A stretch of DNA of 63,357 bases from an uncultured Opitutales bacterium. GTDB lineage: Bacteria > Verrucomicrobiota > Verrucomicrobiia > Opitutales > Seribacteraceae. How positions within the stretch are numbered: the first letter of the stretch is position 1; each line of letters opens with the position of its first letter. The notes beneath the pieces are model-generated. The model ran no database searches. It saw only the letters and a program-made list of their open reading frames with translations, and had not been told where the DNA came from. The stretch spans positions 1-63,357 of the forward strand of contig CAJQSI010000003.1 of assembly GCA_905612515.1 (NCBI GenBank), written 5' to 3'. The position numbers and the translations under genes were made by a program. Positions 1 through 63,357 of this stretch are shown here, piece after piece.

Positions 1-2
1 GC

Positions 3-1313
3 TCTGAAAATCAAACCGCAAACAAGACTCCAAGTCGATTTGTAAGCATATATCACCCGGATGGAGTAGGCGTTCCCCTCAAGGAGGATCCGGCTTGGAA
101 GGATTGGAGCTGGTTTCCCCATGGCGGGGAAAAGGATTTTGAATTTACCAAAGTGCTCGATGTCCTCGAACCTCTTCGAAGCGACGTCACGGTTTACGCA
201 GGTCTCTCCCATCCTGCAGTAAGGCGGGTTCACGGCCATTCCAATGCCGACCAGTATCTTACGGGTGCGGACACCCAGGGACATGGTCCTTACAAGAATT
301 CAATTTCTTTGGATCAGGTCTACGCAGAATACATCGGTGAATTTACCCGGCATTCCTCCTTGGTCATGTCCACAAATGGTGGCATAGGCGGTCCTCGCGG
401 CGCTCAAACTCAGTCCTTTAACCGGGAGGGTCGGCCCATTCCGGCGATGAATAATCCTAAGCAAATTTTCGACATGCTTTTTGTCGCCGGCAATCGAGAT
501 GCTGCCGCGAGATTGGCTAGAACCAAAAGTGCCTTGGATTTACTGATCGATGACACCCGTTCCTTGGGAAGGACTCTTTCCAAGCATGATCAAGGCACCC
601 TCCAACAGTATCTTGATTCGGTTAGGGATACCGAGGTGAAACTTACCAAGGCCCAGCAATGGCTGGATGCCCCCTTTCCTCAAGTTGATTCTTCAAGTCT
701 GCACCTCGAAGCTGGTCCGAAGGAGGCCAAGCAATATTTTCAGACTATGTATGATTTGATCTATCTTGCTTTCCTGAGCGACTCTACCCGTGTGGCGACT
801 TTTCAGTTGGGGAGAGAGAACGGCGGAGGTCCGCACGATTTGCTTTCCAAGGCCGTGGATTTGGGTGCCGCTCATGGCCTGACTCATTCCGTCAAAAAGC
901 AAGACGGCTGGCAAAACCTCGGAACCTACAACCGGTATCAGGCGGAGGAATTTGGGCGCTTCGTTTCAAAACTCAAGAATACGAGCGAGCCAAGCGGCGA
1001 AGGCAACATGTTGGACAATACCTTTGCCATGCATGGTTCCGCATCCAGTAGTTTTCACCTCTCCCGAAATTATCCAATTATTTCAGCAGGAGGAAAAAAC
1101 CTCGGGTTTGCCAATGGTCGTTATCTCAATTTCGTCGGTCTCCGTGAGGATGGTAGCCTGCCTGGCGCCGGAGTCACAAGTGATGCCGGGTGGACAAGTA
1201 AAGTGGTTGAAGAAGAACCTCCGCTTGGAAAGCTTTTCGTGAGCATCCTGCAGAGGCTCGGGGTCGAGACCGATTCATTTGCCGGATATTCCGGGACCTT
1301 GGAACGGGTTTGA
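3..1313 (+). CDS. DUF1552 family protein, 5' end missing
   Basis: C-terminal part of a DUF1552 protein. The frame is open from base 3, so the real start, with the expected Tat-type signal, lies before the window; the internal GTG at 153 is only the first start codon visible. Typical family features are seen: an early H-P-D-G-V stretch, then a segment ending QIFDMLFV (the family's 'xxxLF' region), a long helical part and a late segment with TFAMHGSASS. DUF1552 genes normally sit beside a heme-binding DUF1592/1588 gene, as two others do in this window, so such a partner may lie just upstream. The enzymatic role of the family is unknown. It is not linked to the following hemH gene, which begins 166 bases later. 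Confidence 0.85.
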   Translation, partial: SENQTANKTPSRFVSIYHPDGVGVPLKEDPAWKDWSWFPHGGEKDFEFTKVLDVLEPLRSDVTVYAGLSHPAVRRVHGHSNADQYLTGADTQGHGPYKNSISLDQVYAEYIGEFTRHSSLVMSTNGGIGGPRGAQTQSFNREGRPIPAMNNPKQIFDMLFVAGNRDAAARLARTKSALDLLIDDTRSLGRTLSKHDQGTLQQYLDSVRDTEVKLTKAQQWLDAPFPQVDSSSLHLEAGPKEAKQYFQTMYDLIYLAFLSDSTRVATFQLGRENGGGPHDLLSKAVDLGAAHGLTHSVKKQDGWQNLGTYNRYQAEEFGRFVSKLKNTSEPSGEGNMLDNTFAMHGSASSSFHLSRNYPIISAGGKNLGFANGRYLNFVGLREDGSLPGAGVTSDAGWTSKVVEEEPPLGKLFVSILQRLGVETDSFAGYSGTLERV

Positions 1314-1479
1314 AAAGCCCGGGCGGTGAAGTCTCTCATCGTAGCATTTCCTATGTCCTTACCGAAGACTTTCACTAGGTTATTTACCGACCGCATTTTC
1401 CTCGTTGGAGAAATTGGATAATTTCGATATACTTGTTTTTTCGATTTTTCACTTCACTCTGTAGCAATTTCTATAACAA

Positions 1480-2598
1480 ATGCACGCCAATTACATCCCG
1501 CCCAAGCGGAAGACCAAGGTCGTCTTCGTGCAACTCGGTTCCCCCGAGGCACCGACCCCCAAGGCCCTGCGGAAGTACCTGCGCAACTTTCTTGGCGATC
1601 CGCGGGTGATCGACATTCCCGCGTGGAAGTGGAAGATCATTCTCAACTGCTTCGTCCTTCCTTTCAGACCCGCTAAGTCGGCCAAGCTCTACGAGAGAAT
1701 TTGGGACGGAAAGAGTTTTCCTCTCATTACCAACACCGAGAATTTCACCAAGAGTGTTCGTGAGGAACTCAAGAAGATCGATCCCGAGGGCTACGTCGAG
1801 GTCAACCATGCCTTTCTGCTTTCCCCCCCTTACGTCAATGAAGTGTACGATAGCTGGGAAGAGGATTTGAAGAACAACGTCGGGGCCACGAAGTTGATGG
1901 TCATCCCAATGTTTCCCCAATATTCCGAGAGCACCATCGCCTCAGGGGTGGACGCTCTCGCCAAGGAACTTTCCAAGCGGGTAAAAATTCCCACCTTCGA
2001 AGTCATCACGAATTTTCACAGGACTCATGCTTTCATCGACAATTCGGTTACCCAATTGGATGCCAAGGTCGAAGAACTGAAGAAAGAAGGCATTGAGATC
2101 GACAAGTTGGTCATTTCCTTTCACGGGATGCAGAAAAGACGCGTCGTTTTCAAAGGGGACGATTACTACCGTCACTGCTACGAGACCTTCCGCCTGATCA
2201 TCGACCGTCTCAAGCACCTCAAGCCCGAGCAGGCGGTGATGACTTTCCAAAGCCGTTTCGGCCGTGAGGAATGGATAACACCCTATACGGAGGAAGTGGT
2301 CGAGAACCTGATCAAGGAAGGAAACAGGGAACTCATTATTTATTCACCTAGCTTCGTGGCTGACTGTCTCGAGACGACGGACGAACTGGGTCACGAGTTG
2401 GCTGTAGACGCCAAGGAGTGGGGTGGGAACGTCTATCCCGTCGAGTGCCTCAATACCAACGAGCAGTGGTGCAAGGATTTTGCCAAATACGTCATGACCC
2501 AAGCCGAGGGCTCGGCTCAGGACAAGGAAGACATCGAGTACCAGTTGCAGGCCGAGGACTACGATCATATGCCCGAACTGGCTATGAATCAGTCCTGA
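1480..2598 (+). CDS. hemH: Ferrochelatase
   Basis: Inserts Fe2+ into protoporphyrin IX, the last step of the protoporphyrin-dependent heme pathway. It is cytoplasmic or membrane-associated. The 372-residue length is slightly above the usual 310-360 because of an extra acidic C-terminal tail. The metal-handling histidine is His215 in SFHGM, followed by a motif with QSRFGREEWITPYT, and the conserved acid Glu298 lies in DCLET. No signal peptide is present. The start is the first ATG in the frame; it has no clear Shine-Dalgarno sequence but sits behind an AT-rich leader (about 1400-1479). It stands alone, with no other heme genes around it. Heme demand from the CxxCH proteins in this region is a possible reason for its position, but that is inference. 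Confidence 0.95.
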   Translation: MHANYIPPKRKTKVVFVQLGSPEAPTPKALRKYLRNFLGDPRVIDIPAWKWKIILNCFVLPFRPAKSAKLYERIWDGKSFPLITNTENFTKSVREELKKIDPEGYVEVNHAFLLSPPYVNEVYDSWEEDLKNNVGATKLMVIPMFPQYSESTIASGVDALAKELSKRVKIPTFEVITNFHRTHAFIDNSVTQLDAKVEELKKEGIEIDKLVISFHGMQKRRVVFKGDDYYRHCYETFRLIIDRLKHLKPEQAVMTFQSRFGREEWITPYTEEVVENLIKEGNRELIIYSPSFVADCLETTDELGHELAVDAKEWGGNVYPVECLNTNEQWCKDFAKYVMTQAEGSAQDKEDIEYQLQAEDYDHMPELAMNQS

Positions 2599-2632
2599 GA
2601 CTCAGAGGTCGCGTTTCCCACAGCATCGCACC

Positions 2633-2722
2633 ATGACTTCTCGATTTCACCATCTCGCGAGTTTCATCCTGCTTGTTGTGTTCTATGCCCTAACAGCCAA
2701 CTTGAACGTTCCACCCGTTTGA
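2633..2722 (+). CDS. Possible 29-residue hydrophobic peptide
   Basis: A short frame between hemH and the DUF1080 gene encodes a peptide with a basic start and a hydrophobic core (FILLVVFYALTA), like a lone signal or membrane segment. No Shine-Dalgarno sequence is visible. It may be a genuine small membrane peptide, the remnant of a lost secreted gene, or chance. Nothing here allows a function to be named. Confidence 0.2.
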   Translation: MTSRFHHLASFILLVVFYALTANLNVPPV

Positions 2723-2785
2723 TCAAGATGCATGAGCAACGCGGAACCGCTGACAAAAACTAAAAACAACCAAAATTAAAAAACC

Positions 2786-3571
2786 ATGAGAACATTCGCC
2801 CTTGGATTGAAATTTTTATCGATAGTGCTTCTTGCCTTGGCAGGATTTCTTCACGCGGGTAAAAAGCCCGAGGAACAGAATGGATACGCCAAGGGGAAGG
2901 ACGTCGGGTTGAAAGCTCCCAAAGGAGCCGAAGTTTTTTTCGACGGCACGATGGATTCGGTCCGGAAAAATTGGGAAATGTGGCCCAAGAAGGATATGGA
3001 GATTACCTGGAAGATCATGGATAATCCGAATGGCAAGGGAAAGACCCTGATGACGGATGGGGGAAAGCGATGGGGCACGCACGACCTGGTGACCAAGAAA
3101 AAATATTCCGATTACGAGGGGCACGTCGATTTTATCATGATGGGATCTCGCGGGGATGGAAAACCGGACGGGTACGCCAACAGTGGAGTCTACATGCAGA
3201 ACCGCTATGAAATTCAAATTGAGTCGCCCAAGGGAACAAACGTCCAGGACCCGTATAATTGGAAAATCGGGGGACATGGGATCGCGGCCTTCTGTATGGA
3301 TCGTGTGCCTGACCGCAACGCCTGGAGACCCAATGGGCAGTGGCATGCTTTTCACTTCATAATCAAGGATGCGAAATGGGACGGGGACAAAAAAGTCGAG
3401 AATGCCCGGGCCACGGTTTGGTGGAACGGAATCAAGGTCCATGACAACGCGGAGATCAAACACGCCAACGGTGGGATCAAGGTTACTTCCTCACCCGGTG
3501 GCCTCAAACTTCAGGAGCATGGCCAGGACGTGCGCTTCAGGAACGTTTGGATCGTAGATCAATCCAACTAG
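2786..3571 (+). CDS. Secreted DUF1080 (3-keto-disaccharide hydrolase-type) protein
   Basis: 261 residues with an N-terminal signal peptide (hydrophobic core LKFLSIVLLALAGFLHA), then one concanavalin-A-like DUF1080 domain over about residues 45-258. Family marks include FDGTMDS near the domain start, YSDYEGHVDF, the NSGVYMQNRYEIQI strand, a W-rich segment before the conserved WHAF, and the final VRFRNVWIVD strand. Characterised relatives cleave 3-keto-glucosides after oxidation of the sugar by a separate dehydrogenase; members are very abundant in planctomycetes and verrucomicrobia. The protein should act in the periplasm or outside. It is monocistronic, as both flanking gaps exceed 180 bases. 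The exact substrate cannot be read from the sequence. Confidence 0.85.
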   Translation: MRTFALGLKFLSIVLLALAGFLHAGKKPEEQNGYAKGKDVGLKAPKGAEVFFDGTMDSVRKNWEMWPKKDMEITWKIMDNPNGKGKTLMTDGGKRWGTHDLVTKKKYSDYEGHVDFIMMGSRGDGKPDGYANSGVYMQNRYEIQIESPKGTNVQDPYNWKIGGHGIAAFCMDRVPDRNAWRPNGQWHAFHFIIKDAKWDGDKKVENARATVWWNGIKVHDNAEIKHANGGIKVTSSPGGLKLQEHGQDVRFRNVWIVDQSN

Positions 3572-3805
3572 TATTCTAAGGTAGCTATTTCCCCGTAAAC
3601 CCACTGCCGCTCCGGCTGAGTACTTTTGCACGTACCCATGAAACCCCAATGACCGGGATTCCCTTTCTAAACTGAAAAAAGCAGAGATGTCTTTGTCCAA
3701 GTTCCAAGAGACTTTGAGCCGAGTGAAGGAAAACCGAAATTCGAAGAGATGGTTGTAGAGCAGGCGAGTATAAATTGTTAATTAGGTTTTAAACTGAATA
3801 CTGAA

Positions 3806-3835
3806 ATCGACTGGCATTAGTGAATGCCAGTCGAT
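3806..3835. promoter_or_regulatory. Perfect 13-bp hairpin just before the kinase start
   Basis: ATCGACTGGCATT and its exact complement enclose the four-base loop AGTG. The stem ends 13 bases before the ATG at 3849 and is followed by only three T residues, so it is a poor intrinsic terminator. There is no Shine-Dalgarno sequence between stem and start codon. It may control translation, be a weak terminator for the upstream region, or be an operator. Confidence 0.5.
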
Positions 3836-3848
3836 AGTTTGCAAATCA

Positions 3849-4838
3849 ATGGATGACGATGAAGTTGATCGATTTATTAAGTCCACCACCCAAGCCTCCA
3901 GTACTTGTAATCAAGAGGCTGTGCAAACTTTGTGGAGCGGATACGGTAGTATAAACCGTATTGAATTGGTGGGTGCCCAATTTCCAAGTGTCATCATCAA
4001 ATATGTACAACCAGGCAAGGGAGAGCATCCCCGCGGGTGGAATACTGATTTGTCTCATGAAAGGAAGCTTAAGTCGTATCAAGTCGAAACCCAGTGGTAC
4101 GACCGGCAAAGAAATAGACCATCCCCAATCCTTGCGCGAATACCAAAATGCATCGGTTCGAAGAGTGAAGGGGATGAAACCTTACTAGTATTGGAGGACC
4201 TCGATGCGTCCGGGTTTGCCGGTCGGAGAAGTTCAGTCAACCGGATCGAATGGCAGTCTTGCGTCCGATGGTTGGCCGCTTTTCATGCTGAGCATTTGGG
4301 GGTGGCAAGCGAAGGACTTTGGGAGAGCGGAACCTATTGGCACCTTGAGACGAGGCCCGACGAACTTGAAAAATTGGATGACCTGCCCTTGAAGAAGGCG
4401 GCTTCGGCGATCGATGCCAGGCTCAAGGCATCGGCCTTTCAAACCTTGGTTCATGGAGATGCCAAGCTGGCCAACTTTTGTTTCAGTGCCGACGGGTCGC
4501 AAGTTGCGGCGGTTGACTTTCAATACGTTGGAGGCGGTTGCGGAATGAAGGATTTGGCTTACTTCGTCGGGAGTTGTTTCAGGGATGAGGAAGCCGAGAG
4601 GCGGGAGAGCGAAGTTTTGGATTTTTACTTCAAGGAAATGCATGCCTATGTTAAGGAAGCGGATCGGCAAGTTTGCCCGGACGAACTGGAGACCGACTGG
4701 CGACCCCTGTATCGGGTGGCGTGGGCGGATTTTCACCGCTTCATGAAAGGCTGGAGCCCCGGGCACTGGAAGCTCAGCGACTACAGTGAACGGGTAACCA
4801 TGGAAATGATCGAACGTTTGCAGGAGGAAAAGGTCTGA
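3849..4838 (+). CDS. Phosphotransferase of the ecdysteroid-kinase-like/APH superfamily
   Basis: Cytoplasmic 329-residue small-molecule kinase. The catalytic loop is [11 protein letters not shown] (His202, Asp204) and the metal-binding Asp223 lies in VDFQYVGGG, followed by [11 protein letters not shown]. This pattern, with K after HGD and DFQ rather than DFG, points to the EcKL/DUF1679-like branch more than to aminoglycoside kinases. The N-lobe has the expected FPSVIIKYV lysine strand. The natural substrate (a hydroxylated alcohol, sterol-like compound or choline-like molecule) cannot be told. It shares one base with the inositol-phosphatase-type gene behind it, so the two are very likely co-translated. 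A perfect hairpin lies directly upstream. Confidence 0.75.
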
Positions 4839-5701
4839 TGGATCTGGGAGAATTAACCAAACTGGCGGTTAAAGCTGCGGTCGAGGCCGGTGAGCTCATT
4901 CGTTCTTATCAGGACAGAGAGGTGGAAGTTCTGCATAAGGAAGGTGGGGACACCTATGCCTCCCAGGTGGTAACCGAGGTCGACCGCAAGGCCCAGGATG
5001 CCATCCTGCGGGTTCTCCAGCCTTGCTGTGAGGCACTCGATCTCGCGGTCCTCACCGAGGAGAGTGAAGATGACCGTAGCCGCTTTGAAAAAGATTATTT
5101 CTGGTGTATCGATCCGATGGACGGCACCTTGCCCTTTATCCGAAGGGAACCCGGTTATTCAGTTTCCATCGGTTTGGTGGCGCATGATGGTTCGCCTCAG
5201 ATCGGTGTGGTTTACGATCCGGTCCACGACGTTCTTTGGCAGGCGACGAAAGGGCAGGGCGTTCGCCGAAACGGCGAGCCTTGGACTTTGGATTCAACGG
5301 GCAACGAACTGACCTTTACTTACGATCGGAGTTTCACGGATCGTCCGGAGCGCGAGTTTGTTTTGCGGGAACTGGAGGGCTACGCCCAATCACTTGGCTT
5401 GAAGGGACTGGTGGCCACTCAGTTCGGCGGGGCGGTAATCAATGCCTGCCATGCATTGGAGGCAGCACCGGGTTGTCATTTCAAGTTTGCCAAACCGCAG
5501 GAGGGTGGGGGGAGTCTCTGGGATTATGCCGCTACGGCTTGCTTGTACGAGGAAGCCGGTGCCGTGGTGAGTGACGTTCACGGCGAACCGCTCGAACTCA
5601 ACCGGCCCGACTCCACCTTCATGAATCACCGAGGTGCCGTCTATGCGACTGATGTGTATCTTGCTCAACGAATCCGACAGATTTTAGCCCCGGCCGAATA
5701 G
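4838..5701 (+). CDS. Inositol monophosphatase family phosphatase
   Basis: 287-residue Mg2+-dependent phosphatase of the IMPase/CysQ/FBPase fold. Motifs in order: VTEVDRKAQ, the metal-binding acids in LTEESED, the core DPMDGT (Asp92, Asp95) and the late WDYAATACLYEEAGA. The usual T-N-F or K-E-F after DGT is L-P-F here, so the substrate may differ from inositol phosphate or 3'-phosphoadenosine 5'-phosphate. The start overlaps the stop of the kinase gene by one base, with AGGAGG ten bases upstream. A kinase and a phosphatase translated together suggest a shared phosphorylated metabolite (inference). No signal peptide. Confidence 0.85.
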   Translation: MDLGELTKLAVKAAVEAGELIRSYQDREVEVLHKEGGDTYASQVVTEVDRKAQDAILRVLQPCCEALDLAVLTEESEDDRSRFEKDYFWCIDPMDGTLPFIRREPGYSVSIGLVAHDGSPQIGVVYDPVHDVLWQATKGQGVRRNGEPWTLDSTGNELTFTYDRSFTDRPEREFVLRELEGYAQSLGLKGLVATQFGGAVINACHALEAAPGCHFKFAKPQEGGGSLWDYAATACLYEEAGAVVSDVHGEPLELNRPDSTFMNHRGAVYATDVYLAQRIRQILAPAE

Positions 5702-5787
5702 TTTACAAGCAGAGCAAAAGTAGGTTTTCTTTGTTCTTATCCCTTGCCAGCAACGGCCTGAGATTGAAGGATGAAGCGATACCTAAT

Positions 5788-7971
5788 ATGAAAAAAATCA
5801 CCCCTTTTGTTTGCTGCTTTAGCTTCCTGTTCGCGTCCCTTGCCCTCGGTGCCAAGCGGCCCAATATCCTCTACCTCTATGTCGACGATATGGGGTGGGG
5901 GGCGATTGGTCCAAACGGTCAAGCGGATCGAAAGGCCCAAGGCAAGCCCTACGTGCTGACTCCTAACCTTGACCGTCTGGCGGTCGCGGGAGTGAATTTC
6001 CGCAGGGGTTATGGTTGCACGGTCTGCTCGCCGGCCCGCTCCTCCCAGCAGACCGGCTTTCACCAAGGCTACACCTTTGCCGACCGCAACGACCCGAACA
6101 ATGCGAAGAAGGCGATCCGGACAGAGGACCTGACGATGGGAGACGTTCTGGCAAAGGCCGGATACGCGACTGGTTACTGGGGCAAATGGGGCTACGGTGG
6201 TTCCTCGTCCAGGAAGAGCCCTACGCTCGACAATATCCAGACTTTGCCGACTTCTCACGGTTACCAATTCGTGGTGGCCGAATTGCATCACGTGAGGGCC
6301 CATACCTTCTTTCAACCGACCCTCTGGAACGCGCCGGCCAAACCCGGGACGAAGGGCGGACTCGAGCTCAATCCCAACAGTATGGCGAAGTATACGAACA
6401 ACAAGGCATACCCAAATTATCCGGCTTTGCAGAATCATCCGGATTATCCCAAAGTCGCCTACTGCGATGACGTCTATGCCTTCGCCGCTTTGGATTTCGT
6501 ACGCAGGCAAGCGGTCCGTTACAACAAGAGCAGGGAGCCTTTCTTCGGCTTGTTCGCAGCCCAGATCCCCCATGCTCCTTTCAAGGAAGTGCAGAAACTT
6601 CCCAACTGGGACCAGGCGTACAAGGACAAGCCGTACTTTCAAAAACTGGCCGCCCAGTCCCAGCAGTGGTGCGCTATGGTCACCCGGATCGACGCGCACT
6701 TCGGTAATTTACTCGATGCCCTGGACGATCCGAATGGAGACGGGGACAAATCCGATTCGGTTGCCCAAGACACTCTAGTGGTTTTTCAATCGGACAACGG
6801 CGGTCCAAGGGGAAGCAACCGCGAGGAACTGGATGCCAATGGCGGCTTGTTGGGTTCCAAGGGAAGCATTTTCGAGGGAGGGATTCGCGTACCTACCATC
6901 ATGCGCTGGCCGGCCAAGATTACTGCCCGCTCACAACTGAAGACCGGAACGAATACCGACTTGGTCATTGATTGCTCCGATCTGCTTCCCACTTTTTGCG
7001 AATTGGCAGGAGCACCTGTTCCCCTAGGCTTGAGTGGCGTTTCCATAGCCCCCACCTTGACGGGAGAGGGGGAGCAACGGCTTCGCGATTTCCTGATTCA
7101 CGAGGCGGGTGGCCAGGCCTCCATCATACGGGGACGCTACAAGCTGATCCGTTCGCGTGGAAATGCAAAGGCTCCAAAACCAGGCACCAAGAACAAGAAG
7201 CGGACCAAGAAATCCGGAGTCGGCAAGGACGTCGGAAAAGTTCAGCTCTACGACCTGAAGACCGACCCGGCCGAGAAAAACAATATAGCCTCTAAGCGCC
7301 CGCAAGCGGTAAAGGAGCTCAATGCGTTACTCACAGGTGAGCGCGTTGATGAGGCGGCGGGCTTTGCCAACACCTATCATTCCTGGCAGGGAACCAAGGA
7401 TGCCTCACTCGCACACCCGTCCAGTTGGAGCGATTACATTTACCTCAACGCCGGTATCACCTATACGCAGGAGAGTGGCTCCCCGAAAGCCCACTGGTGT
7501 GCGGAAGTTTCCCAAGGTTCGGCCGTGGCGGACAAGGACTCGGAATTTCTAGGACTTGCTCTCAACGGCAGCCTCACGGTGAAGCCCAGAGTGGAGGTCA
7601 GTGCTCGCAATGAACTCCGGGTCGGCAACAAGGGTCGCTTGATTCTCCAAGGCGGTTCGGTGAGCTCTTTGCGCTGGCTGGATATCCAAGCCGGAGGCAC
7701 CTTGATCGGGCACGGGACCGTGAACGCCGCCCTTTACTCAAAGGGCACCTTGTCTCTGAGCTTGGGCAAGCCCTTGGTTGTGGATGGCCCCGCCCAGCTC
7801 TCCGGTAAACTGAGCTTGGCTGAGGTGGGCAAGGCAAAGAGTGGGGAAAGTCTCACCGTCCTGAAGGCAGAATCAATCTCCGGGCGTTTTGACAATGACA
7901 AGATTTCCCATGCGGGACAAAGCTACTCCATCGCCTACACTGCTACCTCCGTCACTCTGACAGCCAAGTAA
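5788..7971 (+). CDS. Secreted sulfatase with beta-helix (autotransporter-like) C-terminus
   Basis: About 727 residues from the ATG at 5788, preferred because it begins a clean signal peptide; the frame is open further upstream. The sulfatase domain spans about residues 24-540. Asp33/Asp34 lie in YVDDMGWG, and the formylglycine site is Cys80 in CSPAR. QSDNGG supplies the later metal ligands. The usual GKWHLG motif reads GKWGYGG, so the conserved histidine is absent. A Lys-rich linker is followed by about 150 residues of short repeats (VSARNELRVGNKGRLILQGG type) resembling autotransporter passenger beta-helices, but no outer-membrane barrel follows. Expected outside the cell, cutting sulfate esters from polysaccharide. 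It should need a formylglycine-generating enzyme, and none that is clearly active is seen here. Confidence 0.85.
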   Translation: MKKITPFVCCFSFLFASLALGAKRPNILYLYVDDMGWGAIGPNGQADRKAQGKPYVLTPNLDRLAVAGVNFRRGYGCTVCSPARSSQQTGFHQGYTFADRNDPNNAKKAIRTEDLTMGDVLAKAGYATGYWGKWGYGGSSSRKSPTLDNIQTLPTSHGYQFVVAELHHVRAHTFFQPTLWNAPAKPGTKGGLELNPNSMAKYTNNKAYPNYPALQNHPDYPKVAYCDDVYAFAALDFVRRQAVRYNKSREPFFGLFAAQIPHAPFKEVQKLPNWDQAYKDKPYFQKLAAQSQQWCAMVTRIDAHFGNLLDALDDPNGDGDKSDSVAQDTLVVFQSDNGGPRGSNREELDANGGLLGSKGSIFEGGIRVPTIMRWPAKITARSQLKTGTNTDLVIDCSDLLPTFCELAGAPVPLGLSGVSIAPTLTGEGEQRLRDFLIHEAGGQASIIRGRYKLIRSRGNAKAPKPGTKNKKRTKKSGVGKDVGKVQLYDLKTDPAEKNNIASKRPQAVKELNALLTGERVDEAAGFANTYHSWQGTKDASLAHPSSWSDYIYLNAGITYTQESGSPKAHWCAEVSQGSAVADKDSEFLGLALNGSLTVKPRVEVSARNELRVGNKGRLILQGGSVSSLRWLDIQAGGTLIGHGTVNAALYSKGTLSLSLGKPLVVDGPAQLSGKLSLAEVGKAKSGESLTVLKAESISGRFDNDKISHAGQSYSIAYTATSVTLTAK

Positions 7972-8017
7972 TCATTCCTCGAAAGCAAACGACCCAAATC
8001 GCTAACTAATTACAGCT

Positions 8018-8503
8018 ATGAATTTTCCTGCCTCATCCATGTCGCTGTTGTTCATCTTGGGTCTCTTCATGAACGCTGTATTGGCCGAGACCTCGACCAA
8101 GCTTGAGTTCAAAACTTACTCGGGTTATTTCGTCTCCAATAAATTCGAGCCCGATGCTTCTGCTTCCTTCGTTGTCCTGGACAACCGAAAGCAGTTCGAC
8201 CAAGTCTTTGGCGTCGCTTTCGTTATCGGGGACCAGTCGCCACGCCTCGCCCCCGATGCCTTCAAGACCCAGCTGGTTTTAGCCGCCATCAGGCGGGGCA
8301 AGGCCTTTTGTACCTACCAAGTCTCCTCTGTGACCGAAAAGGGCGGGGTGGTGCAATTGCATTATCAAACGACGAGCAAGAAAAGCGACTCGGCTACTTT
8401 CGCTTGCCCGTTGATCCTCTCGATCCCAAAGGGGAAACGTCAGGCCGTCGAGTTTCACGAAAACGACAAGCTGGTCAAGCGCTTGGCGATCGTCGGGAAA
8501 TAA
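8018..8503 (+). CDS. Secreted protein of unknown function, 161 residues
   Basis: A signal peptide (SLLFILGLFMNAVLA) is followed by a compact mixed domain with strands such as ASFVVLDNRKQFDQVF and GGVVQLHYQ and one Cys pair. The pattern of a 'QLVLAAIRRGKAFCTYQV' segment and a later 'ILSIPKG' strand recalls the PrcB-like C-terminal domain found in secreted bacterial proteins, but the match is faint and should not be used as a name. It lies between two sulfatase genes in the same direction and may share their transcript. The second ATG, at 8039, could also be the start. Confidence 0.65.
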   Translation: MNFPASSMSLLFILGLFMNAVLAETSTKLEFKTYSGYFVSNKFEPDASASFVVLDNRKQFDQVFGVAFVIGDQSPRLAPDAFKTQLVLAAIRRGKAFCTYQVSSVTEKGGVVQLHYQTTSKKSDSATFACPLILSIPKGKRQAVEFHENDKLVKRLAIVGK

Positions 8504-8681
8504 CCTAAAAGGGCACGGTTTCCTTTCTCTGTCTGGTTTAGCCAACCTATCTCGGGTCCGAACCGAGCCACGGGGCATTGCGCTCAAATCCTACAAAATT
8601 ATAGTTTATCGTTTGAAAAAAGAACTTTTACGTCAACAATCCCCAAAGAACTCAAATACAACCCACCTCCAGATAAATCAC

Positions 8682-10079
8682 ATGAAACCAACGACCCTTC
8701 TCTTGGCCTGTGCGCTGACCATTCTCCTTCTTGCCATTGGCACGCTACAAGCAGCTAAGCCCAACTTCATTGTCATCTTCGCCGATGACCAAGGCTATGG
8801 AGACCTGAGTTGTTTTGGCTCCAAGACCATCGATACCCCGAACATCGACCGCATTGCTAAGGAAGGCCGCAAGTTCACTAGTTTCATGGTGGCCTCCCCA
8901 GTCTGCACACCGTCCCGGGCCGCCTTGCTCACGGGGTGCTATCCTAAGCGCGTCGGTATGCACCAGCATGTCTTGTTCCCCTCTTCCTCCAAGGGACTCA
9001 ACCCCAAGGAACACACCATTGCGGATCACTTGAAGGGGCAAGGCTATGCCACCGCTTGTTTCGGCAAGTGGCATCTCGGCCACCACAAGGAAGTGCTGCC
9101 GACCTCCAACGGCTTCGATACTTACTTCGGCATTCCGTATTCCAACGATATGAACCATCCCGACAACAAGGGAAAGCCGAAGGGTGGATGGGCAGGCATG
9201 GATATCCTGTGGGACGACCCCAAGTCGACCCTTACCAAGTGGAAGACCCCCTTGTTCGAGGACGAGAAGATCATCGAGATGCCGGTGGACCAGCGCACCA
9301 TCACGCGGCGATGCACCCAGAAGTCGATCGACTTCATAAAGGCCAACAAAGACAAACCGTTCTTCGTCTACGTACCGCATTCAATGCCGCACATTCCACT
9401 CTATGTTCCTGACGAAATCCGCGACCCTGATTCCAAGAACGCCTATATCAATACCATCGAGCACATTGATTCCGAGGTCGGCCGCCTGCTCAAGACGCTG
9501 GACGACCTCAAGTTGGCCGACAACACCTATGTTATCTACACTACGGACAATGGCCCCTGGTTGCAGTTCCGTCACCATGGAGGTTCCGCAGGACCCCTTC
9601 GCGAGGGCAAGGGAACTACCTTCGAAGGCGGTCAGCGCGTCCCCTGCGTGATGCGTGGTCCGGGAATTCCAGCAGGTACGGTATGCCACGAACTCACCGG
9701 TACCATCGACGTTCTGCCGACCATTGCGGCCCTCACCGGCAAACCGCTTCCGGCCAAGAACAAGATCGACGGACTGGATGCTTCCAGGCTCTGGAAGGGA
9801 ACCGCGAAGAAATCCCCCCGCAAGGAGTTTCTGCATTATACTTCACGTGGCGACCTCGAGGGAATTCGCAGCGGCAATTGGAAGTTGCTCGTCAAAAAAC
9901 CGCGCCGCAACAACGCGGGCAAGGCCCAGTTCCACCTTTTCGATCTCGCTAAGGACATGGGGGAGAAGAACAACCTTGCCGAGACCAAGCCCGCAGCGGT
10001 AAAGGAACTTCAAGCCCGCATGAAGGAACTCGATTCCGAAATCACGAAAAACGCCCGCTCTCCCTGGTTCAAGAAGTAG
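8682..10079 (+). CDS. Secreted sulfatase (arylsulfatase A-like)
   Basis: 465 residues from the ATG at 8682, which gives a normal signal peptide ending in TLQAA; a TTG start at 8613 would add a charged extension and is less likely. The sulfatase domain is complete: FADDQGYGD metal ligands, formylglycine site Cys75 in CTPSR, GKWHLG, the VPHSMPH histidine segment and TTDNGP. The length and the MHQHVL and YTSRGDLEGIR segments fit S1-type polysaccharide or arylsulfatases. The product should act in the periplasm or outside after conversion of Cys75 to formylglycine. The SGNH hydrolase gene starts 22 bases later, suggesting a common transcript. Confidence 0.93.
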   Translation: MKPTTLLLACALTILLLAIGTLQAAKPNFIVIFADDQGYGDLSCFGSKTIDTPNIDRIAKEGRKFTSFMVASPVCTPSRAALLTGCYPKRVGMHQHVLFPSSSKGLNPKEHTIADHLKGQGYATACFGKWHLGHHKEVLPTSNGFDTYFGIPYSNDMNHPDNKGKPKGGWAGMDILWDDPKSTLTKWKTPLFEDEKIIEMPVDQRTITRRCTQKSIDFIKANKDKPFFVYVPHSMPHIPLYVPDEIRDPDSKNAYINTIEHIDSEVGRLLKTLDDLKLADNTYVIYTTDNGPWLQFRHHGGSAGPLREGKGTTFEGGQRVPCVMRGPGIPAGTVCHELTGTIDVLPTIAALTGKPLPAKNKIDGLDASRLWKGTAKKSPRKEFLHYTSRGDLEGIRSGNWKLLVKKPRRNNAGKAQFHLFDLAKDMGEKNNLAETKPAAVKELQARMKELDSEITKNARSPWFKK

Positions 10080-10101
10080 GCTGGTTGCACCAACGCATTT
10101 T

Positions 10102-10755
10102 ATGAAGACTCGAATTGCCTACCTCATCGTTCTTCTTGCCCTGACCGCGTCCTTGGGAGCCAAGGATTTGCCCAAGGCGCTCCTCATCGGGGATTCTATT
10201 TCGCTTGGATATACACCACACGTCGTGGCCGCCTTAAAGGGCAAAGTCGAGGTCAAGCATCATAGGGGAAACGCCCAGCACACCGGGACGGGGTTGAAGA
10301 TGCTGGACCGTTGGGTCGGTGAAACCGAATGGGACGTCATCCATTTCAACTGGGGGTTGTGGGACCTTTGTTACCGCCATCCGAAGTCCAAGGAACAGGG
10401 GCGCCGGGACAAGGAGCGCGGAACTCTCACCACCTCGCTGGAGCAATACGAAAAGAACTTGGACCATTTGGCGGCCCACTTGAAGAAGACCAAGGCCAAG
10501 CTCATCTGGGCCCACACCACCACGGTGCCAAAAAGCGAGGCGGGTCGCAAGGTGGGCGACGACGACAAGTACAACGAAGCCGCCGCCCGCGTGATGAAAA
10601 AGCACGGCATCGAGATCAACGATTTGAACGCCTTGACCGATTCCTTTCCCGCCGAGCTCTTCATTAGGCCCGGCGACGTTCATTTCAAGACCGAAGGCTC
10701 GAAGAAGCTCGGCCAAGCCGTGGCCGTGAAAATAATGGAAGCCCTCGGCCGTTAG
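10102..10755 (+). CDS. Secreted SGNH/GDSL hydrolase
   Basis: 217 residues with a signal peptide ending near SLGA. The block I nucleophile is Ser32 in LIGDSISLGY, the oxyanion region is HFNWGLWDL (standing for the G-x-N-D block), and the catalytic acid/histidine pair is in GDVHF. Such proteins are esterases that remove acyl groups, often acetate, from sugars, and are commonly placed with sulfatases in polysaccharide loci. It follows the sulfatase at 8682 by 22 bases. The substrate is unknown. A distant relative with an extra N-terminal part is at 31928. Confidence 0.85.
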   Translation: MKTRIAYLIVLLALTASLGAKDLPKALLIGDSISLGYTPHVVAALKGKVEVKHHRGNAQHTGTGLKMLDRWVGETEWDVIHFNWGLWDLCYRHPKSKEQGRRDKERGTLTTSLEQYEKNLDHLAAHLKKTKAKLIWAHTTTVPKSEAGRKVGDDDKYNEAAARVMKKHGIEINDLNALTDSFPAELFIRPGDVHFKTEGSKKLGQAVAVKIMEALGR

Positions 10756-10840
10756 GATTGGGTTGCAGCATCTTGGCCCCTCCCCACACAATAGGGATTT
10801 GAAGAAAACCAGTATCTCACTTCACTCCGAGGTTTTACCC

Positions 10841-11956
10841 ATGAAACGACATATCCTTTTCCCTTTTTTATCCCAAGTTCTCTTGCTCGTTTTTGGTAGC
10901 GTTCTTCACGCGGAAAAACCCATTTCCGATGGCCGTTTTCTCTACATGAGCACCCCTGATGGAGCCCAGCGGGCCGGATCCTCTGATCCTGGCATCCTTG
11001 TCTTCTCCATCGACGATGGGCACAAGTTCGTTCGCCGAATCGATATCCCCGTATTCAGCGAGGGCATGCGCGGTTTTACCGGATGCACTGGCACGGGTTG
11101 CCTCTATTTCTCGACTACAGGTGGCACCTTGGGTTGCTTCGATCCCGCCTCCGAGAAGGTCAAGTGGCAGTCCAAATTCAAGCAAGGCTGCGACCGTTCT
11201 TGCATCACCCCGGACGGCAAACGCATCTATGCCCCGACTGGTTGGTGGTGGCGCTCCGAAAAAGACGGATTCATCGTAGTCGATGCCGCCAACGGCAAGA
11301 AGATCGATCAGATCGCGGTCAACAAGAGGGCTCACAACAGCATAGCCAGTCTCGATGGCAAATACGTTTATCTGGGAACCGAGATCACCCTGACCCAATT
11401 CCGGGCCAGCGACGGCAAGATACTCCAGACGATTTCACCAGTTGGGGAGTCCGGCGTTTTCCCTTTCACCGTCAACAGCGCCAATACCCGGGCTTACGTT
11501 TGCCTTGGGGAACATGCTGGGTTCGACGTCGTGAATCTGGAGACAGGCAAGGTCATCGACCGTGTCTTCGCGACTGATCCCAAATCAGGCAAGAAGGTCA
11601 AGCACCGTACCCATGGGGCGGGTATGAATCCGGATGAAACCGAGCTTTGGATCAGCGATCAAAGGGGTAAGAAACTCTTCATCTTCGACCTCACCAAATC
11701 GCCTCCTGCTCCCAAGGGGCACGTCGACCTCAGCACGGGAGGACATGGTTGGGTCACCTTCAGCCTAGACGGGGCCTATGCCTACTGCCACACCCCCGAC
11801 GTTTTCGACGCCAAGACCAAGAAAAGGATCGCCTCACTGACGGGTCCCGATGGCAAGCCCTTCGCGAGCTCCAAGTTCATCGAGGTGCAGTTCACTGACG
11901 GCAAGGTCTCCAAGATCAGCAACGAGTTCGGCCTCGGCCGCGTGAACGAAAAGTAG
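10841..11956 (+). CDS. Secreted YVTN-type beta-propeller protein
   Basis: 371 residues from the ATG at 10841, which opens a standard signal peptide; a TTG at 10763 in the same frame is unlikely. The mature part is a string of seven-blade-like repeats with 'D.G..LYVS' style turns: GCLYFSTTGGTLGCF, CITPDGKRIYAPT, SIASLDGKYVYLG, TRAYVCLGEHAGFDVVNLETGK, ELWISDQRGKKLFIFD, FSLDGAYAY. This is the quinoprotein/YVTN propeller layout, often a scaffold for binding or for PQQ or cytochrome-linked enzymes, but no PQQ or heme motif is seen. It is followed after 73 bases by the DUF1552/DUF1592 block. Confidence 0.75.
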   Translation: MKRHILFPFLSQVLLLVFGSVLHAEKPISDGRFLYMSTPDGAQRAGSSDPGILVFSIDDGHKFVRRIDIPVFSEGMRGFTGCTGTGCLYFSTTGGTLGCFDPASEKVKWQSKFKQGCDRSCITPDGKRIYAPTGWWWRSEKDGFIVVDAANGKKIDQIAVNKRAHNSIASLDGKYVYLGTEITLTQFRASDGKILQTISPVGESGVFPFTVNSANTRAYVCLGEHAGFDVVNLETGKVIDRVFATDPKSGKKVKHRTHGAGMNPDETELWISDQRGKKLFIFDLTKSPPAPKGHVDLSTGGHGWVTFSLDGAYAYCHTPDVFDAKTKKRIASLTGPDGKPFASSKFIEVQFTDGKVSKISNEFGLGRVNEK

Positions 11957-12029
11957 TTCTTCCCTTAAGGGGGGAATTTCACCGATTGGGTTTCAATCGA
12001 GTTGCCAAGCGAACCCAAAGCAGTAACGA

Positions 12030-13406
12030 ATGTATGCAATGAAAATTTCCAGAAGGCACTTTCTGAGGACCAAGGGAGCTGTGCTTTCCTTGCCTTTCAT
12101 GCATTCGGTTCCGGGGGCCTTGGCCAAGAGCTCGGTAACGGCCAAGCCGGCCAAGAAGTTCGTCATGATGTATCTCCCCAACGGGATCTTGCGCCGCTAC
12201 TTTTTCCCGGGTGAGGAAGAAGCGGTCTTGCCCGGGTTCGTCGGCGGGTTCAACGCCGACAAGACCAAGAACCAAAAAAGGACCCAGAACGACCCGGGTA
12301 ACTATCCGTTGAAGCTCACCACCTCTATGCAGCCCTTGGCGGAGCATGCCAAGGACATCACCATGGTCACGGGTCTGGACCGCACCTACAAGAACGGCCA
12401 AGACGTCCACGCTCAAGCGGCCTCCTGTTTCTTGACCAGCATGTCACCCGAACAGGCTGCGGAGAAAGGCGAGAGGTATCCCAACGGTCGGAGTTTGGAC
12501 CAGATCATTGGCGACAAAGTGGGGCATGCCACCCCCTTTAACACTTTGGAAATAAGTTGCAACGGCTTCACCGCCGGTAAGGAGTCTATCTATTTCAATA
12601 ATATTTCTTGGTACGGGCCGGACAAGATAGCGCCTTCGATCAAGGATCCGAGGAAACTCTACGACCGTTTGTTCATGGCCGATGGTTACCGGACTCACGT
12701 AAAGGAAGTCACCGACCTTGTGCTGGCCGATGCAAAGTTCTTGTCCAGCAGACTGGCCACCGATGACCGGGAAACGCTCGATGAATTCATGACCATGATT
12801 CGCGACGTCGAGGTGCGTATAGCCAAACTGCAAGAAATGCTCGAGGGGGCAGATGTCAAGGAGCCCACCGACGAGATTCTTCCACGAGGCACCTACATCA
12901 AGTTGCAGACCGACTTGATGCTTCTCGCCCTCCAAATGGGGCTTACCAACGTATGCACCATGATGATCGGACCCGAGCGCTGGGAAGCGTCCATGCGATA
13001 CGAGGACCTCTTCCCCAAGCCGGTCAATCACCACCAGATGACCCACAACCAAAAGAAGGGCGACATGCACAAGGAGTTGCTCAAGATCGACGTTTTCCAC
13101 ATGCAGCAGTACGCTTACCTTTTGTCTCGCATGAAAACGATCAAGGAGTCGGATGGAAGTTCCCTTCTGGATAACTCGATCGTATCCTGTGGCGCGGGTA
13201 TCGGGGACGGGGCCACTCACCAGTATTTCGATTTACCGATGATCCTTGCGGGTAAAGCCCAAGGTCAGATCAAGCAGGGTCGCTTCATCAAGTGCAAGAG
13301 CGGCACCCTGAACTCCAATTTGTGGCTTACGATGGCCCAGCTCATGGGATTGGACTTGAAAAGCTACGCCGACAGCACGGGCGTAATTTCCGATCTCTGG
13401 ACCTGA
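12030..13406 (+). CDS. DUF1552 family protein, Tat-like export signal
   Basis: 458 residues; the start may be 12030 or the ATG at 12039. The N-terminus has SRRHFLRTKGAVLSLPF, a twin-arginine-like signal for export of folded protein. Then follow the family marks FVMMYLPNGILRRYFF, a HAQAASCFLT segment, RSLDQIIGD, RKLYDRLF and a C-terminal part with LDNSIVSCGAGIGDG. Function is unknown; the family travels with heme-binding DUF1592 proteins, and here the next gene starts five bases after its stop. Export through Tat hints at a cofactor or complex loaded in the cytoplasm (inference). First gene of a five-gene block. Confidence 0.9.
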   Translation: MYAMKISRRHFLRTKGAVLSLPFMHSVPGALAKSSVTAKPAKKFVMMYLPNGILRRYFFPGEEEAVLPGFVGGFNADKTKNQKRTQNDPGNYPLKLTTSMQPLAEHAKDITMVTGLDRTYKNGQDVHAQAASCFLTSMSPEQAAEKGERYPNGRSLDQIIGDKVGHATPFNTLEISCNGFTAGKESIYFNNISWYGPDKIAPSIKDPRKLYDRLFMADGYRTHVKEVTDLVLADAKFLSSRLATDDRETLDEFMTMIRDVEVRIAKLQEMLEGADVKEPTDEILPRGTYIKLQTDLMLLALQMGLTNVCTMMIGPERWEASMRYEDLFPKPVNHHQMTHNQKKGDMHKELLKIDVFHMQQYAYLLSRMKTIKESDGSSLLDNSIVSCGAGIGDGATHQYFDLPMILAGKAQGQIKQGRFIKCKSGTLNSNLWLTMAQLMGLDLKSYADSTGVISDLWT

Positions 13407-13410
13407 GTCC

Positions 13411-16362
13411 ATGTCCATTAAACCGTTCATCCGGGCAATCTGCTTGCTGCTGGGGTTTACCGCCATCGGTGGGAATGGCCAAGCAGCCGAGGACTTCGAC
13501 CAGTACCTGAAGCCCTTTTGGGCCGCCCATTGCACGAAGTGCCATGGCGAAGAAAAGGTGAAGGGCAAGGTCAACCTCAAGGAGATCGGATCGGCCAAGG
13601 ACTTTTTGGCCAAACCCGGCCTGATCAAGGAAATGATCGAGGCCATCGATGCCCGCGACATGCCGCCGGAAGATGAACCGGAACTGGAAGCCAAGGATCG
13701 CGAGAAACTTTTGGTCATTTTGAAGGGCATGTTGGGCCGAGCAAGTGCCGGCGAGGTAGTGGAGCGAGGTCGGGTCCGTCGTTTGAACCGCTTCCAGTAC
13801 AACAATTCGATTCGTGACCTTTTCCAGTTGAACCGCGACGTATTCGCCTTGCCCGAGAAGTTGATGACCCGGCACGGTCACAATTATCTTCATGCCAAGA
13901 CAGACAAGATGCCTGACCGGGTGGAGGTTGCCTGCGCCTCGCTCTCTCCCGGTGTCGAAATGAAAGGAGTGAAATCTTTTCCCAAGGATTTGCGCGCTTC
14001 CCATGGGTTTGACAACCAAGCCAACCAATTGACCCTTTCTCCACTCCTGCTGGACTCGTTTCTGCGCCTGGCGGTATCTATCGTGGAAAGTGCGGACTTC
14101 AACGAGCGCTCCGTGGGGATATGGAACAATTTCTTCAAGGAGCCGGAGGCCGAAGCTGACCTGCAGGCTGAGGTGCGAAAGCGGCTGGAGCCTTTTCTGA
14201 TGCAAACCTTTCGAGGCCTCGTGGATGATGATGTCATGAAACGCTACGTGGCCTACGTCATGAAGAAGATCGAGCAGGGTCAGTCGTTCCCCAATAGTAT
14301 GAAGAAAGCCGCTTCGGCTGCGCTGTCTTCGCCTCTCTTCCTTTTCCGTTATGCCGCTGAAGACGATAAGGATGTCGAGTATGCGCTGGCCTCCAAGCTG
14401 TCCTTTTTCCTGTGGGCCAGCGGACCGGATACCGAGCTTCTCCGCTTGGCTGAAAGCGGTGAACTCTCGAAGCCGGAGAACCTTGCCAAGACCATGGAGC
14501 GAATGCTCGCCGATCCCAAGATCGAACGGTTCCTCGATACCTTCCCCGGGCAATGGATGCAGCTCGAGAACGTTTTGGCGGCGACCCCGGATCCCAAGAA
14601 GTCCAGGTTTTTCACCATCGACAAGAATTACCCGGCCAGCCTCCAGATGGTGCTCGAGCCACTCCTGCTCTTCGATGCCGTGTTCGTCGAGGATCGTCCC
14701 ATCATGGAGCTCATCTCCCCGAGCTTCGCGTACCAGAGCGACTTTCTTCAGGCTTGGTACACCTCGGACCTCAAGCCTCCCGCGATCGAACCTACGGAAA
14801 TCATTGAGAAGAACCGGGCCAATGAAGAGAAGCGCAAGGCCTTGGAGACCGCCATCAAGGCCACCGAGGAAGAACTGCAGACCCTCTTGGAGCCCGTGCG
14901 CAACAAAATCTTGGCCGACCGGAAACAAGCTGCGGGAGAAAAGAAACCAGTGGACCTTAAACCTTACGCTGCCTGGGAATTCGATGGAGACCTCAAGAGC
15001 TCGGTGGGGGATTTCCCCCTTACGTCCCATGGCAAAGTGAGTTTTAAGGATGATTTGGTCGTACTTAATCAAGCCTATCTTCTGAGCAAGGCGCTTCCCG
15101 TCGACCTCCGGGCCAAAAGCCTCGAGGTCTGGTTTCAGCCGCATGACGTCAATCAGCAGGGCGGCGGCGTGATGGGCATCCAGGGACCAGGTGATTTCTT
15201 CGATACCATCGTGCTTGGCGAGAGAAAGCATCGACACTGGATATCGGGCAGCAATGGCCACAGTCGGACTCAGGACTTTCCTGATTCCACACCTGAGCAG
15301 AAGTCTGGGGAAATGCTTCACCTTGTGATGGTCTACAAGGAAGACGGCACCACCACCTTGTATCGCAACGGCACGCCCTACGGCAAACCATACCGCAAGG
15401 GGAAAGCCACCTTCCCCCGCAATAAAAGCTCCGTTATCTTCGGTTTGCGGCATTTGCCAGCAGGCGGCAACAAGTACCTTTCCGTGAGTATCGACAAGGC
15501 CCGACTTTACAACCGCGCCTTGGTCGCGGGCGAAGTGCAGGCCTCCAACAGTGGGCAGAACCTTTATGTTTCAGACAGGGACTTGACGGCGGCTCTCGAC
15601 GGCGACCAAAAGAAAAGCAAGACCGACCTCCTGAAAAAGATCAAGACTTCGGAAAACGCCATCAAGAAAATCCCCAAGGCCTTGAATCCCGCCAAATACA
15701 AACAGGAAGTGCAGAAGAGATTCGACGGCCAGATGCGGGCCCTGGTACGCGCTCGCTCTTTCCAGCGTGTGGCCACGGAGGACCCGCGTTACGGCGGCAT
15801 CATAACCAATGCTGCCATGCTGAGCATGACCGCGGGCCCCAAGCGCACTCATCCCATTGCCCGCGGGGCTTGGATCATCGAGGTGATTCTCAACGATCCA
15901 CCGCCACCCCCTCCCAACGACGTTCCCCCCCTCAAGGATGATGGAAACTCAAGAAACATGACTATCCGCGAACAGTTCGCCAAGCACCGGGAGAACCCGG
16001 ATTGCGCCGGATGTCACTCCAAGCTCGATCCCCTTGGCTTTGCCATGGAGAACTTCGACCTCACGGGACGTTGGCGAGACAAGTATGAAAATGGAAGAGA
16101 GGTCGACCCAAGCGGAAAGTTACTCAGGAAATATCCTTTCGACGGCATCGTTCGCTTCAAGGAATCACTGTCTAAGGAGAACCGACGCTTCGCCAAGGCG
16201 TTCAGCGGCCATTTGCTTCGCTTTGCCTTGTCGCGGGAACTCAGCCCGACCGATGTCCTCACTATTGAAGCCATCGTGGACAAGACCGAAAAAGAGAACT
16301 TCAAAATGAAGTCTCTCATCAGGGAAGTAATTCTTAGCGATCGCTTTCGTACAGCGAATTGA
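13411..16362 (+). CDS. Cytochrome-like DUF1587/1592/1588/1585 protein with internal LamG-like domain
   Basis: 983 residues with a signal peptide. Order: heme-binding CTKCH (Cys41-His45, planctomycete cytochrome c-like domain), DUF1587 with RRLNRFQYNNSIRDLF (about 122-185), DUF1595 and DUF1592 (about 265-445, ASKLSFFLWAS), a concanavalin/LamG-like domain (about 520-717, from AAWEFDGDLKSS to YNRALVAGEVQASNSGQ), DUF1588 with a second CAGCH (Cys865-His869), and DUF1585 to the end. Two c-type hemes are expected. The LamG-like part is inserted between DUF1592 and DUF1588 and would bind carbohydrate or another surface. The coiled linker before it is rich in Glu and Lys. It is separated from the DUF1552 gene by four bases, so both are surely co-expressed. 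The reaction is unknown. Confidence 0.9.
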   Translation: MSIKPFIRAICLLLGFTAIGGNGQAAEDFDQYLKPFWAAHCTKCHGEEKVKGKVNLKEIGSAKDFLAKPGLIKEMIEAIDARDMPPEDEPELEAKDREKLLVILKGMLGRASAGEVVERGRVRRLNRFQYNNSIRDLFQLNRDVFALPEKLMTRHGHNYLHAKTDKMPDRVEVACASLSPGVEMKGVKSFPKDLRASHGFDNQANQLTLSPLLLDSFLRLAVSIVESADFNERSVGIWNNFFKEPEAEADLQAEVRKRLEPFLMQTFRGLVDDDVMKRYVAYVMKKIEQGQSFPNSMKKAASAALSSPLFLFRYAAEDDKDVEYALASKLSFFLWASGPDTELLRLAESGELSKPENLAKTMERMLADPKIERFLDTFPGQWMQLENVLAATPDPKKSRFFTIDKNYPASLQMVLEPLLLFDAVFVEDRPIMELISPSFAYQSDFLQAWYTSDLKPPAIEPTEIIEKNRANEEKRKALETAIKATEEELQTLLEPVRNKILADRKQAAGEKKPVDLKPYAAWEFDGDLKSSVGDFPLTSHGKVSFKDDLVVLNQAYLLSKALPVDLRAKSLEVWFQPHDVNQQGGGVMGIQGPGDFFDTIVLGERKHRHWISGSNGHSRTQDFPDSTPEQKSGEMLHLVMVYKEDGTTTLYRNGTPYGKPYRKGKATFPRNKSSVIFGLRHLPAGGNKYLSVSIDKARLYNRALVAGEVQASNSGQNLYVSDRDLTAALDGDQKKSKTDLLKKIKTSENAIKKIPKALNPAKYKQEVQKRFDGQMRALVRARSFQRVATEDPRYGGIITNAAMLSMTAGPKRTHPIARGAWIIEVILNDPPPPPPNDVPPLKDDGNSRNMTIREQFAKHRENPDCAGCHSKLDPLGFAMENFDLTGRWRDKYENGREVDPSGKLLRKYPFDGIVRFKESLSKENRRFAKAFSGHLLRFALSRELSPTDVLTIEAIVDKTEKENFKMKSLIREVILSDRFRTAN

Positions 16363-16399
16363 CCTTGGCGGTTTTTTCCCTCTTCCCATTACCCGACTT

Positions 16400-17968
16400 A
16401 TGAAGACCCTGCTATCGATTCTCATCCTTGGACTCGGCCTTTGCTCCGCGGCAATTGCCTCGTCCCCGCCGAATATTGTGTTGATCCTGGCCGACGACAT
16501 GGGGCCGGGTGAACCCAGTCACGCCGGTGGCATCATACCGACGCCTACCTTGGATCGCATGGCCAGGGAAGGTATGCGGTTCACCGATGCCCATACCACT
16601 TCGGCGGTTTGCACGCCGACCCGCTACGGCATCCTGACTGGGCGATACAATTGGCGCAGCAGGCTTAAGAGGAGTGTATTGTTCAGGCCCACTGACAAGG
16701 CATTGATGGATCCCGAGCGTCTCAATCTCCCGAACTTCCTCCAAAAGGCGGGCTATTATACCGCCTGCATCGGTAAATGGCACCTAGGGGCCGACTTTGC
16801 GAAGGCGCCGAAAAACCCGAATACGGACAAGAGCAAGCGCGACGCTTCCTGGCAGGTCGACTATGCCAAGCCTTTCAAGAATGGCCCCGTGGACGTCGGG
16901 TTTGACGAGGCCTTTTTCATTCTGTCGTCCCTCGACATGGCGCCTTACGTTTACCTTCGGAACAACCAAGCGGTTTCCTTGCCAACCGTGAACAAGGGAT
17001 TCCCGCATAACGAATACAACAAGTACCAGCGCATCGGGGCCGCCGCGGCGGATTTCGAGGCCAGTGACTGCTTGGCGGACTGGGCCTCCGAGTCACGCGC
17101 TTATATCAAGCAGCGGGCCGGAGACAAAAAGAAGAAGCCTTTCTTTCTTTACCTGCCTCTGACCTCCCCGCACACCCCGATCACTCCCGGGGCAAAGTTT
17201 AAGGGCAAATATCCCCAGTACAGTTGGTACGCGGACTTTATGGCGGAGACCGACTGGGTTGTCGGTCAGGTGCTGGAGCAACTCGAAGAATCGGGGCTCG
17301 ATGACAACACCATGGTCATCTTCACCTCGGACAACGGATTCGCTCCTTACGTCAAAATACCCAAAATGATCAATGCGGGTTATCGTCCCTCCGGTTCCTT
17401 CCGAGGGGCCAAGGCGACCATCTACGAAGGCGGGCATCGCGTGCCTTTCCTGGTCCGTTGGCCGGGCAAGGTGAAGGCCGGGGCAGTCAACCCGACGACG
17501 ATTTGCACGACGGATTTCTTCGCCACCTTCGCCGACTTGCTTGGCAAGAAAGATGACGTTCTGGATAGCGCCGCGGAAGACTCGTTCTCTTTCTTGCCTT
17601 GCCTCAATGGAGCCCAGGAACCGATTCGGCCCTTCACCATACACCATTCCATCTCTGGGGTCTTCGCCATCCGCAAGGGCGACTGGAAGTTGATTCTGAA
17701 CAAAGGCGCCGGGGGAGGTTGGGGCGGATCCTGGGAGACCACCAAGACTACCGCCAAGCTCGTTCAATTGTACAACATGAATGACGATCCCGGAGAAACC
17801 AAGAACTTGGAGCTAGAGCACCCGGCGGTCGTGAAGGAACTGGTCGACGACCTCGCCAAGGCTTTCCGCGACGGGCGCACCACGCCGGGTGAAAAGCAAA
17901 GCAACGATGGGTGGCCCTTTCGCGAAAATGGCATTCTTGCAAAGTTCCCCCAACTTAAGGAGAAGTGA
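16400..17968 (+). CDS. Secreted sulfatase (arylsulfatase type)
   Basis: 522 residues with a signal peptide. Metal ligands lie in LADDMGPGEPSHAGG, the formylglycine site is Cys71 in CTPTR, GKWHLG is intact, and LTSPHTPITP and TSDNGF follow. The RYGILTGRYNWRSRLKR stretch is typical of S1 family arylsulfatases of planctomycetes and verrucomicrobia. It lies inside the DUF1552/DUF1592 block, and its stop overlaps the GTG start of the next cytochrome-like gene (GTGA), so translation of the two is coupled. That places desulfation and the redox-like module in one transcript. Confidence 0.93.
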   Translation: MKTLLSILILGLGLCSAAIASSPPNIVLILADDMGPGEPSHAGGIIPTPTLDRMAREGMRFTDAHTTSAVCTPTRYGILTGRYNWRSRLKRSVLFRPTDKALMDPERLNLPNFLQKAGYYTACIGKWHLGADFAKAPKNPNTDKSKRDASWQVDYAKPFKNGPVDVGFDEAFFILSSLDMAPYVYLRNNQAVSLPTVNKGFPHNEYNKYQRIGAAAADFEASDCLADWASESRAYIKQRAGDKKKKPFFLYLPLTSPHTPITPGAKFKGKYPQYSWYADFMAETDWVVGQVLEQLEESGLDDNTMVIFTSDNGFAPYVKIPKMINAGYRPSGSFRGAKATIYEGGHRVPFLVRWPGKVKAGAVNPTTICTTDFFATFADLLGKKDDVLDSAAEDSFSFLPCLNGAQEPIRPFTIHHSISGVFAIRKGDWKLILNKGAGGGWGGSWETTKTTAKLVQLYNMNDDPGETKNLELEHPAVVKELVDDLAKAFRDGRTTPGEKQSNDGWPFRENGILAKFPQLKEK

Positions 17969-19881
17969 GGTCTATCCTCTGCATATTCTTTCTGCCGGCT
18001 TGCTTGCTTGGGGGAGCGTTCGAGGACCAAGTCGTCCCCATTCTTGAGAGATCCTGCCTGAAGTGCCATGGTGGCGATAAGACCAAGGGGAAAGTAGACT
18101 TTTCGGGGATTCTCACTGAACTTGATGTTGGGGATCATCTTGATCTCTGGGAGACTGTCGTCGAAGTGGTTGAACTGGGAGAGATGCCACCCGAGGATGA
18201 AAACCCTCTCTCGTCCGATGAAAAGAAGGAAATTCGTGGCTGGCACGAGGAATTCATCAAGTTGCCGGTCGAGACAGCGATACCGGTATTTCGTCCCCGC
18301 AGGTTATCTGCCAATGAATACCGGAACACGCTGCGTTCCCTTTTCGGGTTTGATCTCGAGGTTGGCATTGCGAGGGCAGAGCAAACCGAATCGGGCGACA
18401 AGTCATTGATCCTTAAAATTCTGCCTCCCGATCCTCCGGGGAAAAGCGGTTTCTTCAATGATACGCATTCCACCCCCCTGTCTTCTTCACTTCTTGAGAA
18501 CTACGCCTACTTGGCTGGAATTTCCCTGGATCGGCTTTTTTCCATTCAGGGAAAGAACTCTCTTGCCCGCATGACTCGTCAAAAGGAGGATTGGAATGGA
18601 GCGATCACCCCTGACCTGGCTGAGGAAATCGTTCGCTCCTTTCTACCCCGGATTTTTCGACGCCCAGTTAAGGAGGAAAGGATCAAGTTGGTTTTCGAAC
18701 AGCTTGAAGGCAAGAAGGGAAAAGCCCTTGTTGCGGCGCTCAAGTTCGAGTTCAAGGCGGCCTTGATTTCTCCTGAATTCCTATACCGTGGATTTCTTGC
18801 CAAACCGGATGAGAACAAAAACAGGCAACCGGTCGACCCCTTCGAGCTGGCCGAGCGATTGTCCTATTTTTTATGGGAGGATATGCCTGACGAAGAACTG
18901 TTCGAGTCGGCCAGGGATGGATCTTTGCAGGAGAAAGGGGAAGTCGGACGGCAAATCGAGAGGATGCTAACCGATTCCCGTGCCCGCAACCTGTCCGAGA
19001 GTTTTGGCGTCCAGTTGCTCGGGTTGTCTTCCATCGACGACCAAATCAAGAACAACCCCATTCATTTGCATGCCCTGCGCACCCAGCCCCGGGATTTCCT
19101 GCATTACCTTTTTACCGAAGACCGCCCAATTATGGAACTTCTCGATTCCAACGTCACCTTCGTAAACCAGAGCACGTCGGGTTTTTATGGAAACGATCGT
19201 AAACGCCTGGCCCCCTTTCACAAACCCAGGGGTGTCGAGAGACAACGCACCATGAATCAACGACTGGAAATCAAGGATGCGGAAGGGCGGGGGGGCATCC
19301 TAACCATGCCGAGCATTCTTAGCATGAACCATGGACCGATCCTCCGAGGAACTTGGGTGCTTCGTACTATTCTTGGCGTAAGACTTGGGGAGCCGCCCGC
19401 CGACGTGCCTCCCATCAAACCTCCTCCCCGTGGTAAGAAAATGACCTTTCGTGAAAGGTTCGAGGCCCATCGTAAAAATGTAACCTGCGCGAGGTGTCAT
19501 GAGAAAATCGACCCGATCGGCTTTGCCTTGGATGGTTACGACAAAAACGGCAGGTATCTTTTGGCATCCTACCACAATCGGGGAAACCAACCGCCCATCG
19601 ATACTTCCGGGAAATTGCCGAGTGGCGAAGAATTCAAGGACTTCGAGGGCCTCAAGCGCATCCTCCTTACGAAAAAACGCGAACAGGTAATCCGCAATCT
19701 GACGAAACAAATTCTTTCCTATGCCCTTGGCCGGAAGCTTGGGAGGGGAGATCAAGGGGTGGTGGAGGAGATTACGGGCAAGGCAACCTCGGAGAATTCA
19801 AGTTGGAAGGAACTCCTGATCGAGGTTGCCAATAGCACCTCTTTCCGTGAAATTGTATTCAAGGAACAGGATACGAAATGA
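17965..19881 (+). CDS. Cytochrome-like DUF1587/1592/1588/1585 protein (short form)
   Basis: 638 residues from a GTG start that overlaps the sulfatase stop by four bases; AAGGAG lies only two bases before it. The signal peptide is short. Domains: CLKCH heme site (Cys31-His35), DUF1587 (FRPRRLSANEYRNTLRSLFG, about 109-175), DUF1595/DUF1592 (about 215-400, AERLSYFLWEDMPDEEL), DUF1588 with CARCH (Cys508-His512) and DUF1585. It has the domain order of the 983-residue protein at 13411 without the LamG-like insert, so the two are paralogues rather than a split gene. Two hemes c are expected, outside the cytoplasm. Its stop overlaps the next DUF1552 gene by four bases (ATGA). Confidence 0.9.
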   Translation: MRSILCIFFLPACLLGGAFEDQVVPILERSCLKCHGGDKTKGKVDFSGILTELDVGDHLDLWETVVEVVELGEMPPEDENPLSSDEKKEIRGWHEEFIKLPVETAIPVFRPRRLSANEYRNTLRSLFGFDLEVGIARAEQTESGDKSLILKILPPDPPGKSGFFNDTHSTPLSSSLLENYAYLAGISLDRLFSIQGKNSLARMTRQKEDWNGAITPDLAEEIVRSFLPRIFRRPVKEERIKLVFEQLEGKKGKALVAALKFEFKAALISPEFLYRGFLAKPDENKNRQPVDPFELAERLSYFLWEDMPDEELFESARDGSLQEKGEVGRQIERMLTDSRARNLSESFGVQLLGLSSIDDQIKNNPIHLHALRTQPRDFLHYLFTEDRPIMELLDSNVTFVNQSTSGFYGNDRKRLAPFHKPRGVERQRTMNQRLEIKDAEGRGGILTMPSILSMNHGPILRGTWVLRTILGVRLGEPPADVPPIKPPPRGKKMTFRERFEAHRKNVTCARCHEKIDPIGFALDGYDKNGRYLLASYHNRGNQPPIDTSGKLPSGEEFKDFEGLKRILLTKKREQVIRNLTKQILSYALGRKLGRGDQGVVEEITGKATSENSSWKELLIEVANSTSFREIVFKEQDTK

Positions 19882-21491
19882 GCCGAAACTGGAAAATTGA
19901 ACGCAGGACTTTTCTCAGAGGAGCAGGGGCGCTACTTCCTTTGCCCTTCTTGAATTTAATGGAAGCCAATGCCCGTTCGGGTAGCCTCCATGCATCGGAT
20001 CAAACGGGCCCCCCCTTGCGGTTCATGACCCTCTTCAAACCCAATGGGGTTCATCCACCCTCCTGGAACGTAAATGGTGGCAAGGAGAATGATTTCCGGA
20101 TGTCTCCGCTCATGCAGCCCTTTGCCAAGCACAAGGAGGATCTTCTCATTTTGGACAACATGGGAGACTTTGGGTTTTCATCCCATAGCAATTCTACCCG
20201 GCGCTTTCTTTGCGGACATCACCAGAATGCCCGATCCGCCTCCGTTGACCAGCTTATTGCCGATCAGGTCCAGGGCGACGCTCCTCACCGTTCGCTTGAG
20301 TTGACCACCGAAGGCCTATTCGTCAATCAGATTGGTTGCAGCTACATTTCCTATGACAAAAAAGGTGGCATGATGCCCCGGGATAGCGACCCTCAGCTTA
20401 TTTTCGACAAGCTCTTCAGAAACCCCTTGAGCGATCCCGGAAAAAGAGCGGAGATGATCAGTCTGCTCGATCGGGTCTCCTCGGACGCCAAGTCTCTTGA
20501 GAGAAAGGCCGGGGTCGAGGATGGAGAGACCCTCGACGAATATTTTACCGCCTTGCGGGAAACCGAGCTGAAACTCGACAAAATGGGTCCGCTCGATCAG
20601 GGTCTCAAGTCCTCCAAGTTTGCCCGCTTGGCCCGACCGCTTGCTCCTTCGAACATGGACGAGCAGGTCAACGCTATGCTCGACGTCATCGCGATGGCCC
20701 TTTGGACGGACTCCACCCGGTGCATATCCTATATGCTTGGAAACAGTAACAGTCGGATGATTTTCGATTTCCTAGGCATTAAGAAGCAACATCATTACCT
20801 TTCCCACTTCTTCCGCAACTTCAGCCGGGAGAACATCGACTCTCTTCTCAAGATCAGCCTCTGGCACATGGAAAAGTTCGATTACCTGCTCAGCAAGCTC
20901 AAGTCCTACAAAGACCATAACGGGCGGCTTCTTGACCATTGCGTGGTCTTGTACGGATCTGGCATGGGGCACAGCGACAACCACACTGCCCAGCGCATTC
21001 CCATCGTGCTTGCCGGCCAAGGCGGAGGAAAACTCAAGACAGGGCGATATCTTAGGTACTCGAAGAACCAGGAATTGGGGCGGTTGCACTTGTCCTTGCT
21101 CGACCTGTTCGGGGTCAAGCAGGAATCCTATGCAAATGCCAAGCAACCCTTGCCGGGGCTGAACGGAGGAAAGTTCGACGAGTTTTCCGAACGCCCGTTC
21201 GAAAGCTGGGTCAAGGTCGACTCGGGCACCATGACCGTTCAGGGCAGGCTTCGCATGTCCGACAACTTGGACGAGGCCAAAGTTTTTTATATCGACGTCG
21301 ATGGGCGTGATCCTGTGCGGATGGAAATCGGCTTTGGCGACTTTCATTCTCGCAACGTTGCGTATCACGTCGGAACCCCCGTCAAGCTTACCGGGAAAAC
21401 CGTGGAGAAGGATGGCGGGACGATCCTAAACAAAATTACCGGACTGGAGTCGCTCTTTGGGAACAACACCCCTGGCAAAGCGGGTGGCTGA
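19878..21491 (+). CDS. DUF1552 family protein with C-terminal OB-like extension
   Basis: 537 residues, longer than the 450-470 usual for the family. The N-terminus ERRTFLRGAGALLPLPF is a Tat-like signal. The DUF1552 core covers about 45-430 (MTLFKPNGVHPPSWN, RSASVDQLIADQV, LIFDKLFRNP, VLYGSGMGHSDNH). About 95 extra residues follow, with strands MTVQGRLRMSDN, AKVFYIDVDGR, PVRMEIGFGDF and PVKLTGKTVEKD, resembling a small OB-type beta-barrel. It is coupled to the upstream cytochrome-like gene by an ATGA overlap and ends three bases from the convergent sulfatase. The extension may set its partner or substrate (inference). Confidence 0.88.
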   Translation: MSRNWKIERRTFLRGAGALLPLPFLNLMEANARSGSLHASDQTGPPLRFMTLFKPNGVHPPSWNVNGGKENDFRMSPLMQPFAKHKEDLLILDNMGDFGFSSHSNSTRRFLCGHHQNARSASVDQLIADQVQGDAPHRSLELTTEGLFVNQIGCSYISYDKKGGMMPRDSDPQLIFDKLFRNPLSDPGKRAEMISLLDRVSSDAKSLERKAGVEDGETLDEYFTALRETELKLDKMGPLDQGLKSSKFARLARPLAPSNMDEQVNAMLDVIAMALWTDSTRCISYMLGNSNSRMIFDFLGIKKQHHYLSHFFRNFSRENIDSLLKISLWHMEKFDYLLSKLKSYKDHNGRLLDHCVVLYGSGMGHSDNHTAQRIPIVLAGQGGGKLKTGRYLRYSKNQELGRLHLSLLDLFGVKQESYANAKQPLPGLNGGKFDEFSERPFESWVKVDSGTMTVQGRLRMSDNLDEAKVFYIDVDGRDPVRMEIGFGDFHSRNVAYHVGTPVKLTGKTVEKDGGTILNKITGLESLFGNNTPGKAGG

Positions 21492-21493
21492 GA

Positions 21494-23002
21494 CTATTTC
21501 CCGCCTGATACGGAAAGCAACCCGTCGCCAAGTTCCTCCCGTTTGCTTTTTAGCGCAGTCAGCAAGTCTTTCTTCACTGCGGCGTGCCTGGGGTCGTCGA
21601 TCAAGTCCTTAGTCTCCCTCGGATCGTTTTTGATGTCGAACAATTGGCTGCGTCCGATCTTTGGGTAGTGGATCAACTTGAATTGATCCGTCCGCACCAG
21701 GCGCTGTGTCTCGATGTAGCAATTGAATACAAGGTCTTCCCCTCGGGCGCCTTTTTCCCCGTGGACCAAGGGTACTATGCTTGAGTAATGAACTGTTTCG
21801 GGCACCTTCAGTCCCGCTAGTTCGCAGGTCGTGGGGTAGACGCTCTGCATGTAGATCTTCTCGTCCACGGTGGCTCCTTTGCTAATCCCAGGCCCGGATA
21901 TCATAAATGGCATCTTGATGCTGTGATCATAAGGGTTCTGTTTTCCCATGAGCCCATGCTGACCCACGGCGAGGCCATGGTCCGCGGTGAACACGACGTA
22001 GGTTTCGTCGGCTCGCCCGCTTTTCTTCAGTGCCTTCAGGATGCGCCCGATTTCACGGTCCATGTGCGTGATGATGGCGTAGTATTCCGAGCGATGGATC
22101 TGCACCACCTCTTTGGTTCGCGGAAACGGGGCGAGGGCCTCATCGCGTATCTTGATTGCCCCGTTGTCGAAGGGATGTTCGGGTAGGTAGTTCTTCGGTA
22201 TTGCGATCTTCTCCGGCGGATACATGTCGACGAATTTCTTGGGTGCTTGGCGAGGATCGTGAGGGGCGTTGAACGCTACGTACATGAAGAAGGGCTTGTC
22301 CGTGTTCTTCGCCTTTCCGAGGAATTCGATCGCCTTGTCGGCGAATAGCTCGGAGCTATGCTTTTTCACGGTGTATTCATCGCTGACTTCTTGGTCTCCG
22401 TTCTTCGAAACGATGTCGCGTACGAAAGGAGCCCAGTGCCCGGTGAACTTCGGATCCCAAGGGTTCCACTTGTTGTTTGTCGGCGTGGGCCTGTTGTATC
22501 CTGGTTTTTTTGAGCCGCTAGGGTCAAAGGTTTCGTACATTCCCTTGGCGATGGCCTTGGCTTGGCTGAATCCCTTGAGGGCGGAGTAGTAGTTGTTGTG
22601 CCACTTGCCGGTAAGGAAGGTGTCGTAGCCGGCATCGCGGAACACTTCCGGCCACAGCTTAACCTCGGTTGATCCTTCCACTGCAATAGCCCCGCGTGAG
22701 TTGGCCCACTTGTCTAGGTAGGGCTTGTTCTTGGGAGCCCGAAACACGCTTTGCCCGGTGATTAACATGGTTCGACTAGCCACGCACACGGCGCCTGACC
22801 ACGACCCTTGGTTGAAGCAATTGTTAAAGAGAACACCCTGCGTGGCTAGTTTGTCCAAGTTGGGTGTCTTTACTTCCGGGTTATTCACTCCTCCGATGGA
22901 GCGAGGGGCTTGGTCATCGGCTATGATGAAAAGGACATTGGGTTTTTTTGCCGCTACGGTCAAAGGGCTCAGGGCGAGCAAGACGCTGAATAATTTTTTC
23001 AT
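21494..23002 (-). CDS. Secreted sulfatase (iduronate/choline-sulfatase-like branch)
   Basis: 502 residues with a signal peptide (FSVLLALSPLTVAA). Metal ligands are in IIADDQAPRS, the formylglycine site is Cys73 in CVASR (a C-x-A-x-R form with Ala for Pro), then LTGKWHN, FMYVAFNAPHDPRQAP and TADHGLAVGQHGLMGK. The last motif and the CVASR site are typical of the S1 group containing iduronate-2-sulfatases and related glycan sulfatases. It is the last gene of a minus-strand run that includes a serine hydrolase and a sialate O-acetylesterase, with gaps of only about 25 bases, so one operon is likely. Confidence 0.92.
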   Translation of the reverse strand: MKKLFSVLLALSPLTVAAKKPNVLFIIADDQAPRSIGGVNNPEVKTPNLDKLATQGVLFNNCFNQGSWSGAVCVASRTMLITGQSVFRAPKNKPYLDKWANSRGAIAVEGSTEVKLWPEVFRDAGYDTFLTGKWHNNYYSALKGFSQAKAIAKGMYETFDPSGSKKPGYNRPTPTNNKWNPWDPKFTGHWAPFVRDIVSKNGDQEVSDEYTVKKHSSELFADKAIEFLGKAKNTDKPFFMYVAFNAPHDPRQAPKKFVDMYPPEKIAIPKNYLPEHPFDNGAIKIRDEALAPFPRTKEVVQIHRSEYYAIITHMDREIGRILKALKKSGRADETYVVFTADHGLAVGQHGLMGKQNPYDHSIKMPFMISGPGISKGATVDEKIYMQSVYPTTCELAGLKVPETVHYSSIVPLVHGEKGARGEDLVFNCYIETQRLVRTDQFKLIHYPKIGRSQLFDIKNDPRETKDLIDDPRHAAVKKDLLTALKSKREELGDGLLSVSGGK

Positions 23003-23027
23003 GGGAAAGGTTTTACCAGTCGGGCGA

Positions 23028-24197
23028 TTATTTTCGGAAGAGAGGAATGAGGTGATCGAGCACAGCCACCAAGGGAGCCCCGATTTTGCCTTTGTTGTGC
23101 GAGGTGGCGACCATCACCAAGTTGAGCTTGGGAAAGATGGACATGTATTGTCCCCCCGCGCCGATACCGCTGATGAAGTTCACCTTGTTGTCGGGAGACC
23201 TTTTCTTCCGGTTGTGAAAATAGTAAAAATAGCCTTCTCCTTTGTTGGTGTTCATGACCTCCTTGACGTATTCGGCGGAGAGCAATTGTTCCCCGTTGTA
23301 TTTGCCCCCTAGGGCGATGGCGGTTCCAATTTTGAGAAGTGATCTCGAGGTGAAGTTGCTGCCGACCCCGCACTTGGGGATTCCGCATCCTTGGTTATCC
23401 CAGCAATAGATCGCCCCGAACTTTTCCGCCACTTCCTTGGCGAAGAATTCCTGGGCGGAGCCCTTGGCCTTCAAGTCGATGATCATCATGATCAAGGAAG
23501 GATCCGTGCCGGTGTACTTGTACTGCTTTTCGGTAGGGGTGATGGGCGAAGTGTTCTCGAACAACTGTTGGAAGTGCTTTTGCCGCTGATACTTTTTGCC
23601 GAGGGAATGGGCGAAGGTTTTGGTTGGGAAGCGAAGACCCGATTTCATGAAGAGAGCGTCACGCAAGGTGATTGAGTCCACGCCCGGTTTGATCTTGGAA
23701 CGGTCGATCGCCGGCAGGAAATCAACCACTGGCTTGTCCAGGTCCTTCATGCTCAATAGCCCCAACTGGATGGCTCGGGCCAAGGTCACGGAGATCATCG
23801 TCTTGGTCACCGACATAGCGTAGTGGGGACCGTCGACTCGACCTCGACGGTTGTACATTTCGAAGATCAGTTTGCCGTCCTTCCAGAGCAGGAGGCTATC
23901 TAAGTTAGCGAACTTGCCTGCACGGTCCTTCTTCAGCAGTGCCTGTATCGCCTCCTCTGTTCCAGGTGCATCCAAGCGGCCCACCTGCAGCCCGTCTGCT
24001 ATGTCTTCCGGTGATGCGCTGACGTAGGGTTTCGGAAGGTCGGGAAGTTTTTGTTGCTCCCGAAAGTTGTGGCTCTTGGGATCAACCCCCTTGGCAAGGC
24101 GAGGTAAGTCGCTGGCCTCAAGTTGGTTTCCGTATGGCAGGGTGCCCAGCAACAGAACGGCGAGGATGCTCCGTCGTTGCAAAAAAACCATGGCCAT
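23028..24197 (-). CDS. Secreted serine hydrolase, beta-lactamase/class C family
   Basis: 389 residues with an N-terminal signal (RRSILAVLLLGTLPYG). The S-x-x-K motif is SVTK (Ser129-Lys132) and a Tyr-containing second motif is in KYTGTD. The family includes class C beta-lactamases, esterases and D-amino-acid peptidases; the general 'serine hydrolase' branch found in sugar loci is most likely an esterase. Start at 24197 or two codons further on. It lies between the sialate O-acetylesterase (27 bases) and the sulfatase (25 bases), so a role in deacylating the same glycan is a fair guess. Confidence 0.85.
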   Translation of the reverse strand: MAMVFLQRRSILAVLLLGTLPYGNQLEASDLPRLAKGVDPKSHNFREQQKLPDLPKPYVSASPEDIADGLQVGRLDAPGTEEAIQALLKKDRAGKFANLDSLLLWKDGKLIFEMYNRRGRVDGPHYAMSVTKTMISVTLARAIQLGLLSMKDLDKPVVDFLPAIDRSKIKPGVDSITLRDALFMKSGLRFPTKTFAHSLGKKYQRQKHFQQLFENTSPITPTEKQYKYTGTDPSLIMMIIDLKAKGSAQEFFAKEVAEKFGAIYCWDNQGCGIPKCGVGSNFTSRSLLKIGTAIALGGKYNGEQLLSAEYVKEVMNTNKGEGYFYYFHNRKKRSPDNKVNFISGIGAGGQYMSIFPKLNLVMVATSHNKGKIGAPLVAVLDHLIPLFRK

Positions 24198-24224
24198 TTC
24201 CAGAAAGGCCCCTGTGCGGCGGAA

Positions 24225-25709
24225 TTACCAGTCGTCCGTGCGGAACGGTAAGGCGGGTATGCCGTCCTTGTTGTAGAGGTTGGCATTGGCCGGATTCATG
24301 GTGAATCCGTAGCGTACGGCCACCGGCTTCTTTACCTCCTTTGAACTCACGACCACGGTGTCCCCCTCGATTGCGGCGTCCGCCCAGACCCATTTCTTAT
24401 CCTCTCCTGCGATTGAGAAATGCTCGAGCTTGCCTCCCTTTACCTCTGCGGTGGGTTCCAGTTTGGTCTTCTTGCCCACCATCAGGCCCTTGCCGACGTG
24501 GTCGAAGGACAGATGGATCATATTGTCCTTTACCTTGTGGCTTTTATAGAGCGGTCCGGTGGGAACGATGTCTTTTTTCCCATAGGTTTGGTGCAAAGCC
24601 CACTGGGCAAGGCGTCCTCCCACGTCCTGCTTGTTGCGCGGGTGAATGTCTCTTGGGTTGTGAGCATCCGCAAGGTCGATAGCCACCGCCATGCCGGTGT
24701 GTGGAATATCCAGGGCCTTGGTCTGGGCTTCGCGAATCTTGGCCCAACCGTCTCCGCCCGCAGGATTTGTTCCTGGATTTTGGAAGTTGGCCAACTGCAC
24801 CCAGTAGAATGCTAGATCCTTATTTTGAAAAACCTTGCGCCAGCCATTCACCAAGGCGTGCTTCTTGTGGTAGTAGGACATGTGTTCACCACCGTTGGAT
24901 TCACCTTGATACCAAATGCCCCCGCGCATCGCGAAGGGGGCAAGCGGGTGCACCATTTGGTTGTAGATGGCCGATGGGGATCCACCGCCGACCTTGGTGT
25001 CGGACTTATAGTTCTTCACTTGCTCGGCAATCTTTGCCAACTCGGGAACCGACTGGAAGCCGGCCAAGGTGGTCCAAGGTTCAATGCGTGTGCCTCCCCA
25101 GTTGGAGCCAATCAAGCCGACCGGCACACCAAGTTCCTTATGCAAGCGACGTCCAAAGAAGTATCCCACGGCGCTAAAGCCACCGGAGGTCTGTGGGTTG
25201 CAAACTTTCCAACTGCTTGGGATGGCCAAGCGTTCCTTTGGCTGAGGACTGACCTTGTGCCCGGGCACGTCGAAGAGTCGAATCAGTGGGTGGTCCGCGG
25301 CCGCTATCTCTTCCTTGCCATTGGTGGAGCCGCTCAGCCTCCATTCCATGTTCGATTGGCCCGAGCAAATCCACACCTCGCCTACAAGGATGTTTTCAAG
25401 CTTTATCTCGTTGCTTCCCTTGACCGTGAGGGTGGCCGGTTTGGCGGTGGCCTTGAGTGCGGATAGCTTTACCATCCACTTGCCGTCATCGCCCGCCTTT
25501 GCGGTCTTGATCTGTCCGGCGAAGGAAACGGATACCTCTTCGCCTGCTTCCGCCCAACCCCAGATGGGCACGGGCAAGTCCCGCTGCAGGACCATGTCCT
25601 TGCCGATTACGTTGGGAAGCTTTACCTCGGCGGAAACGATAGCCGTGAACAGGGAGACGGCTCCGAGGAGAAGTAAGGTGTGAAATCGATGTGAAGTATG
25701 GATTTTCAT
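24225..25709 (-). CDS. Sialate O-acetylesterase-type carbohydrate esterase
   Basis: 494 residues from the ATG at 25709, which begins a good signal peptide (HTLLLLGAVSLFTAIVSA); an upstream ATG at 25769 would add 20 unneeded residues. The domain is the SASA/CE20-like SGNH fold with a preceding beta-sandwich. The nucleophile is in ICSGQSNMEW, then GSNWGGTRIEPW, the WYQGESNGG motif and the acid/histidine pair in DIHPRNKQ. It should remove O-acetyl groups from sialic acid or, more probably here, from polysaccharide such as xylan or algal glycan. A 143-base gap separates it from the propeller-MORN gene upstream on the strand. Confidence 0.9.
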   Translation of the reverse strand: MKIHTSHRFHTLLLLGAVSLFTAIVSAEVKLPNVIGKDMVLQRDLPVPIWGWAEAGEEVSVSFAGQIKTAKAGDDGKWMVKLSALKATAKPATLTVKGSNEIKLENILVGEVWICSGQSNMEWRLSGSTNGKEEIAAADHPLIRLFDVPGHKVSPQPKERLAIPSSWKVCNPQTSGGFSAVGYFFGRRLHKELGVPVGLIGSNWGGTRIEPWTTLAGFQSVPELAKIAEQVKNYKSDTKVGGGSPSAIYNQMVHPLAPFAMRGGIWYQGESNGGEHMSYYHKKHALVNGWRKVFQNKDLAFYWVQLANFQNPGTNPAGGDGWAKIREAQTKALDIPHTGMAVAIDLADAHNPRDIHPRNKQDVGGRLAQWALHQTYGKKDIVPTGPLYKSHKVKDNMIHLSFDHVGKGLMVGKKTKLEPTAEVKGGKLEHFSIAGEDKKWVWADAAIEGDTVVVSSKEVKKPVAVRYGFTMNPANANLYNKDGIPALPFRTDDW

Positions 25710-25913
25710 TAGATGGATATGGAATGATTTGAATAGACGAATGTATAAGTCGCACACAGTTGCTTTCATGGATCAAACTTAAAATTACGGAATTTTTAAA
25801 GTTTTGACCTGACATCCGGTTTTAGATGTTCCCCATTCAGGTTCCATCTTCCCACTTATCCAAATACCAGGAACAAAGATGCCAAAAATGGTGACCTAAG
25901 AAAAATAAGGGAT

Positions 25914-27965
25914 TTACTCGCGAGGGGTGTCGATGAATTTCCCCTTGTTGTCGAGGTAACCCCAACGATTTTCTTTCTTGAAATACTCACGACCGGTATC
26001 GTGCTTTATGTGCCGGATAGGCATTCCTCTATCATAGCGCCAGGTCTCGCGAGGAATATCGCGGGCGCCGCCTTTGGGTTCAGGGAGAAACCGGGTATGT
26101 TCGGCAACGGAACCAGATTCATCGAAAATCTCGCGGCTTACTAAGTACCCATCGGGCTTGTAGTACTTGCGGGTGGCGATTAGCCCGTTGTTGTAATTGA
26201 TGCGGCGAGTCGCTTTACCCTTGGCGTTGAGGTCATGGCGACGAGTGAGAACGCCTTTTTCATACCATTCAAGACGGATAACCCCATCGCGTTCTCGGGT
26301 GCTCGTCCAGGCGAAACCGGAAGGGGTGCTGCTTAGTATGGCGAGTTTGCCGGTCGGTAGCTTGGTCGGTAGCGAAGGTTCACTTTCAAGGCCCGAGTGT
26401 TCGACGGCGATAGCACGCCAGACGCCGGATTTCTCCAGGATGAACGAATCACCGGGGACGATTGGTTTTTGGGTTACGCGCTCTTCACCTAATAAAAGAT
26501 GGTAACCAAAAGTTTCGCGGTGATTCTCTCCAGGAATAAGTTCAATGGAATCCTTCGTCATGCGGAAGTGAGGACGATCAGGTCGACGGACGACGACGAG
26601 GTGCATATCCGTCATGCGCTGCCTCATAAGAGGAGAGCTTAGGTCGTTAACGGCCTTGGTGAGCCCGGTGTGAGGTTCTTCAAGAGAGTGAAATTGCTTA
26701 TCGGTGAGGCAGCGGGCTTCGAAGGAGGTGACAATCTGGTTTTGACGAAGGTTGGAGCCTTCGGTGTTGTGTGCCTTGCGAATCAAACCGTCAAAACTGG
26801 TGGGAGTTTTGCTTTCGTATCGGATAACTTCTCGTTTTACGACAATTTCACCCTGGTCGGGGAACCCTTCAGTGGACGCCACTTCGAGTCCGTCATTTCG
26901 CACATCAGTGATGCGTGTGACTGGACCGGTATCCAGTGGGTAGTTTGAGACAAAACCGATCTTGGTGCCATCGGGGCTTCCTTTGGGATCTGCGTCGTAA
27001 ATCTCGGAGCCGTCAACGACGTTGGCAGGTAAGCAGAGTAGTGAGAGCGGGTCAGCAGTTTTCCAGTCGTCGCCTGACCGCAGGTCGGCGATGACCGAAT
27101 CACCACAGGCCCAGCGACCGCTTGCACCGCAAGGGCTCACATCCCCCATCCACTCCCAAGCAAGAATGTGGACGCTGGATGGGAATGGCTCATTCCATTT
27201 TCGGCCACGAAAGAGCCCATCACCGAGCATGAAATACTCGCCATTGCCGAGCCAGGACATATGGCATTTTTGAATTGTGGGGACGCCAACACGCCGGTTA
27301 CTACCGTCGAGATCGTAGAATGCGCGCGTGGCGGCGAAGGGGTCGGTGTTGGAAGCCTGGCGCGTAAAAAAAAGAGGGTGACGGGGATTTGGTAGCAGAT
27401 GGATACCGCTAACTTCAGGAAGAAATTCCATCTTACCATCCGGTAAGGAGATGCGGACGGTTCTATATTGGGGATCAGCGCTTCGATCGCGTAGTAAGCC
27501 GAAGATCCAGCGGTCGTCCGCATCGGTTGCGCCCAGCACCTCAGCACCGAGATGTGGGACGAGAACTTTCGTAATACCGGTGTCGGCGTCATAAAGTATA
27601 TTCTCTACCCCCCGGTCGTCGCCCTTCGCCTTGTCTGGATTGTAGGTGGAGTAGATTAGCCAATTATTTTGCTTTGCCCAGCGCGGATTAAAACCGGGAC
27701 CTACTAGGCGCTCTTGATCCTTGTGAAGGTCGAAAATGCGAACGATGGCGGTGGCGTTTTTCCCATTGGGATAATGGGTGTAACAGACAAATCGGCCATC
27801 GGCTGAGAAGCACTGTGTGTTGTAACGATTGGCCCAGTCGCGGATATGAGGATCGTGAGTGAGACGCCAGACGCCAAAGTTGTTGCCCGGAGCGGAAAAT
27901 ACGACCTTCTGTGCGTGGAGAGGAAGAGAGAAAGCGAGTGCCAGCAAAATTAAATAGAAATGCAT
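25914..27965 (-). CDS. Secreted beta-propeller protein with MORN-like C-terminal repeats
   Basis: 683 residues with a signal peptide (LILLALAFSLPLHA). About residues 20-340 look like a TolB/oligogalacturonate-lyase-type six-bladed propeller (FSADGRFVCYTHYPNGK, GFNPRWAKQNNWLIYSTYNPDK, GSPDGTKIGFVSNYPLDTG). A middle beta-rich part follows. Then about residues 555-640 hold MORN-variant units of the form 'Y..G.L..R...D..G' (EWYEKGVLTRRHDLNAKG, YYKPDGYLVSREIFDESG). The last residues WGYLDNKGKFIDTP match WG-repeat style. No catalytic residues were recognised. It stands between the phosphoesterase gene (24 bases) and the esterase gene. It is probably a surface-binding or sensing protein; the function is unknown. 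Confidence 0.7.
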   Translation of the reverse strand: MHFYLILLALAFSLPLHAQKVVFSAPGNNFGVWRLTHDPHIRDWANRYNTQCFSADGRFVCYTHYPNGKNATAIVRIFDLHKDQERLVGPGFNPRWAKQNNWLIYSTYNPDKAKGDDRGVENILYDADTGITKVLVPHLGAEVLGATDADDRWIFGLLRDRSADPQYRTVRISLPDGKMEFLPEVSGIHLLPNPRHPLFFTRQASNTDPFAATRAFYDLDGSNRRVGVPTIQKCHMSWLGNGEYFMLGDGLFRGRKWNEPFPSSVHILAWEWMGDVSPCGASGRWACGDSVIADLRSGDDWKTADPLSLLCLPANVVDGSEIYDADPKGSPDGTKIGFVSNYPLDTGPVTRITDVRNDGLEVASTEGFPDQGEIVVKREVIRYESKTPTSFDGLIRKAHNTEGSNLRQNQIVTSFEARCLTDKQFHSLEEPHTGLTKAVNDLSSPLMRQRMTDMHLVVVRRPDRPHFRMTKDSIELIPGENHRETFGYHLLLGEERVTQKPIVPGDSFILEKSGVWRAIAVEHSGLESEPSLPTKLPTGKLAILSSTPSGFAWTSTRERDGVIRLEWYEKGVLTRRHDLNAKGKATRRINYNNGLIATRKYYKPDGYLVSREIFDESGSVAEHTRFLPEPKGGARDIPRETWRYDRGMPIRHIKHDTGREYFKKENRWGYLDNKGKFIDTPRE

Positions 27966-27989
27966 ATCGATGTGGCAATTGCTTATCGG

Positions 27990-28793
27990 CTATTCATCCA
28001 TTCCCTCAAGCGCCACAAATCTGTGCACCATCTTCCCCTTCGCAGCAACATCCCACCATCGAAATCCCATCGGGCGCTTGTCGAAGTTCTTGCTGGTGGT
28101 TTCTCCATTGACGAGCTGGATCCCCTTGTACTCGTTAACCACCAATTTGTGGGTGTGGCCGGCAAGGAAGGCCACCACGCCATTCTCTTTGCAGAGCTTT
28201 AGTAGCTCCATGCGTTTTGCGAGTGGGATGTTGTAGTAGTTTTCCTTCTCGTCCGGTGTCTTCACAAAGAGCGGATAGTGCACCACCACCACGACCGGAC
28301 TGACCTTCTTCTTTGCTGCCGCAAGGACCCCTTTGAACCACTTATCATGCTTTTCCGACTCGCCCTTCAGTGGCGCCTTCCATAGCTGGGTGTTGGCGAT
28401 CACGAAGGTGTAACCCTTGTGCTCAACGGTGTAGTAGTCCTTCCCGATCTTTTCACGATATGCCTGCAGCGACTCCACAGTCGGCTTGTTGCCGACATCG
28501 TGATTCCCCGCCGCACAGTGACAAGGGATTTTAAATCCTGCCTTGATACGATTGAAGTCGGACCATGATTTGTCGTTGGCCTTGCTGACGAGATCTCCAC
28601 ATATCACCACGAAATCAGGCTTCATTTTATTGATCTGGGCCACAGCAAGCCCAAAGGTCTTCACGTCGTGCTCATAACCGCCCATTCCGAGCTGCGTGTC
28701 GCACATCTGTGCAAAAGAAAACAAGCGAGGCACGGACAACTTGACCGGCACCTTCGGCTCAATCTCCGCAGCTGAGGCGGATGCCACCAACAA
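27990..28793 (-). CDS. Secreted calcineurin-like metallophosphoesterase, start codon uncertain
   Basis: The catalytic set is complete: MCDTQLG (Asp with Gln in place of His), CGDLVSK, AGNHDV, VVVHYPLF and AGHTHK. It belongs to the purple-acid-phosphatase-like branch that acts on phosphomonoesters or diesters. The only legal start found is a TTG at 28793, which cuts a signal peptide in half. In the same frame, upstream codons read IIKVLILIFISLLVASASA, a perfect signal peptide, but it begins with ATA ATA and no ATG, GTG or TTG precedes it before the stop at 28908-28910. The true start is either a rare AUA/AUU codon near 28826 or a lost ATG. It lies downstream of two tiny genes and a hairpin. 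Confidence 0.8.
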   Translation of the reverse strand: MLVASASAAEIEPKVPVKLSVPRLFSFAQMCDTQLGMGGYEHDVKTFGLAVAQINKMKPDFVVICGDLVSKANDKSWSDFNRIKAGFKIPCHCAAGNHDVGNKPTVESLQAYREKIGKDYYTVEHKGYTFVIANTQLWKAPLKGESEKHDKWFKGVLAAAKKKVSPVVVVVHYPLFVKTPDEKENYYNIPLAKRMELLKLCKENGVVAFLAGHTHKLVVNEYKGIQLVNGETTSKNFDKRPMGFRWWDVAAKGKMVHRFVALEGMDE

Positions 28794-28842
28794 ACTTATA
28801 AAAATTAGAATAAGTACTTTTATTATTCTTTTTTGGCTCTTC

Positions 28843-28873
28843 GCCAGAACTTGTGGAAAACACAGGTTCTGGC
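28843..28873 (-). promoter_or_regulatory. Strong stem-loop between tiny gene and phosphoesterase
   Basis: On the minus strand GCCAGAAC pairs perfectly with GTTCTGGC, with TGTG/CACA inside it, one C-A mismatch and a TTTTC loop: 12 base pairs in 31 bases. No U-run follows on either strand, so it is not a plain intrinsic terminator. It sits 16 bases upstream of the first ATA codon of the probable phosphoesterase signal peptide. It may protect or process the transcript or set the ratio between the small genes and the phosphoesterase. Confidence 0.55.
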
Positions 28874-28900
28874 AGCTTTCATCATGTTGATGATATGAGA

Positions 28901-29005
28901 TTATCTTTTATTGGCTTTCTTTTCTTTTCTCTCTTTTCTCTTTTCCTTCAATGTTTTTACGGACACTTTTTTTACGCTCTTTTTGGAATTTTTACCTTTA
29001 GCCAT
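28901..29005 (-). CDS. Tiny lysine-rich protein, 34 residues
   Basis: Starts MAKGKNSKKSVKKVSVK and is almost entirely Lys, Arg, Glu, Ser and Val, so it is strongly basic and probably disordered or helical. The ATG has the best ribosome site seen in the area: AAGGAG six bases upstream (AAGGAGTAACTCATG). The stop of the preceding tiny frame lies inside that spacer, so the two would be translated together. Similar small basic proteins occur in other bacteria as putative nucleic-acid or ribosome-associated factors, but I do not recognise a named family. It lies downstream of a cobalamin-riboswitch-like leader. Confidence 0.6.
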   Translation of the reverse strand: MAKGKNSKKSVKKVSVKTLKEKRKERKEKKANKR

Positions 29006-29008
29006 GAG

Positions 29009-29110
29009 TTACTCCTTGTTTGGATTTTCTTTTATAACGCAGAAGACACTCGATTGCACGCTAGCGACATTGAGTACTCTGATTTGTTCTTCTTGTGTTC
29101 GGAATGCCAT
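29009..29110 (-). CDS. Possible 33-residue leader peptide
   Basis: A frame beginning MAFRTQEEQIRVLNVAS runs to a TAA that is three bases before the ATG of the lysine-rich gene and overlaps its Shine-Dalgarno site. No strong ribosome site of its own is seen. Placement between a riboswitch-like element and a well-initiated gene suggests a leader peptide that couples translation, but it could be chance. Confidence 0.35.
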   Translation of the reverse strand: MAFRTQEEQIRVLNVASVQSSVFCVIKENPNKE

Positions 29111-29204
29111 GACTATCTGGTGACTATTGCAACACCAGACTTCTTACGTTGAAACTTACCGTCCCGAAAGAATATCGACTTCCAAGTTGTGCTCTTATGT
29201 TAGT

Positions 29205-29335
29205 TTCAGTAGGCAGGTTGTCTGACTCGGGTTCGAGCTTTAACTCGGAAAGATCTATCCATGATACAGAGCGAGTATTGCCAATTCGCGTTCCTACCTG
29301 ATAGACTTATAGCTTGTCCCCATAATCACATATTT
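29205..29335 (-). promoter_or_regulatory. Cobalamin-riboswitch-like element
   Basis: On the minus strand the B12-box-like sequence GAGTCAGACAACCTGCC (29212-29228) matches the family consensus aAGYCMGgAgaCCkGCC at most positions. Upstream are CTCGCTCTGTA (29265-29275), equal to the conserved CCCGCnACTGTA core, and GGTAGGAACGCGAATTGGC before it, corresponding to the GGGAA..GGUG region. A hairpin CGAG-TTAAAG-CTCG lies between core and box. The element is compact and lacks an obvious long P7-P11 arm. It ends about 95-100 bases before the first tiny gene. Boundaries are approximate; the identity rests on motif order and not on a covariance search. Confidence 0.6.
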
Positions 29336-29644
29336 TTTGTAGAGTTTGTGACTTTATCATACTCGACCACCATTGCGAACTTCGTTTCCGAATCAGCAGG
29401 TTGATCTTCCGAAACAATACACCGTCCGGCTACCCACTTTCAGAGCCGGGCCAGTCATACCTTTCTTTTTGATTCCGAGAAGGAGGGGGGCTTGAGGGCT
29501 TCGTTCTTGCTGTTCTAGAATTGTTGGATTGATTCTTTGACTGATGGGTTTCCTGAGTTTGGATGCTTTAGCTTAGTGAAACAAATGGTAGGAAAATGCT
29601 GAATTTATTTTACTTGGGCGGTAAAACTCTGGAGAATCTATGGC
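29336..29644. other. Intergenic stretch before the sulfatase at 29645
   Basis: About 309 AT-rich bases. I see a short inverted repeat CCGGCT/AGCCGG (29426-29431 and 29444-29449, 12-base loop) and a TTGACT at 29537 that could be a -35 for the plus-strand sulfatase, without a convincing -10. A minus-strand frame at 29439-29326 reads like protein but has no start codon. The minus-strand promoter for the riboswitch-led transcript should also lie here. No gene is supported. Confidence 0.4.
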
Positions 29645-31798
29645 ATGAACCCCATAGTCTTGATACCGATTTATTTCCTTCTTTGCCTATCGATTTACGC
29701 CAATCCTCGTCCCAATGTGATCGTCGTACTGGTCGACGACATGGGCTACTCGGACCTTGGGTCCTTCGGGGGGGAGGTCAAGACCCCGCACTTAGATCGT
29801 CTCGCGGCCAATGGCCTGCGCTTTACCCAGAATTATAATTCCGCCCGTTGCTGTCCCTCCCGGGCCTCCCTGCTTACGGGCTTGTACTCTCATCAGGCTG
29901 GCATCGCGAACTTCACGGGTCGGGATTCGACCGACCGGTTGGGTCCGGCCTATCTGGGTAAGTTGAACAAGCAGTGCATGACGCTGGCCGAGACTCTCAA
30001 GTCCTCCGGGTACCAGACTTATGGTGTGGGGAAGTGGCACGTCGGGCACGAGGAATCCCCCACGGATCGGGGCTTTGACGAGTACTACGGCTACATCCGC
30101 GGGCACAGCACGAGCCAGTGGAAGGAGGGTAATTACATGCGCTTGCCCGTAGGCAGGACCCCGGAAATCAAGTTCGAGTCGGACTCCTTTTACGCAACCG
30201 ACGCCTTCAACGAATATGCGGTCGAATTTCTCAAGCAGGCCCGAAAAAAGGAACCCCCGTTCTTTCTATACCTTGCTCATTCATCTCCTCATTTTCCCCT
30301 TCATGCCCCGGCGAAGACCCGGGACCGTTACCTTGATACCTACCGTAAGGGATGGGACGTCCTGAGGAAGGAACGCTTCGAACGGCAAAGCAGTTCAGGT
30401 CTGGTTACCGATTCGTGGAAGTTCACCGGACTTTCCGAGGTTCCGGTCGATGTGGACGCGATTGCCAATCACTACGCTGGCAAGCCGAACCCGGACTGGA
30501 AGGACGTTCCTGAAAACCGCAGGGAAGATCTGGCTTACCGGATGGCCACCTTTGCCGCCATGATCGATCACGTCGACCAAGGGATTGGGAAAATCATCGA
30601 CCAACTTGAAAAAGGTGGGGACTTGGCGAACACCCTCATTCTCTTCACCAGCGACAACGGTGCCTGTTACGAGTGGGGCCCCTTTGGTTTTGACCGAAGC
30701 AGTCGTAAATGTTTCACCCAGCTTCACGAAGGTGATGACCTCAAGGAGGTGGGTGGCCCGGGAACCTATCACTCGGTGGGCAGCGCCTGGTCCTGCCTGA
30801 GCAACACGCCCTTGCGGATGTACAAGCACTTCAATCACGAGGGAGGAAATTGCAGTCCTCTGCTTGCTCATTGGCCCAAAGAGATAAGCAAGCCTAACCG
30901 CTGGGTGCGTTCCCCCGTTCACTTGATCGACGTCATGCCCACCTTGCTTGAGGTTGGTGGAGCCGACTACCCGAAGAAGTTCAAGGACGAGGAAATCATT
31001 CCGGTCGAGGGCAGGAGCCTGGTACCCTTTTTCGAGGGAGCCGGCAAGGCGAGCGAACGGGTTCTCTGTTTCGACCATTTCGACTCCAGCGCCATCCGTA
31101 AGGGGGACTGGAAACTGGTGCGTGGAAACAACCGCTACAAGAAGCGGACTTGGGAACTATACAACCTGGCCGAGGACCGGTGCGAGACGAAGAACCTGAT
31201 CGAGTCTAGTTCGGACAAGGCCAAGGAACTGGAAGCCGAGTGGCTGGCTTGGGCAAAGAGGGTCAAGGTCAACCCTTACTACTCGCATGTGCAGCAAAAC
31301 CTTGCCAAGGAAAGAACCAGCCTGAAAAAGGATGCCCAGGGTTTCTACCTGCTCAAGCAGGGTGACCGGGTGAATCGCGAGCACGCCCCTGATTTCTCTC
31401 AAAAGGCCATCGAGATTCATCTTGCCGTTACCAGAGGCAAGGAAAAGGGAGGGGTCTTGATCTCCCATGGAGGAAGCCGTAACGGGTACTCCTTGTACCT
31501 CGAGGATGGCAAACCCACCTTTTCCTGTCGTTTGGGAGGCGCCTTGCATACCTTTCGGGCAACCCAAGCCTTACCCAAGGACCGAATCTCCTTGTCCGTC
31601 CTAGTCGCCGCTGACGGGAGAGTGTCCCTAGGAATGGGTGACGAGGTTCTTGCTGAAGGAAAGGTCCCGGGCCTCTTCAAGGGTTTGCCCCAAGACCCGC
31701 TTGAGGTAGGCAACGATTCCCAGTCAACGGTGGTAAGTTATTCCTTCAGTCCCCGCTTCAAGGGCAAAGTCCATGAGGCCAAGCTCAAGCTCAAGTAA
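29645..31798 (+). CDS. Secreted sulfatase with C-terminal LamG-like domain
   Basis: 717 residues with a signal peptide (IVLIPIYFLLCLSIYA). The sulfatase domain (about 22-535) has VDDMGYSDLGSFGG, the formylglycine site Cys69 in CCPSR, GKWHVGH, AHSSPHFPLHAP and TSDNGACYEWGPFG. It fits the arylsulfatase A/atsA-like branch whose members are about 550 residues. The extra 170 residues at the end (FSQKAIEIHLAVTRGKEKGG, GYSLYLEDGKPTFSCRLGG, RISLSVLVAADGRVSLGMG) form a concanavalin/LamG-like fold, likely for binding glycan. Gene order suggests its own promoter. An SGNH esterase gene follows. Confidence 0.92.
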   Translation: MNPIVLIPIYFLLCLSIYANPRPNVIVVLVDDMGYSDLGSFGGEVKTPHLDRLAANGLRFTQNYNSARCCPSRASLLTGLYSHQAGIANFTGRDSTDRLGPAYLGKLNKQCMTLAETLKSSGYQTYGVGKWHVGHEESPTDRGFDEYYGYIRGHSTSQWKEGNYMRLPVGRTPEIKFESDSFYATDAFNEYAVEFLKQARKKEPPFFLYLAHSSPHFPLHAPAKTRDRYLDTYRKGWDVLRKERFERQSSSGLVTDSWKFTGLSEVPVDVDAIANHYAGKPNPDWKDVPENRREDLAYRMATFAAMIDHVDQGIGKIIDQLEKGGDLANTLILFTSDNGACYEWGPFGFDRSSRKCFTQLHEGDDLKEVGGPGTYHSVGSAWSCLSNTPLRMYKHFNHEGGNCSPLLAHWPKEISKPNRWVRSPVHLIDVMPTLLEVGGADYPKKFKDEEIIPVEGRSLVPFFEGAGKASERVLCFDHFDSSAIRKGDWKLVRGNNRYKKRTWELYNLAEDRCETKNLIESSSDKAKELEAEWLAWAKRVKVNPYYSHVQQNLAKERTSLKKDAQGFYLLKQGDRVNREHAPDFSQKAIEIHLAVTRGKEKGGVLISHGGSRNGYSLYLEDGKPTFSCRLGGALHTFRATQALPKDRISLSVLVAADGRVSLGMGDEVLAEGKVPGLFKGLPQDPLEVGNDSQSTVVSYSFSPRFKGKVHEAKLKLK

Positions 31799-31822
31799 TT
31801 CTCTTCCCTTAATTCAATCCCC

Positions 31823-31909
31823 ATGAGAATGAAATATCCTTTTCCTGCTTTCTCATTCTCATTCTTACCTTTGCCTTGCCGGCTAAGCCCGAGGGCTTTT
31901 TGAAGTGAA
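31823..31909 (+). pseudogene. Remnant of a secreted gene start, frameshifted
   Basis: From the ATG at 31823 the frame reads a basic start, then breaks. One base off, the same DNA reads FLILILTFALPAKPEGFLK and stops, which is a textbook signal peptide core and cleavage site. An inverted repeat ATGAGAATGA/TCATTCTCAT (31823-31832, 31853-31862) overlaps it. This is most simply the broken 5' end of a lost gene between the sulfatase and the SGNH gene. Confidence 0.35.
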
Positions 31910-31927
31910 CTTGGTAGCTTTGCTTCT

Positions 31928-33196
31928 ATGAACAAGATTCGTTTCCTCTGTTCACTCCTTCCTTTTGTAGGTTTGCAATCAGCTGCCTTGGCTGAGCAGA
32001 TCACGGTGGAGGGTCTCATTACGCCCCGTGACGACGGCGGTATGTACGTCCGCAACCCTGACGGGCAGTTCGAGGTCGAGTGGACCAAGGATACCAAGGT
32101 GGCCTTGGAGGTGAATACGCGCCTCTTCAAAGGTCTCAAGGCCGGTGAGCTTCATTACCAGATTCAAGCCTCCAGGGAAACAGTCCGCTTTCCACTGCCC
32201 AAAGGGCCGATTACGGGTGTCGTGGAGGCTAGGAACAAAAGCCAGCTGGAAAATAAGCTGAAGGAAGCACGGGAAGAGAATTGGATAGGTGAGCATGGTC
32301 TGTGTTTGCACTTTGGGGAAAGCCTTCCTCAGCAAATGGCCACCCCCGAAGATCTTCGTTTCATCGGTCTTTGGGATCCGAATGCCAAGCCGCGCACGTT
32401 GACCATCAATGGAAAAAAATATGAATGCTCACTTAAGAAGGGCGGGCAAACCAACGCCTTGCTCTTTAACGTCGTGGGGACGAAGGATTGCAGGCCATTC
32501 GTCAACCGCGCCCGCGTCGTTGGTCAAAGAAAAGGCGGGGTGATCCATGCCGAGGAGATTCATCTCGAGCCCATTGGTGATCAATCCGCTTCCGATGAAC
32601 CCAAGCTCCCCCGTTACCTTTTTATCGGCGATTCGATATCGGGGAACTATGACAAGGGCTTGCGGGGATTTCTCGCGGGCAAGTTCAACCTGCATCACCC
32701 GCCCACCAACTGCGGACCATCGGGCAAGGGACGTTCCGGCATCGTGGAGTGGTTGGGGGCCTACGATCAAAAGGGGCGCCACTGGGACGTCGTCAGTTTC
32801 AATCACGGACATTGGGACAGCGGGAACGACAAGGTAAACTATCAGGAGAACCTCGAGGCAATTATTACTGAGCTCAAGAAGACCAAGTCGAAGCTGATTT
32901 GGGTGACCACCTGTCCAGTGCCGAACGGCTATCCTAAGGTTGGTGACCTCAACGAAAAAGGCAGGCTCCCCGGGCGAACTGCCGGGGTAATGAAGAAATA
33001 CCTCAACCCGTGGGCCCTCGAGGTAATCGGGCGCCACCCTGAGATTTCAGTCTGCGATCAGTGGCAGTACGTCAAGGACAACGAAGCCGGCCTCTACAAG
33101 GAATTTTGGGCAGGCAAGAACGTTCATTTCAGGGGTAAGCCTGCCGACAAGCTCGGCGAGTTCCTCGGCGCTCACGTCTTGAAGGTCACGAAATAG
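31928..33196 (+). CDS. Secreted SGNH hydrolase with N-terminal beta domain
   Basis: 422 residues with a signal peptide. Residues about 23-220 form a beta-rich region of unknown type (ITVEGLITPRDDGGMYVRN, RTLTINGKKYECSLKKGG, CRPFVNRARVVGQRKGG). The SGNH domain starts at YLFIGDSISGNYDKG (nucleophile Ser236) with FNHGHWDSG as the oxyanion block. In the last block the usual D-V-H-F is N-V-H-F, so the catalytic Asp is replaced by Asn; the His remains, and some SGNH enzymes work without the Asp. It is close in its catalytic half to the hydrolase at 10102. It faces the AraC/XylR gene, whose stop is 23 bases away on the other strand. Confidence 0.8.
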   Translation: MNKIRFLCSLLPFVGLQSAALAEQITVEGLITPRDDGGMYVRNPDGQFEVEWTKDTKVALEVNTRLFKGLKAGELHYQIQASRETVRFPLPKGPITGVVEARNKSQLENKLKEAREENWIGEHGLCLHFGESLPQQMATPEDLRFIGLWDPNAKPRTLTINGKKYECSLKKGGQTNALLFNVVGTKDCRPFVNRARVVGQRKGGVIHAEEIHLEPIGDQSASDEPKLPRYLFIGDSISGNYDKGLRGFLAGKFNLHHPPTNCGPSGKGRSGIVEWLGAYDQKGRHWDVVSFNHGHWDSGNDKVNYQENLEAIITELKKTKSKLIWVTTCPVPNGYPKVGDLNEKGRLPGRTAGVMKKYLNPWALEVIGRHPEISVCDQWQYVKDNEAGLYKEFWAGKNVHFRGKPADKLGEFLGAHVLKVTK

Positions 33197-33218
33197 TGCC
33201 CGATCTTTGGCTCCTCCG

Positions 33219-34406
33219 TCAATCGGTCGATGTTTTCTTGCTGCGTTGTTTGCGGTATTGTGAGGGTGTCATGCCCTCAACGCGTGAGAAAACCTTGCAG
33301 AAGTGATCAGCGTTGCGGAAGCCCAGGTCGATAGCCATGGCCTTGAAGGATTCTTCCGTCTCGAGCATGAGTCGCTTGGCCCGCACGATACGTAAGCGGG
33401 CAATCTCCTCGGCAATGGTGCGTCCTAGGGAATCTCTGAACTTACGTTCCAGAGTGCGCCTCGTAGTGGCTACAGCTGCAGATACGTCGTTGACCTGTAT
33501 TCTTTCATGTCCATTTTCCGCAATGAAACGAAGGGCTTTTGCCACAACGGGATCTTCCGCTGCGTGCGAATCAGTCGATTGACGGGGGATCAATCCCTTT
33601 GGGGGTGAATATTCCATCGTTTTGGGCGAATCCTTTTTATTCATCATCTCATCGAGTTTTGCCGCAGCTCGAAAACCGATCAGCTCGAAGTCCAAATCGA
33701 TGCTGGTCAGGGTGGGGTAGGGAGATGCGCAGATTGCGGGCTCGTTGGAAGTTCCGACGATTGCCACGTCTTGAGGAACCTTCAGTCCTTTTGCCCGACA
33801 AGTTTCAATTAGATACCTGCAGTACAGGTCGTTGCTCACGAGAATTCCAGTCGGGGCTTCCAAGGATTCCACCCATTTTTCCAGGCCCTCGAGGAATCTT
33901 TCCCAGCCAAGGGCTTCTCCCCCCAAGGCTGTTCTTTGGAAACGGTAGGTGGTGAATCGAAAGCCAAGTGGTTTCAAGATTTCCCTGAAGCCTTGAATTG
34001 CTAGCCGGGAATCCTTTTCGCGAAGGAATCCCATATAGCCGAATCGTTTAAAACCCCGTCCCACCAAGTGCTGGGCGGCCATCCTGCCAGAGGTCTCCAA
34101 GTCAGGCAGTACGCTCGAGACGTTTTTTGCGGGAGAATTGAGCCACACGTTGACTGTCGGGATTTTGTGCTTAAGGGCGACTTGAGCCAAAGGTTCGCTT
34201 ATGCGTCCAAGAATACCATGAAACGGAGCCACCCCCGACTTGGGCTTCGGGACGCGAGTCGCACTTGGAGTGATGACGCAATCCCATCCTGCCTTGTCCG
34301 CATACTCGTGAATCCCTGCATAGGTCTCCAGATGTCGCTTGTGACCCCATTCCATTTCGAGACAAATAGCGACTCGCTTTGGACTCTTGTTGTCTTTTCT
34401 TTTCAT
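33219..34406 (-). CDS. XylR-type AraC family transcriptional regulator
   Basis: 395 residues from the ATG at 34406; the frame runs on to 34460 but would add a poor leader. About residues 10-270 are a LacI/periplasmic-binding-like sensor (VAICLEMEWGHKRH, GILGRISEPLAQVALKHKIPTVN, ILVSNDLYCRYLIETCRAKGLKVP). The last 105 residues are an AraC-type double HTH (INDVSAAVATTRRTLERKFRDSLGRTIAEEI, FKAMAIDLGFRNADHFCKVFSRVEGMTPSQYRK). Such proteins sense sugars and activate sugar-use operons. Likely targets are the flanking SGNH/sulfatase genes or the divergent oxidoreductase; no operator could be identified. Confidence 0.92.
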   Translation of the reverse strand: MKRKDNKSPKRVAICLEMEWGHKRHLETYAGIHEYADKAGWDCVITPSATRVPKPKSGVAPFHGILGRISEPLAQVALKHKIPTVNVWLNSPAKNVSSVLPDLETSGRMAAQHLVGRGFKRFGYMGFLREKDSRLAIQGFREILKPLGFRFTTYRFQRTALGGEALGWERFLEGLEKWVESLEAPTGILVSNDLYCRYLIETCRAKGLKVPQDVAIVGTSNEPAICASPYPTLTSIDLDFELIGFRAAAKLDEMMNKKDSPKTMEYSPPKGLIPRQSTDSHAAEDPVVAKALRFIAENGHERIQVNDVSAAVATTRRTLERKFRDSLGRTIAEEIARLRIVRAKRLMLETEESFKAMAIDLGFRNADHFCKVFSRVEGMTPSQYRKQRSKKTSTD

Positions 34407-34539
34407 TAAGCTTGAATCTTTGGAGAAGGCCAAGTCGCGGGTCAATCCTGCATGACGCAAAAAAGCGATAAAATTACGCTTAAAGGATTTCCAATTGATT
34501 TGTCGTTTTGAGGCAATACGTTATGGAATCAATCCTACA

Positions 34540-36135
34540 ATGGACACTCTTGCATCCAGGTACGACATCGCTATCGTCGGAGGCGGACACAATGGTTTGG
34601 TTGCCGCTTGTTACTTGGCCAAGGCGGGTCTAAGTGTTCTGGTTCTCGAACGAAACCCTGAACTTGGTGGAGCGACTCGTTCTGCCAAAGCCTTCGAAGG
34701 AGTGGAAGCCAAGCTGTCTGTCTACTCCTATCTGATCAGCCTCTTCCCACAAAAGATAATAGATGATCTCGGACTCAACCTCGAGCTCCTATTCCGACGG
34801 ACTGCTTCCTACACTCCTGCTTTTGAAAACGGCAATTTCCAAGAACTACTTCTTCGTAATGATGCTTCCGATGGGAATCGAGATGCTTTTATTTCCCTAA
34901 CGGGTTCCGATTCAGATTACCGAGGTTATCTGGAATTAATTGCGATGCAGGAGAAGGTGGCCTCGTCGGTTTGGCCAAGCTTGACTGAACCTCTTCTTTC
35001 CCGAAAGGAAATGCGCGGGCGACTGGACGACGACGGCAAGAAAGCTTGGCAATCCCTCGTGGAGGAACCGTTGGGTGTGGTGATCGAAAAGCTGATTTCA
35101 AACAACTTGGCTCGAGGTCTCGTGTTCACGGATGCTAAGATTGGCGTGTCGACGCATCCGCACGATCCAAGCCTACTGCAGAATCGTTGCTTTCTTTATC
35201 ATGTCATCGGTCGGGGAAAGGGGGAATGGCGTGTTCCGCTGGGTGGTATGGGAGCATTGGTTGATGAGCTCATCCGGGTCGCGCTCTCCACGGGTAAGGT
35301 TACTTTCGCTACCCGAGTCAAGGTCACCTCGGTCGGTTCGAATTTGAAGAATGCTTCCTTGGCCTTCGAGGTCGATGGGCAGAACCTGGAGGTTGATGCT
35401 CGTTTCGTTCTATGCAATGCATCGGCTCTAGAGCTTGGGAGGTTGACCGGCAAATCCATGGAACCCGAGATAATCGACGAGGGGGCCGGATTCAAAGTCA
35501 ACATGCTCCTCGAAAGACTACCCCGACTCCTCTCGAAAAAATACTCGTCTGAGGAAGCGTTTGCGGGTACCTTTCACATCAACGAGGGGTACGAGGAGAT
35601 GGAGGTCTCTCACCGTTCGAGTGTTGCCCGTGAGATGCCCGCAAGCCCTCCGGGAGAAATTTACTGCCACACCCTGACCGACGATTCCATTCTTTCTGCC
35701 GAACTCAACGCCAAGGGCTTTCATACCCTCACGCTTTTTGGCTTGGACATGCCCTATCGACTATTCGAGGAAGACAACGGAAAAGCCCGCGATGAGGCTT
35801 TGCAAAGATACCTTGCCGGCATCAACCGGTTTCTCGAGGAACCGATCGAGGACTGTCTTGCCAAGGATGCCAACGGCAAGTACTGCATCGAGGCCATGAG
35901 CCCGGTCGACTTGGAGAAAAAGATTCACCTGCCCAAGGGAAACATCTTCCATGGCGACCTCACCTGGCCCTTTGCCGAAGACGAGGAGGAAGTCGGCCAA
36001 TGGGGCGTGGAGACCGAACACCCGAACATTTTCCTCTGCGGATCCTCGGCCAAACGCGGAGGTGCGGTCAGCGGCATCCCCGGGCACAACGCCGCCAAGA
36101 AGGTCCTGCAGGAAATCATGGACGGAAAGCAATAA
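34540..36135 (+). CDS. FAD-dependent oxidoreductase, phytoene desaturase/PYROXD2-like
   Basis: 531 residues from the ATG at 34540, just before the dinucleotide-binding motif IAIVGGGHNGLVAACYLAKAG; an earlier start at 34495 is possible. FAD binding continues with LERNPELGGATRSA, a VPLGGMGALVDELIRVA segment and the C-terminal FLCGSSAKRGGAVSGIPGHNAA signature. This is the amine-oxidase/carotenoid-desaturase superfamily, nearest to the 'NAD(P)/FAD-dependent oxidoreductase' PYROXD2-like group. It is cytoplasmic with an unknown substrate. It diverges from the AraC regulator across about 130 bases, the usual place for shared control. Confidence 0.88.
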   Translation: MDTLASRYDIAIVGGGHNGLVAACYLAKAGLSVLVLERNPELGGATRSAKAFEGVEAKLSVYSYLISLFPQKIIDDLGLNLELLFRRTASYTPAFENGNFQELLLRNDASDGNRDAFISLTGSDSDYRGYLELIAMQEKVASSVWPSLTEPLLSRKEMRGRLDDDGKKAWQSLVEEPLGVVIEKLISNNLARGLVFTDAKIGVSTHPHDPSLLQNRCFLYHVIGRGKGEWRVPLGGMGALVDELIRVALSTGKVTFATRVKVTSVGSNLKNASLAFEVDGQNLEVDARFVLCNASALELGRLTGKSMEPEIIDEGAGFKVNMLLERLPRLLSKKYSSEEAFAGTFHINEGYEEMEVSHRSSVAREMPASPPGEIYCHTLTDDSILSAELNAKGFHTLTLFGLDMPYRLFEEDNGKARDEALQRYLAGINRFLEEPIEDCLAKDANGKYCIEAMSPVDLEKKIHLPKGNIFHGDLTWPFAEDEEEVGQWGVETEHPNIFLCGSSAKRGGAVSGIPGHNAAKKVLQEIMDGKQ

Positions 36136-36154
36136 ATTCAATACGAGTAACCCC

Positions 36155-36694
36155 ATGAAACTCAACGAGACCAGCCTCCTTCTTTACTTTACCTTGCTCT
36201 CCTTCGGATTCGGGATGCAAGCATTTGCCGACGAGTTACCCCCGGGACTTGGGAAACAAGTATCGGGCGATGAGTTGCCCCCGGGGCTCGAGCTAGCCAT
36301 TAGCAACCCGGCAATTCCGGTCATCGTGGATGCGACCGTCCTGCGTTTCAACAAGGAGGGGTATGGTGAGATCAAGGTGAACAAGGTTTACAAAGTAATG
36401 GCAGCCAAGGGGAAATTCGTTCCGCCAAAATGGGTTCGAGGTTATGGTTACGCCGGTTCGGACAAGATTGCCCCCTTGCGGATCGTTTCCGGCGGACGAC
36501 CCGGCAGGTTTCTTTTTTTCCTCGATGGAGACCTCCTCTATTCGACTTACAACAACCGTTTCCCCATCCGCGAAGGAAAGAACGGGGAACTTGAGGTCGG
36601 GGTTGGGTTTAATGGCGGAGGCGGTCCTTGGAAAACGCTGAAGGAAATCGTTCGAAGAATTCCTTTAGCTCCAACAAAAAAAAACAAAAAATAA
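36155..36694 (+). CDS. Secreted protein of unknown function with short internal repeat
   Basis: 179 residues from the ATG at 36155, which gives a signal peptide ending at QAFA. Immediately after cleavage the segment DELPPGL occurs twice, 13 residues apart, encoded by imperfectly duplicated DNA. The remainder is one small beta-rich domain (PVIVDATVLRFNKEGYGEIKV, GSDKIAPLRIVSGGRPGRF). It resembles 'G-K-V' domain proteins that sit on the cell surface, but no family is recognised. Its stop overlaps the next start by one base. Confidence 0.65.
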   Translation: MKLNETSLLLYFTLLSFGFGMQAFADELPPGLGKQVSGDELPPGLELAISNPAIPVIVDATVLRFNKEGYGEIKVNKVYKVMAAKGKFVPPKWVRGYGYAGSDKIAPLRIVSGGRPGRFLFFLDGDLLYSTYNNRFPIREGKNGELEVGVGFNGGGGPWKTLKEIVRRIPLAPTKKNKK

Positions 36695-37164
36695 TGAAAA
36701 AAACCATTATCTCCCTAATGGCTTGCCTTCTATTCGTCAGTTTCTCAAACGCTGCTGACCCAAGCTCGGACCGCTGTAAAGTCGAGTTTTTCGAAAAGCT
36801 CTACAAGACCAAGATCGTCGGCGTGAAGTTGCTTGAGGAGTACCCTGATCCTGATCAGTTTTATTCCGCCATAGCCAAGCAGGTGGGCATTCCGAAGATT
36901 GCACTCGATGCGGTCGATAACCAATTCGGCTGGAAGCAAGACGACGAGAATTTCTTAGCAGTCATAGTCAAGGGCGGAGGGACTTCCGATGATTGGGGGG
37001 TAATGGTCACCAAGTTTCCAACCGGCCTCAAGACTGCAAAGAGCAAGGAAGAAAAGATGAAATTGCTCAAGAAAATGGAAATGAAGATGGTCGTGATCGG
37101 TTATGACGGAAAGATTTTCTTTCCCGAGAAAAAGAAAAGAAAGACGGCGCCGAATCAGGATTAA
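36694..37164 (+). CDS. Secreted protein of unknown function, 156 residues
   Basis: Signal peptide (ISLMACLLFVSFSNA), a conserved-looking core (CKVEFFEKLYKTKIVGVKLLEE), then a Lys-rich C-terminus with KKKRK. The start at 36694 shares one base with the stop of the upstream gene and gives a better leader than the longer frame from 36628. No family recognised. It is part of a run of small secreted or lipid-anchored proteins. Confidence 0.6.
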   Translation: MKKTIISLMACLLFVSFSNAADPSSDRCKVEFFEKLYKTKIVGVKLLEEYPDPDQFYSAIAKQVGIPKIALDAVDNQFGWKQDDENFLAVIVKGGGTSDDWGVMVTKFPTGLKTAKSKEEKMKLLKKMEMKMVVIGYDGKIFFPEKKKRKTAPNQD

Positions 37165-37195
37165 TGGAACCGTCTGCCTTTGCGCCGCTGCTCCA

Positions 37196-37564
37196 ATGAT
37201 TCGAGCTCTTTGTATTTTGTCTATCATAAGCGGAACTGCCTGTTCGGTGCTCGAACAGACAAAAACGCAAGAATTCCAGATGACATGGAAAATCGATCCT
37301 AACGACAAAAATGGAGAAAATTCTCTGGTAGAGCTTTCTTTCGTCGATTTCCCAGGACACTACGTCGGCGAATATTCGAATCAATTGGCGGATCACTTGA
37401 AGAAAGAAGGAAAGGAAGAAGTGTCTGCAACCTTTGAACTCTCACGGGATGCGTTCGGGAATGTCAGTTACAGTGTCCGCGAAATCGCGGGGCTTAAGCA
37501 ATGGGCGGCATCCTTTAGCTACGGAGGCACTTCGGGATCGCCCGAACGTTCGCCTTTCGAATGA
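37196..37564 (+). CDS. Putative lipoprotein, 122 residues
   Basis: The ATG at 37196 opens a lipoprotein-like leader (RALCILSIISGTAC); the longer frame from 37103 would put this inside the protein. After the Cys a small domain follows with SLVELSFVDFPGHYVGEYSN and an ATFELSRDAFGNVSY hairpin. The lipobox (GTAC) is weak. Its stop overlaps the next lipoprotein gene by four bases (ATGA). Function unknown. Confidence 0.55.
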   Translation: MIRALCILSIISGTACSVLEQTKTQEFQMTWKIDPNDKNGENSLVELSFVDFPGHYVGEYSNQLADHLKKEGKEEVSATFELSRDAFGNVSYSVREIAGLKQWAASFSYGGTSGSPERSPFE

Positions 37565-37998
37565 AACTTTTATCCATACTCTTCTGCATTTGCTTGGGCG
37601 GTTGCCTCGATTTCGGCGAGGACGTCGAACTCACCGGAGCGGAGATCACGGACAAGGAACTTGCCGAGGTTACGAGAAGGACAGGAATCGATTTCCCCGA
37701 GGGCTCGGTCGGGCTCGGTTATTATTTTTTGGGCTCGGGAATCGATGATGCCCTCGCCCTCAAGGCCTCGATTCCCGACAATAAACGATTGGATTTCCTG
37801 AAGAACGAATTGTTTGAAAAGGGAGACAAATCCAAAGCCTCCATCCGGATCGGAAGAGATCAACCTTGGTGGAATCTCGATGAACTCAAGGAACGGGAAG
37901 ATCGCAAGATGGATCTGCCCAAAGGCAAATACGTCGAATGCGCCTTGGGAAAAGAAAACGGGAAGTGGACCGTCTACGTTTCTTGGATGTCAACCTGA
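37561..37998 (+). CDS. Lipoprotein of unknown function, 145 residues
   Basis: The leader LLSILFCICLGGC has a clear lipobox (LGGC), so the protein should be lipid-anchored. The mature part (LAEVTRRTGIDFPEGSVGLGYYF, KASIPDNKRLDFLKNELFEKG) is a small alpha-beta domain of a type often found as stand-alone lipoproteins in planctomycetes and verrucomicrobia. It is translationally coupled (ATGA) to the lipoprotein before it. avtA starts 13 bases after its stop. Confidence 0.7.
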   Translation: MKLLSILFCICLGGCLDFGEDVELTGAEITDKELAEVTRRTGIDFPEGSVGLGYYFLGSGIDDALALKASIPDNKRLDFLKNELFEKGDKSKASIRIGRDQPWWNLDELKEREDRKMDLPKGKYVECALGKENGKWTVYVSWMST

Positions 37999-38010
37999 AG
38001 GGACTTGCTA

Positions 38011-39267
38011 ATGGAACACTCTGACTTTGGGAAACGCTTCGCCGGCAAGATCGGCATCGGGGAATTGATGGATGACTTGGGCAATGCCTTGGTTGCGGAT
38101 CCGGCCCCCCTTATGCTCGGGGGCGGAAACCCTAGTCACGTTCCGCAGGTACAGGCCTTGTTCCGCAAGCGCATGGAAGCCATCCTCGCCGAACCTGGGG
38201 AGTTCGAGCGTTTGATTGGGAACTATGACACTCCGCAGGGGTCGAAGAGTTTCATTGAAGCCTTGGTCGAGCTTTTCAGAAATGAGTTCGGTTGGAATCT
38301 TGGCCCCGAGAACATCGGCCTGACCAACGGAAGCCAGAATAGTTTCTTTTATCTCTTCAACCTCTTTGCCGGTCGGTTCGGGGATAGCAGGCGGAAGAAG
38401 ATTCTCCTGCCTCTCGCTCCCGAGTACATCGGATATTCCGAAGTTGGACTGGAAAAGGATTTCTTTCAGGCCAATCGCCCTGAAATCTCTCGACTGAACG
38501 ACCATATCTTCAAATACCAAGTCGACTTCGAAAGCCTTGAGCTCACCGACGAGGTCGGAGCGATCTGTTTCTCCCGTCCGACCAACCCGACGGGAAACGT
38601 CGTGACGGACGAGGAAGTCAATAGGTTGCGGGAATTGGCGAGCAGGCATGGCGTTCCACTCGTTATCGACAACGCATACGGCACTCCGTTTCCAAACATC
38701 ATCTACGAGGACGTCCGTCCGGTTTGGGATGAAAACACAATTGTTTGCATGAGCCTTTCCAAGCTTGGTTTGCCCGGTTTGCGCACGGGGATCGTGATCG
38801 CCCAACAGGAAGTCATTCAAATTGTTTCGCGTATGACTTCGGTGTTTAGCCTCGCTCCGGGTGGTGTTGGCCCGGGGCTTGCCCTCGACCTTGTTTCCAG
38901 CGGTGAGATAACCAGAATAAGTCGCGAGATCATTCGCCCCTTTTACGAGAGCAAGGTGAAGCGAGCCGTTGTCCAGTTGCAGGAGGAAATGTCGGGGGTT
39001 CCCTTCGCCATCCACAAACCGGAGGGAGCCCTCTTTCTCTGGCTTTGGTTCGAGGACCTCCCAATAACCAGCCGCGAGCTTTACGAGCGACTGAAGAAAA
39101 AGGGCGTACTGGTGGTCTCCGGGCATTATTTCTTTCCCGGACTGGATGAGCCATGGCGCCATAAGGACGAGTGCATCCGGGTGACCTACGCCCAGGACGA
39201 CGAGGTGGTGGAGAAGGGACTCTCGATCATCGCCGACGAAGTAAAGCAGTTATACTCCTCACAATAA
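38011..39267 (+). CDS. avtA: Valine-pyruvate aminotransferase
   Basis: 418-residue PLP enzyme of fold type I, cytoplasmic. It exchanges the amino group between valine or alanine and pyruvate or 2-oxoisovalerate. It can be followed along almost the entire E. coli AvtA: PLMLGGGNPSHVPQ near the start, NYDTPQGSK, LTNGSQNSFFYLFNLFAGR, SRPTNPTGNV, the Schiff-base Lys251 in MSLSKLGLPG, SLAPGGVGP and HKPEGALFLWLWFEDLPIT. The ATG at 38011 with AGGGA upstream is chosen over the TTG at 38005. The surrounding genes are secreted lipoproteins and do not explain its place; it is probably simply co-transcribed. Confidence 0.96.
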   Translation: MEHSDFGKRFAGKIGIGELMDDLGNALVADPAPLMLGGGNPSHVPQVQALFRKRMEAILAEPGEFERLIGNYDTPQGSKSFIEALVELFRNEFGWNLGPENIGLTNGSQNSFFYLFNLFAGRFGDSRRKKILLPLAPEYIGYSEVGLEKDFFQANRPEISRLNDHIFKYQVDFESLELTDEVGAICFSRPTNPTGNVVTDEEVNRLRELASRHGVPLVIDNAYGTPFPNIIYEDVRPVWDENTIVCMSLSKLGLPGLRTGIVIAQQEVIQIVSRMTSVFSLAPGGVGPGLALDLVSSGEITRISREIIRPFYESKVKRAVVQLQEEMSGVPFAIHKPEGALFLWLWFEDLPITSRELYERLKKKGVLVVSGHYFFPGLDEPWRHKDECIRVTYAQDDEVVEKGLSIIADEVKQLYSSQ

Positions 39268-39452
39268 CAAAACTTCAGACCGGTAGTCTTTGTTCGGTCG
39301 CTGTCGGAAATATCTTCCATAGCTCTTCCTCTTAAAGTCTTAGGTTCGACCAGCTGAAATGAATGACTCGGAAAAAATCTAACAAATTTTTCGCATAGGA
39401 GTCTTATTCAAAGGGTAACCCTTCAATTCTAATTCTTCTCAAAGTACTCATC

Positions 39453-42400
39453 ATGCGCGCAATAACATTACTTTTCGCACTCTTCTTCTATTCTTTCATT
39501 GGCTCGGTTCGTGCTCAGGACGTCCGCTTTCCGGCCATCCTAATCAAAGGGGCCGACCTCACCCTGATCGAGTGCGAAATTACCCGCGTCCTTGACGACG
39601 GGACGATCTCCTTCAAGCCAACCGGTGAAGGCGGGCTCGAGCAAGGCGTCGTCTATGCCGTTCTGGTTAACAAGCGCGAAATCACCCGCATCCAGGTATC
39701 GGAGGAAAAAGCCAAGGCAAGCTTGGCCAAGCCCGTGCCCGGACACCGTAGCCTCAAGGGCGTCCCCAAGGGAACCAAGGTAATGCTCCAAGCCGTCGAG
39801 GGAGGAGGGGCCTCGAAATACGTCCCGCTGCGCATGGACGAACTAACGATCGACGTGAAGGTCGTGGCCAACCTCGCGGTCACCACCCTGAGCATGAGTT
39901 TTCATAACGACCTGAACCGCGTGCTCGAGGGACGCCTCAACTTTCCCCTTGGGGAAGGACAGACCGTTTCGCGCTTCGCCATGACCGTCAACGGCAAGCT
40001 TCGCGAGGGCGTGGTGGTGGAAAAGGCCAAGGGTCGACAGGTATTCGAAACCATCGTCCGCCGGGGGATCGACCCTGGTTTGCTCGAGTGGACCAAGGGC
40101 AACGTCTTCAAGGCCCGCGTCTACCCCATCCTCGCCAAGGGGGACAAGAAAATCGTCATCGCCTACGAGCAGGAACTCAAGGATGCGGGCAAGGGATTTC
40201 TCTACTCCCTGCCGCTTCACTTTCAGGCAAAGGTCGACCGCTTTCACCTTCGGGCAGAAGTGTTCAAGCAGGACATTGCACCCGACCTAGGTTCCAACGA
40301 GCTGGCCAACCTGCGCTTCGAGAAGTGGAACGAATCCTTCCTCGCCGAGACGACGAAGGAAAATTACCTGCCCAACCAGAGCCTCGCCTTCCAGCTCCCC
40401 AAGCAGGCCGACCGTCAGCGCATCTTCGTTGAGGGACCAGACGAAAAAACCTACTTTTATCTGAGCGTGAACCCCAAGGTTATCCGAAAGGCTAAGACCC
40501 TGCCCAAGAAGGTGGGCCTGATCTGGGACGCCTCTGCCTCAGCTCGTAGCCGGAATCTGGAAAAAGAACTCGCCGTTCTCGGTGACTACTTCTCGGAAAT
40601 CGGAGACCTCACGGTCACTTTGGTGGTTTTCCGAAATGAAGTTGAGCAGGCTCGTGAATTCACCGTGCGAAAGGGTGACTGGAAAAAACTCGCCGACGTA
40701 TTAAGCAAATTGCCCTACGACGGAGGTACCCAGCTCGGGGCACTCGACTTGACGAAATATGCCTGCGACGAGTTCATCCTCTCCACCGACGGCGTATCCA
40801 ATTTCGGGAAATCAGAACTTGCCCACGGCAAGGCCCCGGTCTACACGCTGAACTCTTCCCCCGTAGCCGAGCACGCCTATTTGCGCTATGTTTCTCAGGC
40901 CACCTCAGGGGCCTACCTGAATCTGGCCAACCTGACCAAGACCGAGGCTCAGGCCAAACTTGTCTCGGTTCCCTACTCCTTCCTCGGCGTCAGGCAAGAG
41001 GGTGAAGGCGTTACTGAGACCTATCCTCGAACCGCCGTTCCGGTCGACGGTTCCTTCTCCTTGGCCGGTATGCTCAAGGGTCCGGGCTCTGCCATCACTT
41101 TGGAATTCGGTTCGGGCGGAAAAGTCCTGCACACCGAAAAGATCACTCTCGACCGCAAGGCTCATGGCTCGGACAGCGGGCTTGCCCGGCGCATCTGGGC
41201 CCAGAAGAAAATCGCCGAGCTGGAGCTTCGCCCGAACAAGCATGAGGATGAAATCACCGAACTGGGCCAGGAACATTCCATCGTTACCCGCAACACCTCA
41301 CTCATCGTGCTCGACCGGTTGGAGGATTACGTTACCCACCGCATCATCCCCCCCGAGTCCGACCTGTGCCAGCAATACCTCGCCAAGATCGAACAGCAGC
41401 AAAAGATTGAGGACTTGGGACGTGAGGGACGGATCGCGGGCGTGGTGAACAAATTCGAGCAGCGAGTCGCCTGGTGGAACAATACCTTTAAGTTCGGCAC
41501 GGGCAAGCCCCCCCGGTTGAGCAAGAACAATGAAAATGAGGGTGGATTCTTGATCGGCTTGCGAAATTTTTTCTCTTTTGGGACAAGAACCGCCGAGAAT
41601 GATTTCATCGAAGGTCCACGTGAAAGTTCTAATGCAGAAATAGAGCCCTTCGCTAGTGCTGATGAGGTACTTATCCAACAAGACTCTTTGAACGAATCGG
41701 CGCTTATGCCCCATGTTCTGGCTGAGGTCATTGCCATAAGCGATGATTCCCTTGATCTCTCCTTGGACGGCGCGCCTTTTGAGGCTAGGGTTGAAGAAAG
41801 CAAAAGTCGAGACTCGGGTCCACCTCCCGCAGGTGCAATCAAGCTTAAGAAGTGGAACCCGAAGACCCCTTACCTCGCTAAGCTCAAGAAAGCCAAAGCC
41901 GGGGAGTGGTATCCCGTCTACCTCGAGCAACGCGAGGAGAACGAAGGCAGTTCCGCCTTCTTTCTCGATGTCTCTGATTTCTTTCTCGAGAAGAAACAGC
42001 CCGGGCTCGCCCTGCGCATCCTTTCCAACGTGGCCGAGATGGAACTCGAGAACCCGCAGTTGCTCCGCATACTCGGCTACCGGCTCATGCAAGTTGGCCG
42101 ACCCAAGCTCGCGGTCGCCGTGTTCGAGGAGATCCTAAAGATGCGCGAGGAAGAACCCCAGTCCTACCGCGACCTAGCCCTCGCCCTCGCCGCCGACAAG
42201 CAACACCGGCGGGCCGTCGACCTGCTCCGCCAAGTTGTGGAAGGCAAATGGAACGGACGCTTCCCCGAGATCGAGCTGATCGCCCTCAACGAGGTGAACG
42301 CCATCATCGCCACCTGCGGAAAGGAACTCGAACCGAGCAACCTCGACAAGCGTCTCCTCGAGAACCTGCCCGTTGACGTGCGGGTCATCCTGACCTGGGA

Positions 42401-42782
42401 TGCGGACAACACCGACATGGATCTCTGGGTGACCGACCCGAACGGAGAGAAATGCTATTACGAACACCGTGACACTTATATCGGTGGGCATATCTCGCGC
42501 GACTTTACCGGTGGTTACGGACCCGAGGAATTCCTTCTCAAGCGGGCCCAACCCGGCAAGTATCTGGTGCACGTGAACTATTACGGTAACCGCCAGCAAG
42601 TCATTGCGGGCGCCACCACCATCCAATTGGAAATGACCACAGACTTCGGAAAGCCCATCGCCAAGACCGAGGCTGTCACTCTGCGTCTGCAGGGATCCAA
42701 GGAAGTGATCAAGGTCGGCGAGTTCGTGATCCCCGGGAAATCGAGCAAGCAAAACCGCGTCAAGACTGGCAGGAGAAAATGA
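39453..42782 (+). CDS. Secreted VIT/vWFA-domain protein with TPR-like and DUF2135 domains
   Basis: 1109 residues with a signal peptide. In order: a short beta domain; the VIT domain (about 125-275, VPLRMDELTIDVKVVANLAVTT, RLNFPLGEGQTVSRFAMTVNGK); a vWFA domain from about 350 with an intact MIDAS D-x-S-x-S (Asp359, Ser361, Ser363) and ILSTDGVSN; a linker; two TPR-like helix pairs at about 840-930 (QPGLALRILSNVAEME, RPKLAVAVFEEILKMREEE); and a C-terminal DUF2135-type domain with TWDADNTDMDLWVTDPNGE. This domain set occurs in large extracellular proteins binding metal and other proteins. The next gene, a small lipoprotein, overlaps its stop by four bases. Confidence 0.88.
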   Translation: MRAITLLFALFFYSFIGSVRAQDVRFPAILIKGADLTLIECEITRVLDDGTISFKPTGEGGLEQGVVYAVLVNKREITRIQVSEEKAKASLAKPVPGHRSLKGVPKGTKVMLQAVEGGGASKYVPLRMDELTIDVKVVANLAVTTLSMSFHNDLNRVLEGRLNFPLGEGQTVSRFAMTVNGKLREGVVVEKAKGRQVFETIVRRGIDPGLLEWTKGNVFKARVYPILAKGDKKIVIAYEQELKDAGKGFLYSLPLHFQAKVDRFHLRAEVFKQDIAPDLGSNELANLRFEKWNESFLAETTKENYLPNQSLAFQLPKQADRQRIFVEGPDEKTYFYLSVNPKVIRKAKTLPKKVGLIWDASASARSRNLEKELAVLGDYFSEIGDLTVTLVVFRNEVEQAREFTVRKGDWKKLADVLSKLPYDGGTQLGALDLTKYACDEFILSTDGVSNFGKSELAHGKAPVYTLNSSPVAEHAYLRYVSQATSGAYLNLANLTKTEAQAKLVSVPYSFLGVRQEGEGVTETYPRTAVPVDGSFSLAGMLKGPGSAITLEFGSGGKVLHTEKITLDRKAHGSDSGLARRIWAQKKIAELELRPNKHEDEITELGQEHSIVTRNTSLIVLDRLEDYVTHRIIPPESDLCQQYLAKIEQQQKIEDLGREGRIAGVVNKFEQRVAWWNNTFKFGTGKPPRLSKNNENEGGFLIGLRNFFSFGTRTAENDFIEGPRESSNAEIEPFASADEVLIQQDSLNESALMPHVLAEVIAISDDSLDLSLDGAPFEARVEESKSRDSGPPPAGAIKLKKWNPKTPYLAKLKKAKAGEWYPVYLEQREENEGSSAFFLDVSDFFLEKKQPGLALRILSNVAEMELENPQLLRILGYRLMQVGRPKLAVAVFEEILKMREEEPQSYRDLALALAADKQHRRAVDLLRQVVEGKWNGRFPEIELIALNEVNAIIATCGKELEPSNLDKRLLENLPVDVRVILTWDADNTDMDLWVTDPNGEKCYYEHRDTYIGGHISRDFTGGYGPEEFLLKRAQPGKYLVHVNYYGNRQQVIAGATTIQLEMTTDFGKPIAKTEAVTLRLQGSKEVIKVGEFVIPGKSSKQNRVKTGRRK

Positions 42783-43033
42783 ATAAATTCAAACTATACC
42801 TAATCACCTGCTTGTTGCCCTTGCTCGCCAGTTCCTGCAGCTATTCCAGTTCCACGGGTTGGAGCTTTTCAGACAGCGATTCAGTTAAAGAAGAAAAGGA
42901 ACGACGCAGAAAAGTGGACCAGAAAACGGATAGAATTCTCGAAGTCGGAAGAACAACTGACCGGGCGAAAGCCCGCAGGCAGGCCAAGGAAGAAGTTTTT
43001 GAAGATGAATTCTTCCGCTCAAGCCGTCCATGA
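42779..43033 (+). CDS. Small lipoprotein coupled to VIT/vWFA gene
   Basis: 84 residues: lipoprotein leader LLPLLASSC, a Ser-rich patch, then a highly charged helical tail (EEKERRRKVDQKTDRIL, DRAKARRQAKEEVFEDE). The ATG overlaps the stop of the VIT/vWFA gene (ATGA). It is probably an envelope-anchored partner or anchor for that protein (inference). No named family. Confidence 0.6.
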   Translation: MNKFKLYLITCLLPLLASSCSYSSSTGWSFSDSDSVKEEKERRRKVDQKTDRILEVGRTTDRAKARRQAKEEVFEDEFFRSSRP

Positions 43034-43101
43034 GGTTTTTCTGACAAACCTTTTACCTAGCTCGAACAACCTCCTGCCTTGCCCGTGTTATAAAATCTTG
43101 G

Positions 43102-43671
43102 ATGATAACGAAACCAATCATAGTTTCCTTTCTGCTGCCCCTCCTCCTTGGCATGGGTTGCTTTTCCAATGATAACACCGCCCGCTTCGGCAAGGACCGC
43201 AACTTTCCGGACCTGGATTACAACGGTGACGGAACCTTCGCCGATCACGGCAGAAAAGCCGCCTTCCACCGTTTTACCCTGGACCTTGGCGAAGTCGATT
43301 TGAAGGAAGCCTCTACCCGAATCAGTGAATTGAAAGGACTCCCGGCAGTTAAGTTCGTATGCTACCTACGGGTCGATTATCCGCTGCCCCTGCCGGGAAA
43401 GCCGACGGAATTCAAGGCGGGGGAACTCGTACTCGAAATGACCTTGAGGGATCAGCACGGCAAGGAAGTCTTTACCGAGAAAGCTCCATTGAGTCGTTGG
43501 AAATGGTCGGGTTCGGTTGGAGCTTCGAAAAGCGACCTCTACACGCCCAAGACCATCTTCACTCCCGAGAAAGGGAAAACTTACAAAATCACCCTCAAGC
43601 TCGGAAAAGGAAATCTCGAAGCGCCTAAGGGCCGGTTCTTGCTCATGGGTGGAGGATGGAAGGCATTTTAA
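43102..43671 (+). CDS. Lipoprotein of unknown function, 189 residues
   Basis: The leader VSFLLPLLLGMGC has a lipobox (LGMGC region), and an Asp/Asn-rich stretch follows (FPDLDYNGDGTF, like a calcium loop). The rest is a beta-sandwich-like domain (FHRFTLDLGEVDLKEAS, TYKITLKLGKGN). I see no catalytic motif. First of three consecutive lipoprotein genes. Downstream spacing is 12 bases. Confidence 0.65.
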   Translation: MITKPIIVSFLLPLLLGMGCFSNDNTARFGKDRNFPDLDYNGDGTFADHGRKAAFHRFTLDLGEVDLKEASTRISELKGLPAVKFVCYLRVDYPLPLPGKPTEFKAGELVLEMTLRDQHGKEVFTEKAPLSRWKWSGSVGASKSDLYTPKTIFTPEKGKTYKITLKLGKGNLEAPKGRFLLMGGGWKAF

Positions 43672-43683
43672 CTAGAAATAATC

Positions 43684-44205
43684 ATGAACAGAATACATTT
43701 GATCCCCATCACCGGCCTTGCCTGCCTTGTCGTCCTTTCTTCCTGTGAAAAATCGTATTGGAAGAATGATGCAATGAAGAAGGCTATCTCTACGACTTCC
43801 TTCGCAAATGCTCATATGACTTGCGAAGCCTATCGGGTGGACGATTCTTATCCGGGCGAAGGGAAAAAGCAGGAAAGTGACTCCATACATGGTTATGCAA
43901 TCCTTTCGGATGCAGTAACCTTGACCTTCGTATCGCGGAAAGAACTGTCTTCGATCATAGAAAACCCGGACACCTATTTTCGTCACTCAACCCCGATTGA
44001 TTGTTCTTTTCGACCTGGAGTTGCTTTCCGTTTCAAAGATAAGAAGACGAACGTCGATCTGCTGGTTTGTTTCAGTTGCAATGAATTGAGGTATTACCTC
44101 GACGGAAAGGTTGTTGGGCAAAGTTATTTTAAATCTCAAGAACTCCGTGCCTTGGTCAAGAAACTGTTTCCTAATGACAAGAAAATCCAGACTCTCAGGA
44201 ATTGA
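43684..44205 (+). CDS. Lipoprotein with CFSC motif, paralogue 1
   Basis: 173 residues with leader ITGLACLVVLSSC. The mature domain has CEAYRVDD, then IDCSFRPGVAFRF and DLLVCFSCNELRYYLDG, ending with a KKLFPNDKKIQ stretch. The next gene is a clear paralogue with the same cysteines (CEAYRIDG, CEFLPGVALR, DVLICFSCDEF). The conserved C..F.PGVA.R...VD.L.CFSC signature is a recurring one in secreted proteins of planctomycetes and verrucomicrobia, of unknown function; paired cysteines suggest disulfides or metal binding. Confidence 0.7.
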   Translation: MNRIHLIPITGLACLVVLSSCEKSYWKNDAMKKAISTTSFANAHMTCEAYRVDDSYPGEGKKQESDSIHGYAILSDAVTLTFVSRKELSSIIENPDTYFRHSTPIDCSFRPGVAFRFKDKKTNVDLLVCFSCNELRYYLDGKVVGQSYFKSQELRALVKKLFPNDKKIQTLRN

Positions 44206-44249
44206 CGGGAAATTGCTGGGACAAACGATTTTCTATCTCGAGCTGTTTC

Positions 44250-44771
44250 ATGAAACCATACCTTACCAAAGCTTTGCTACTGGTTTTAATACTTTCCACG
44301 ATCGCCGGATGCAGTACTGCAAAGGTGGAAACATTGGTCGGTGGAGACGAAGCCTATGCCTTGGTTTCCGACCTCTCCAAGGCTACGACCTGCGAGGCCT
44401 ACCGGATTGACGGTTATGCCCGCGGGGCAAAAGCGGATAATCCCAAGAACCTGTACGGATTTCCGATCATCTCAGGACCAGTTCCCATCGACGATGCGTC
44501 CCAAGCGACCTTGTCGAAGGTTCTCACCGACCCAAACTCTTACCTTTGGGATGTCGCAAAGGGCTGCGAGTTCTTACCGGGCGTGGCGCTGCGTTTAGCC
44601 GCCGACAAAATCCAAGTGGACGTACTCATTTGCTTCTCGTGCGACGAATTCGCGTTCTACCTCAATGGAAAGCATGTGGGTCATGAGGACTTCGATCCGC
44701 GTCGAGCCGACCTTCTGCGTATTGCCAAGAAGCTATTTCCGCAGGACGATAAGATCATGTCGCTCAAGTAA
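44250..44771 (+). CDS. Lipoprotein with CFSC motif, paralogue 2
   Basis: 173 residues from the ATG at 44250, which starts the leader LLLVLILSTIAGC with a good lipobox (IAGC); the frame is open from 44202. Same design as the gene before it, with the CEAYRIDG, CEFLPGVALR and DVLICFSC motifs, so this is a tandem duplication that has diverged to about one third identity by eye. The C-terminus KKLFPQDDKIMSLK matches the other's KKLFPNDKKIQTLRN. Function unknown. Confidence 0.7.
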   Translation: MKPYLTKALLLVLILSTIAGCSTAKVETLVGGDEAYALVSDLSKATTCEAYRIDGYARGAKADNPKNLYGFPIISGPVPIDDASQATLSKVLTDPNSYLWDVAKGCEFLPGVALRLAADKIQVDVLICFSCDEFAFYLNGKHVGHEDFDPRRADLLRIAKKLFPQDDKIMSLK

Positions 44772-44837
44772 ACCATCGCTTTTTAATCTCATTTTGCTCA
44801 TGCTTATCCAGACTCTACTAAATCCCCACCCCAGAAA

Positions 44838-45572
44838 ATGAAAACCATCCTGCTTCCCCTTAGCTCTTTGTTACTGGCCCTTTGCTGCCTGGTCCAATTG
44901 AACGCCATCCCCATTCCCGGTGGCAATGGCGGTAAGCAGGCTCCTCCCCTGATAACAAAATCCGGTGGGATCGAAAGGGACTATCGCGCGGGCAAACTGA
45001 CCGAGGCCCAGGAAAAGATCGTCATCGCCTTGGCCAAGAAGCAGGGCGTCGCGAAAGTCGCCAGGATATCCACCATCAACTTCTTTCCCAGCGCGGCCCG
45101 AGGCATTCGGGTGGATGGCGCCAAGGAAATCAATGGACGGGAAGTGTCTTACAAAGTCCTGAGCGTCAATCTCAAGCCATGGTTTCATCCTGGCGGGGGT
45201 CCTCGCAAAGGGGATGTCCAAATGGGCGATTTCTGGGCCGGCAAGGCATATGAGAGAAAACAAACCATTCTAAGGGTAGGTGAAACGGATTACCTTTGCG
45301 GTTCGATCCGCGGCATCGAGATCAAGGAATGTGAAGCCATGCTCGGCCTTTTTCTGGCCGGTGAATTCACCTATAACCCGGGGGCAAGAATCAACGATAG
45401 GCTTTTGGACCAAGTCGACTGGAGCAAACCCAGCAGGTTCGGCAAGCGAGGCGACGCTATTTCTGTCGGATTCCTCCACAAGGGAGGAGCGGGGTCCGGA
45501 TTCTTCGACATGGAGGTTGAGTTCGTTGGCGGCAAGCTGAACATCAAGCAAATGTTCCAAGCAGTTCCCTGA
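44838..45572 (+). CDS. Secreted protein of unknown function, 244 residues
   Basis: Signal peptide (LPLSSLLLALCCLVQLNA), then an IPIPGG stretch and a conserved-looking mixed domain (ARGIRVDGAKEINGREVSYKV, DYLCGSIRGIEIKECEAMLG). One Cys pair could be a disulfide. The middle repeats a Gly-rich pattern. No recognised family. It sits at the end of the lipoprotein series and 23 bases before the next secreted gene. Confidence 0.6.
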   Translation: MKTILLPLSSLLLALCCLVQLNAIPIPGGNGGKQAPPLITKSGGIERDYRAGKLTEAQEKIVIALAKKQGVAKVARISTINFFPSAARGIRVDGAKEINGREVSYKVLSVNLKPWFHPGGGPRKGDVQMGDFWAGKAYERKQTILRVGETDYLCGSIRGIEIKECEAMLGLFLAGEFTYNPGARINDRLLDQVDWSKPSRFGKRGDAISVGFLHKGGAGSGFFDMEVEFVGGKLNIKQMFQAVP

Positions 45573-45595
45573 GACAAATACTTTAAGAGGTTAGG

Positions 45596-46060
45596 GTGAA
45601 AGCCAAAGCAAAGCAGTCGCTTTCTACCTTTCTCTTTAACGTCATTTCGTTGGCGAGTTTTGAAGCATCGGCCGCAGTTGCGCCATATGCTGAGGAGCAT
45701 ATGGAAAAGGAGGCTACGCTGATCGTAAGCGGAAAGGTCGTGTCCATATCCTCCAAAACTCAAAAATCCACGCATGAAAGCGGCCTGCTTATTGCCCGTG
45801 ATCAGATTTTCAAGATCACGGTCAAGGTTTCCTCCTTGGCCAAGGGAAAGGGCGTGAAGGCAGGAGATGAAGTTCACTTTCAGGCATGGCGACCCTCTAC
45901 CCGATTTCCGCCCATGCCCGGGCCGCAGGGGCATCAACCGATCCCCGCGAAAGGAGATCTCGTAAAGACCTACTTGCTCTACAATAAGAAAACCAAGACC
46001 TACCATCCGTTCATGCCCAACGGGATCAAGATTCTCAAGGAGGCAAAGGAAGCGAAATGA
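45596..46060 (+). CDS. Secreted small beta-domain protein, paralogue of the one at 61850
   Basis: 154 residues from a GTG start; leader (LFNVISLASFEASA). The mature part has the pattern ATLIVSGKVVSISS, then VKVSSLAKGKGVKAGDEVHF and a PMPGPQGHQPIPAKGD segment. The protein at 61850 has the same plan (VVVGKVQAIYS, VKVEKVEKGKV, PPPGGQSYGPQPKKGQ). This 'V-x-G-K-V' layout suggests an OB/NTR-like small barrel. The function is unknown. A clear terminator follows directly. Confidence 0.6.
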   Translation: MKAKAKQSLSTFLFNVISLASFEASAAVAPYAEEHMEKEATLIVSGKVVSISSKTQKSTHESGLLIARDQIFKITVKVSSLAKGKGVKAGDEVHFQAWRPSTRFPPMPGPQGHQPIPAKGDLVKTYLLYNKKTKTYHPFMPNGIKILKEAKEAK

Positions 46061-46082
46061 GGGGCTTTACCCCTTTGTTTTT
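46060..46082 (+). terminator. Intrinsic terminator after the secreted gene at 45596
   Basis: AGGGG and CCCCT pair around the loop CTTTA, followed by TTTGTTTTT. The stop codon of the gene overlaps the first base of the stem. This closes the run of small secreted genes; the following 250 bases are AT-rich and hold no gene. Confidence 0.75.
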
Positions 46083-46333
46083 AGAGCCTCCCTATTGATC
46101 CGCAACTTGAGATCGTTGATGCAATAAATTTGGAATCCTCTTTGATGTATCGCAAAAAAGAGAAAGAAATACGCAAATAGAGGTGAATTAAATGTGGCAT
46201 AAGGGGAGCTTCCAAACAAATATGAAACAATCTTTAATTAACTTCACTTCAGAAACGATCAAATCCAATCACTTGATTGAGTCTCTTTGAATTCATGTTT
46301 CCCGCATTAGTCATCCGCAAACCCCATTAAATC
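46083..46333. other. AT-rich intergenic region, probable promoter of the tandem pair
   Basis: About 250 bases between the terminator and the gene at 46334. Rich in A/T with no open frame longer than a dozen codons. It should contain the promoter of the two following paralogues; I could not pick out convincing -35/-10 boxes. Confidence 0.4.
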
Positions 46334-47839
46334 ATGATGTCCTTTTCCCTGCTTTCCACTCTTCTTCCCCTTCTGCTGGGGCCGGCGCTTTTCATGATAC
46401 CTAACGTGGGCGTCACCCTTCCCAATCAAGCCCCACCTGATCCCGTCGCGGATGCGGCCCGCTTTGAAACCGTCTCCAAGCAACTCGATTCCGGTGGTGT
46501 CCTCTACGGTTACGTCAGCGTGGACGGCGACCTCACTGCGATCGGTGCATACGTCAAATCCTTCATGGACGAATTGCGAAAGATCGAACCTGACGTCCCC
46601 CCTGTTGATGTTTCCGCCATTTTGAAAGTGTCCGGCTTGGACTCCATTTCCGCCGTTGGCTTCAGTTCCAAGAGTGTGGAGGGCGGGTTCCGCAACAAGA
46701 GCTATTTGTATACGCCCAAAGGTCGCAGGGGACTCCTTCGCGTTTTAGGTGGCGAATCGAAACCGTTCGACGTCGTCAAGCTGGCTCCTGCAGGATCGGA
46801 TTTCGTTTTCGAGCAGGACTTGAATCTCAAGGTGGTTTACGAGTCGGTTCAGGAAGCTCTCGTGGCAGGTATGGGTGAGCAGGGAGCCCTTTTCAAGGCA
46901 ATGATGGATGGAGCAGTCAAGCAACCGCTCCCTCCTCCTATCCCCTTTACCATGGAGAAAGTATTGGCTGACTTGGACACCCAGATTACCGTAATCATAG
47001 ACGCCGATCCCGATAAGAAGATCAGTTTTACTCATCCCGACGCCAAGGGATTGCACCCCCCCCTCATGCGCGCCGCCATCCTGGTCGACGAGTTGGGATG
47101 GGTCGCAGACGAACTGGCCAATATCCTCGAGCCCATGCTGGCGCATCCTACGGAGCGTCCTCCCGCCAAGATCGTGCGAGACCCTAATTGGGTCGGTGTG
47201 CAGCTTGCGATCGAACCCGAGCAATATGCCGTGATGGATGCCGACATCTTGGAGCTTTTCGGAAGGACGAACCCGGCCTTGGTCCATCATCGTCCGAGCG
47301 GTAAGCTAATCTTGGCCACGGGATTGGAGTTCGCGGAAAACCTCTTTATCCCGAAACCCAATCTGGCGGACGATCCTGCCTTTCGGAAAACCATGGCGGG
47401 TCTTCCAAAGAAAGGGACTGCCATGGCCTATGTGTCTCCCGCTCTCTTCTCCGGTCTTCGGGAGGTTTTCGAGAAGATTATCGATGCTGAGAATGATCGA
47501 GAAATTGGGCGAGCCGAACACCTTGTCGCCACCACCTTCCTCAATTTGTTTTTACCTAAGAATTCACGAGGGGAGGGGAGCGTGACCACCAATGACAAGG
47601 ACGGGATTCTCACCGTTTCCAACTCCGCCCATTCCCATAAGGCCAATATCATCTCAAGCGCCGCCAGTCCATTGCTTATGGGGATTTCGGCTAGTTTACA
47701 GCCAACCTTACGGATGATGAATGACCTGGAGGCAGATCATGATCACGAGGGGCACGATCACGATAAATTGCTTGAGCTCGAGCTCGAGCATGGCGTCGAA
47801 CCAGGCTTGAAGGAACGTCCTCCTCAGCGCGGGGATTGA
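46334..47839 (+). CDS. Secreted protein of unknown function, tandem paralogue 1, His-rich tail
   Basis: 501 residues with a signal peptide; the start is ATG ATG, either may be used. Four conserved blocks are shared with the next gene: VSVDGDLTAIGAYVKSFM, the GGFRNKSYLYTPKGRRGLLR segment, a VIIDADPDKK turn and a long C-terminal part with NSAHSHKANIIS. The tail is rich in Asp and His (DHDHEGHDHD), as in metal-binding tails; the paralogue has an acidic tail without it. The layout of two similar alpha-beta halves recalls DUF3352-like secreted proteins, but this is weak. No catalytic motif. Confidence 0.65.
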   Translation: MMSFSLLSTLLPLLLGPALFMIPNVGVTLPNQAPPDPVADAARFETVSKQLDSGGVLYGYVSVDGDLTAIGAYVKSFMDELRKIEPDVPPVDVSAILKVSGLDSISAVGFSSKSVEGGFRNKSYLYTPKGRRGLLRVLGGESKPFDVVKLAPAGSDFVFEQDLNLKVVYESVQEALVAGMGEQGALFKAMMDGAVKQPLPPPIPFTMEKVLADLDTQITVIIDADPDKKISFTHPDAKGLHPPLMRAAILVDELGWVADELANILEPMLAHPTERPPAKIVRDPNWVGVQLAIEPEQYAVMDADILELFGRTNPALVHHRPSGKLILATGLEFAENLFIPKPNLADDPAFRKTMAGLPKKGTAMAYVSPALFSGLREVFEKIIDAENDREIGRAEHLVATTFLNLFLPKNSRGEGSVTTNDKDGILTVSNSAHSHKANIISSAASPLLMGISASLQPTLRMMNDLEADHDHEGHDHDKLLELELEHGVEPGLKERPPQRGD

Positions 47840-47882
47840 TACCGGACTATTGCTGAAATCAACCACAAAAGTATTAAGTACG

Positions 47883-49349
47883 ATGATGAAAATTCTCACA
47901 GTCCTCTCAGCTCTTCTCTTGCCCCTGCTCGGAACGATCGGAGCTGCTCCTGCTCTTCCCTACCAAGCCCCGTCCGATCCCGCGGGGGAAGAGGCTCGCT
48001 TCGCCGCCGTTTCCGGGCAAGTCGACTTGGGCGGCGTTGTCTTCGGATATCTCAGTGTGGACGGCGACCTCACAGCTATCGGCGGATACGCCAACTCCTT
48101 CATGGAAGAAATGAGAAAGGTCCAGCCTGACGTCCCCCCTGTAAACGTTCCCGCCTTGCTTGAAATCACGGGCTTGGACGCCATTTCAGCAGCAGGCTTC
48201 AGTTCGGTTGCAACCGGCGACGGGTTCCGCAACAAGACTTATATTCACACACCCAAAGGTCGCAGAGGCCTGCTCCGTATTATGGGTGGTGATTCGAAAC
48301 CGTTCGAAGTCCTTACGTTGGCGCCCGCCGGTTCCGATCTGGTGATCGAACAGGACCTGAACCTAAAAACCCTCTATCAGTCACTATTAGATGCGGCCGA
48401 GGTTCAGATGGGGGAGCAGGGCAAAGCCATGGTGCAAATGCAGGTCAGGCAACCCTTGCCACCACCTTTCGCCTTTACCCTTGAGAAAGTTTTGGCGGAC
48501 CTCGATACTCAGGTCACCGTGATCATCGACGCCGACCCTACCAAAATGGTCAATTTGCCCGATGCCAAAGGAATGAAAATTCCTCAGTTGAGCGGGGCAG
48601 TCCTTATCGATGGTCTAGGATGGATTGCCGACGAGTTGGCCAAAGTTCTCGAACCAATGTTAGCCCAAGCTGGAAACAGAGCCCCGCCATTCAAGATCGT
48701 GCGCAACGCCAATTGGGTAGGAATGCAGTTGGCAATCGAATCCAAAAACTTTTCGGCCAATGACAGAAAGGAAATCAGCGAGCTCGGTTGGGATACAGCC
48801 ATTCTGGCTCACCACCGTCCGAGCGGAAAGCTCGTCCTTGCCTCGGGTAAGGAATTTGCCGCCAAGCTCTTCTCGCCCAAGTCCGGCCTTGATCAAGACC
48901 CCGTATTCCAAAAGACCATGAAGGGCCTCCCCGTTGAAGGCACTTCACTCACCTATGCATCTCCGGTTTTCTTCGCGAGCCTCCGGGCGTTTTTTGAGAA
49001 GATGAACGACCTCGGAAACCCGAAGGAAAAAAGCCACAAGCAGGACGACTACTTGTTGGGTAGCACCTTCATCAACCTTCTGCTTCCTGAAAATGCCAGA
49101 GGGGAGGGGAGGGTGACCACTAACACCAAGGATGGCATGCTCACTGTTTCCAATTCCGCGCATTCTCACAAAACTAGCTTGATCACAGGAGTTGCAAGCC
49201 CTGTCGTCATGATGGTCGGAGCATTGTATTTTCAAACTAATATGGTCATGGAGGCAATGGACTTTCCCGAGGCAGAAGAAATCATCGAGGAAGTCGAGCA
49301 GGAGAACCGTCTTCGCCCGAACCAAGACTTCGAAAAGATTGGGGACTAA
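47883..49349 (+). CDS. Secreted protein of unknown function, tandem paralogue 2
   Basis: 488 residues from ATG ATG at 47883; the leader is TVLSALLLPLLGTIGAAPA. Closely similar to the gene before it over the entire length (LSVDGDLTAIGGYANSFM, GDGFRNKTYIHTPKGRRGLLR, TVIIDADPTK, LTVSNSAHSHKTS), roughly half of residues identical by eye. The C-terminus differs: it is acidic (EEIIEEVEQENRL) with no His cluster. The pair most likely arose by a recent tandem duplication. Unknown role at the envelope. Confidence 0.65.
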   Translation: MMKILTVLSALLLPLLGTIGAAPALPYQAPSDPAGEEARFAAVSGQVDLGGVVFGYLSVDGDLTAIGGYANSFMEEMRKVQPDVPPVNVPALLEITGLDAISAAGFSSVATGDGFRNKTYIHTPKGRRGLLRIMGGDSKPFEVLTLAPAGSDLVIEQDLNLKTLYQSLLDAAEVQMGEQGKAMVQMQVRQPLPPPFAFTLEKVLADLDTQVTVIIDADPTKMVNLPDAKGMKIPQLSGAVLIDGLGWIADELAKVLEPMLAQAGNRAPPFKIVRNANWVGMQLAIESKNFSANDRKEISELGWDTAILAHHRPSGKLVLASGKEFAAKLFSPKSGLDQDPVFQKTMKGLPVEGTSLTYASPVFFASLRAFFEKMNDLGNPKEKSHKQDDYLLGSTFINLLLPENARGEGRVTTNTKDGMLTVSNSAHSHKTSLITGVASPVVMMVGALYFQTNMVMEAMDFPEAEEIIEEVEQENRLRPNQDFEKIGD

Positions 49350-49412
49350 GTCCACATCCTCGTGCTAGGACCACCGAAAACAATTTCAAATCAACCTAGG
49401 AAACAAAAAAAT

Positions 49413-50450
49413 ATGAAACTCCATAGCGCAATCACACGCACTTTCACGCTCGCTCTACTGGCGACTTTTGCCCTGCCTCTTGCAGCCAAGCCGGTCAAGG
49501 TCTTCATCGTCATGGGCCAGTCAAACACGCTCGAGATGGGCCAGGTAAAGGGCGATAAAGAAGGCACTCTTGAACACGCCGTCAAGAACGAGAAACTGTA
49601 CTCCTTCATGGTCGATGGGGCAGGGGAGTGGACGACCCGCAAGGACGTCCGCAACGTGCATGTCATGGGCAGCGGAGGTCCTGGTAAAACCCGGGAGATG
49701 CGCAACGACTGGCTAACCGTTTCCGGAGGAAAGATCGGCATAGAGACCGGAATCGGTCATCAACTTGGTGATGCCCTGGATGAACCCGTATTGATTCTCA
49801 AGAGTTCGATCGGCAACCGTAGCCTCGGCTGGGATCTCCTTCCTCCCGGCAGTCCCCGCCACGAGGTTGAGACGACCGACAAAAAGACCGGGAAGAAAAT
49901 CACTTTGGTTACGCCCGCTCACAAGGATGAAGTTCGTCATTCAAGTTGGACGAAGGGCGAGGTGCCCGATCCGCCCAAGCATACTTGGCATGCAGGGCTC
50001 CAATACTTGGGGGACGTGGCTCGGGCCAAGGACGTGCTCAAGAACTTGGGCAAGTATTACCCTGACGCGACCGAATATGAGGTCGCCGGCTTCCTCTGGT
50101 GGCAGGGTGACAAGGACCGCTACAACGCGGCTCATTCAGCCGTGTACGAAAAGAACCTCCACCAGCTCTTCAAGGCTCTCCGCAAGGAGTTCAATGCACC
50201 CAAGGCCAAGATGGTAGTCGCCACCCTAGGCCAGACCAACAAGGACAGCGCCACCGGCAACGAGAAATTGATCATCGACGGCATGTTCGCCTTTGCCAAA
50301 GCGCACAAGGGTGAAGCCGCCACCGTCTACACCAACCCGCTGAGCATGGGTTCCTCTTCCAATGCTCACTACGGCGGAAATGCCAAGACCTACATGAACG
50401 TCGGAATCGGCATGGGCAAAGCGATGGTCGAGTTATTGAAAAACAAGTAG
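49413..50450 (+). CDS. Sialate O-acetylesterase-like secreted esterase, short form
   Basis: 345 residues with a signal peptide (TRTFTLALLATFALPLAA). SASA-type SGNH domain: nucleophile in IVMGQSNTLEMG, GIGHQLGD and LKSSIGNRSLGWD, WWQGDKDRYN and a last histidine in SNAHYGGNAKTYMNVG. The start at 49413 is chosen because it opens the leader. The next gene has the same catalytic blocks with an extra domain. A role in deacetylating polysaccharide is likely. Confidence 0.85.
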   Translation: MKLHSAITRTFTLALLATFALPLAAKPVKVFIVMGQSNTLEMGQVKGDKEGTLEHAVKNEKLYSFMVDGAGEWTTRKDVRNVHVMGSGGPGKTREMRNDWLTVSGGKIGIETGIGHQLGDALDEPVLILKSSIGNRSLGWDLLPPGSPRHEVETTDKKTGKKITLVTPAHKDEVRHSSWTKGEVPDPPKHTWHAGLQYLGDVARAKDVLKNLGKYYPDATEYEVAGFLWWQGDKDRYNAAHSAVYEKNLHQLFKALRKEFNAPKAKMVVATLGQTNKDSATGNEKLIIDGMFAFAKAHKGEAATVYTNPLSMGSSSNAHYGGNAKTYMNVGIGMGKAMVELLKNK

Positions 50451-50530
50451 GCAAAAGTTCGTTACCGAGGCCAATGCACTTGAAGTCGGCCGACCGAGTC
50501 CGTCTTTGAAGTTTGGTTCAACAATCATTG

Positions 50531-51946
50531 ATGAAAAATTTCTCTGCAATTCGATCAGTTCTCTTGAAATGGGCGACGCTCGTATTCACGTTTGGCTTAT
50601 CCTTCTTACTCGCTGAGGAATTTGAAGCGGCGGGAAAGCCCATCAAGGTTTTCATCCTTTCCGGACAGTCCAACATGGTGGGAGCGGGAAAAGTGGATGG
50701 GGGAAGCAGTCGCTGGGGAAAACAGTTCATCGACCCGGTGGTATCGGTCTACAAGGGGGACTACGATCCTGAAGTGGACTACGACTCCATGGAACCGACC
50801 AAGACCTTGAAGCTAGAAGCATTCGGCGGCGTGCGCCCAACGCCCTATCCCGGTGGAGGTGTTCAAGTTACCCGTGGATCCGTCCGGGTAAAGGAGACGG
50901 GTATCTACGAGTTCCGTCCCGGTTACGGGGGATCGACATACAACGTCATGGAAGTCGACGGAAAGGTCGTCCACCGGCAGGAAGTCGGACTGAAGTCGAT
51001 TCGCACGGAAATCAAACTGGAAGGTGGCAAGAAGGTTCCTTTCAAGATCACTTACTTCACCAAGCAGGCCAATGGCTTGGGGTGGATCGTCCGCCTGGAC
51101 GTGCCCGGAGCCCTCTCGACCATGGTGAAATTCAAGGGAATGTACCCATACCTGATTGATGAGAACAGGCAATGGGCAGCTCGTGACGACGTCTGGTACA
51201 GAGGCGTGGTTACTGCGGTGGGAAATCGATGGTTGGGAGTTAGCGGAGGACGCATCGGTCCGGAAATTGGCTTTGGTCATGTTGTCGGCAATCATTGCGA
51301 GGAGCCGGTCCTCATTCTCAAGACCTCGCAGGGAAACCGTTCGCTTTCCTGGGACTTCCTTACTCCTGGTAGCAAGCGCTTCGAGTACGGCGGAAAGATC
51401 TACGCGGGATACAAGGAGTCACCGCTCTCCTGGGACAAAGGGACCACGCCCAAACCCATCAATTGGTATGCCGGCAAGCAGTACGACGACTGCTTCGGAG
51501 CCGCTCATCAAGTACTGGACGATTTCGACAAGGAGTTTCCTCATTGGAAGGGCAGGGGATACGAGATCGAGGGCTTTGCATGGTGGCAGGGCGACAAGGA
51601 TCGCTACGTCGATGGGCATGCCTTTCAATACGAGAAGAACCTCGTTCGCTTGATCAAGACTTTGCGCAAGGAATTCAATGCGCCTAAGGCCAAGTTCGTC
51701 GTGGCTACCCTCGGACAAACTCCGAAGGATGCTCTTCCCGGCAACGACAAACTCATCCTCGATGCCCAGTTGGCCGTGGACGGCGCGACCGGCAAGTACC
51801 CGGAGTTCAAAGGAAACGTCTCCACTGTTTATACCCATCCGCTTAGCCAGGGCGGAGCCTCCAATAGTCACTACGACGGAAACGCCCAGACCTATATGGA
51901 CGTAGGTGTAGCAATGGGTGAAGCCATGGTCGAACTACTCAAGTAG
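50531..51946 (+). CDS. Sialate O-acetylesterase-like secreted esterase with inserted domain
   Basis: 471 residues from the ATG at 50531. Catalytic blocks match the preceding gene: ILSGQSNMVGAG, LKTSQGNRSLSWD, AWWQGDKDRYVD and SNSHYDGNAQTYMDVG. Between the first and second block, about residues 85-215, lies an extra beta domain (VQVTRGSVRVKETGIYEFRPG, NVMEVDGKVVHRQEV) resembling a PA14/carbohydrate-binding fold; the short paralogue lacks it. Signal peptide present. It is followed after five bases by a small membrane protein gene. Confidence 0.85.
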   Translation: MKNFSAIRSVLLKWATLVFTFGLSFLLAEEFEAAGKPIKVFILSGQSNMVGAGKVDGGSSRWGKQFIDPVVSVYKGDYDPEVDYDSMEPTKTLKLEAFGGVRPTPYPGGGVQVTRGSVRVKETGIYEFRPGYGGSTYNVMEVDGKVVHRQEVGLKSIRTEIKLEGGKKVPFKITYFTKQANGLGWIVRLDVPGALSTMVKFKGMYPYLIDENRQWAARDDVWYRGVVTAVGNRWLGVSGGRIGPEIGFGHVVGNHCEEPVLILKTSQGNRSLSWDFLTPGSKRFEYGGKIYAGYKESPLSWDKGTTPKPINWYAGKQYDDCFGAAHQVLDDFDKEFPHWKGRGYEIEGFAWWQGDKDRYVDGHAFQYEKNLVRLIKTLRKEFNAPKAKFVVATLGQTPKDALPGNDKLILDAQLAVDGATGKYPEFKGNVSTVYTHPLSQGGASNSHYDGNAQTYMDVGVAMGEAMVELLK

Positions 51947-51951
51947 ATTGG

Positions 51952-52161
51952 ATGAAAGATACGAATCACGGAATGGTTCTACTAGCCTGTTCAGTGGTGA
52001 TTTTCTCCGGAGCCCTTTGCTTGGGATTGGCTGGCTTGATCGAAGCCATTTCTCCGCATCGTGGTCTAGGTTATGAGGATGCGGTCGTAACTGCTGGATA
52101 TGCCTTGCTCGCCATGGGCGGAATTTCTTTTTTGAAAACCTACTTTCGAAAAAAGGAATGA
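51952..52161 (+). CDS. Small membrane protein, 69 residues
   Basis: Two hydrophobic segments (MVLLACSVVIFSGALCLGLAG and VVTAGYALLAMGGISFL) with a basic C-terminus (KTYFRKKE), so a two-helix inner-membrane protein. It starts five bases after the esterase stop and ends 16 bases before the next start, which supports a real gene. No family recognised. Confidence 0.55.
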   Translation: MKDTNHGMVLLACSVVIFSGALCLGLAGLIEAISPHRGLGYEDAVVTAGYALLAMGGISFLKTYFRKKE

Positions 52162-52177
52162 ATTCGTCCTCAACCTT

Positions 52178-52813
52178 ATGAAAACCATGAAAAATATATT
52201 CACCATCTTAGCCTTTGCTTGCGTTAGCTTCGCTGGCTACAGTGTTCACGCACAAGAATCGGCGGTTTCCGTTCAGGTGACGGTACCCGACGGCGGATGG
52301 AAAATCCGAATCGTTCAAGTTTACCAAACCTCCACTCACCTTCTCGTCGTTTCCGAACTCGAGCGAAGCCAGGGACTGGCCATTCAGGTCATCAGTCAAG
52401 CCAAGGACTCGGTAAAGATTAAGGCCACCAAACTGCCCGTCCGGCATTTCGTTCTGGGAAAAACCTGGAATTGGACGAACAAGGAGCCCTATGCTTTCCT
52501 TTTCGACCCAAAGGAACTTTCCAAGAAGGTGGCTGGAGCAAAACTCGTTTTCCAAGCGAAGCCCAAGGAAAATGCGACGGCCAAGGTCAGCTACATCGTG
52601 GTCTACAAGAAAGAGATTTTTACAGACGGGAAAACCAAGCAAGGGGAGACCCTGCAACAACTGGCCATGCGGCATTGCAAAGAACTGGGAGCCTCTTCCC
52701 CTAGCGTGCTCCGAATCATCAACGGCTTTGCCGCCAAATTCCCTTCCGGAAACGTTCCGAAGCTCAAGGCGCTCCCGGAAGTAAAATACATCGAGATGGA
52801 CCAAGGCTTCTGA
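52178..52813 (+). CDS. Secreted stand-alone inhibitor-I9-like (subtilisin propeptide-like) protein
   Basis: 211 residues with a signal peptide ending VHAQ; the start is 52178 or the ATG at 52187. Residues about 25-135 form a beta-rich region of unknown type. Residues about 138-211 have the I9/propeptide pattern: YIVVYKKEIFTDGKTKQGET, RIINGFAAKFPSG, and the last strand PEVKYIEMDQ, which corresponds to 'DPEVEYVEPD' ahead of a subtilisin domain. No protease domain follows and none is encoded nearby, so it should be a free inhibitor or chaperone for a secreted subtilase elsewhere. Confidence 0.7.
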   Translation: MKTMKNIFTILAFACVSFAGYSVHAQESAVSVQVTVPDGGWKIRIVQVYQTSTHLLVVSELERSQGLAIQVISQAKDSVKIKATKLPVRHFVLGKTWNWTNKEPYAFLFDPKELSKKVAGAKLVFQAKPKENATAKVSYIVVYKKEIFTDGKTKQGETLQQLAMRHCKELGASSPSVLRIINGFAAKFPSGNVPKLKALPEVKYIEMDQGF

Positions 52814-52818
52814 ACTTA

Positions 52819-53559
52819 ATGAAAAACAAAATCGATCGAACCCTTTTCGTTTTCCTTGTTTTCACCTTGGGTGAGTCAATTTTCGCCGAGGCGAAACCTC
52901 TACTGGATTTCAATGTGGAAAAGGTCAACTGGGGAACCCAAAGATATAAGTTCACCCTTATCAAGAATGAGGAAAAGATCGAATTGGGATCCGTCACCCT
53001 TCGAAATAAGCTAGCCAAGGATCGAGTCATCTTGACGGATGAGTTTCTTCTTCGCATCGAAGGCAAGCCGATTAGTTTGAACATGACCCAGGTCTGCCTG
53101 AAGGATCAGTATCTTTCACCCGTAAAAATCGAGTGTAAAGGCAAAGGGGACGAAGAGTTTCCAACCTTCAAAGCCACCATCAAAGACGGGCAGGCGAAAA
53201 TTGACCTGCCCCCGACAGGACCACGAGATGGAATGATGGAAATCCCCAAGGGAACCGTTACCTCTGCGGCATTCATGCGTATTGTCACTCAACTCCCTCG
53301 CGTAGAAGGAGCGACCTACCGATATGATTTCGCATTGGAGGCAAGCGAAATGAACCTCAAGAAAGAGTATCTCGTCAAGGTGATCGGCAAGGAAACGATC
53401 ATCTGCGATGGCGTACCTGTGAAATGCTGGAAAATCTCCCAGAATGGCGGCGGCATAGGCGAACAATTGTTTTGGGTGACCGAAAATGGTATCTTGCAAC
53501 GCATATTGATGGATGGACGCAAACAGATTGATCTGCAAACGGGTGAACCGGGCGATTGA
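52819..53559 (+). CDS. Secreted beta-rich protein of unknown function, 246 residues
   Basis: Signal peptide, then strand-rich sequence (YKFTLIKNEEKIELGSVTL, DEFLLRIEGKPISLNMTQV, ATYRYDFALEASEMNL) ending with KCWKISQNGGGIGEQLFWVTENG. This resembles DUF3108-like lipid-binding outer-membrane proteins in its strand spacing, but no conserved motif makes the match firm. It begins five bases after the I9-like gene, so the two are co-transcribed. Confidence 0.6.
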   Translation: MKNKIDRTLFVFLVFTLGESIFAEAKPLLDFNVEKVNWGTQRYKFTLIKNEEKIELGSVTLRNKLAKDRVILTDEFLLRIEGKPISLNMTQVCLKDQYLSPVKIECKGKGDEEFPTFKATIKDGQAKIDLPPTGPRDGMMEIPKGTVTSAAFMRIVTQLPRVEGATYRYDFALEASEMNLKKEYLVKVIGKETIICDGVPVKCWKISQNGGGIGEQLFWVTENGILQRILMDGRKQIDLQTGEPGD

Positions 53560-53656
53560 ACTTCTTGCTCGCCTCTATCATTAACTGCAATCGTACCCAA
53601 GACATTCAAAGCCTCGCATACAAATTTGGAAACAAGAAAGTAAACTCATTATAAAA

Positions 53657-56317
53657 ATGAAATTTAAAAACGTATTTAACGGCGGGTTGATTCTCCTCTC
53701 TATCGGCACAGTAAGCCTCGGGTTGGCCAAGGAGGAGGAACTTGCGCCTCTTACCCAAGCCGGGCTGAAGATCGAGGCCCATTACGCCAAGCAATTGGAC
53801 GATCTGCGGGCTCGTTTAACCAAAGAGATCCCCTTCGATCCCGCTCCGACTACCGAGGAGGCTCGGGACAAGAAATTCGATTTCCCCGAGGTCGAACTCG
53901 GGAAGGGCAAAAAGAGCGGCGAACATTCCCTTGAGGAACTGTTCACCGAGGAGGAAGAACCGGGGAAAACGCCTCCAACGCAGGAAGAGAAAATGTCTTT
54001 CTTTATGACCAGCGATAAGCTCGACGACCTTCTGGTCAAGTTCGTCGTCCTCCTCGACGCCACACCTCGGGGTCTGGCGGAATTTGGTCAGCAAAGCAAA
54101 GCACATTTTGCCTTGACCGAGCGGTTGTTCTCGGACGCCGAATTGATGAATCGAATGCTCATCGCAGACGGAGCCCAATCCAAGCGAGTTCGACACGGTT
54201 ACGGACCCGCCCGCTTCGGAGAGGCCATGGAAATTTACGAAGGAATACTAAAGAAGAGTTCAAAGTCCAAGAGTGGGATCCTCAACAGGCTGGCCTTGGC
54301 CATCGCCCTCGAGCACGCCTTGCCGGTCAAGCAGACGAATCCCTTGGTTCTGGAGGATGCTCCTGCCACGGTCGACCCGCTCAAGCGCTACCTCCACTAC
54401 GAAAAGGCCTTTCTCGATGGCGAACTGGACCCGACCTTCAAGGAATTGAGCGTATGGAGCCTCCGCATGGTCGTGAACGGGGACGAACCGGACGAGACCT
54501 TGGTCTGGGGACGCCGCATGCTGCGCAACTTCAGACCCGACCATATCTACGAATCGAATTTCGGATGGCGCTACGTCGGAGTCGTCAGCTCGAACGTCCA
54601 ATACGGCTCGGGTGACGTGAAGTACGACAGACCCGAATTGCAAAAATACCAGAACATTCTCATGAATGGCGGCATATGCGGAAGGCGGGCCTTTTTCGGC
54701 CGCTTCATCCTTCGCTCCTTCGGGGTTCCCACCACAGCCCGTCCGAGCCGAGGGCACGGCGCCCTCGCCCGATGGACGCCCGGTGGTTGGTGTGTAAACT
54801 TGGGACCGGGTTGGGGTTCGGGCTGGACAGCCACGCGCTACCGGAAAGATCTCGACTTTCTCGCAAGCTCCAAGGCCCGCAAAAACAAGTACGCGTTCCT
54901 CGAAGTCAAGAGAGCGCAATGGATCGGAGACGTTTTCGGAGAGAAAAGAATTCACGGTGATAATGACCAAAGCCTCACCTTCAACAGCCTCGTAACACTC
55001 AAACCCGATTTCTGGAATGGTTTGGCTCTGAACGCCCAAAGCAAGATCATCAAGGATTTGAAGGAAGTAACCTTGGAAGCTCTGGGCGAGGAGCTGGGGG
55101 AATCAAACAAGGCCACCATTGCCCAACAGGTAATCGCCTCCCCGGTCGATCCTAAGGAACATAAGATCGCCCGCGCCGAAAACGGCTCGATCTCAATCCC
55201 CTCAGTCGCCTACTCCAATCCGACGGGCAGCACACGAGAAGTCCTTTCCATGAAGAGCTTCGCGGGCGGCATGCAAATCTTTCTTCCCCGTTTTGCGCCG
55301 GAAGGCCTGACCGTTATGCGTGGAGGGACTTGGAAGGGAGAGGCAGGCGCCTGCGCCTCGGGCAGTCGAATGCTCAGCGGAGGCTACGGCAGGTATGAGA
55401 ACTGGGGACTGCGGGCCGCAATGACGCCGCCGGCCGGGAAGAAACCAGCCAAGGAACTGACGCTCGATTTGGGTGATGGCGTGACCATGGAATTCATTTA
55501 CGTAAAGCCCGGAACCTTCGTTATGGGAGGAGAGAACGAGAAAGGCGGCCGTTTCGAATGCGTGGAGGTACCGAAACACGTTGTGGGTCTCACCCAAGGT
55601 TTTTACTTAGGCAAGTACGAGGTGACCCAAGCTCAGTACCAAGTCGCCATGGGATCGAACCCCCGCCGCTCGACCAAGAACCCGGACTGCCCGGTTGACA
55701 ACGTCTCCGAGCCCGACGCCCTCCAGTTTTGCATCCGGGTCAGTGAGATCGCTGACGTCGACGCAAGGCTTCCCACCGAGGCGGAGTGGGAATATGCCAG
55801 CCGTGCTGGAAAAAGTACCAAATGGTTTTTCGGGGACGATCCTTCCAAGATCGGAGACTATGTATGGTTCAAGGACAACGCGGGAGGAAAGTCCCATCCC
55901 GTGGGAGAGAAAAAACCAAACCCCTGGGGCTTTTACGATACCTATGGAAACGTCTGCGAGCGCATTTCCGACAAGTACCACAAGGATTACTACGCGAAGA
56001 GCCCGAAGACCGACCCGACAGGTCCCAAGCAAGCCATCAAATCCCGCTTCGGGTACAAGGTGACGGCTTCCAAAGCGGGCAAGTATTCCCTCGAAGCCAG
56101 GGTGGTTACGGCCAATTATGACCAGAGGATCAAGGTTTCGGCCAACGAGGGCCAGGAGTTAGCCATGAAAATGCCCTTCACCGAAGGAGTTTGGCAAAGC
56201 TCGCAACCCGTTGAGGTCACTCTGATCAAAGGTGAAAACCTTCTGAATTTCTGGCGCGACGAACCACCCCAAAAAGGCGTGGCGATCAAGGAATTCGTCC
56301 TCACGCCAGTAAAGTAA
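53657..56317 (+). CDS. Mosaic secreted protein: transglutaminase-like, permuted FGE-like and CBM-like
   Basis: 886 residues with a signal peptide. A transglutaminase-like core has Cys341 in NGGICGRRAFFG and His367 in SRGHGALARWTPGGW. Near 553-592 stands MRGGTWKGEAGACASGSRM...WGLRAAM, which equals the C-terminal signature of FGE/SUMF1 domains (RGGSW..RSAxR..GFR). Only after it comes the N-terminal half: VKPGTFVMGG, LGKYEVTQAQYQVAMG, RLPTEAEWEYASRAGKS, NPWGFYDTYGNVCE. The usual RGGSW end is missing behind it and is replaced by a CBM6/35-like segment (about 785-886). The FGE-like part is thus permuted. Only one Cys lies in the signature, so real formylglycine-generating activity is doubtful. Confidence 0.75.
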   Translation: MKFKNVFNGGLILLSIGTVSLGLAKEEELAPLTQAGLKIEAHYAKQLDDLRARLTKEIPFDPAPTTEEARDKKFDFPEVELGKGKKSGEHSLEELFTEEEEPGKTPPTQEEKMSFFMTSDKLDDLLVKFVVLLDATPRGLAEFGQQSKAHFALTERLFSDAELMNRMLIADGAQSKRVRHGYGPARFGEAMEIYEGILKKSSKSKSGILNRLALAIALEHALPVKQTNPLVLEDAPATVDPLKRYLHYEKAFLDGELDPTFKELSVWSLRMVVNGDEPDETLVWGRRMLRNFRPDHIYESNFGWRYVGVVSSNVQYGSGDVKYDRPELQKYQNILMNGGICGRRAFFGRFILRSFGVPTTARPSRGHGALARWTPGGWCVNLGPGWGSGWTATRYRKDLDFLASSKARKNKYAFLEVKRAQWIGDVFGEKRIHGDNDQSLTFNSLVTLKPDFWNGLALNAQSKIIKDLKEVTLEALGEELGESNKATIAQQVIASPVDPKEHKIARAENGSISIPSVAYSNPTGSTREVLSMKSFAGGMQIFLPRFAPEGLTVMRGGTWKGEAGACASGSRMLSGGYGRYENWGLRAAMTPPAGKKPAKELTLDLGDGVTMEFIYVKPGTFVMGGENEKGGRFECVEVPKHVVGLTQGFYLGKYEVTQAQYQVAMGSNPRRSTKNPDCPVDNVSEPDALQFCIRVSEIADVDARLPTEAEWEYASRAGKSTKWFFGDDPSKIGDYVWFKDNAGGKSHPVGEKKPNPWGFYDTYGNVCERISDKYHKDYYAKSPKTDPTGPKQAIKSRFGYKVTASKAGKYSLEARVVTANYDQRIKVSANEGQELAMKMPFTEGVWQSSQPVEVTLIKGENLLNFWRDEPPQKGVAIKEFVLTPVK

Positions 56318-56370
56318 AACGATCATTCGGAAAAATTCAGAATAACTCGATAGCAGGATAAAAATACGAT

Positions 56371-56637
56371 TTGGACCTTTTCTTTTCAATATTCTCGTGG
56401 GGAATTTGCCTCATCATCGGTGGCCCCCTTGCACTGCTCGGCTTCTTCCATCTATTCCTGCCCAAAGCAGCATGGTCGGTCTATCGTGGCTGGGGCAGAC
56501 TCTGGGGCTCCGACCCCGAGAAGATTAATCCGGACTATAATTCAGGAAGCGCAATGCGCATAGTAGGTCTGGCACTGGGAATAGGTGGTATCGTAATCTG
56601 CTTCATTCCCAAAGTCATTGCGTACGTCCCAAGCTAA
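56371..56637 (+). CDS. Small membrane protein, 88 residues
   Basis: Starts with TTG. Two hydrophobic segments (ICLIIGGPLALLGFFHLFLP and IVGLALGIGGIVICFIP) flank a polar middle containing WGRLWGSDPEKINPDYN. The stop is one base before the ATG of the next gene (TAAGATG), so translation is probably coupled. No named family. Confidence 0.55.
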   Translation: MDLFFSIFSWGICLIIGGPLALLGFFHLFLPKAAWSVYRGWGRLWGSDPEKINPDYNSGSAMRIVGLALGIGGIVICFIPKVIAYVPS

Positions 56638-56638
56638 G

Positions 56639-59600
56639 ATGCATTGGATAGGTTACCAATCGACTTTTTGTGTTGTCATAACCCTATTGGTCGCATCTTT
56701 CGGGCAGCTGTTTGGACAGAACACCTCTGCGGACGATAGGATTTTCAGTCCGGAGATAGACCCGGTCGCGCTGCACGAGCAAGCGACGCGCGCGTTGGAT
56801 ACCTATTGCGTTACCTGCCATGGTCCCGAGAAACAAAAGGGCGGCCTGCGATTCGATGCATTGGAGACAATCGACCCGGTGGACCTCCAGGACCTGTACG
56901 CTAACATGCAGGAAGTCGTCCAACTCGGAGAAATGCCTCCTGAGAAAGCCAAGCAACCGAAGGAAACGGAGAAAAAGATTTTATTGCAGTGGTTGGAGAG
57001 TCAACTGACGGGTGAGGCGTCCAAGGCTCTTGCTGAGAAACTCGCCCGGTTCGAGTACGGTAACGTGACTTCTCACAAAGATTTATTTTCGGGTGAGTAC
57101 GCAGACTTGCCGGGGTACACACCGGATCGCAGATGGTTGATCAGTGAGTTTATATTCAATGAGAAAATCAATCGCTTGCTCAATTACCGCCCCACCCGGA
57201 AAATCTATGGGGCAACGTACAAGATTCAGGGAGACAGCGGAGTCCACTGGAGCCCCAAAACGGAGCATGGAAACAAGTTCCGCAGAACCATTACAAACCC
57301 GTTTTTGTTGCCCGAAAAAGTAGGAGTCCGCTACAGTTCGCGCAAGCGTTTGACGACTGGCCACCTTTTGACGATGGTGGGGAACGCCAAACGGGTTGCG
57401 GGGCATATGTCCTCCGCGTCCATCATGAAGGCGCACTACCCGGCAACATACGCGTTGATGAAGGCCGAACTGGACCAGCGCGACACCCTGCGTTCCCGCC
57501 AGAACTTCCTCAAGACGTATTCCTTCATGTCCCGACTGCTCGAAGAGATCTCTGGCGAAGAACATGAGAAGCTGCTGCCAAAGGTCGTCCGCCAAGACAT
57601 CCCTTATCCCGGGCCACCGAAAGATCAGGCAAACGGCATTCAAAAGCGGCATGAAAACCTCGATTTCCTAGGACGGTTTGATCAGGAGGATATCCGGGCC
57701 ATCCTCCGGGGAATCACGACCTACAAACAAACCGAATACAAGGTCGAGGAAATCACGGCCAAATCGGAATCGGACAACAAAGGCAATGCCGTTTGGGCTC
57801 CTTACAGGGAAGCCAACCTTGCTGAATACAACCACATCATCGAGCAATGTGAAAGGGACTGGTTTCTGGAGGGCGTGACCGACTACCGCATCGGCAACCG
57901 CATCACGACCATGAAGTTGTTCTACGACACATGGGACATGAACAGACTCTACCCCCACGTCGAAAAGGGGAACTTCTCCACACCGAAATACACACCACTC
58001 AATGACCCTGAGATGGCGGCCATCAGCAGCACGATCAAGAAGAACCGCAAGCAGGGCGACCGTCACGTCCGGATCATCGATAATTGCCTGTCTGACTGGC
58101 AGGCTGAATTCAAGGCGGCACGGGAATCCACGAGTGGCGAAGACAGCAGCTTGCTCGCCAAGTTCGTCATCGAGCTGTATGAACAAATCCTCGAACGCGA
58201 ACCAACGGATTCGGAGTTGGATGAAAACATAGGGCAATTCAGGCTGTACCTCTCGAAATTGGATCGGCAGAAAGCCATCGGGAAGTTGATTGAGTCCCTT
58301 GTCCTGAGCACTGAGTTTGCCTATCGAAACGAGTTTGGTCAGCGTGAAGTCGATGAACACGGTCGACGATTGATGTCGCCGCGCAATGCAAGCTATGCCT
58401 TTGCCTATGCATTGACCGACGACGGCCCGGATGAAACGTTGACCAAGGCAGCAAAAGAGGGAAAGCTGGATTCCCGCGATGACTATGAGCGTGAGGTTCG
58501 CCGGCTTCTGGGTATCCGCGACAAATGGAACGTCATCGACGAGAATGTTCAGGCCGCCAACCTCAACCCCAGCGTCACGAACCAACCGATCCGAAAGTTG
58601 CGTTTCTTCCGGGAGTTTTTTGGCTACCCGAAGGCGCAGAACGTCTTCAAAGACGACTCGCGTTTCGGAGCGGGGCGTCACGAGCAAGCGGTCAGTCGGT
58701 TGATCGAAGAGGCGGACATGCTGGTCGAGCATATCCTAAAAAAAGACGAGCAAGTCTTTGAGACGTTGCTGACGTCCGACGAATTCTACGTCTTTCACAA
58801 CGGAGACAACGCTTCGATGAAAGCCGCGTCCGATGCGCTGAAAAGCATTTACGACAAGTTCAAGGACAAAGACTGGCAGGCATGGAAACCGGAAGACGTC
58901 GCCCCGCACGAAGCTTTTTTGAGAACCCACTGGGAGTTTCAACGTGAGAAACAAGGCGATCACCCTAAAATCCTCAGGAAGCTCCAAAAAATGATGGAAG
59001 GACTTGAGCTGCACTTCAGTGAAGGCCAGTCCGGTGCCTTGCCATACATGAAAAACGGCATGGGGTTCTGGCACGGCGGACCGGTGCTCGGGCGGAGCGG
59101 ACAACAGATGCGGGGCGAACAAGTCACAACCTACTGGAATCTCAACTGGAAGACTTGGGACTATCCACCCCACCAACCAGCCACCATCCCCAACCGGAAA
59201 GGGATTTTGACCCATCCCGCCTGGTTGATTGCCCACGCTCAGAACCTGGAGACGGATCCTATTCACCGTGGCAAATGGATCCGTGAGAAGTTGTTGGCCG
59301 GAACAATTCCCGACGTACCGATCACCGTGGATGCCGTGATTCCGCCGGACCCTCACAAGACCCTTCGCCAGAGGATGGAAAACCGCACGGGCGAATCCTA
59401 CTGCTGGCGTTGCCACGAAAAGATGGATCCCCTTGGCTTCCCATTCGAGACCTACGACGACTTCGGCCGTTACCGAACTGCGGAGAACCTGGAACACTCG
59501 GAAAACTTGATTCAAGAAGCCAAGCGTGGTGAGGTAAACGCCTTCGGCGCTTCGCTTTCGGTTTACAAAACTTTGCCGGTCGATCCTCGTGGAGTTCTCA

Positions 59601-59869
59601 AGGGAACGGGTGACCCGAAACTGGACGGCAAGGTCGAAGATGCATTCGACTTGATCGACCGGTTGGCAAGATCGGAAAAGGCACGGCAGTCCATTATTCG
59701 CCATGCCTTCCGCTACTTTTTGGGACGCAATGAAACGCTTTCCGACTCCAAAACCTTGATTGACGCAAACAGAGCCTACCTCGACAATGAAGGTAGCTTC
59801 GACGAAGTGATCGTTTCCCTGTTAACCTCAGACTCATTTATTTACCGCAAACGCAACACCAAGGAATAA
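56639..59869 (+). CDS. Divergent cytochrome-like DUF1592/DUF1588-type protein
   Basis: 1076 residues from the ATG at 56639, which gives a signal peptide (CVVITLLVASFGQLFG). CVTCH heme site (Cys57-His61) in the planctomycete cytochrome c-like domain. The DUF1587-like part is unlike the two relatives in the window. A DUF1595-like helix (FVIELYEQILEREPTDSEL), a DUF1592-like segment (NASYAFAYALTDDGPDETL) and a DUF1588-like region with CWRCH (Cys922-His926) follow, then a DUF1585-like end (LSDSKTLIDANRAYLDN). Two hemes c expected. Its partner DUF1552 gene starts four bases after its stop and is likewise divergent, so the pair has evolved together. Function unknown. Confidence 0.85.
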   Translation: MHWIGYQSTFCVVITLLVASFGQLFGQNTSADDRIFSPEIDPVALHEQATRALDTYCVTCHGPEKQKGGLRFDALETIDPVDLQDLYANMQEVVQLGEMPPEKAKQPKETEKKILLQWLESQLTGEASKALAEKLARFEYGNVTSHKDLFSGEYADLPGYTPDRRWLISEFIFNEKINRLLNYRPTRKIYGATYKIQGDSGVHWSPKTEHGNKFRRTITNPFLLPEKVGVRYSSRKRLTTGHLLTMVGNAKRVAGHMSSASIMKAHYPATYALMKAELDQRDTLRSRQNFLKTYSFMSRLLEEISGEEHEKLLPKVVRQDIPYPGPPKDQANGIQKRHENLDFLGRFDQEDIRAILRGITTYKQTEYKVEEITAKSESDNKGNAVWAPYREANLAEYNHIIEQCERDWFLEGVTDYRIGNRITTMKLFYDTWDMNRLYPHVEKGNFSTPKYTPLNDPEMAAISSTIKKNRKQGDRHVRIIDNCLSDWQAEFKAARESTSGEDSSLLAKFVIELYEQILEREPTDSELDENIGQFRLYLSKLDRQKAIGKLIESLVLSTEFAYRNEFGQREVDEHGRRLMSPRNASYAFAYALTDDGPDETLTKAAKEGKLDSRDDYEREVRRLLGIRDKWNVIDENVQAANLNPSVTNQPIRKLRFFREFFGYPKAQNVFKDDSRFGAGRHEQAVSRLIEEADMLVEHILKKDEQVFETLLTSDEFYVFHNGDNASMKAASDALKSIYDKFKDKDWQAWKPEDVAPHEAFLRTHWEFQREKQGDHPKILRKLQKMMEGLELHFSEGQSGALPYMKNGMGFWHGGPVLGRSGQQMRGEQVTTYWNLNWKTWDYPPHQPATIPNRKGILTHPAWLIAHAQNLETDPIHRGKWIREKLLAGTIPDVPITVDAVIPPDPHKTLRQRMENRTGESYCWRCHEKMDPLGFPFETYDDFGRYRTAENLEHSENLIQEAKRGEVNAFGASLSVYKTLPVDPRGVLKGTGDPKLDGKVEDAFDLIDRLARSEKARQSIIRHAFRYFLGRNETLSDSKTLIDANRAYLDNEGSFDEVIVSLLTSDSFIYRKRNTKE

Positions 59870-59872
59870 AGC

Positions 59873-61270
59873 ATGTTGATCAACCGAAGAGAACTTTTGA
59901 AGAGAACTGCCTTGGGAACGGCCAGCCTCGCCCTCACACCCTCGTTTACCCACCTAAGAGCCGCTTCAGCGAAGCATTCGGTTCGCTTCCCGCACCGGTT
60001 CGTCTTTATTCGGAAGTCCAACGGAAACTTGCCCACCCAATTCGGCCTTCCCTCCTTTTCCGCCGAAGAGTTGAAAAAGCACGAGGAGAAGGAATCCTTA
60101 GAGGTTGATTTGTCGAAGCACGAACTGCCCGACTGGCTAAAAGGGCTCGACGAACATAAAGAGAACATGACCATCCTGCACGGCATCTCGATGTCGGTCA
60201 GCGGAGGCGGGCACTACTCCTACTCCGGTTGCATGGGGGCCTACAAAGCAGGCCGCGACATTCTCAGCAACATCAAACGGGCGACCATTGATTTCGAATT
60301 GGCCAAACTGTTTCCCTCTCCGTTCGGTCACGTCGAGATGTCTCTGGCGGTGCCTCACGGGCGTGACCACAGAACCGGTATTGTTTCCGGCTATTCCGCT
60401 CCGGCGGCCAAGCAGCGCAACTACTGCTACGCCGACCCCATGACGGCCCATCAAGAATTGTTCAAGTCGGTCACCAATACTTCCGAGGCAGAATCCGACC
60501 GCGCCCTCCTCGACTACTTACACGACAAGGAACGTCACCAACTCAAGGGGTTGGACGGTGATGAACGCCTCAAGATCAGCGATCAGGTCGATTCGCTTCA
60601 ATCCATCCGCGACCGCAACGCCAAAGTCGAGTCTCTGGGTGCAATGATCAATCAACACCTACCCGATATCGACCCGATCCATGCAAACAGCGGCGCAAAC
60701 GCAACCCTACCTCAGAAACAGGCTGCATTCACCGACGTGATCATCGGAGCGCTGGCTTCAGGACTCACCAACGTCGTTACCTATACTATTGACGACCTGG
60801 GCACCGATATCACCTCCCTGCCTGAGAATGAGCAGAAAACGAGTATCCACCAGATTGGGCATGGCGGCCAGATTTCTGGGGCTGCGAAAATGAGAGATGC
60901 CATCAAGACCCATCACATGAAGCAAGTCAGGACCTTGGTGACCAAGCTCAAGTCCATTCCCGAGGGAAAGGGTACGTTGTTCGATAACACGACGATCATC
61001 TACATGCCCGAAACGGGTGCTGGCCATCATGGCCCGGATACGGAGGCGCCGATGGTCCTCATGACCGGCAAGAACTCAAAGCTCGATCTTGCCGCTCGCT
61101 ACCTTCGCTTGCCTTTTCACGGTACCGAAGGGCACAAGACGTTGAGCAATTGGTATACGACCTTGCTCAACGCTTACGGCAACCCGATTGAGCATTATGG
61201 TGATCTGGACCTGACCATGCAACGCAATCGTCTCAAGCAGACAGGCGCGATCGACAGATTTTTGGTCTAA
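59873..61270 (+). CDS. Divergent DUF1552 family protein
   Basis: 465 residues. The N-terminus NRRELLKRTALGTASLALTP is a Tat-like signal. The core carries FVFIRKSNGNLPTQFG, a SYSGCMGAYKAG segment, the ATIDFELAKLF stretch and a late IYMPETGAGHHGPDTEAP. It is less similar to the DUF1552 proteins at 12030 and 19878 than those are to one another. It follows the cytochrome-like gene by three bases and closes that two-gene unit. Confidence 0.85.
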   Translation: MLINRRELLKRTALGTASLALTPSFTHLRAASAKHSVRFPHRFVFIRKSNGNLPTQFGLPSFSAEELKKHEEKESLEVDLSKHELPDWLKGLDEHKENMTILHGISMSVSGGGHYSYSGCMGAYKAGRDILSNIKRATIDFELAKLFPSPFGHVEMSLAVPHGRDHRTGIVSGYSAPAAKQRNYCYADPMTAHQELFKSVTNTSEAESDRALLDYLHDKERHQLKGLDGDERLKISDQVDSLQSIRDRNAKVESLGAMINQHLPDIDPIHANSGANATLPQKQAAFTDVIIGALASGLTNVVTYTIDDLGTDITSLPENEQKTSIHQIGHGGQISGAAKMRDAIKTHHMKQVRTLVTKLKSIPEGKGTLFDNTTIIYMPETGAGHHGPDTEAPMVLMTGKNSKLDLAARYLRLPFHGTEGHKTLSNWYTTLLNAYGNPIEHYGDLDLTMQRNRLKQTGAIDRFLV

Positions 61271-61303
61271 GTCTTACGTGCGTCTTCCTTCGCATCCCGG
61301 CAT

Positions 61304-61329
61304 GAAACCTTTCCATCAAAAAAGGTTTC
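61304..61329. repeat. 9-bp inverted repeat after the DUF1552 gene
   Basis: GAAACCTTT and AAAGGTTTC enclose an eight-base loop, 33 bases after the DUF1552 stop. The following bases are CTCTCTTG rather than a T-run, so it is a weak candidate terminator. It overlaps a short frame (61302-61430, 42 residues) that begins with a hydrophobic leader. Confidence 0.35.
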
Positions 61330-61402
61330 CTCTCTTGCTCATGGTGTTCTGCTTTTCTTTCTGCCGGATCAGCAGCAACCCACATAAGAACCCACAGTTT
61401 CA

Positions 61403-61799
61403 TGGGCTCTTTGCCTACCCATCCTCCTGATTGGTTGCATTGACTTCGGCGGGAGCCGGGAGAATGACGAGGTGAAAATCATCCAGGAGGAGAAATCGCC
61501 CAATGGTCAATACGTCGCCACCAGTTTCTCCTGTTCGGGTGGAGGTTCAGCGGGCTATTTCTATTTCAACGCCAACCTGCGCAAGCTGGGCGACGAATTG
61601 GATCAACTGGACGTCCTCATGGGCAAGCACAAGGATTGGAAGGCATTTGCGGACATCGAGGTTCGCTGGATCGACGACGAAAACGTAGAGGTTTCCTACA
61701 GACAGAAAGAATCACCCGCGTACAAGGAAAACAATGCGTCAAGGTGCAATCCAAATACGGCATCAAGATTCATCACCTGATCAAGAAAGAAGAACCGTA
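61403..61799 (+). pseudogene. Frameshifted lipoprotein gene
   Basis: In one frame the DNA reads WALCLPILLIGCIDFGGS, a clear lipoprotein leader with lipobox LIGC, then SPNGQYVATSFSCSGGGSAG and DWKAFADIEVRWIDDENVEVSYR. No in-frame start lies upstream; the ATG at 61402 is one base out of frame. At the other end the frame stops early near 61780, while one base away the DNA continues CVKVQSKYGIKIHHLIKKEEP to a TAA at 61797-61799, a sensible C-terminus. Two single-base shifts are therefore needed for a full protein of about 130 residues. Either the gene is decaying or there are two assembly errors. An intact part can be read from GTG at 61472. Confidence 0.6.
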
Positions 61800-61849
61800 A
61801 ATTCCCCTATGCTGTTGCCCCTCTCCCAAAAAACCGTTCCAATTCAATT

Positions 61850-62302
61850 ATGATCAATGGAAAAACGATCCCCTTTTTGCCTGCTTTGCTTCCACTCGTT
61901 TTCTTACCTTCCATATGGGCGGCGAAGGCTCAGTCCTCGAAGGAGCAATTGGAGAAGATCGCCACCCACGTCGTGGTGGGCAAGGTCCAGGCGATTTACT
62001 CCCACAAGGAGCGTGAAGGTCGCTTCGAATACGATCGAACAGTGGCCGAGGTGAAGGTCGAGAAGGTGGAGAAGGGAAAGGTTTCGGGCGGCTTGGTCTA
62101 CGTCCGCTACTGGAGCCGTGAATGGAAGGGTTTGGGACTTCCACCTCCTGGAGGACAATCCTACGGTCCTCAACCGAAGAAGGGGCAGACCTGCAGGTTT
62201 TACCTCGCCTGCAACGCCTACGACGGCTGGTCCAAGGATCAGAATCAGGATGGGGGCTACAATGTCGTCTACGTAAACGGCGTACAACCGATCGAAAAAT
62301 AA
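61850..62302 (+). CDS. Secreted small beta-domain protein, paralogue of the one at 45596
   Basis: 150 residues with a signal peptide (LPALLPLVFLPSIWA). Pattern VVVGKVQAIYSHKEREGRFEY, VAEVKVEKVEKGKV, YVRYWSREWKGLGLPPPGGQ, YGPQPKKGQTCRFYLA. This repeats the layout of the protein at 45596 (GKV strand, then a Pro/Gly-rich loop and a KKG or AKG turn before a final strand). Probably an OB/NTR-like small barrel; unknown function. It lies between the broken lipoprotein gene and a sulfatase. Confidence 0.6.
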   Translation: MINGKTIPFLPALLPLVFLPSIWAAKAQSSKEQLEKIATHVVVGKVQAIYSHKEREGRFEYDRTVAEVKVEKVEKGKVSGGLVYVRYWSREWKGLGLPPPGGQSYGPQPKKGQTCRFYLACNAYDGWSKDQNQDGGYNVVYVNGVQPIEK

Positions 62303-62344
62303 GTTCCCCGACTGTATATTCTGTCCTACTTTATGACATTTCCC

Positions 62345-63357
62345 ATGAAACAAAGCATCTTCTCCTTTTTCCTTATCCTTCTATCCGGGCACGCCCTGTT
62401 CTCAGCAGACAAGCCGAACGTCGTCTTCTTCATCGCCGACGACGTCTCCCAGGATGATTTCGGTTGCTACGGGCATCCCGTCATTCAAACCCCTCATGTC
62501 GACGCCTTGGCCCAGAAGGGCGTGCGGTTCGACAACGCCTACCTGACCACCAGCAGTTGCAGCCCCACCCGATGCAGCATCATTACCGGGCGCTACCCTC
62601 ATAACACGGGTGCTCCCGAGCTTCACGTCCGCCTGCCGGACAGCCAGATCCGTTTCCCCGAGCTTCTCAGAAAGGCGGGGTACTACACCGTGCTCTCCGG
62701 CAAGAACCACATGTTCGGGAGCAAGGACCGGGCCTTCGACCGGATGACTGGAGGAGGAGGACCGGGCAAGGAGAAGGATTGGGTCGACCATGTGAAGGAG
62801 CGCCCCAAGGACAAGCCGTTCTTCTTCTGGTTTGCGGCCTCGGATGCCCACCGTGGATGGGGCATCTCCGACGATGCCCCGAAATATGAACCCAAGGATA
62901 TTGTCATTCCTCCTTACATGGTCGATACCGAGGAAACTCGCAAGGACCTCACCGGTTACTACCACGAGGTGAGCCGTTTCGACCACTTCATCGGTCTGGT
63001 GACCGCCGAGTTGAAAAAGCAAGGTATCTTGGAAAACACCATGATCGTGGTCGCCGCGGACAACGGCCGACCCTTCCCCCGTTGCAAGTCGCGCATGTAC
63101 AACAGTGGGATCAAGACTCCGTGGGTCGTCCACTACCCAAAGGTAATCAAGGAACCCTCGGTCACCCAAAGCTTGGTCAGCGTGATCGACCTCAGCGCCA
63201 CCTGTCTCGAACTGGCTGGCGTAAAGCGCCCTGCCTTCATTCAGGGAAGAAGCTTTATGCCCATTCTCAAGGATCCGAAGGCTCAAGTGCGGGAAGTTGT
63301 TTTCGCGGAGCACAACTGGCACGTCTACAAGAACCACGAGCGCATGGTACGCTTTGG
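62345..63357 (+). CDS. Secreted sulfatase, 3' end outside the window
   Basis: At least 337 residues; the frame is open to the last base. The ATG at 62345 opens a signal peptide (IFSFFLILLSGHALFS); an upstream ATG at 62333 is possible. IADDVSQDDFGCYGH metal ligands, formylglycine site Cys72 in SCSPTR, an LSGKNHMFG motif in place of GKWH, FWFAASDAHRGW and VAADNGRPFPRCK are visible. The last motifs are typical of the heparan N-sulfatase-like (SGSH-type) S1 branch. It should act outside the cytoplasm on sulfated glycans. Confidence 0.9.
   Translation, partial: MKQSIFSFFLILLSGHALFSADKPNVVFFIADDVSQDDFGCYGHPVIQTPHVDALAQKGVRFDNAYLTTSSCSPTRCSIITGRYPHNTGAPELHVRLPDSQIRFPELLRKAGYYTVLSGKNHMFGSKDRAFDRMTGGGGPGKEKDWVDHVKERPKDKPFFFWFAASDAHRGWGISDDAPKYEPKDIVIPPYMVDTEETRKDLTGYYHEVSRFDHFIGLVTAELKKQGILENTMIVVAADNGRPFPRCKSRMYNSGIKTPWVVHYPKVIKEPSVTQSLVSVIDLSATCLELAGVKRPAFIQGRSFMPILKDPKAQVREVVFAEHNWHVYKNHERMVRF

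Follow-up and report, generated by a model that had tools for sequence, protein, structure and literature searches.

The question raised by this locus is whether an FGE/SUMF1-like domain can be whole when its natural end stands in front of its natural start. The window, by which we mean the entire 63,357-nucleotide stretch of DNA from an uncultured Opitutales bacterium that was analysed, carries on its forward strand a gene at 53657..56317 (886 amino acids, stop included), whose reading frame and coordinates were confirmed. The encoded protein begins with a likely signal peptide (about residues 1-24, 53657..53728, +), recognized by eye as a short basic start and a hydrophobic stretch. Its only Pfam domain is FGE-sulfatase, which matches residues 612-786 at positions 4-205 of the 255-position profile and falls short of the profile end, so that by annotation the FGE domain lacks its end. 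Two other sources of a disturbed domain order were considered and dismissed, namely a frameshift, as the gene is a single open frame, and an assembly artefact, as the same join is found in dozens of independent genomes.

Order and completeness of the FGE unit

The end that annotation misses lies upstream of the Pfam match. The unit consists of a C-part, the natural end of the domain (residues 551-591, 55307..55429, +), a new linker delimited by alignment (residues 592-604, 55430..55468, +) and, connected to the natural end by this linker, an N-part, the natural start (residues 605-792, 55469..56032, +; Pfam PF03781, E 3e-29). In a phmmer search, residues 552-590 align weakly to positions 255-293 of 294, the last residues of Treponema denticola TvpA, a protein with the FGE-type fold. 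On a canonical profile of 238 positions, built from 24 canonical FGE units of PVC bacteria (this genome and its relatives), residues 552-591 fall at 196-235 and residues 606-794 at 4-194; the two pieces cover the profile without overlap and with almost nothing missing (4-235 together), and the same complementary coverage is observed in every FGE-bearing homolog. Profile-profile comparison by hhalign with a template of 53 canonical units (231 positions) places the C-part at 191-230 (probability 96.4, E 1e-9) and the N-part at 1-185 (E 5e-77), together 1-230, while the carbohydrate-binding domain used as a control reached a probability of 1.1%. With 18.6 bits, the C-part segment lies above the 9.0 bits attained by the best of 5000 shuffles (0/5000 reach the real score); a Pfam scan of isolated C-parts gave no match.

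Few stretches of the family are as conserved as the C-part, whose invariant residues include R555, G556, G557, G576, Y577, G578, Y580, W583, G584 and R586, and the RLPTEAEWEYA and GNV motifs of FGE are retained in this protein. The protein matches the PF03781 fold over the whole profile in swapped order, and the canonical N-to-C order of that fold is absent from it. The original prediction, which placed the end segment of an FGE domain ahead of its start segment, is borne out by the profiles, by hhalign and by the homologs: the order is real, complete and conserved. Judged from these alignments, the FGE unit is a permuted but whole domain and does not represent a decayed duplicate or a local error.

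The original prediction also proposed a structure prediction that would reveal whether the front segment belongs to a separate domain. A first AlphaFold2 run on the full length with 38 similar family rows gave pLDDT values below 50 for the C-part. The second run covered residues 497-886 with 84 rows (family members, halves of the carbohydrate-binding domain from FGE-less relatives, tandem junctions and canonical N-parts), leaving out whole FGE-less rows and short canonical C-part rows (misplaced by MAFFT). It reached a mean pLDDT of 91.2 and a pTM of 0.74 with no residue below 50 and the C-part blocks at 81-91, a confidence partly lent by the tandem-array and canonical N-part rows in the alignment. 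Residues 767-774, all but missing as a strand in the first run, form an eight-residue strand in the second, as expected if they pair with residues 551-555. The C-part is thus confident in the 390-residue model, and we infer that it packs in the usual FGE slot through contact of residues 551-555 with 767-774. Foldseek searches with the second model returned FGE folds (2y3c, 2q17 and PvdO; TMt 0.51-0.60) as well as CBM35/6. In the CLec fold, the N-terminal and C-terminal strands are paired (PMC5006420), which makes such a permutation sterically easy.

Other folds are known to have undergone natural circular permutation. The supposition that permuted FGE folds are undescribed agrees with our search of the open-access literature, where no description of a circular permutation of FGE or of the C-type-lectin fold was found; an earlier description elsewhere is possible.

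The host domain and the probable history of the insertion

The FGE unit is flanked by the two parts of a CBM6/35-like domain, residues 509-545 (55181..55291, +) and 797-886 (56045..56314, +). In about 40 FGE-less relatives the same domain is uninterrupted, residue 545 being joined to residue 798 by about six residues; across the join the sequence reads GGMQ(L/M)HYSR and then G..xxFEYxFDAPAAGKY. Three of the first homologs (L049-L051) lack residues ~543-792 altogether. The AlphaFold2 models show strands at 512-515, 530-533 and 539-543 in the first part of the domain. Pfam assigns CBM_6 in 26/38 members and CBM_35 in 14/38, mostly with weak matches, and in one relative (L081) the CBM_6 match spans 1-108 without interruption. 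The assignment to CBM6/CBM35 rests on these profile matches, weak in many members, and on the sandwich fold: Foldseek finds the CBM35 module CtCBM35 (2wz8) with TMt 0.58-0.59 and an rmsd of 1.9. Unlike such modules, the beta-sandwich of this protein is broken by a domain of 250 residues and its profile scores are weak. As the domain is contiguous in the FGE-less relatives and supported by the Pfam and Foldseek matches, the FGE unit is nested inside it. The claim that a carbohydrate-binding-like domain had replaced the normal end of the FGE domain was therefore wrong, the second half of the surrounding domain having been taken for a replacement.

A search of other genomes, likewise suggested at the outset, found the permuted order in at least 42 homologs from Verrucomicrobiota, Planctomycetota and Lentisphaerota; the hosts include Opitutia, Verrucomicrobiales, Akkermansiaceae, Pirellulaceae, Phycisphaerae and Lentisphaera. 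Scanning of genome contigs yielded 44 loci that carry family homologs, most of them collinear over the full length, and 13 full or near-full homologs exceed 60% identity. No member examined in this family has a normally ordered FGE domain. Searches with the transglutaminase-like part alone added about 40 further FGE-less proteins in both phyla. These PVC proteins of transglutaminase-like and CBM architecture share 35-59% identity with the FGE-bearing ones over the common parts and differ by the absence of the FGE unit, scoring at most 2.4 bits on the canonical FGE profile; the two kinds of paralogs occur together within single genomes. In one genome, a second FGE-bearing copy (L144, G390:C222) has its frame broken inside the FGE N-part, with similarity continuing to the end.

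A tree was built from the shared parts only (residues 116-545 and 798-884; 89 rows) and rooted on distant relatives. All 42 FGE-bearing rows fall into a single derived clade (SH-aLRT 100) that branches within the 47 FGE-less rows, for which a single insertion is the simplest history; the permuted insertion seems to have arisen once and to have been kept by the relatives. The phyla are intermixed inside this clade, which suggests transfer of the FGE-bearing gene between lineages.

Tandem FGE arrays are present in the same genome (contig C22 with three units, C97 with two) and in relatives, their copies lying 7-49 residues apart. The C22 array (L177, C22:1-5000) is encoded as a protein of about 1150 amino acids, and at another locus (L173, G083:C1:5639500-5646500) neighbouring genes with one, two or three FGE units each form a large local expansion. 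Reading from one point in a tandem copy to the equivalent point in the next gives exactly the permuted order, so that a tandem array is a natural source from which the unit probably originated. In a tree of N-parts the donor was not found; the nearest sampled canonical unit belongs to a protein with a single FGE (L107), and the tandem units of the same genome are not close to the permuted one. Among the open reading frames of the loci gathered for canonical FGE, a narrow sample, no permuted FGE was seen outside this family.

The following history would account for these observations. In this account the gene encodes a secreted protein whose transglutaminase-like Cys/His domain precedes a CBM6/35-like beta-sandwich. 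A single lineage would then have gained, between two sandwich strands, an entire FGE-type unit (C-type-lectin fold) whose natural end and start were joined by the short linker and whose new opening was the loop leading into the RVxRGGSW strand. Joining the natural first and last strands would cost little, since they are paired with each other, and the new ends, being the two sides of one loop, would suit insertion. The unit would probably have come from two adjacent tandem copies, as the segment running from one point in the first to the corresponding point in the second.

Active-site residues and rival explanations

An alignment free of gaps pairs the segment RGGTWKGEAGAC with RGGSYLCHDSYC of S. 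coelicolor FGE, so that the catalytic Cys336/272 corresponds to Gly561 (55337..55339, +) and Cys341/277 to Cys566 (55352..55354, +). The active-site cysteine pair (human Cys336/Cys341) is thereby lost. The Cys336-equivalent position is Gly in 35 of those members that were counted, and Gly or Asp/Asn in nearly all; the Trp of the GNVxEW motif is replaced by Arg in 42/42 members (Arg769 here). Compared with FGE/SUMF1 (PF03781; S. coelicolor, human), the sequence and the predicted fold are the same except for the joining order, whereas the swapped parts, the nesting in a CBM, the absence of the cysteine pair and the Trp-to-Arg change set this unit apart.

Were the C-part the leftover of a decayed first FGE domain and the N-part a second copy minus its end, the two pieces would not need to form one domain. 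Proteins with tandem FGE units abound in these genomes and show this local order too, and as a DNA history this reading comes close to the tandem-array model preferred above; it is nevertheless improbable, as the C-part shows no decay (~14 of its residues are invariant across three phylum-level groups), the profile coverage is exactly complementary, intact CBM sequence reaches the insertion point and residues 395-545 hold no trace of a first N-part. The degenerate first copy, named in the original prediction as an outcome that would refute it, finds no support, residues 395-545 scoring -3.2 bits on the canonical FGE profile. Slightly less probable again is a domain-swapped pair, in which the C-part would complete the FGE fold of a neighbouring chain in a dimer or oligomer. 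Every sequence test made is compatible with such an exchange, but the linker (~13-20 residues) connects strands which are ordinarily paired, and AlphaFold2 is confident of the monomer.

We give the least credence, and very little, to a permuted unit that is still catalytic and oxidises a cysteine or another group via the lone Cys566. That residue is kept in 39/42 members and the region is rich in sulfatases; against this stand the substitution of the Cys336 equivalent in nearly all members, the strong effect on FGE activity of mutating either Cys336 or Cys341 (PMC4505483) and the universal Arg in place of the GNVxEW Trp. A permuted FGE unit, brought by one insertion into the CBM and most likely serving as a non-catalytic ligand-binding module, is very probably the best explanation overall. 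The chances are about even for the fuller scenario, which combines out-of-register capture from a tandem array into a CBM loop in one event, a ligand-binding end fixed for a specific ligand, and spread among PVC bacteria.

Putative role of the protein

TvpA, the best PDB match, and Mtd are variable proteins of diversity-generating retroelements with an FGE-type C-type-lectin fold, and the C-part corresponds to the chain end that bears their variable ligand-binding region (PMC5006420); here, unlike in those proteins, it is conserved and has moved to the front of the domain. The near-invariant GGYGRYENWG stretch occupies the place where such folds bind ligand, which makes a non-catalytic binding module the best reading; the balance of probability tilts towards a lectin-like module of this kind. 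Next to the CBM, the FGE unit would most likely act as another ligand-binding module that has no catalytic function, and this module may help the Cys/His domain to act on a glycan or glycoconjugate.

The N-terminal half contains a transglutaminase-like core (about residues 240-430, 54374..54946, +) with the invariant family motif GG(V/I)CGRRAF..GRF..GIPT...GHAAL..WTP.GW. The proposed transglutaminase-like Cys341 (54677..54679, +) and His367 (54755..54757, +) hold up as residues, both invariant in 42/42 FGE-bearing members and set in the GGxCG ... GH context of the triad. The class assignment fares less well, since profile support is weak and the third triad residue, Asp, is not seen: the position that follows GW holds Asn, or sometimes Cys, in this family (residue 381; the true site of the Asp is unsure). 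Pfam transglutaminase profiles do not match the 886-residue protein and give a weak Transglut_core hit in one distant relative (L085, E 0.01, below the cut-off), and a PDB profile search with this region returned no convincing match. The domain may plausibly be read as transglutaminase-like.

Two adjacent SASA-type carbohydrate esterases are encoded upstream (49362-50450 and 50513-51946). A SASA esterase is found in the flanks taken for 18/35 FGE-bearing and 10/20 FGE-less loci, while there are only 9-44 SASA copies per genome. Five sulfatases are encoded in the window (5731-7971, 8613-10079, 16400-17968, 21494-23002 and 29645-31798). The presence of an FGE domain in this sulfatase-rich region was initially considered notable, but this richness is no ground for expecting that the protein activates sulfatases. 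Genomic context and residue loss suggest that the protein probably acts in the handling of polysaccharides or glycoconjugates that carry acetyl or sulfate groups. The window also holds two complete DUF1552/DUF1592-type pairs, a large protein with a VIT domain and DUF2135 (39453-42782), and a secreted protein that has a peptidase inhibitor I9-like domain at its C-terminus (52178-52813; E 1.5e-5) with no neighbouring subtilase seen.

The locus carries a warning for annotation, as Pfam reports a truncated FGE domain where a complete one exists. Forms with and without the insert are still extant, often together in a single genome, and a possible source, the tandem arrays, is present in relatives, so that the steps from a tandem repeat to a permuted nested domain can be compared directly. 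The family thus presents an unusual rewiring of a well-known fold in a secreted protein of marine Verrucomicrobia and Planctomycetes.
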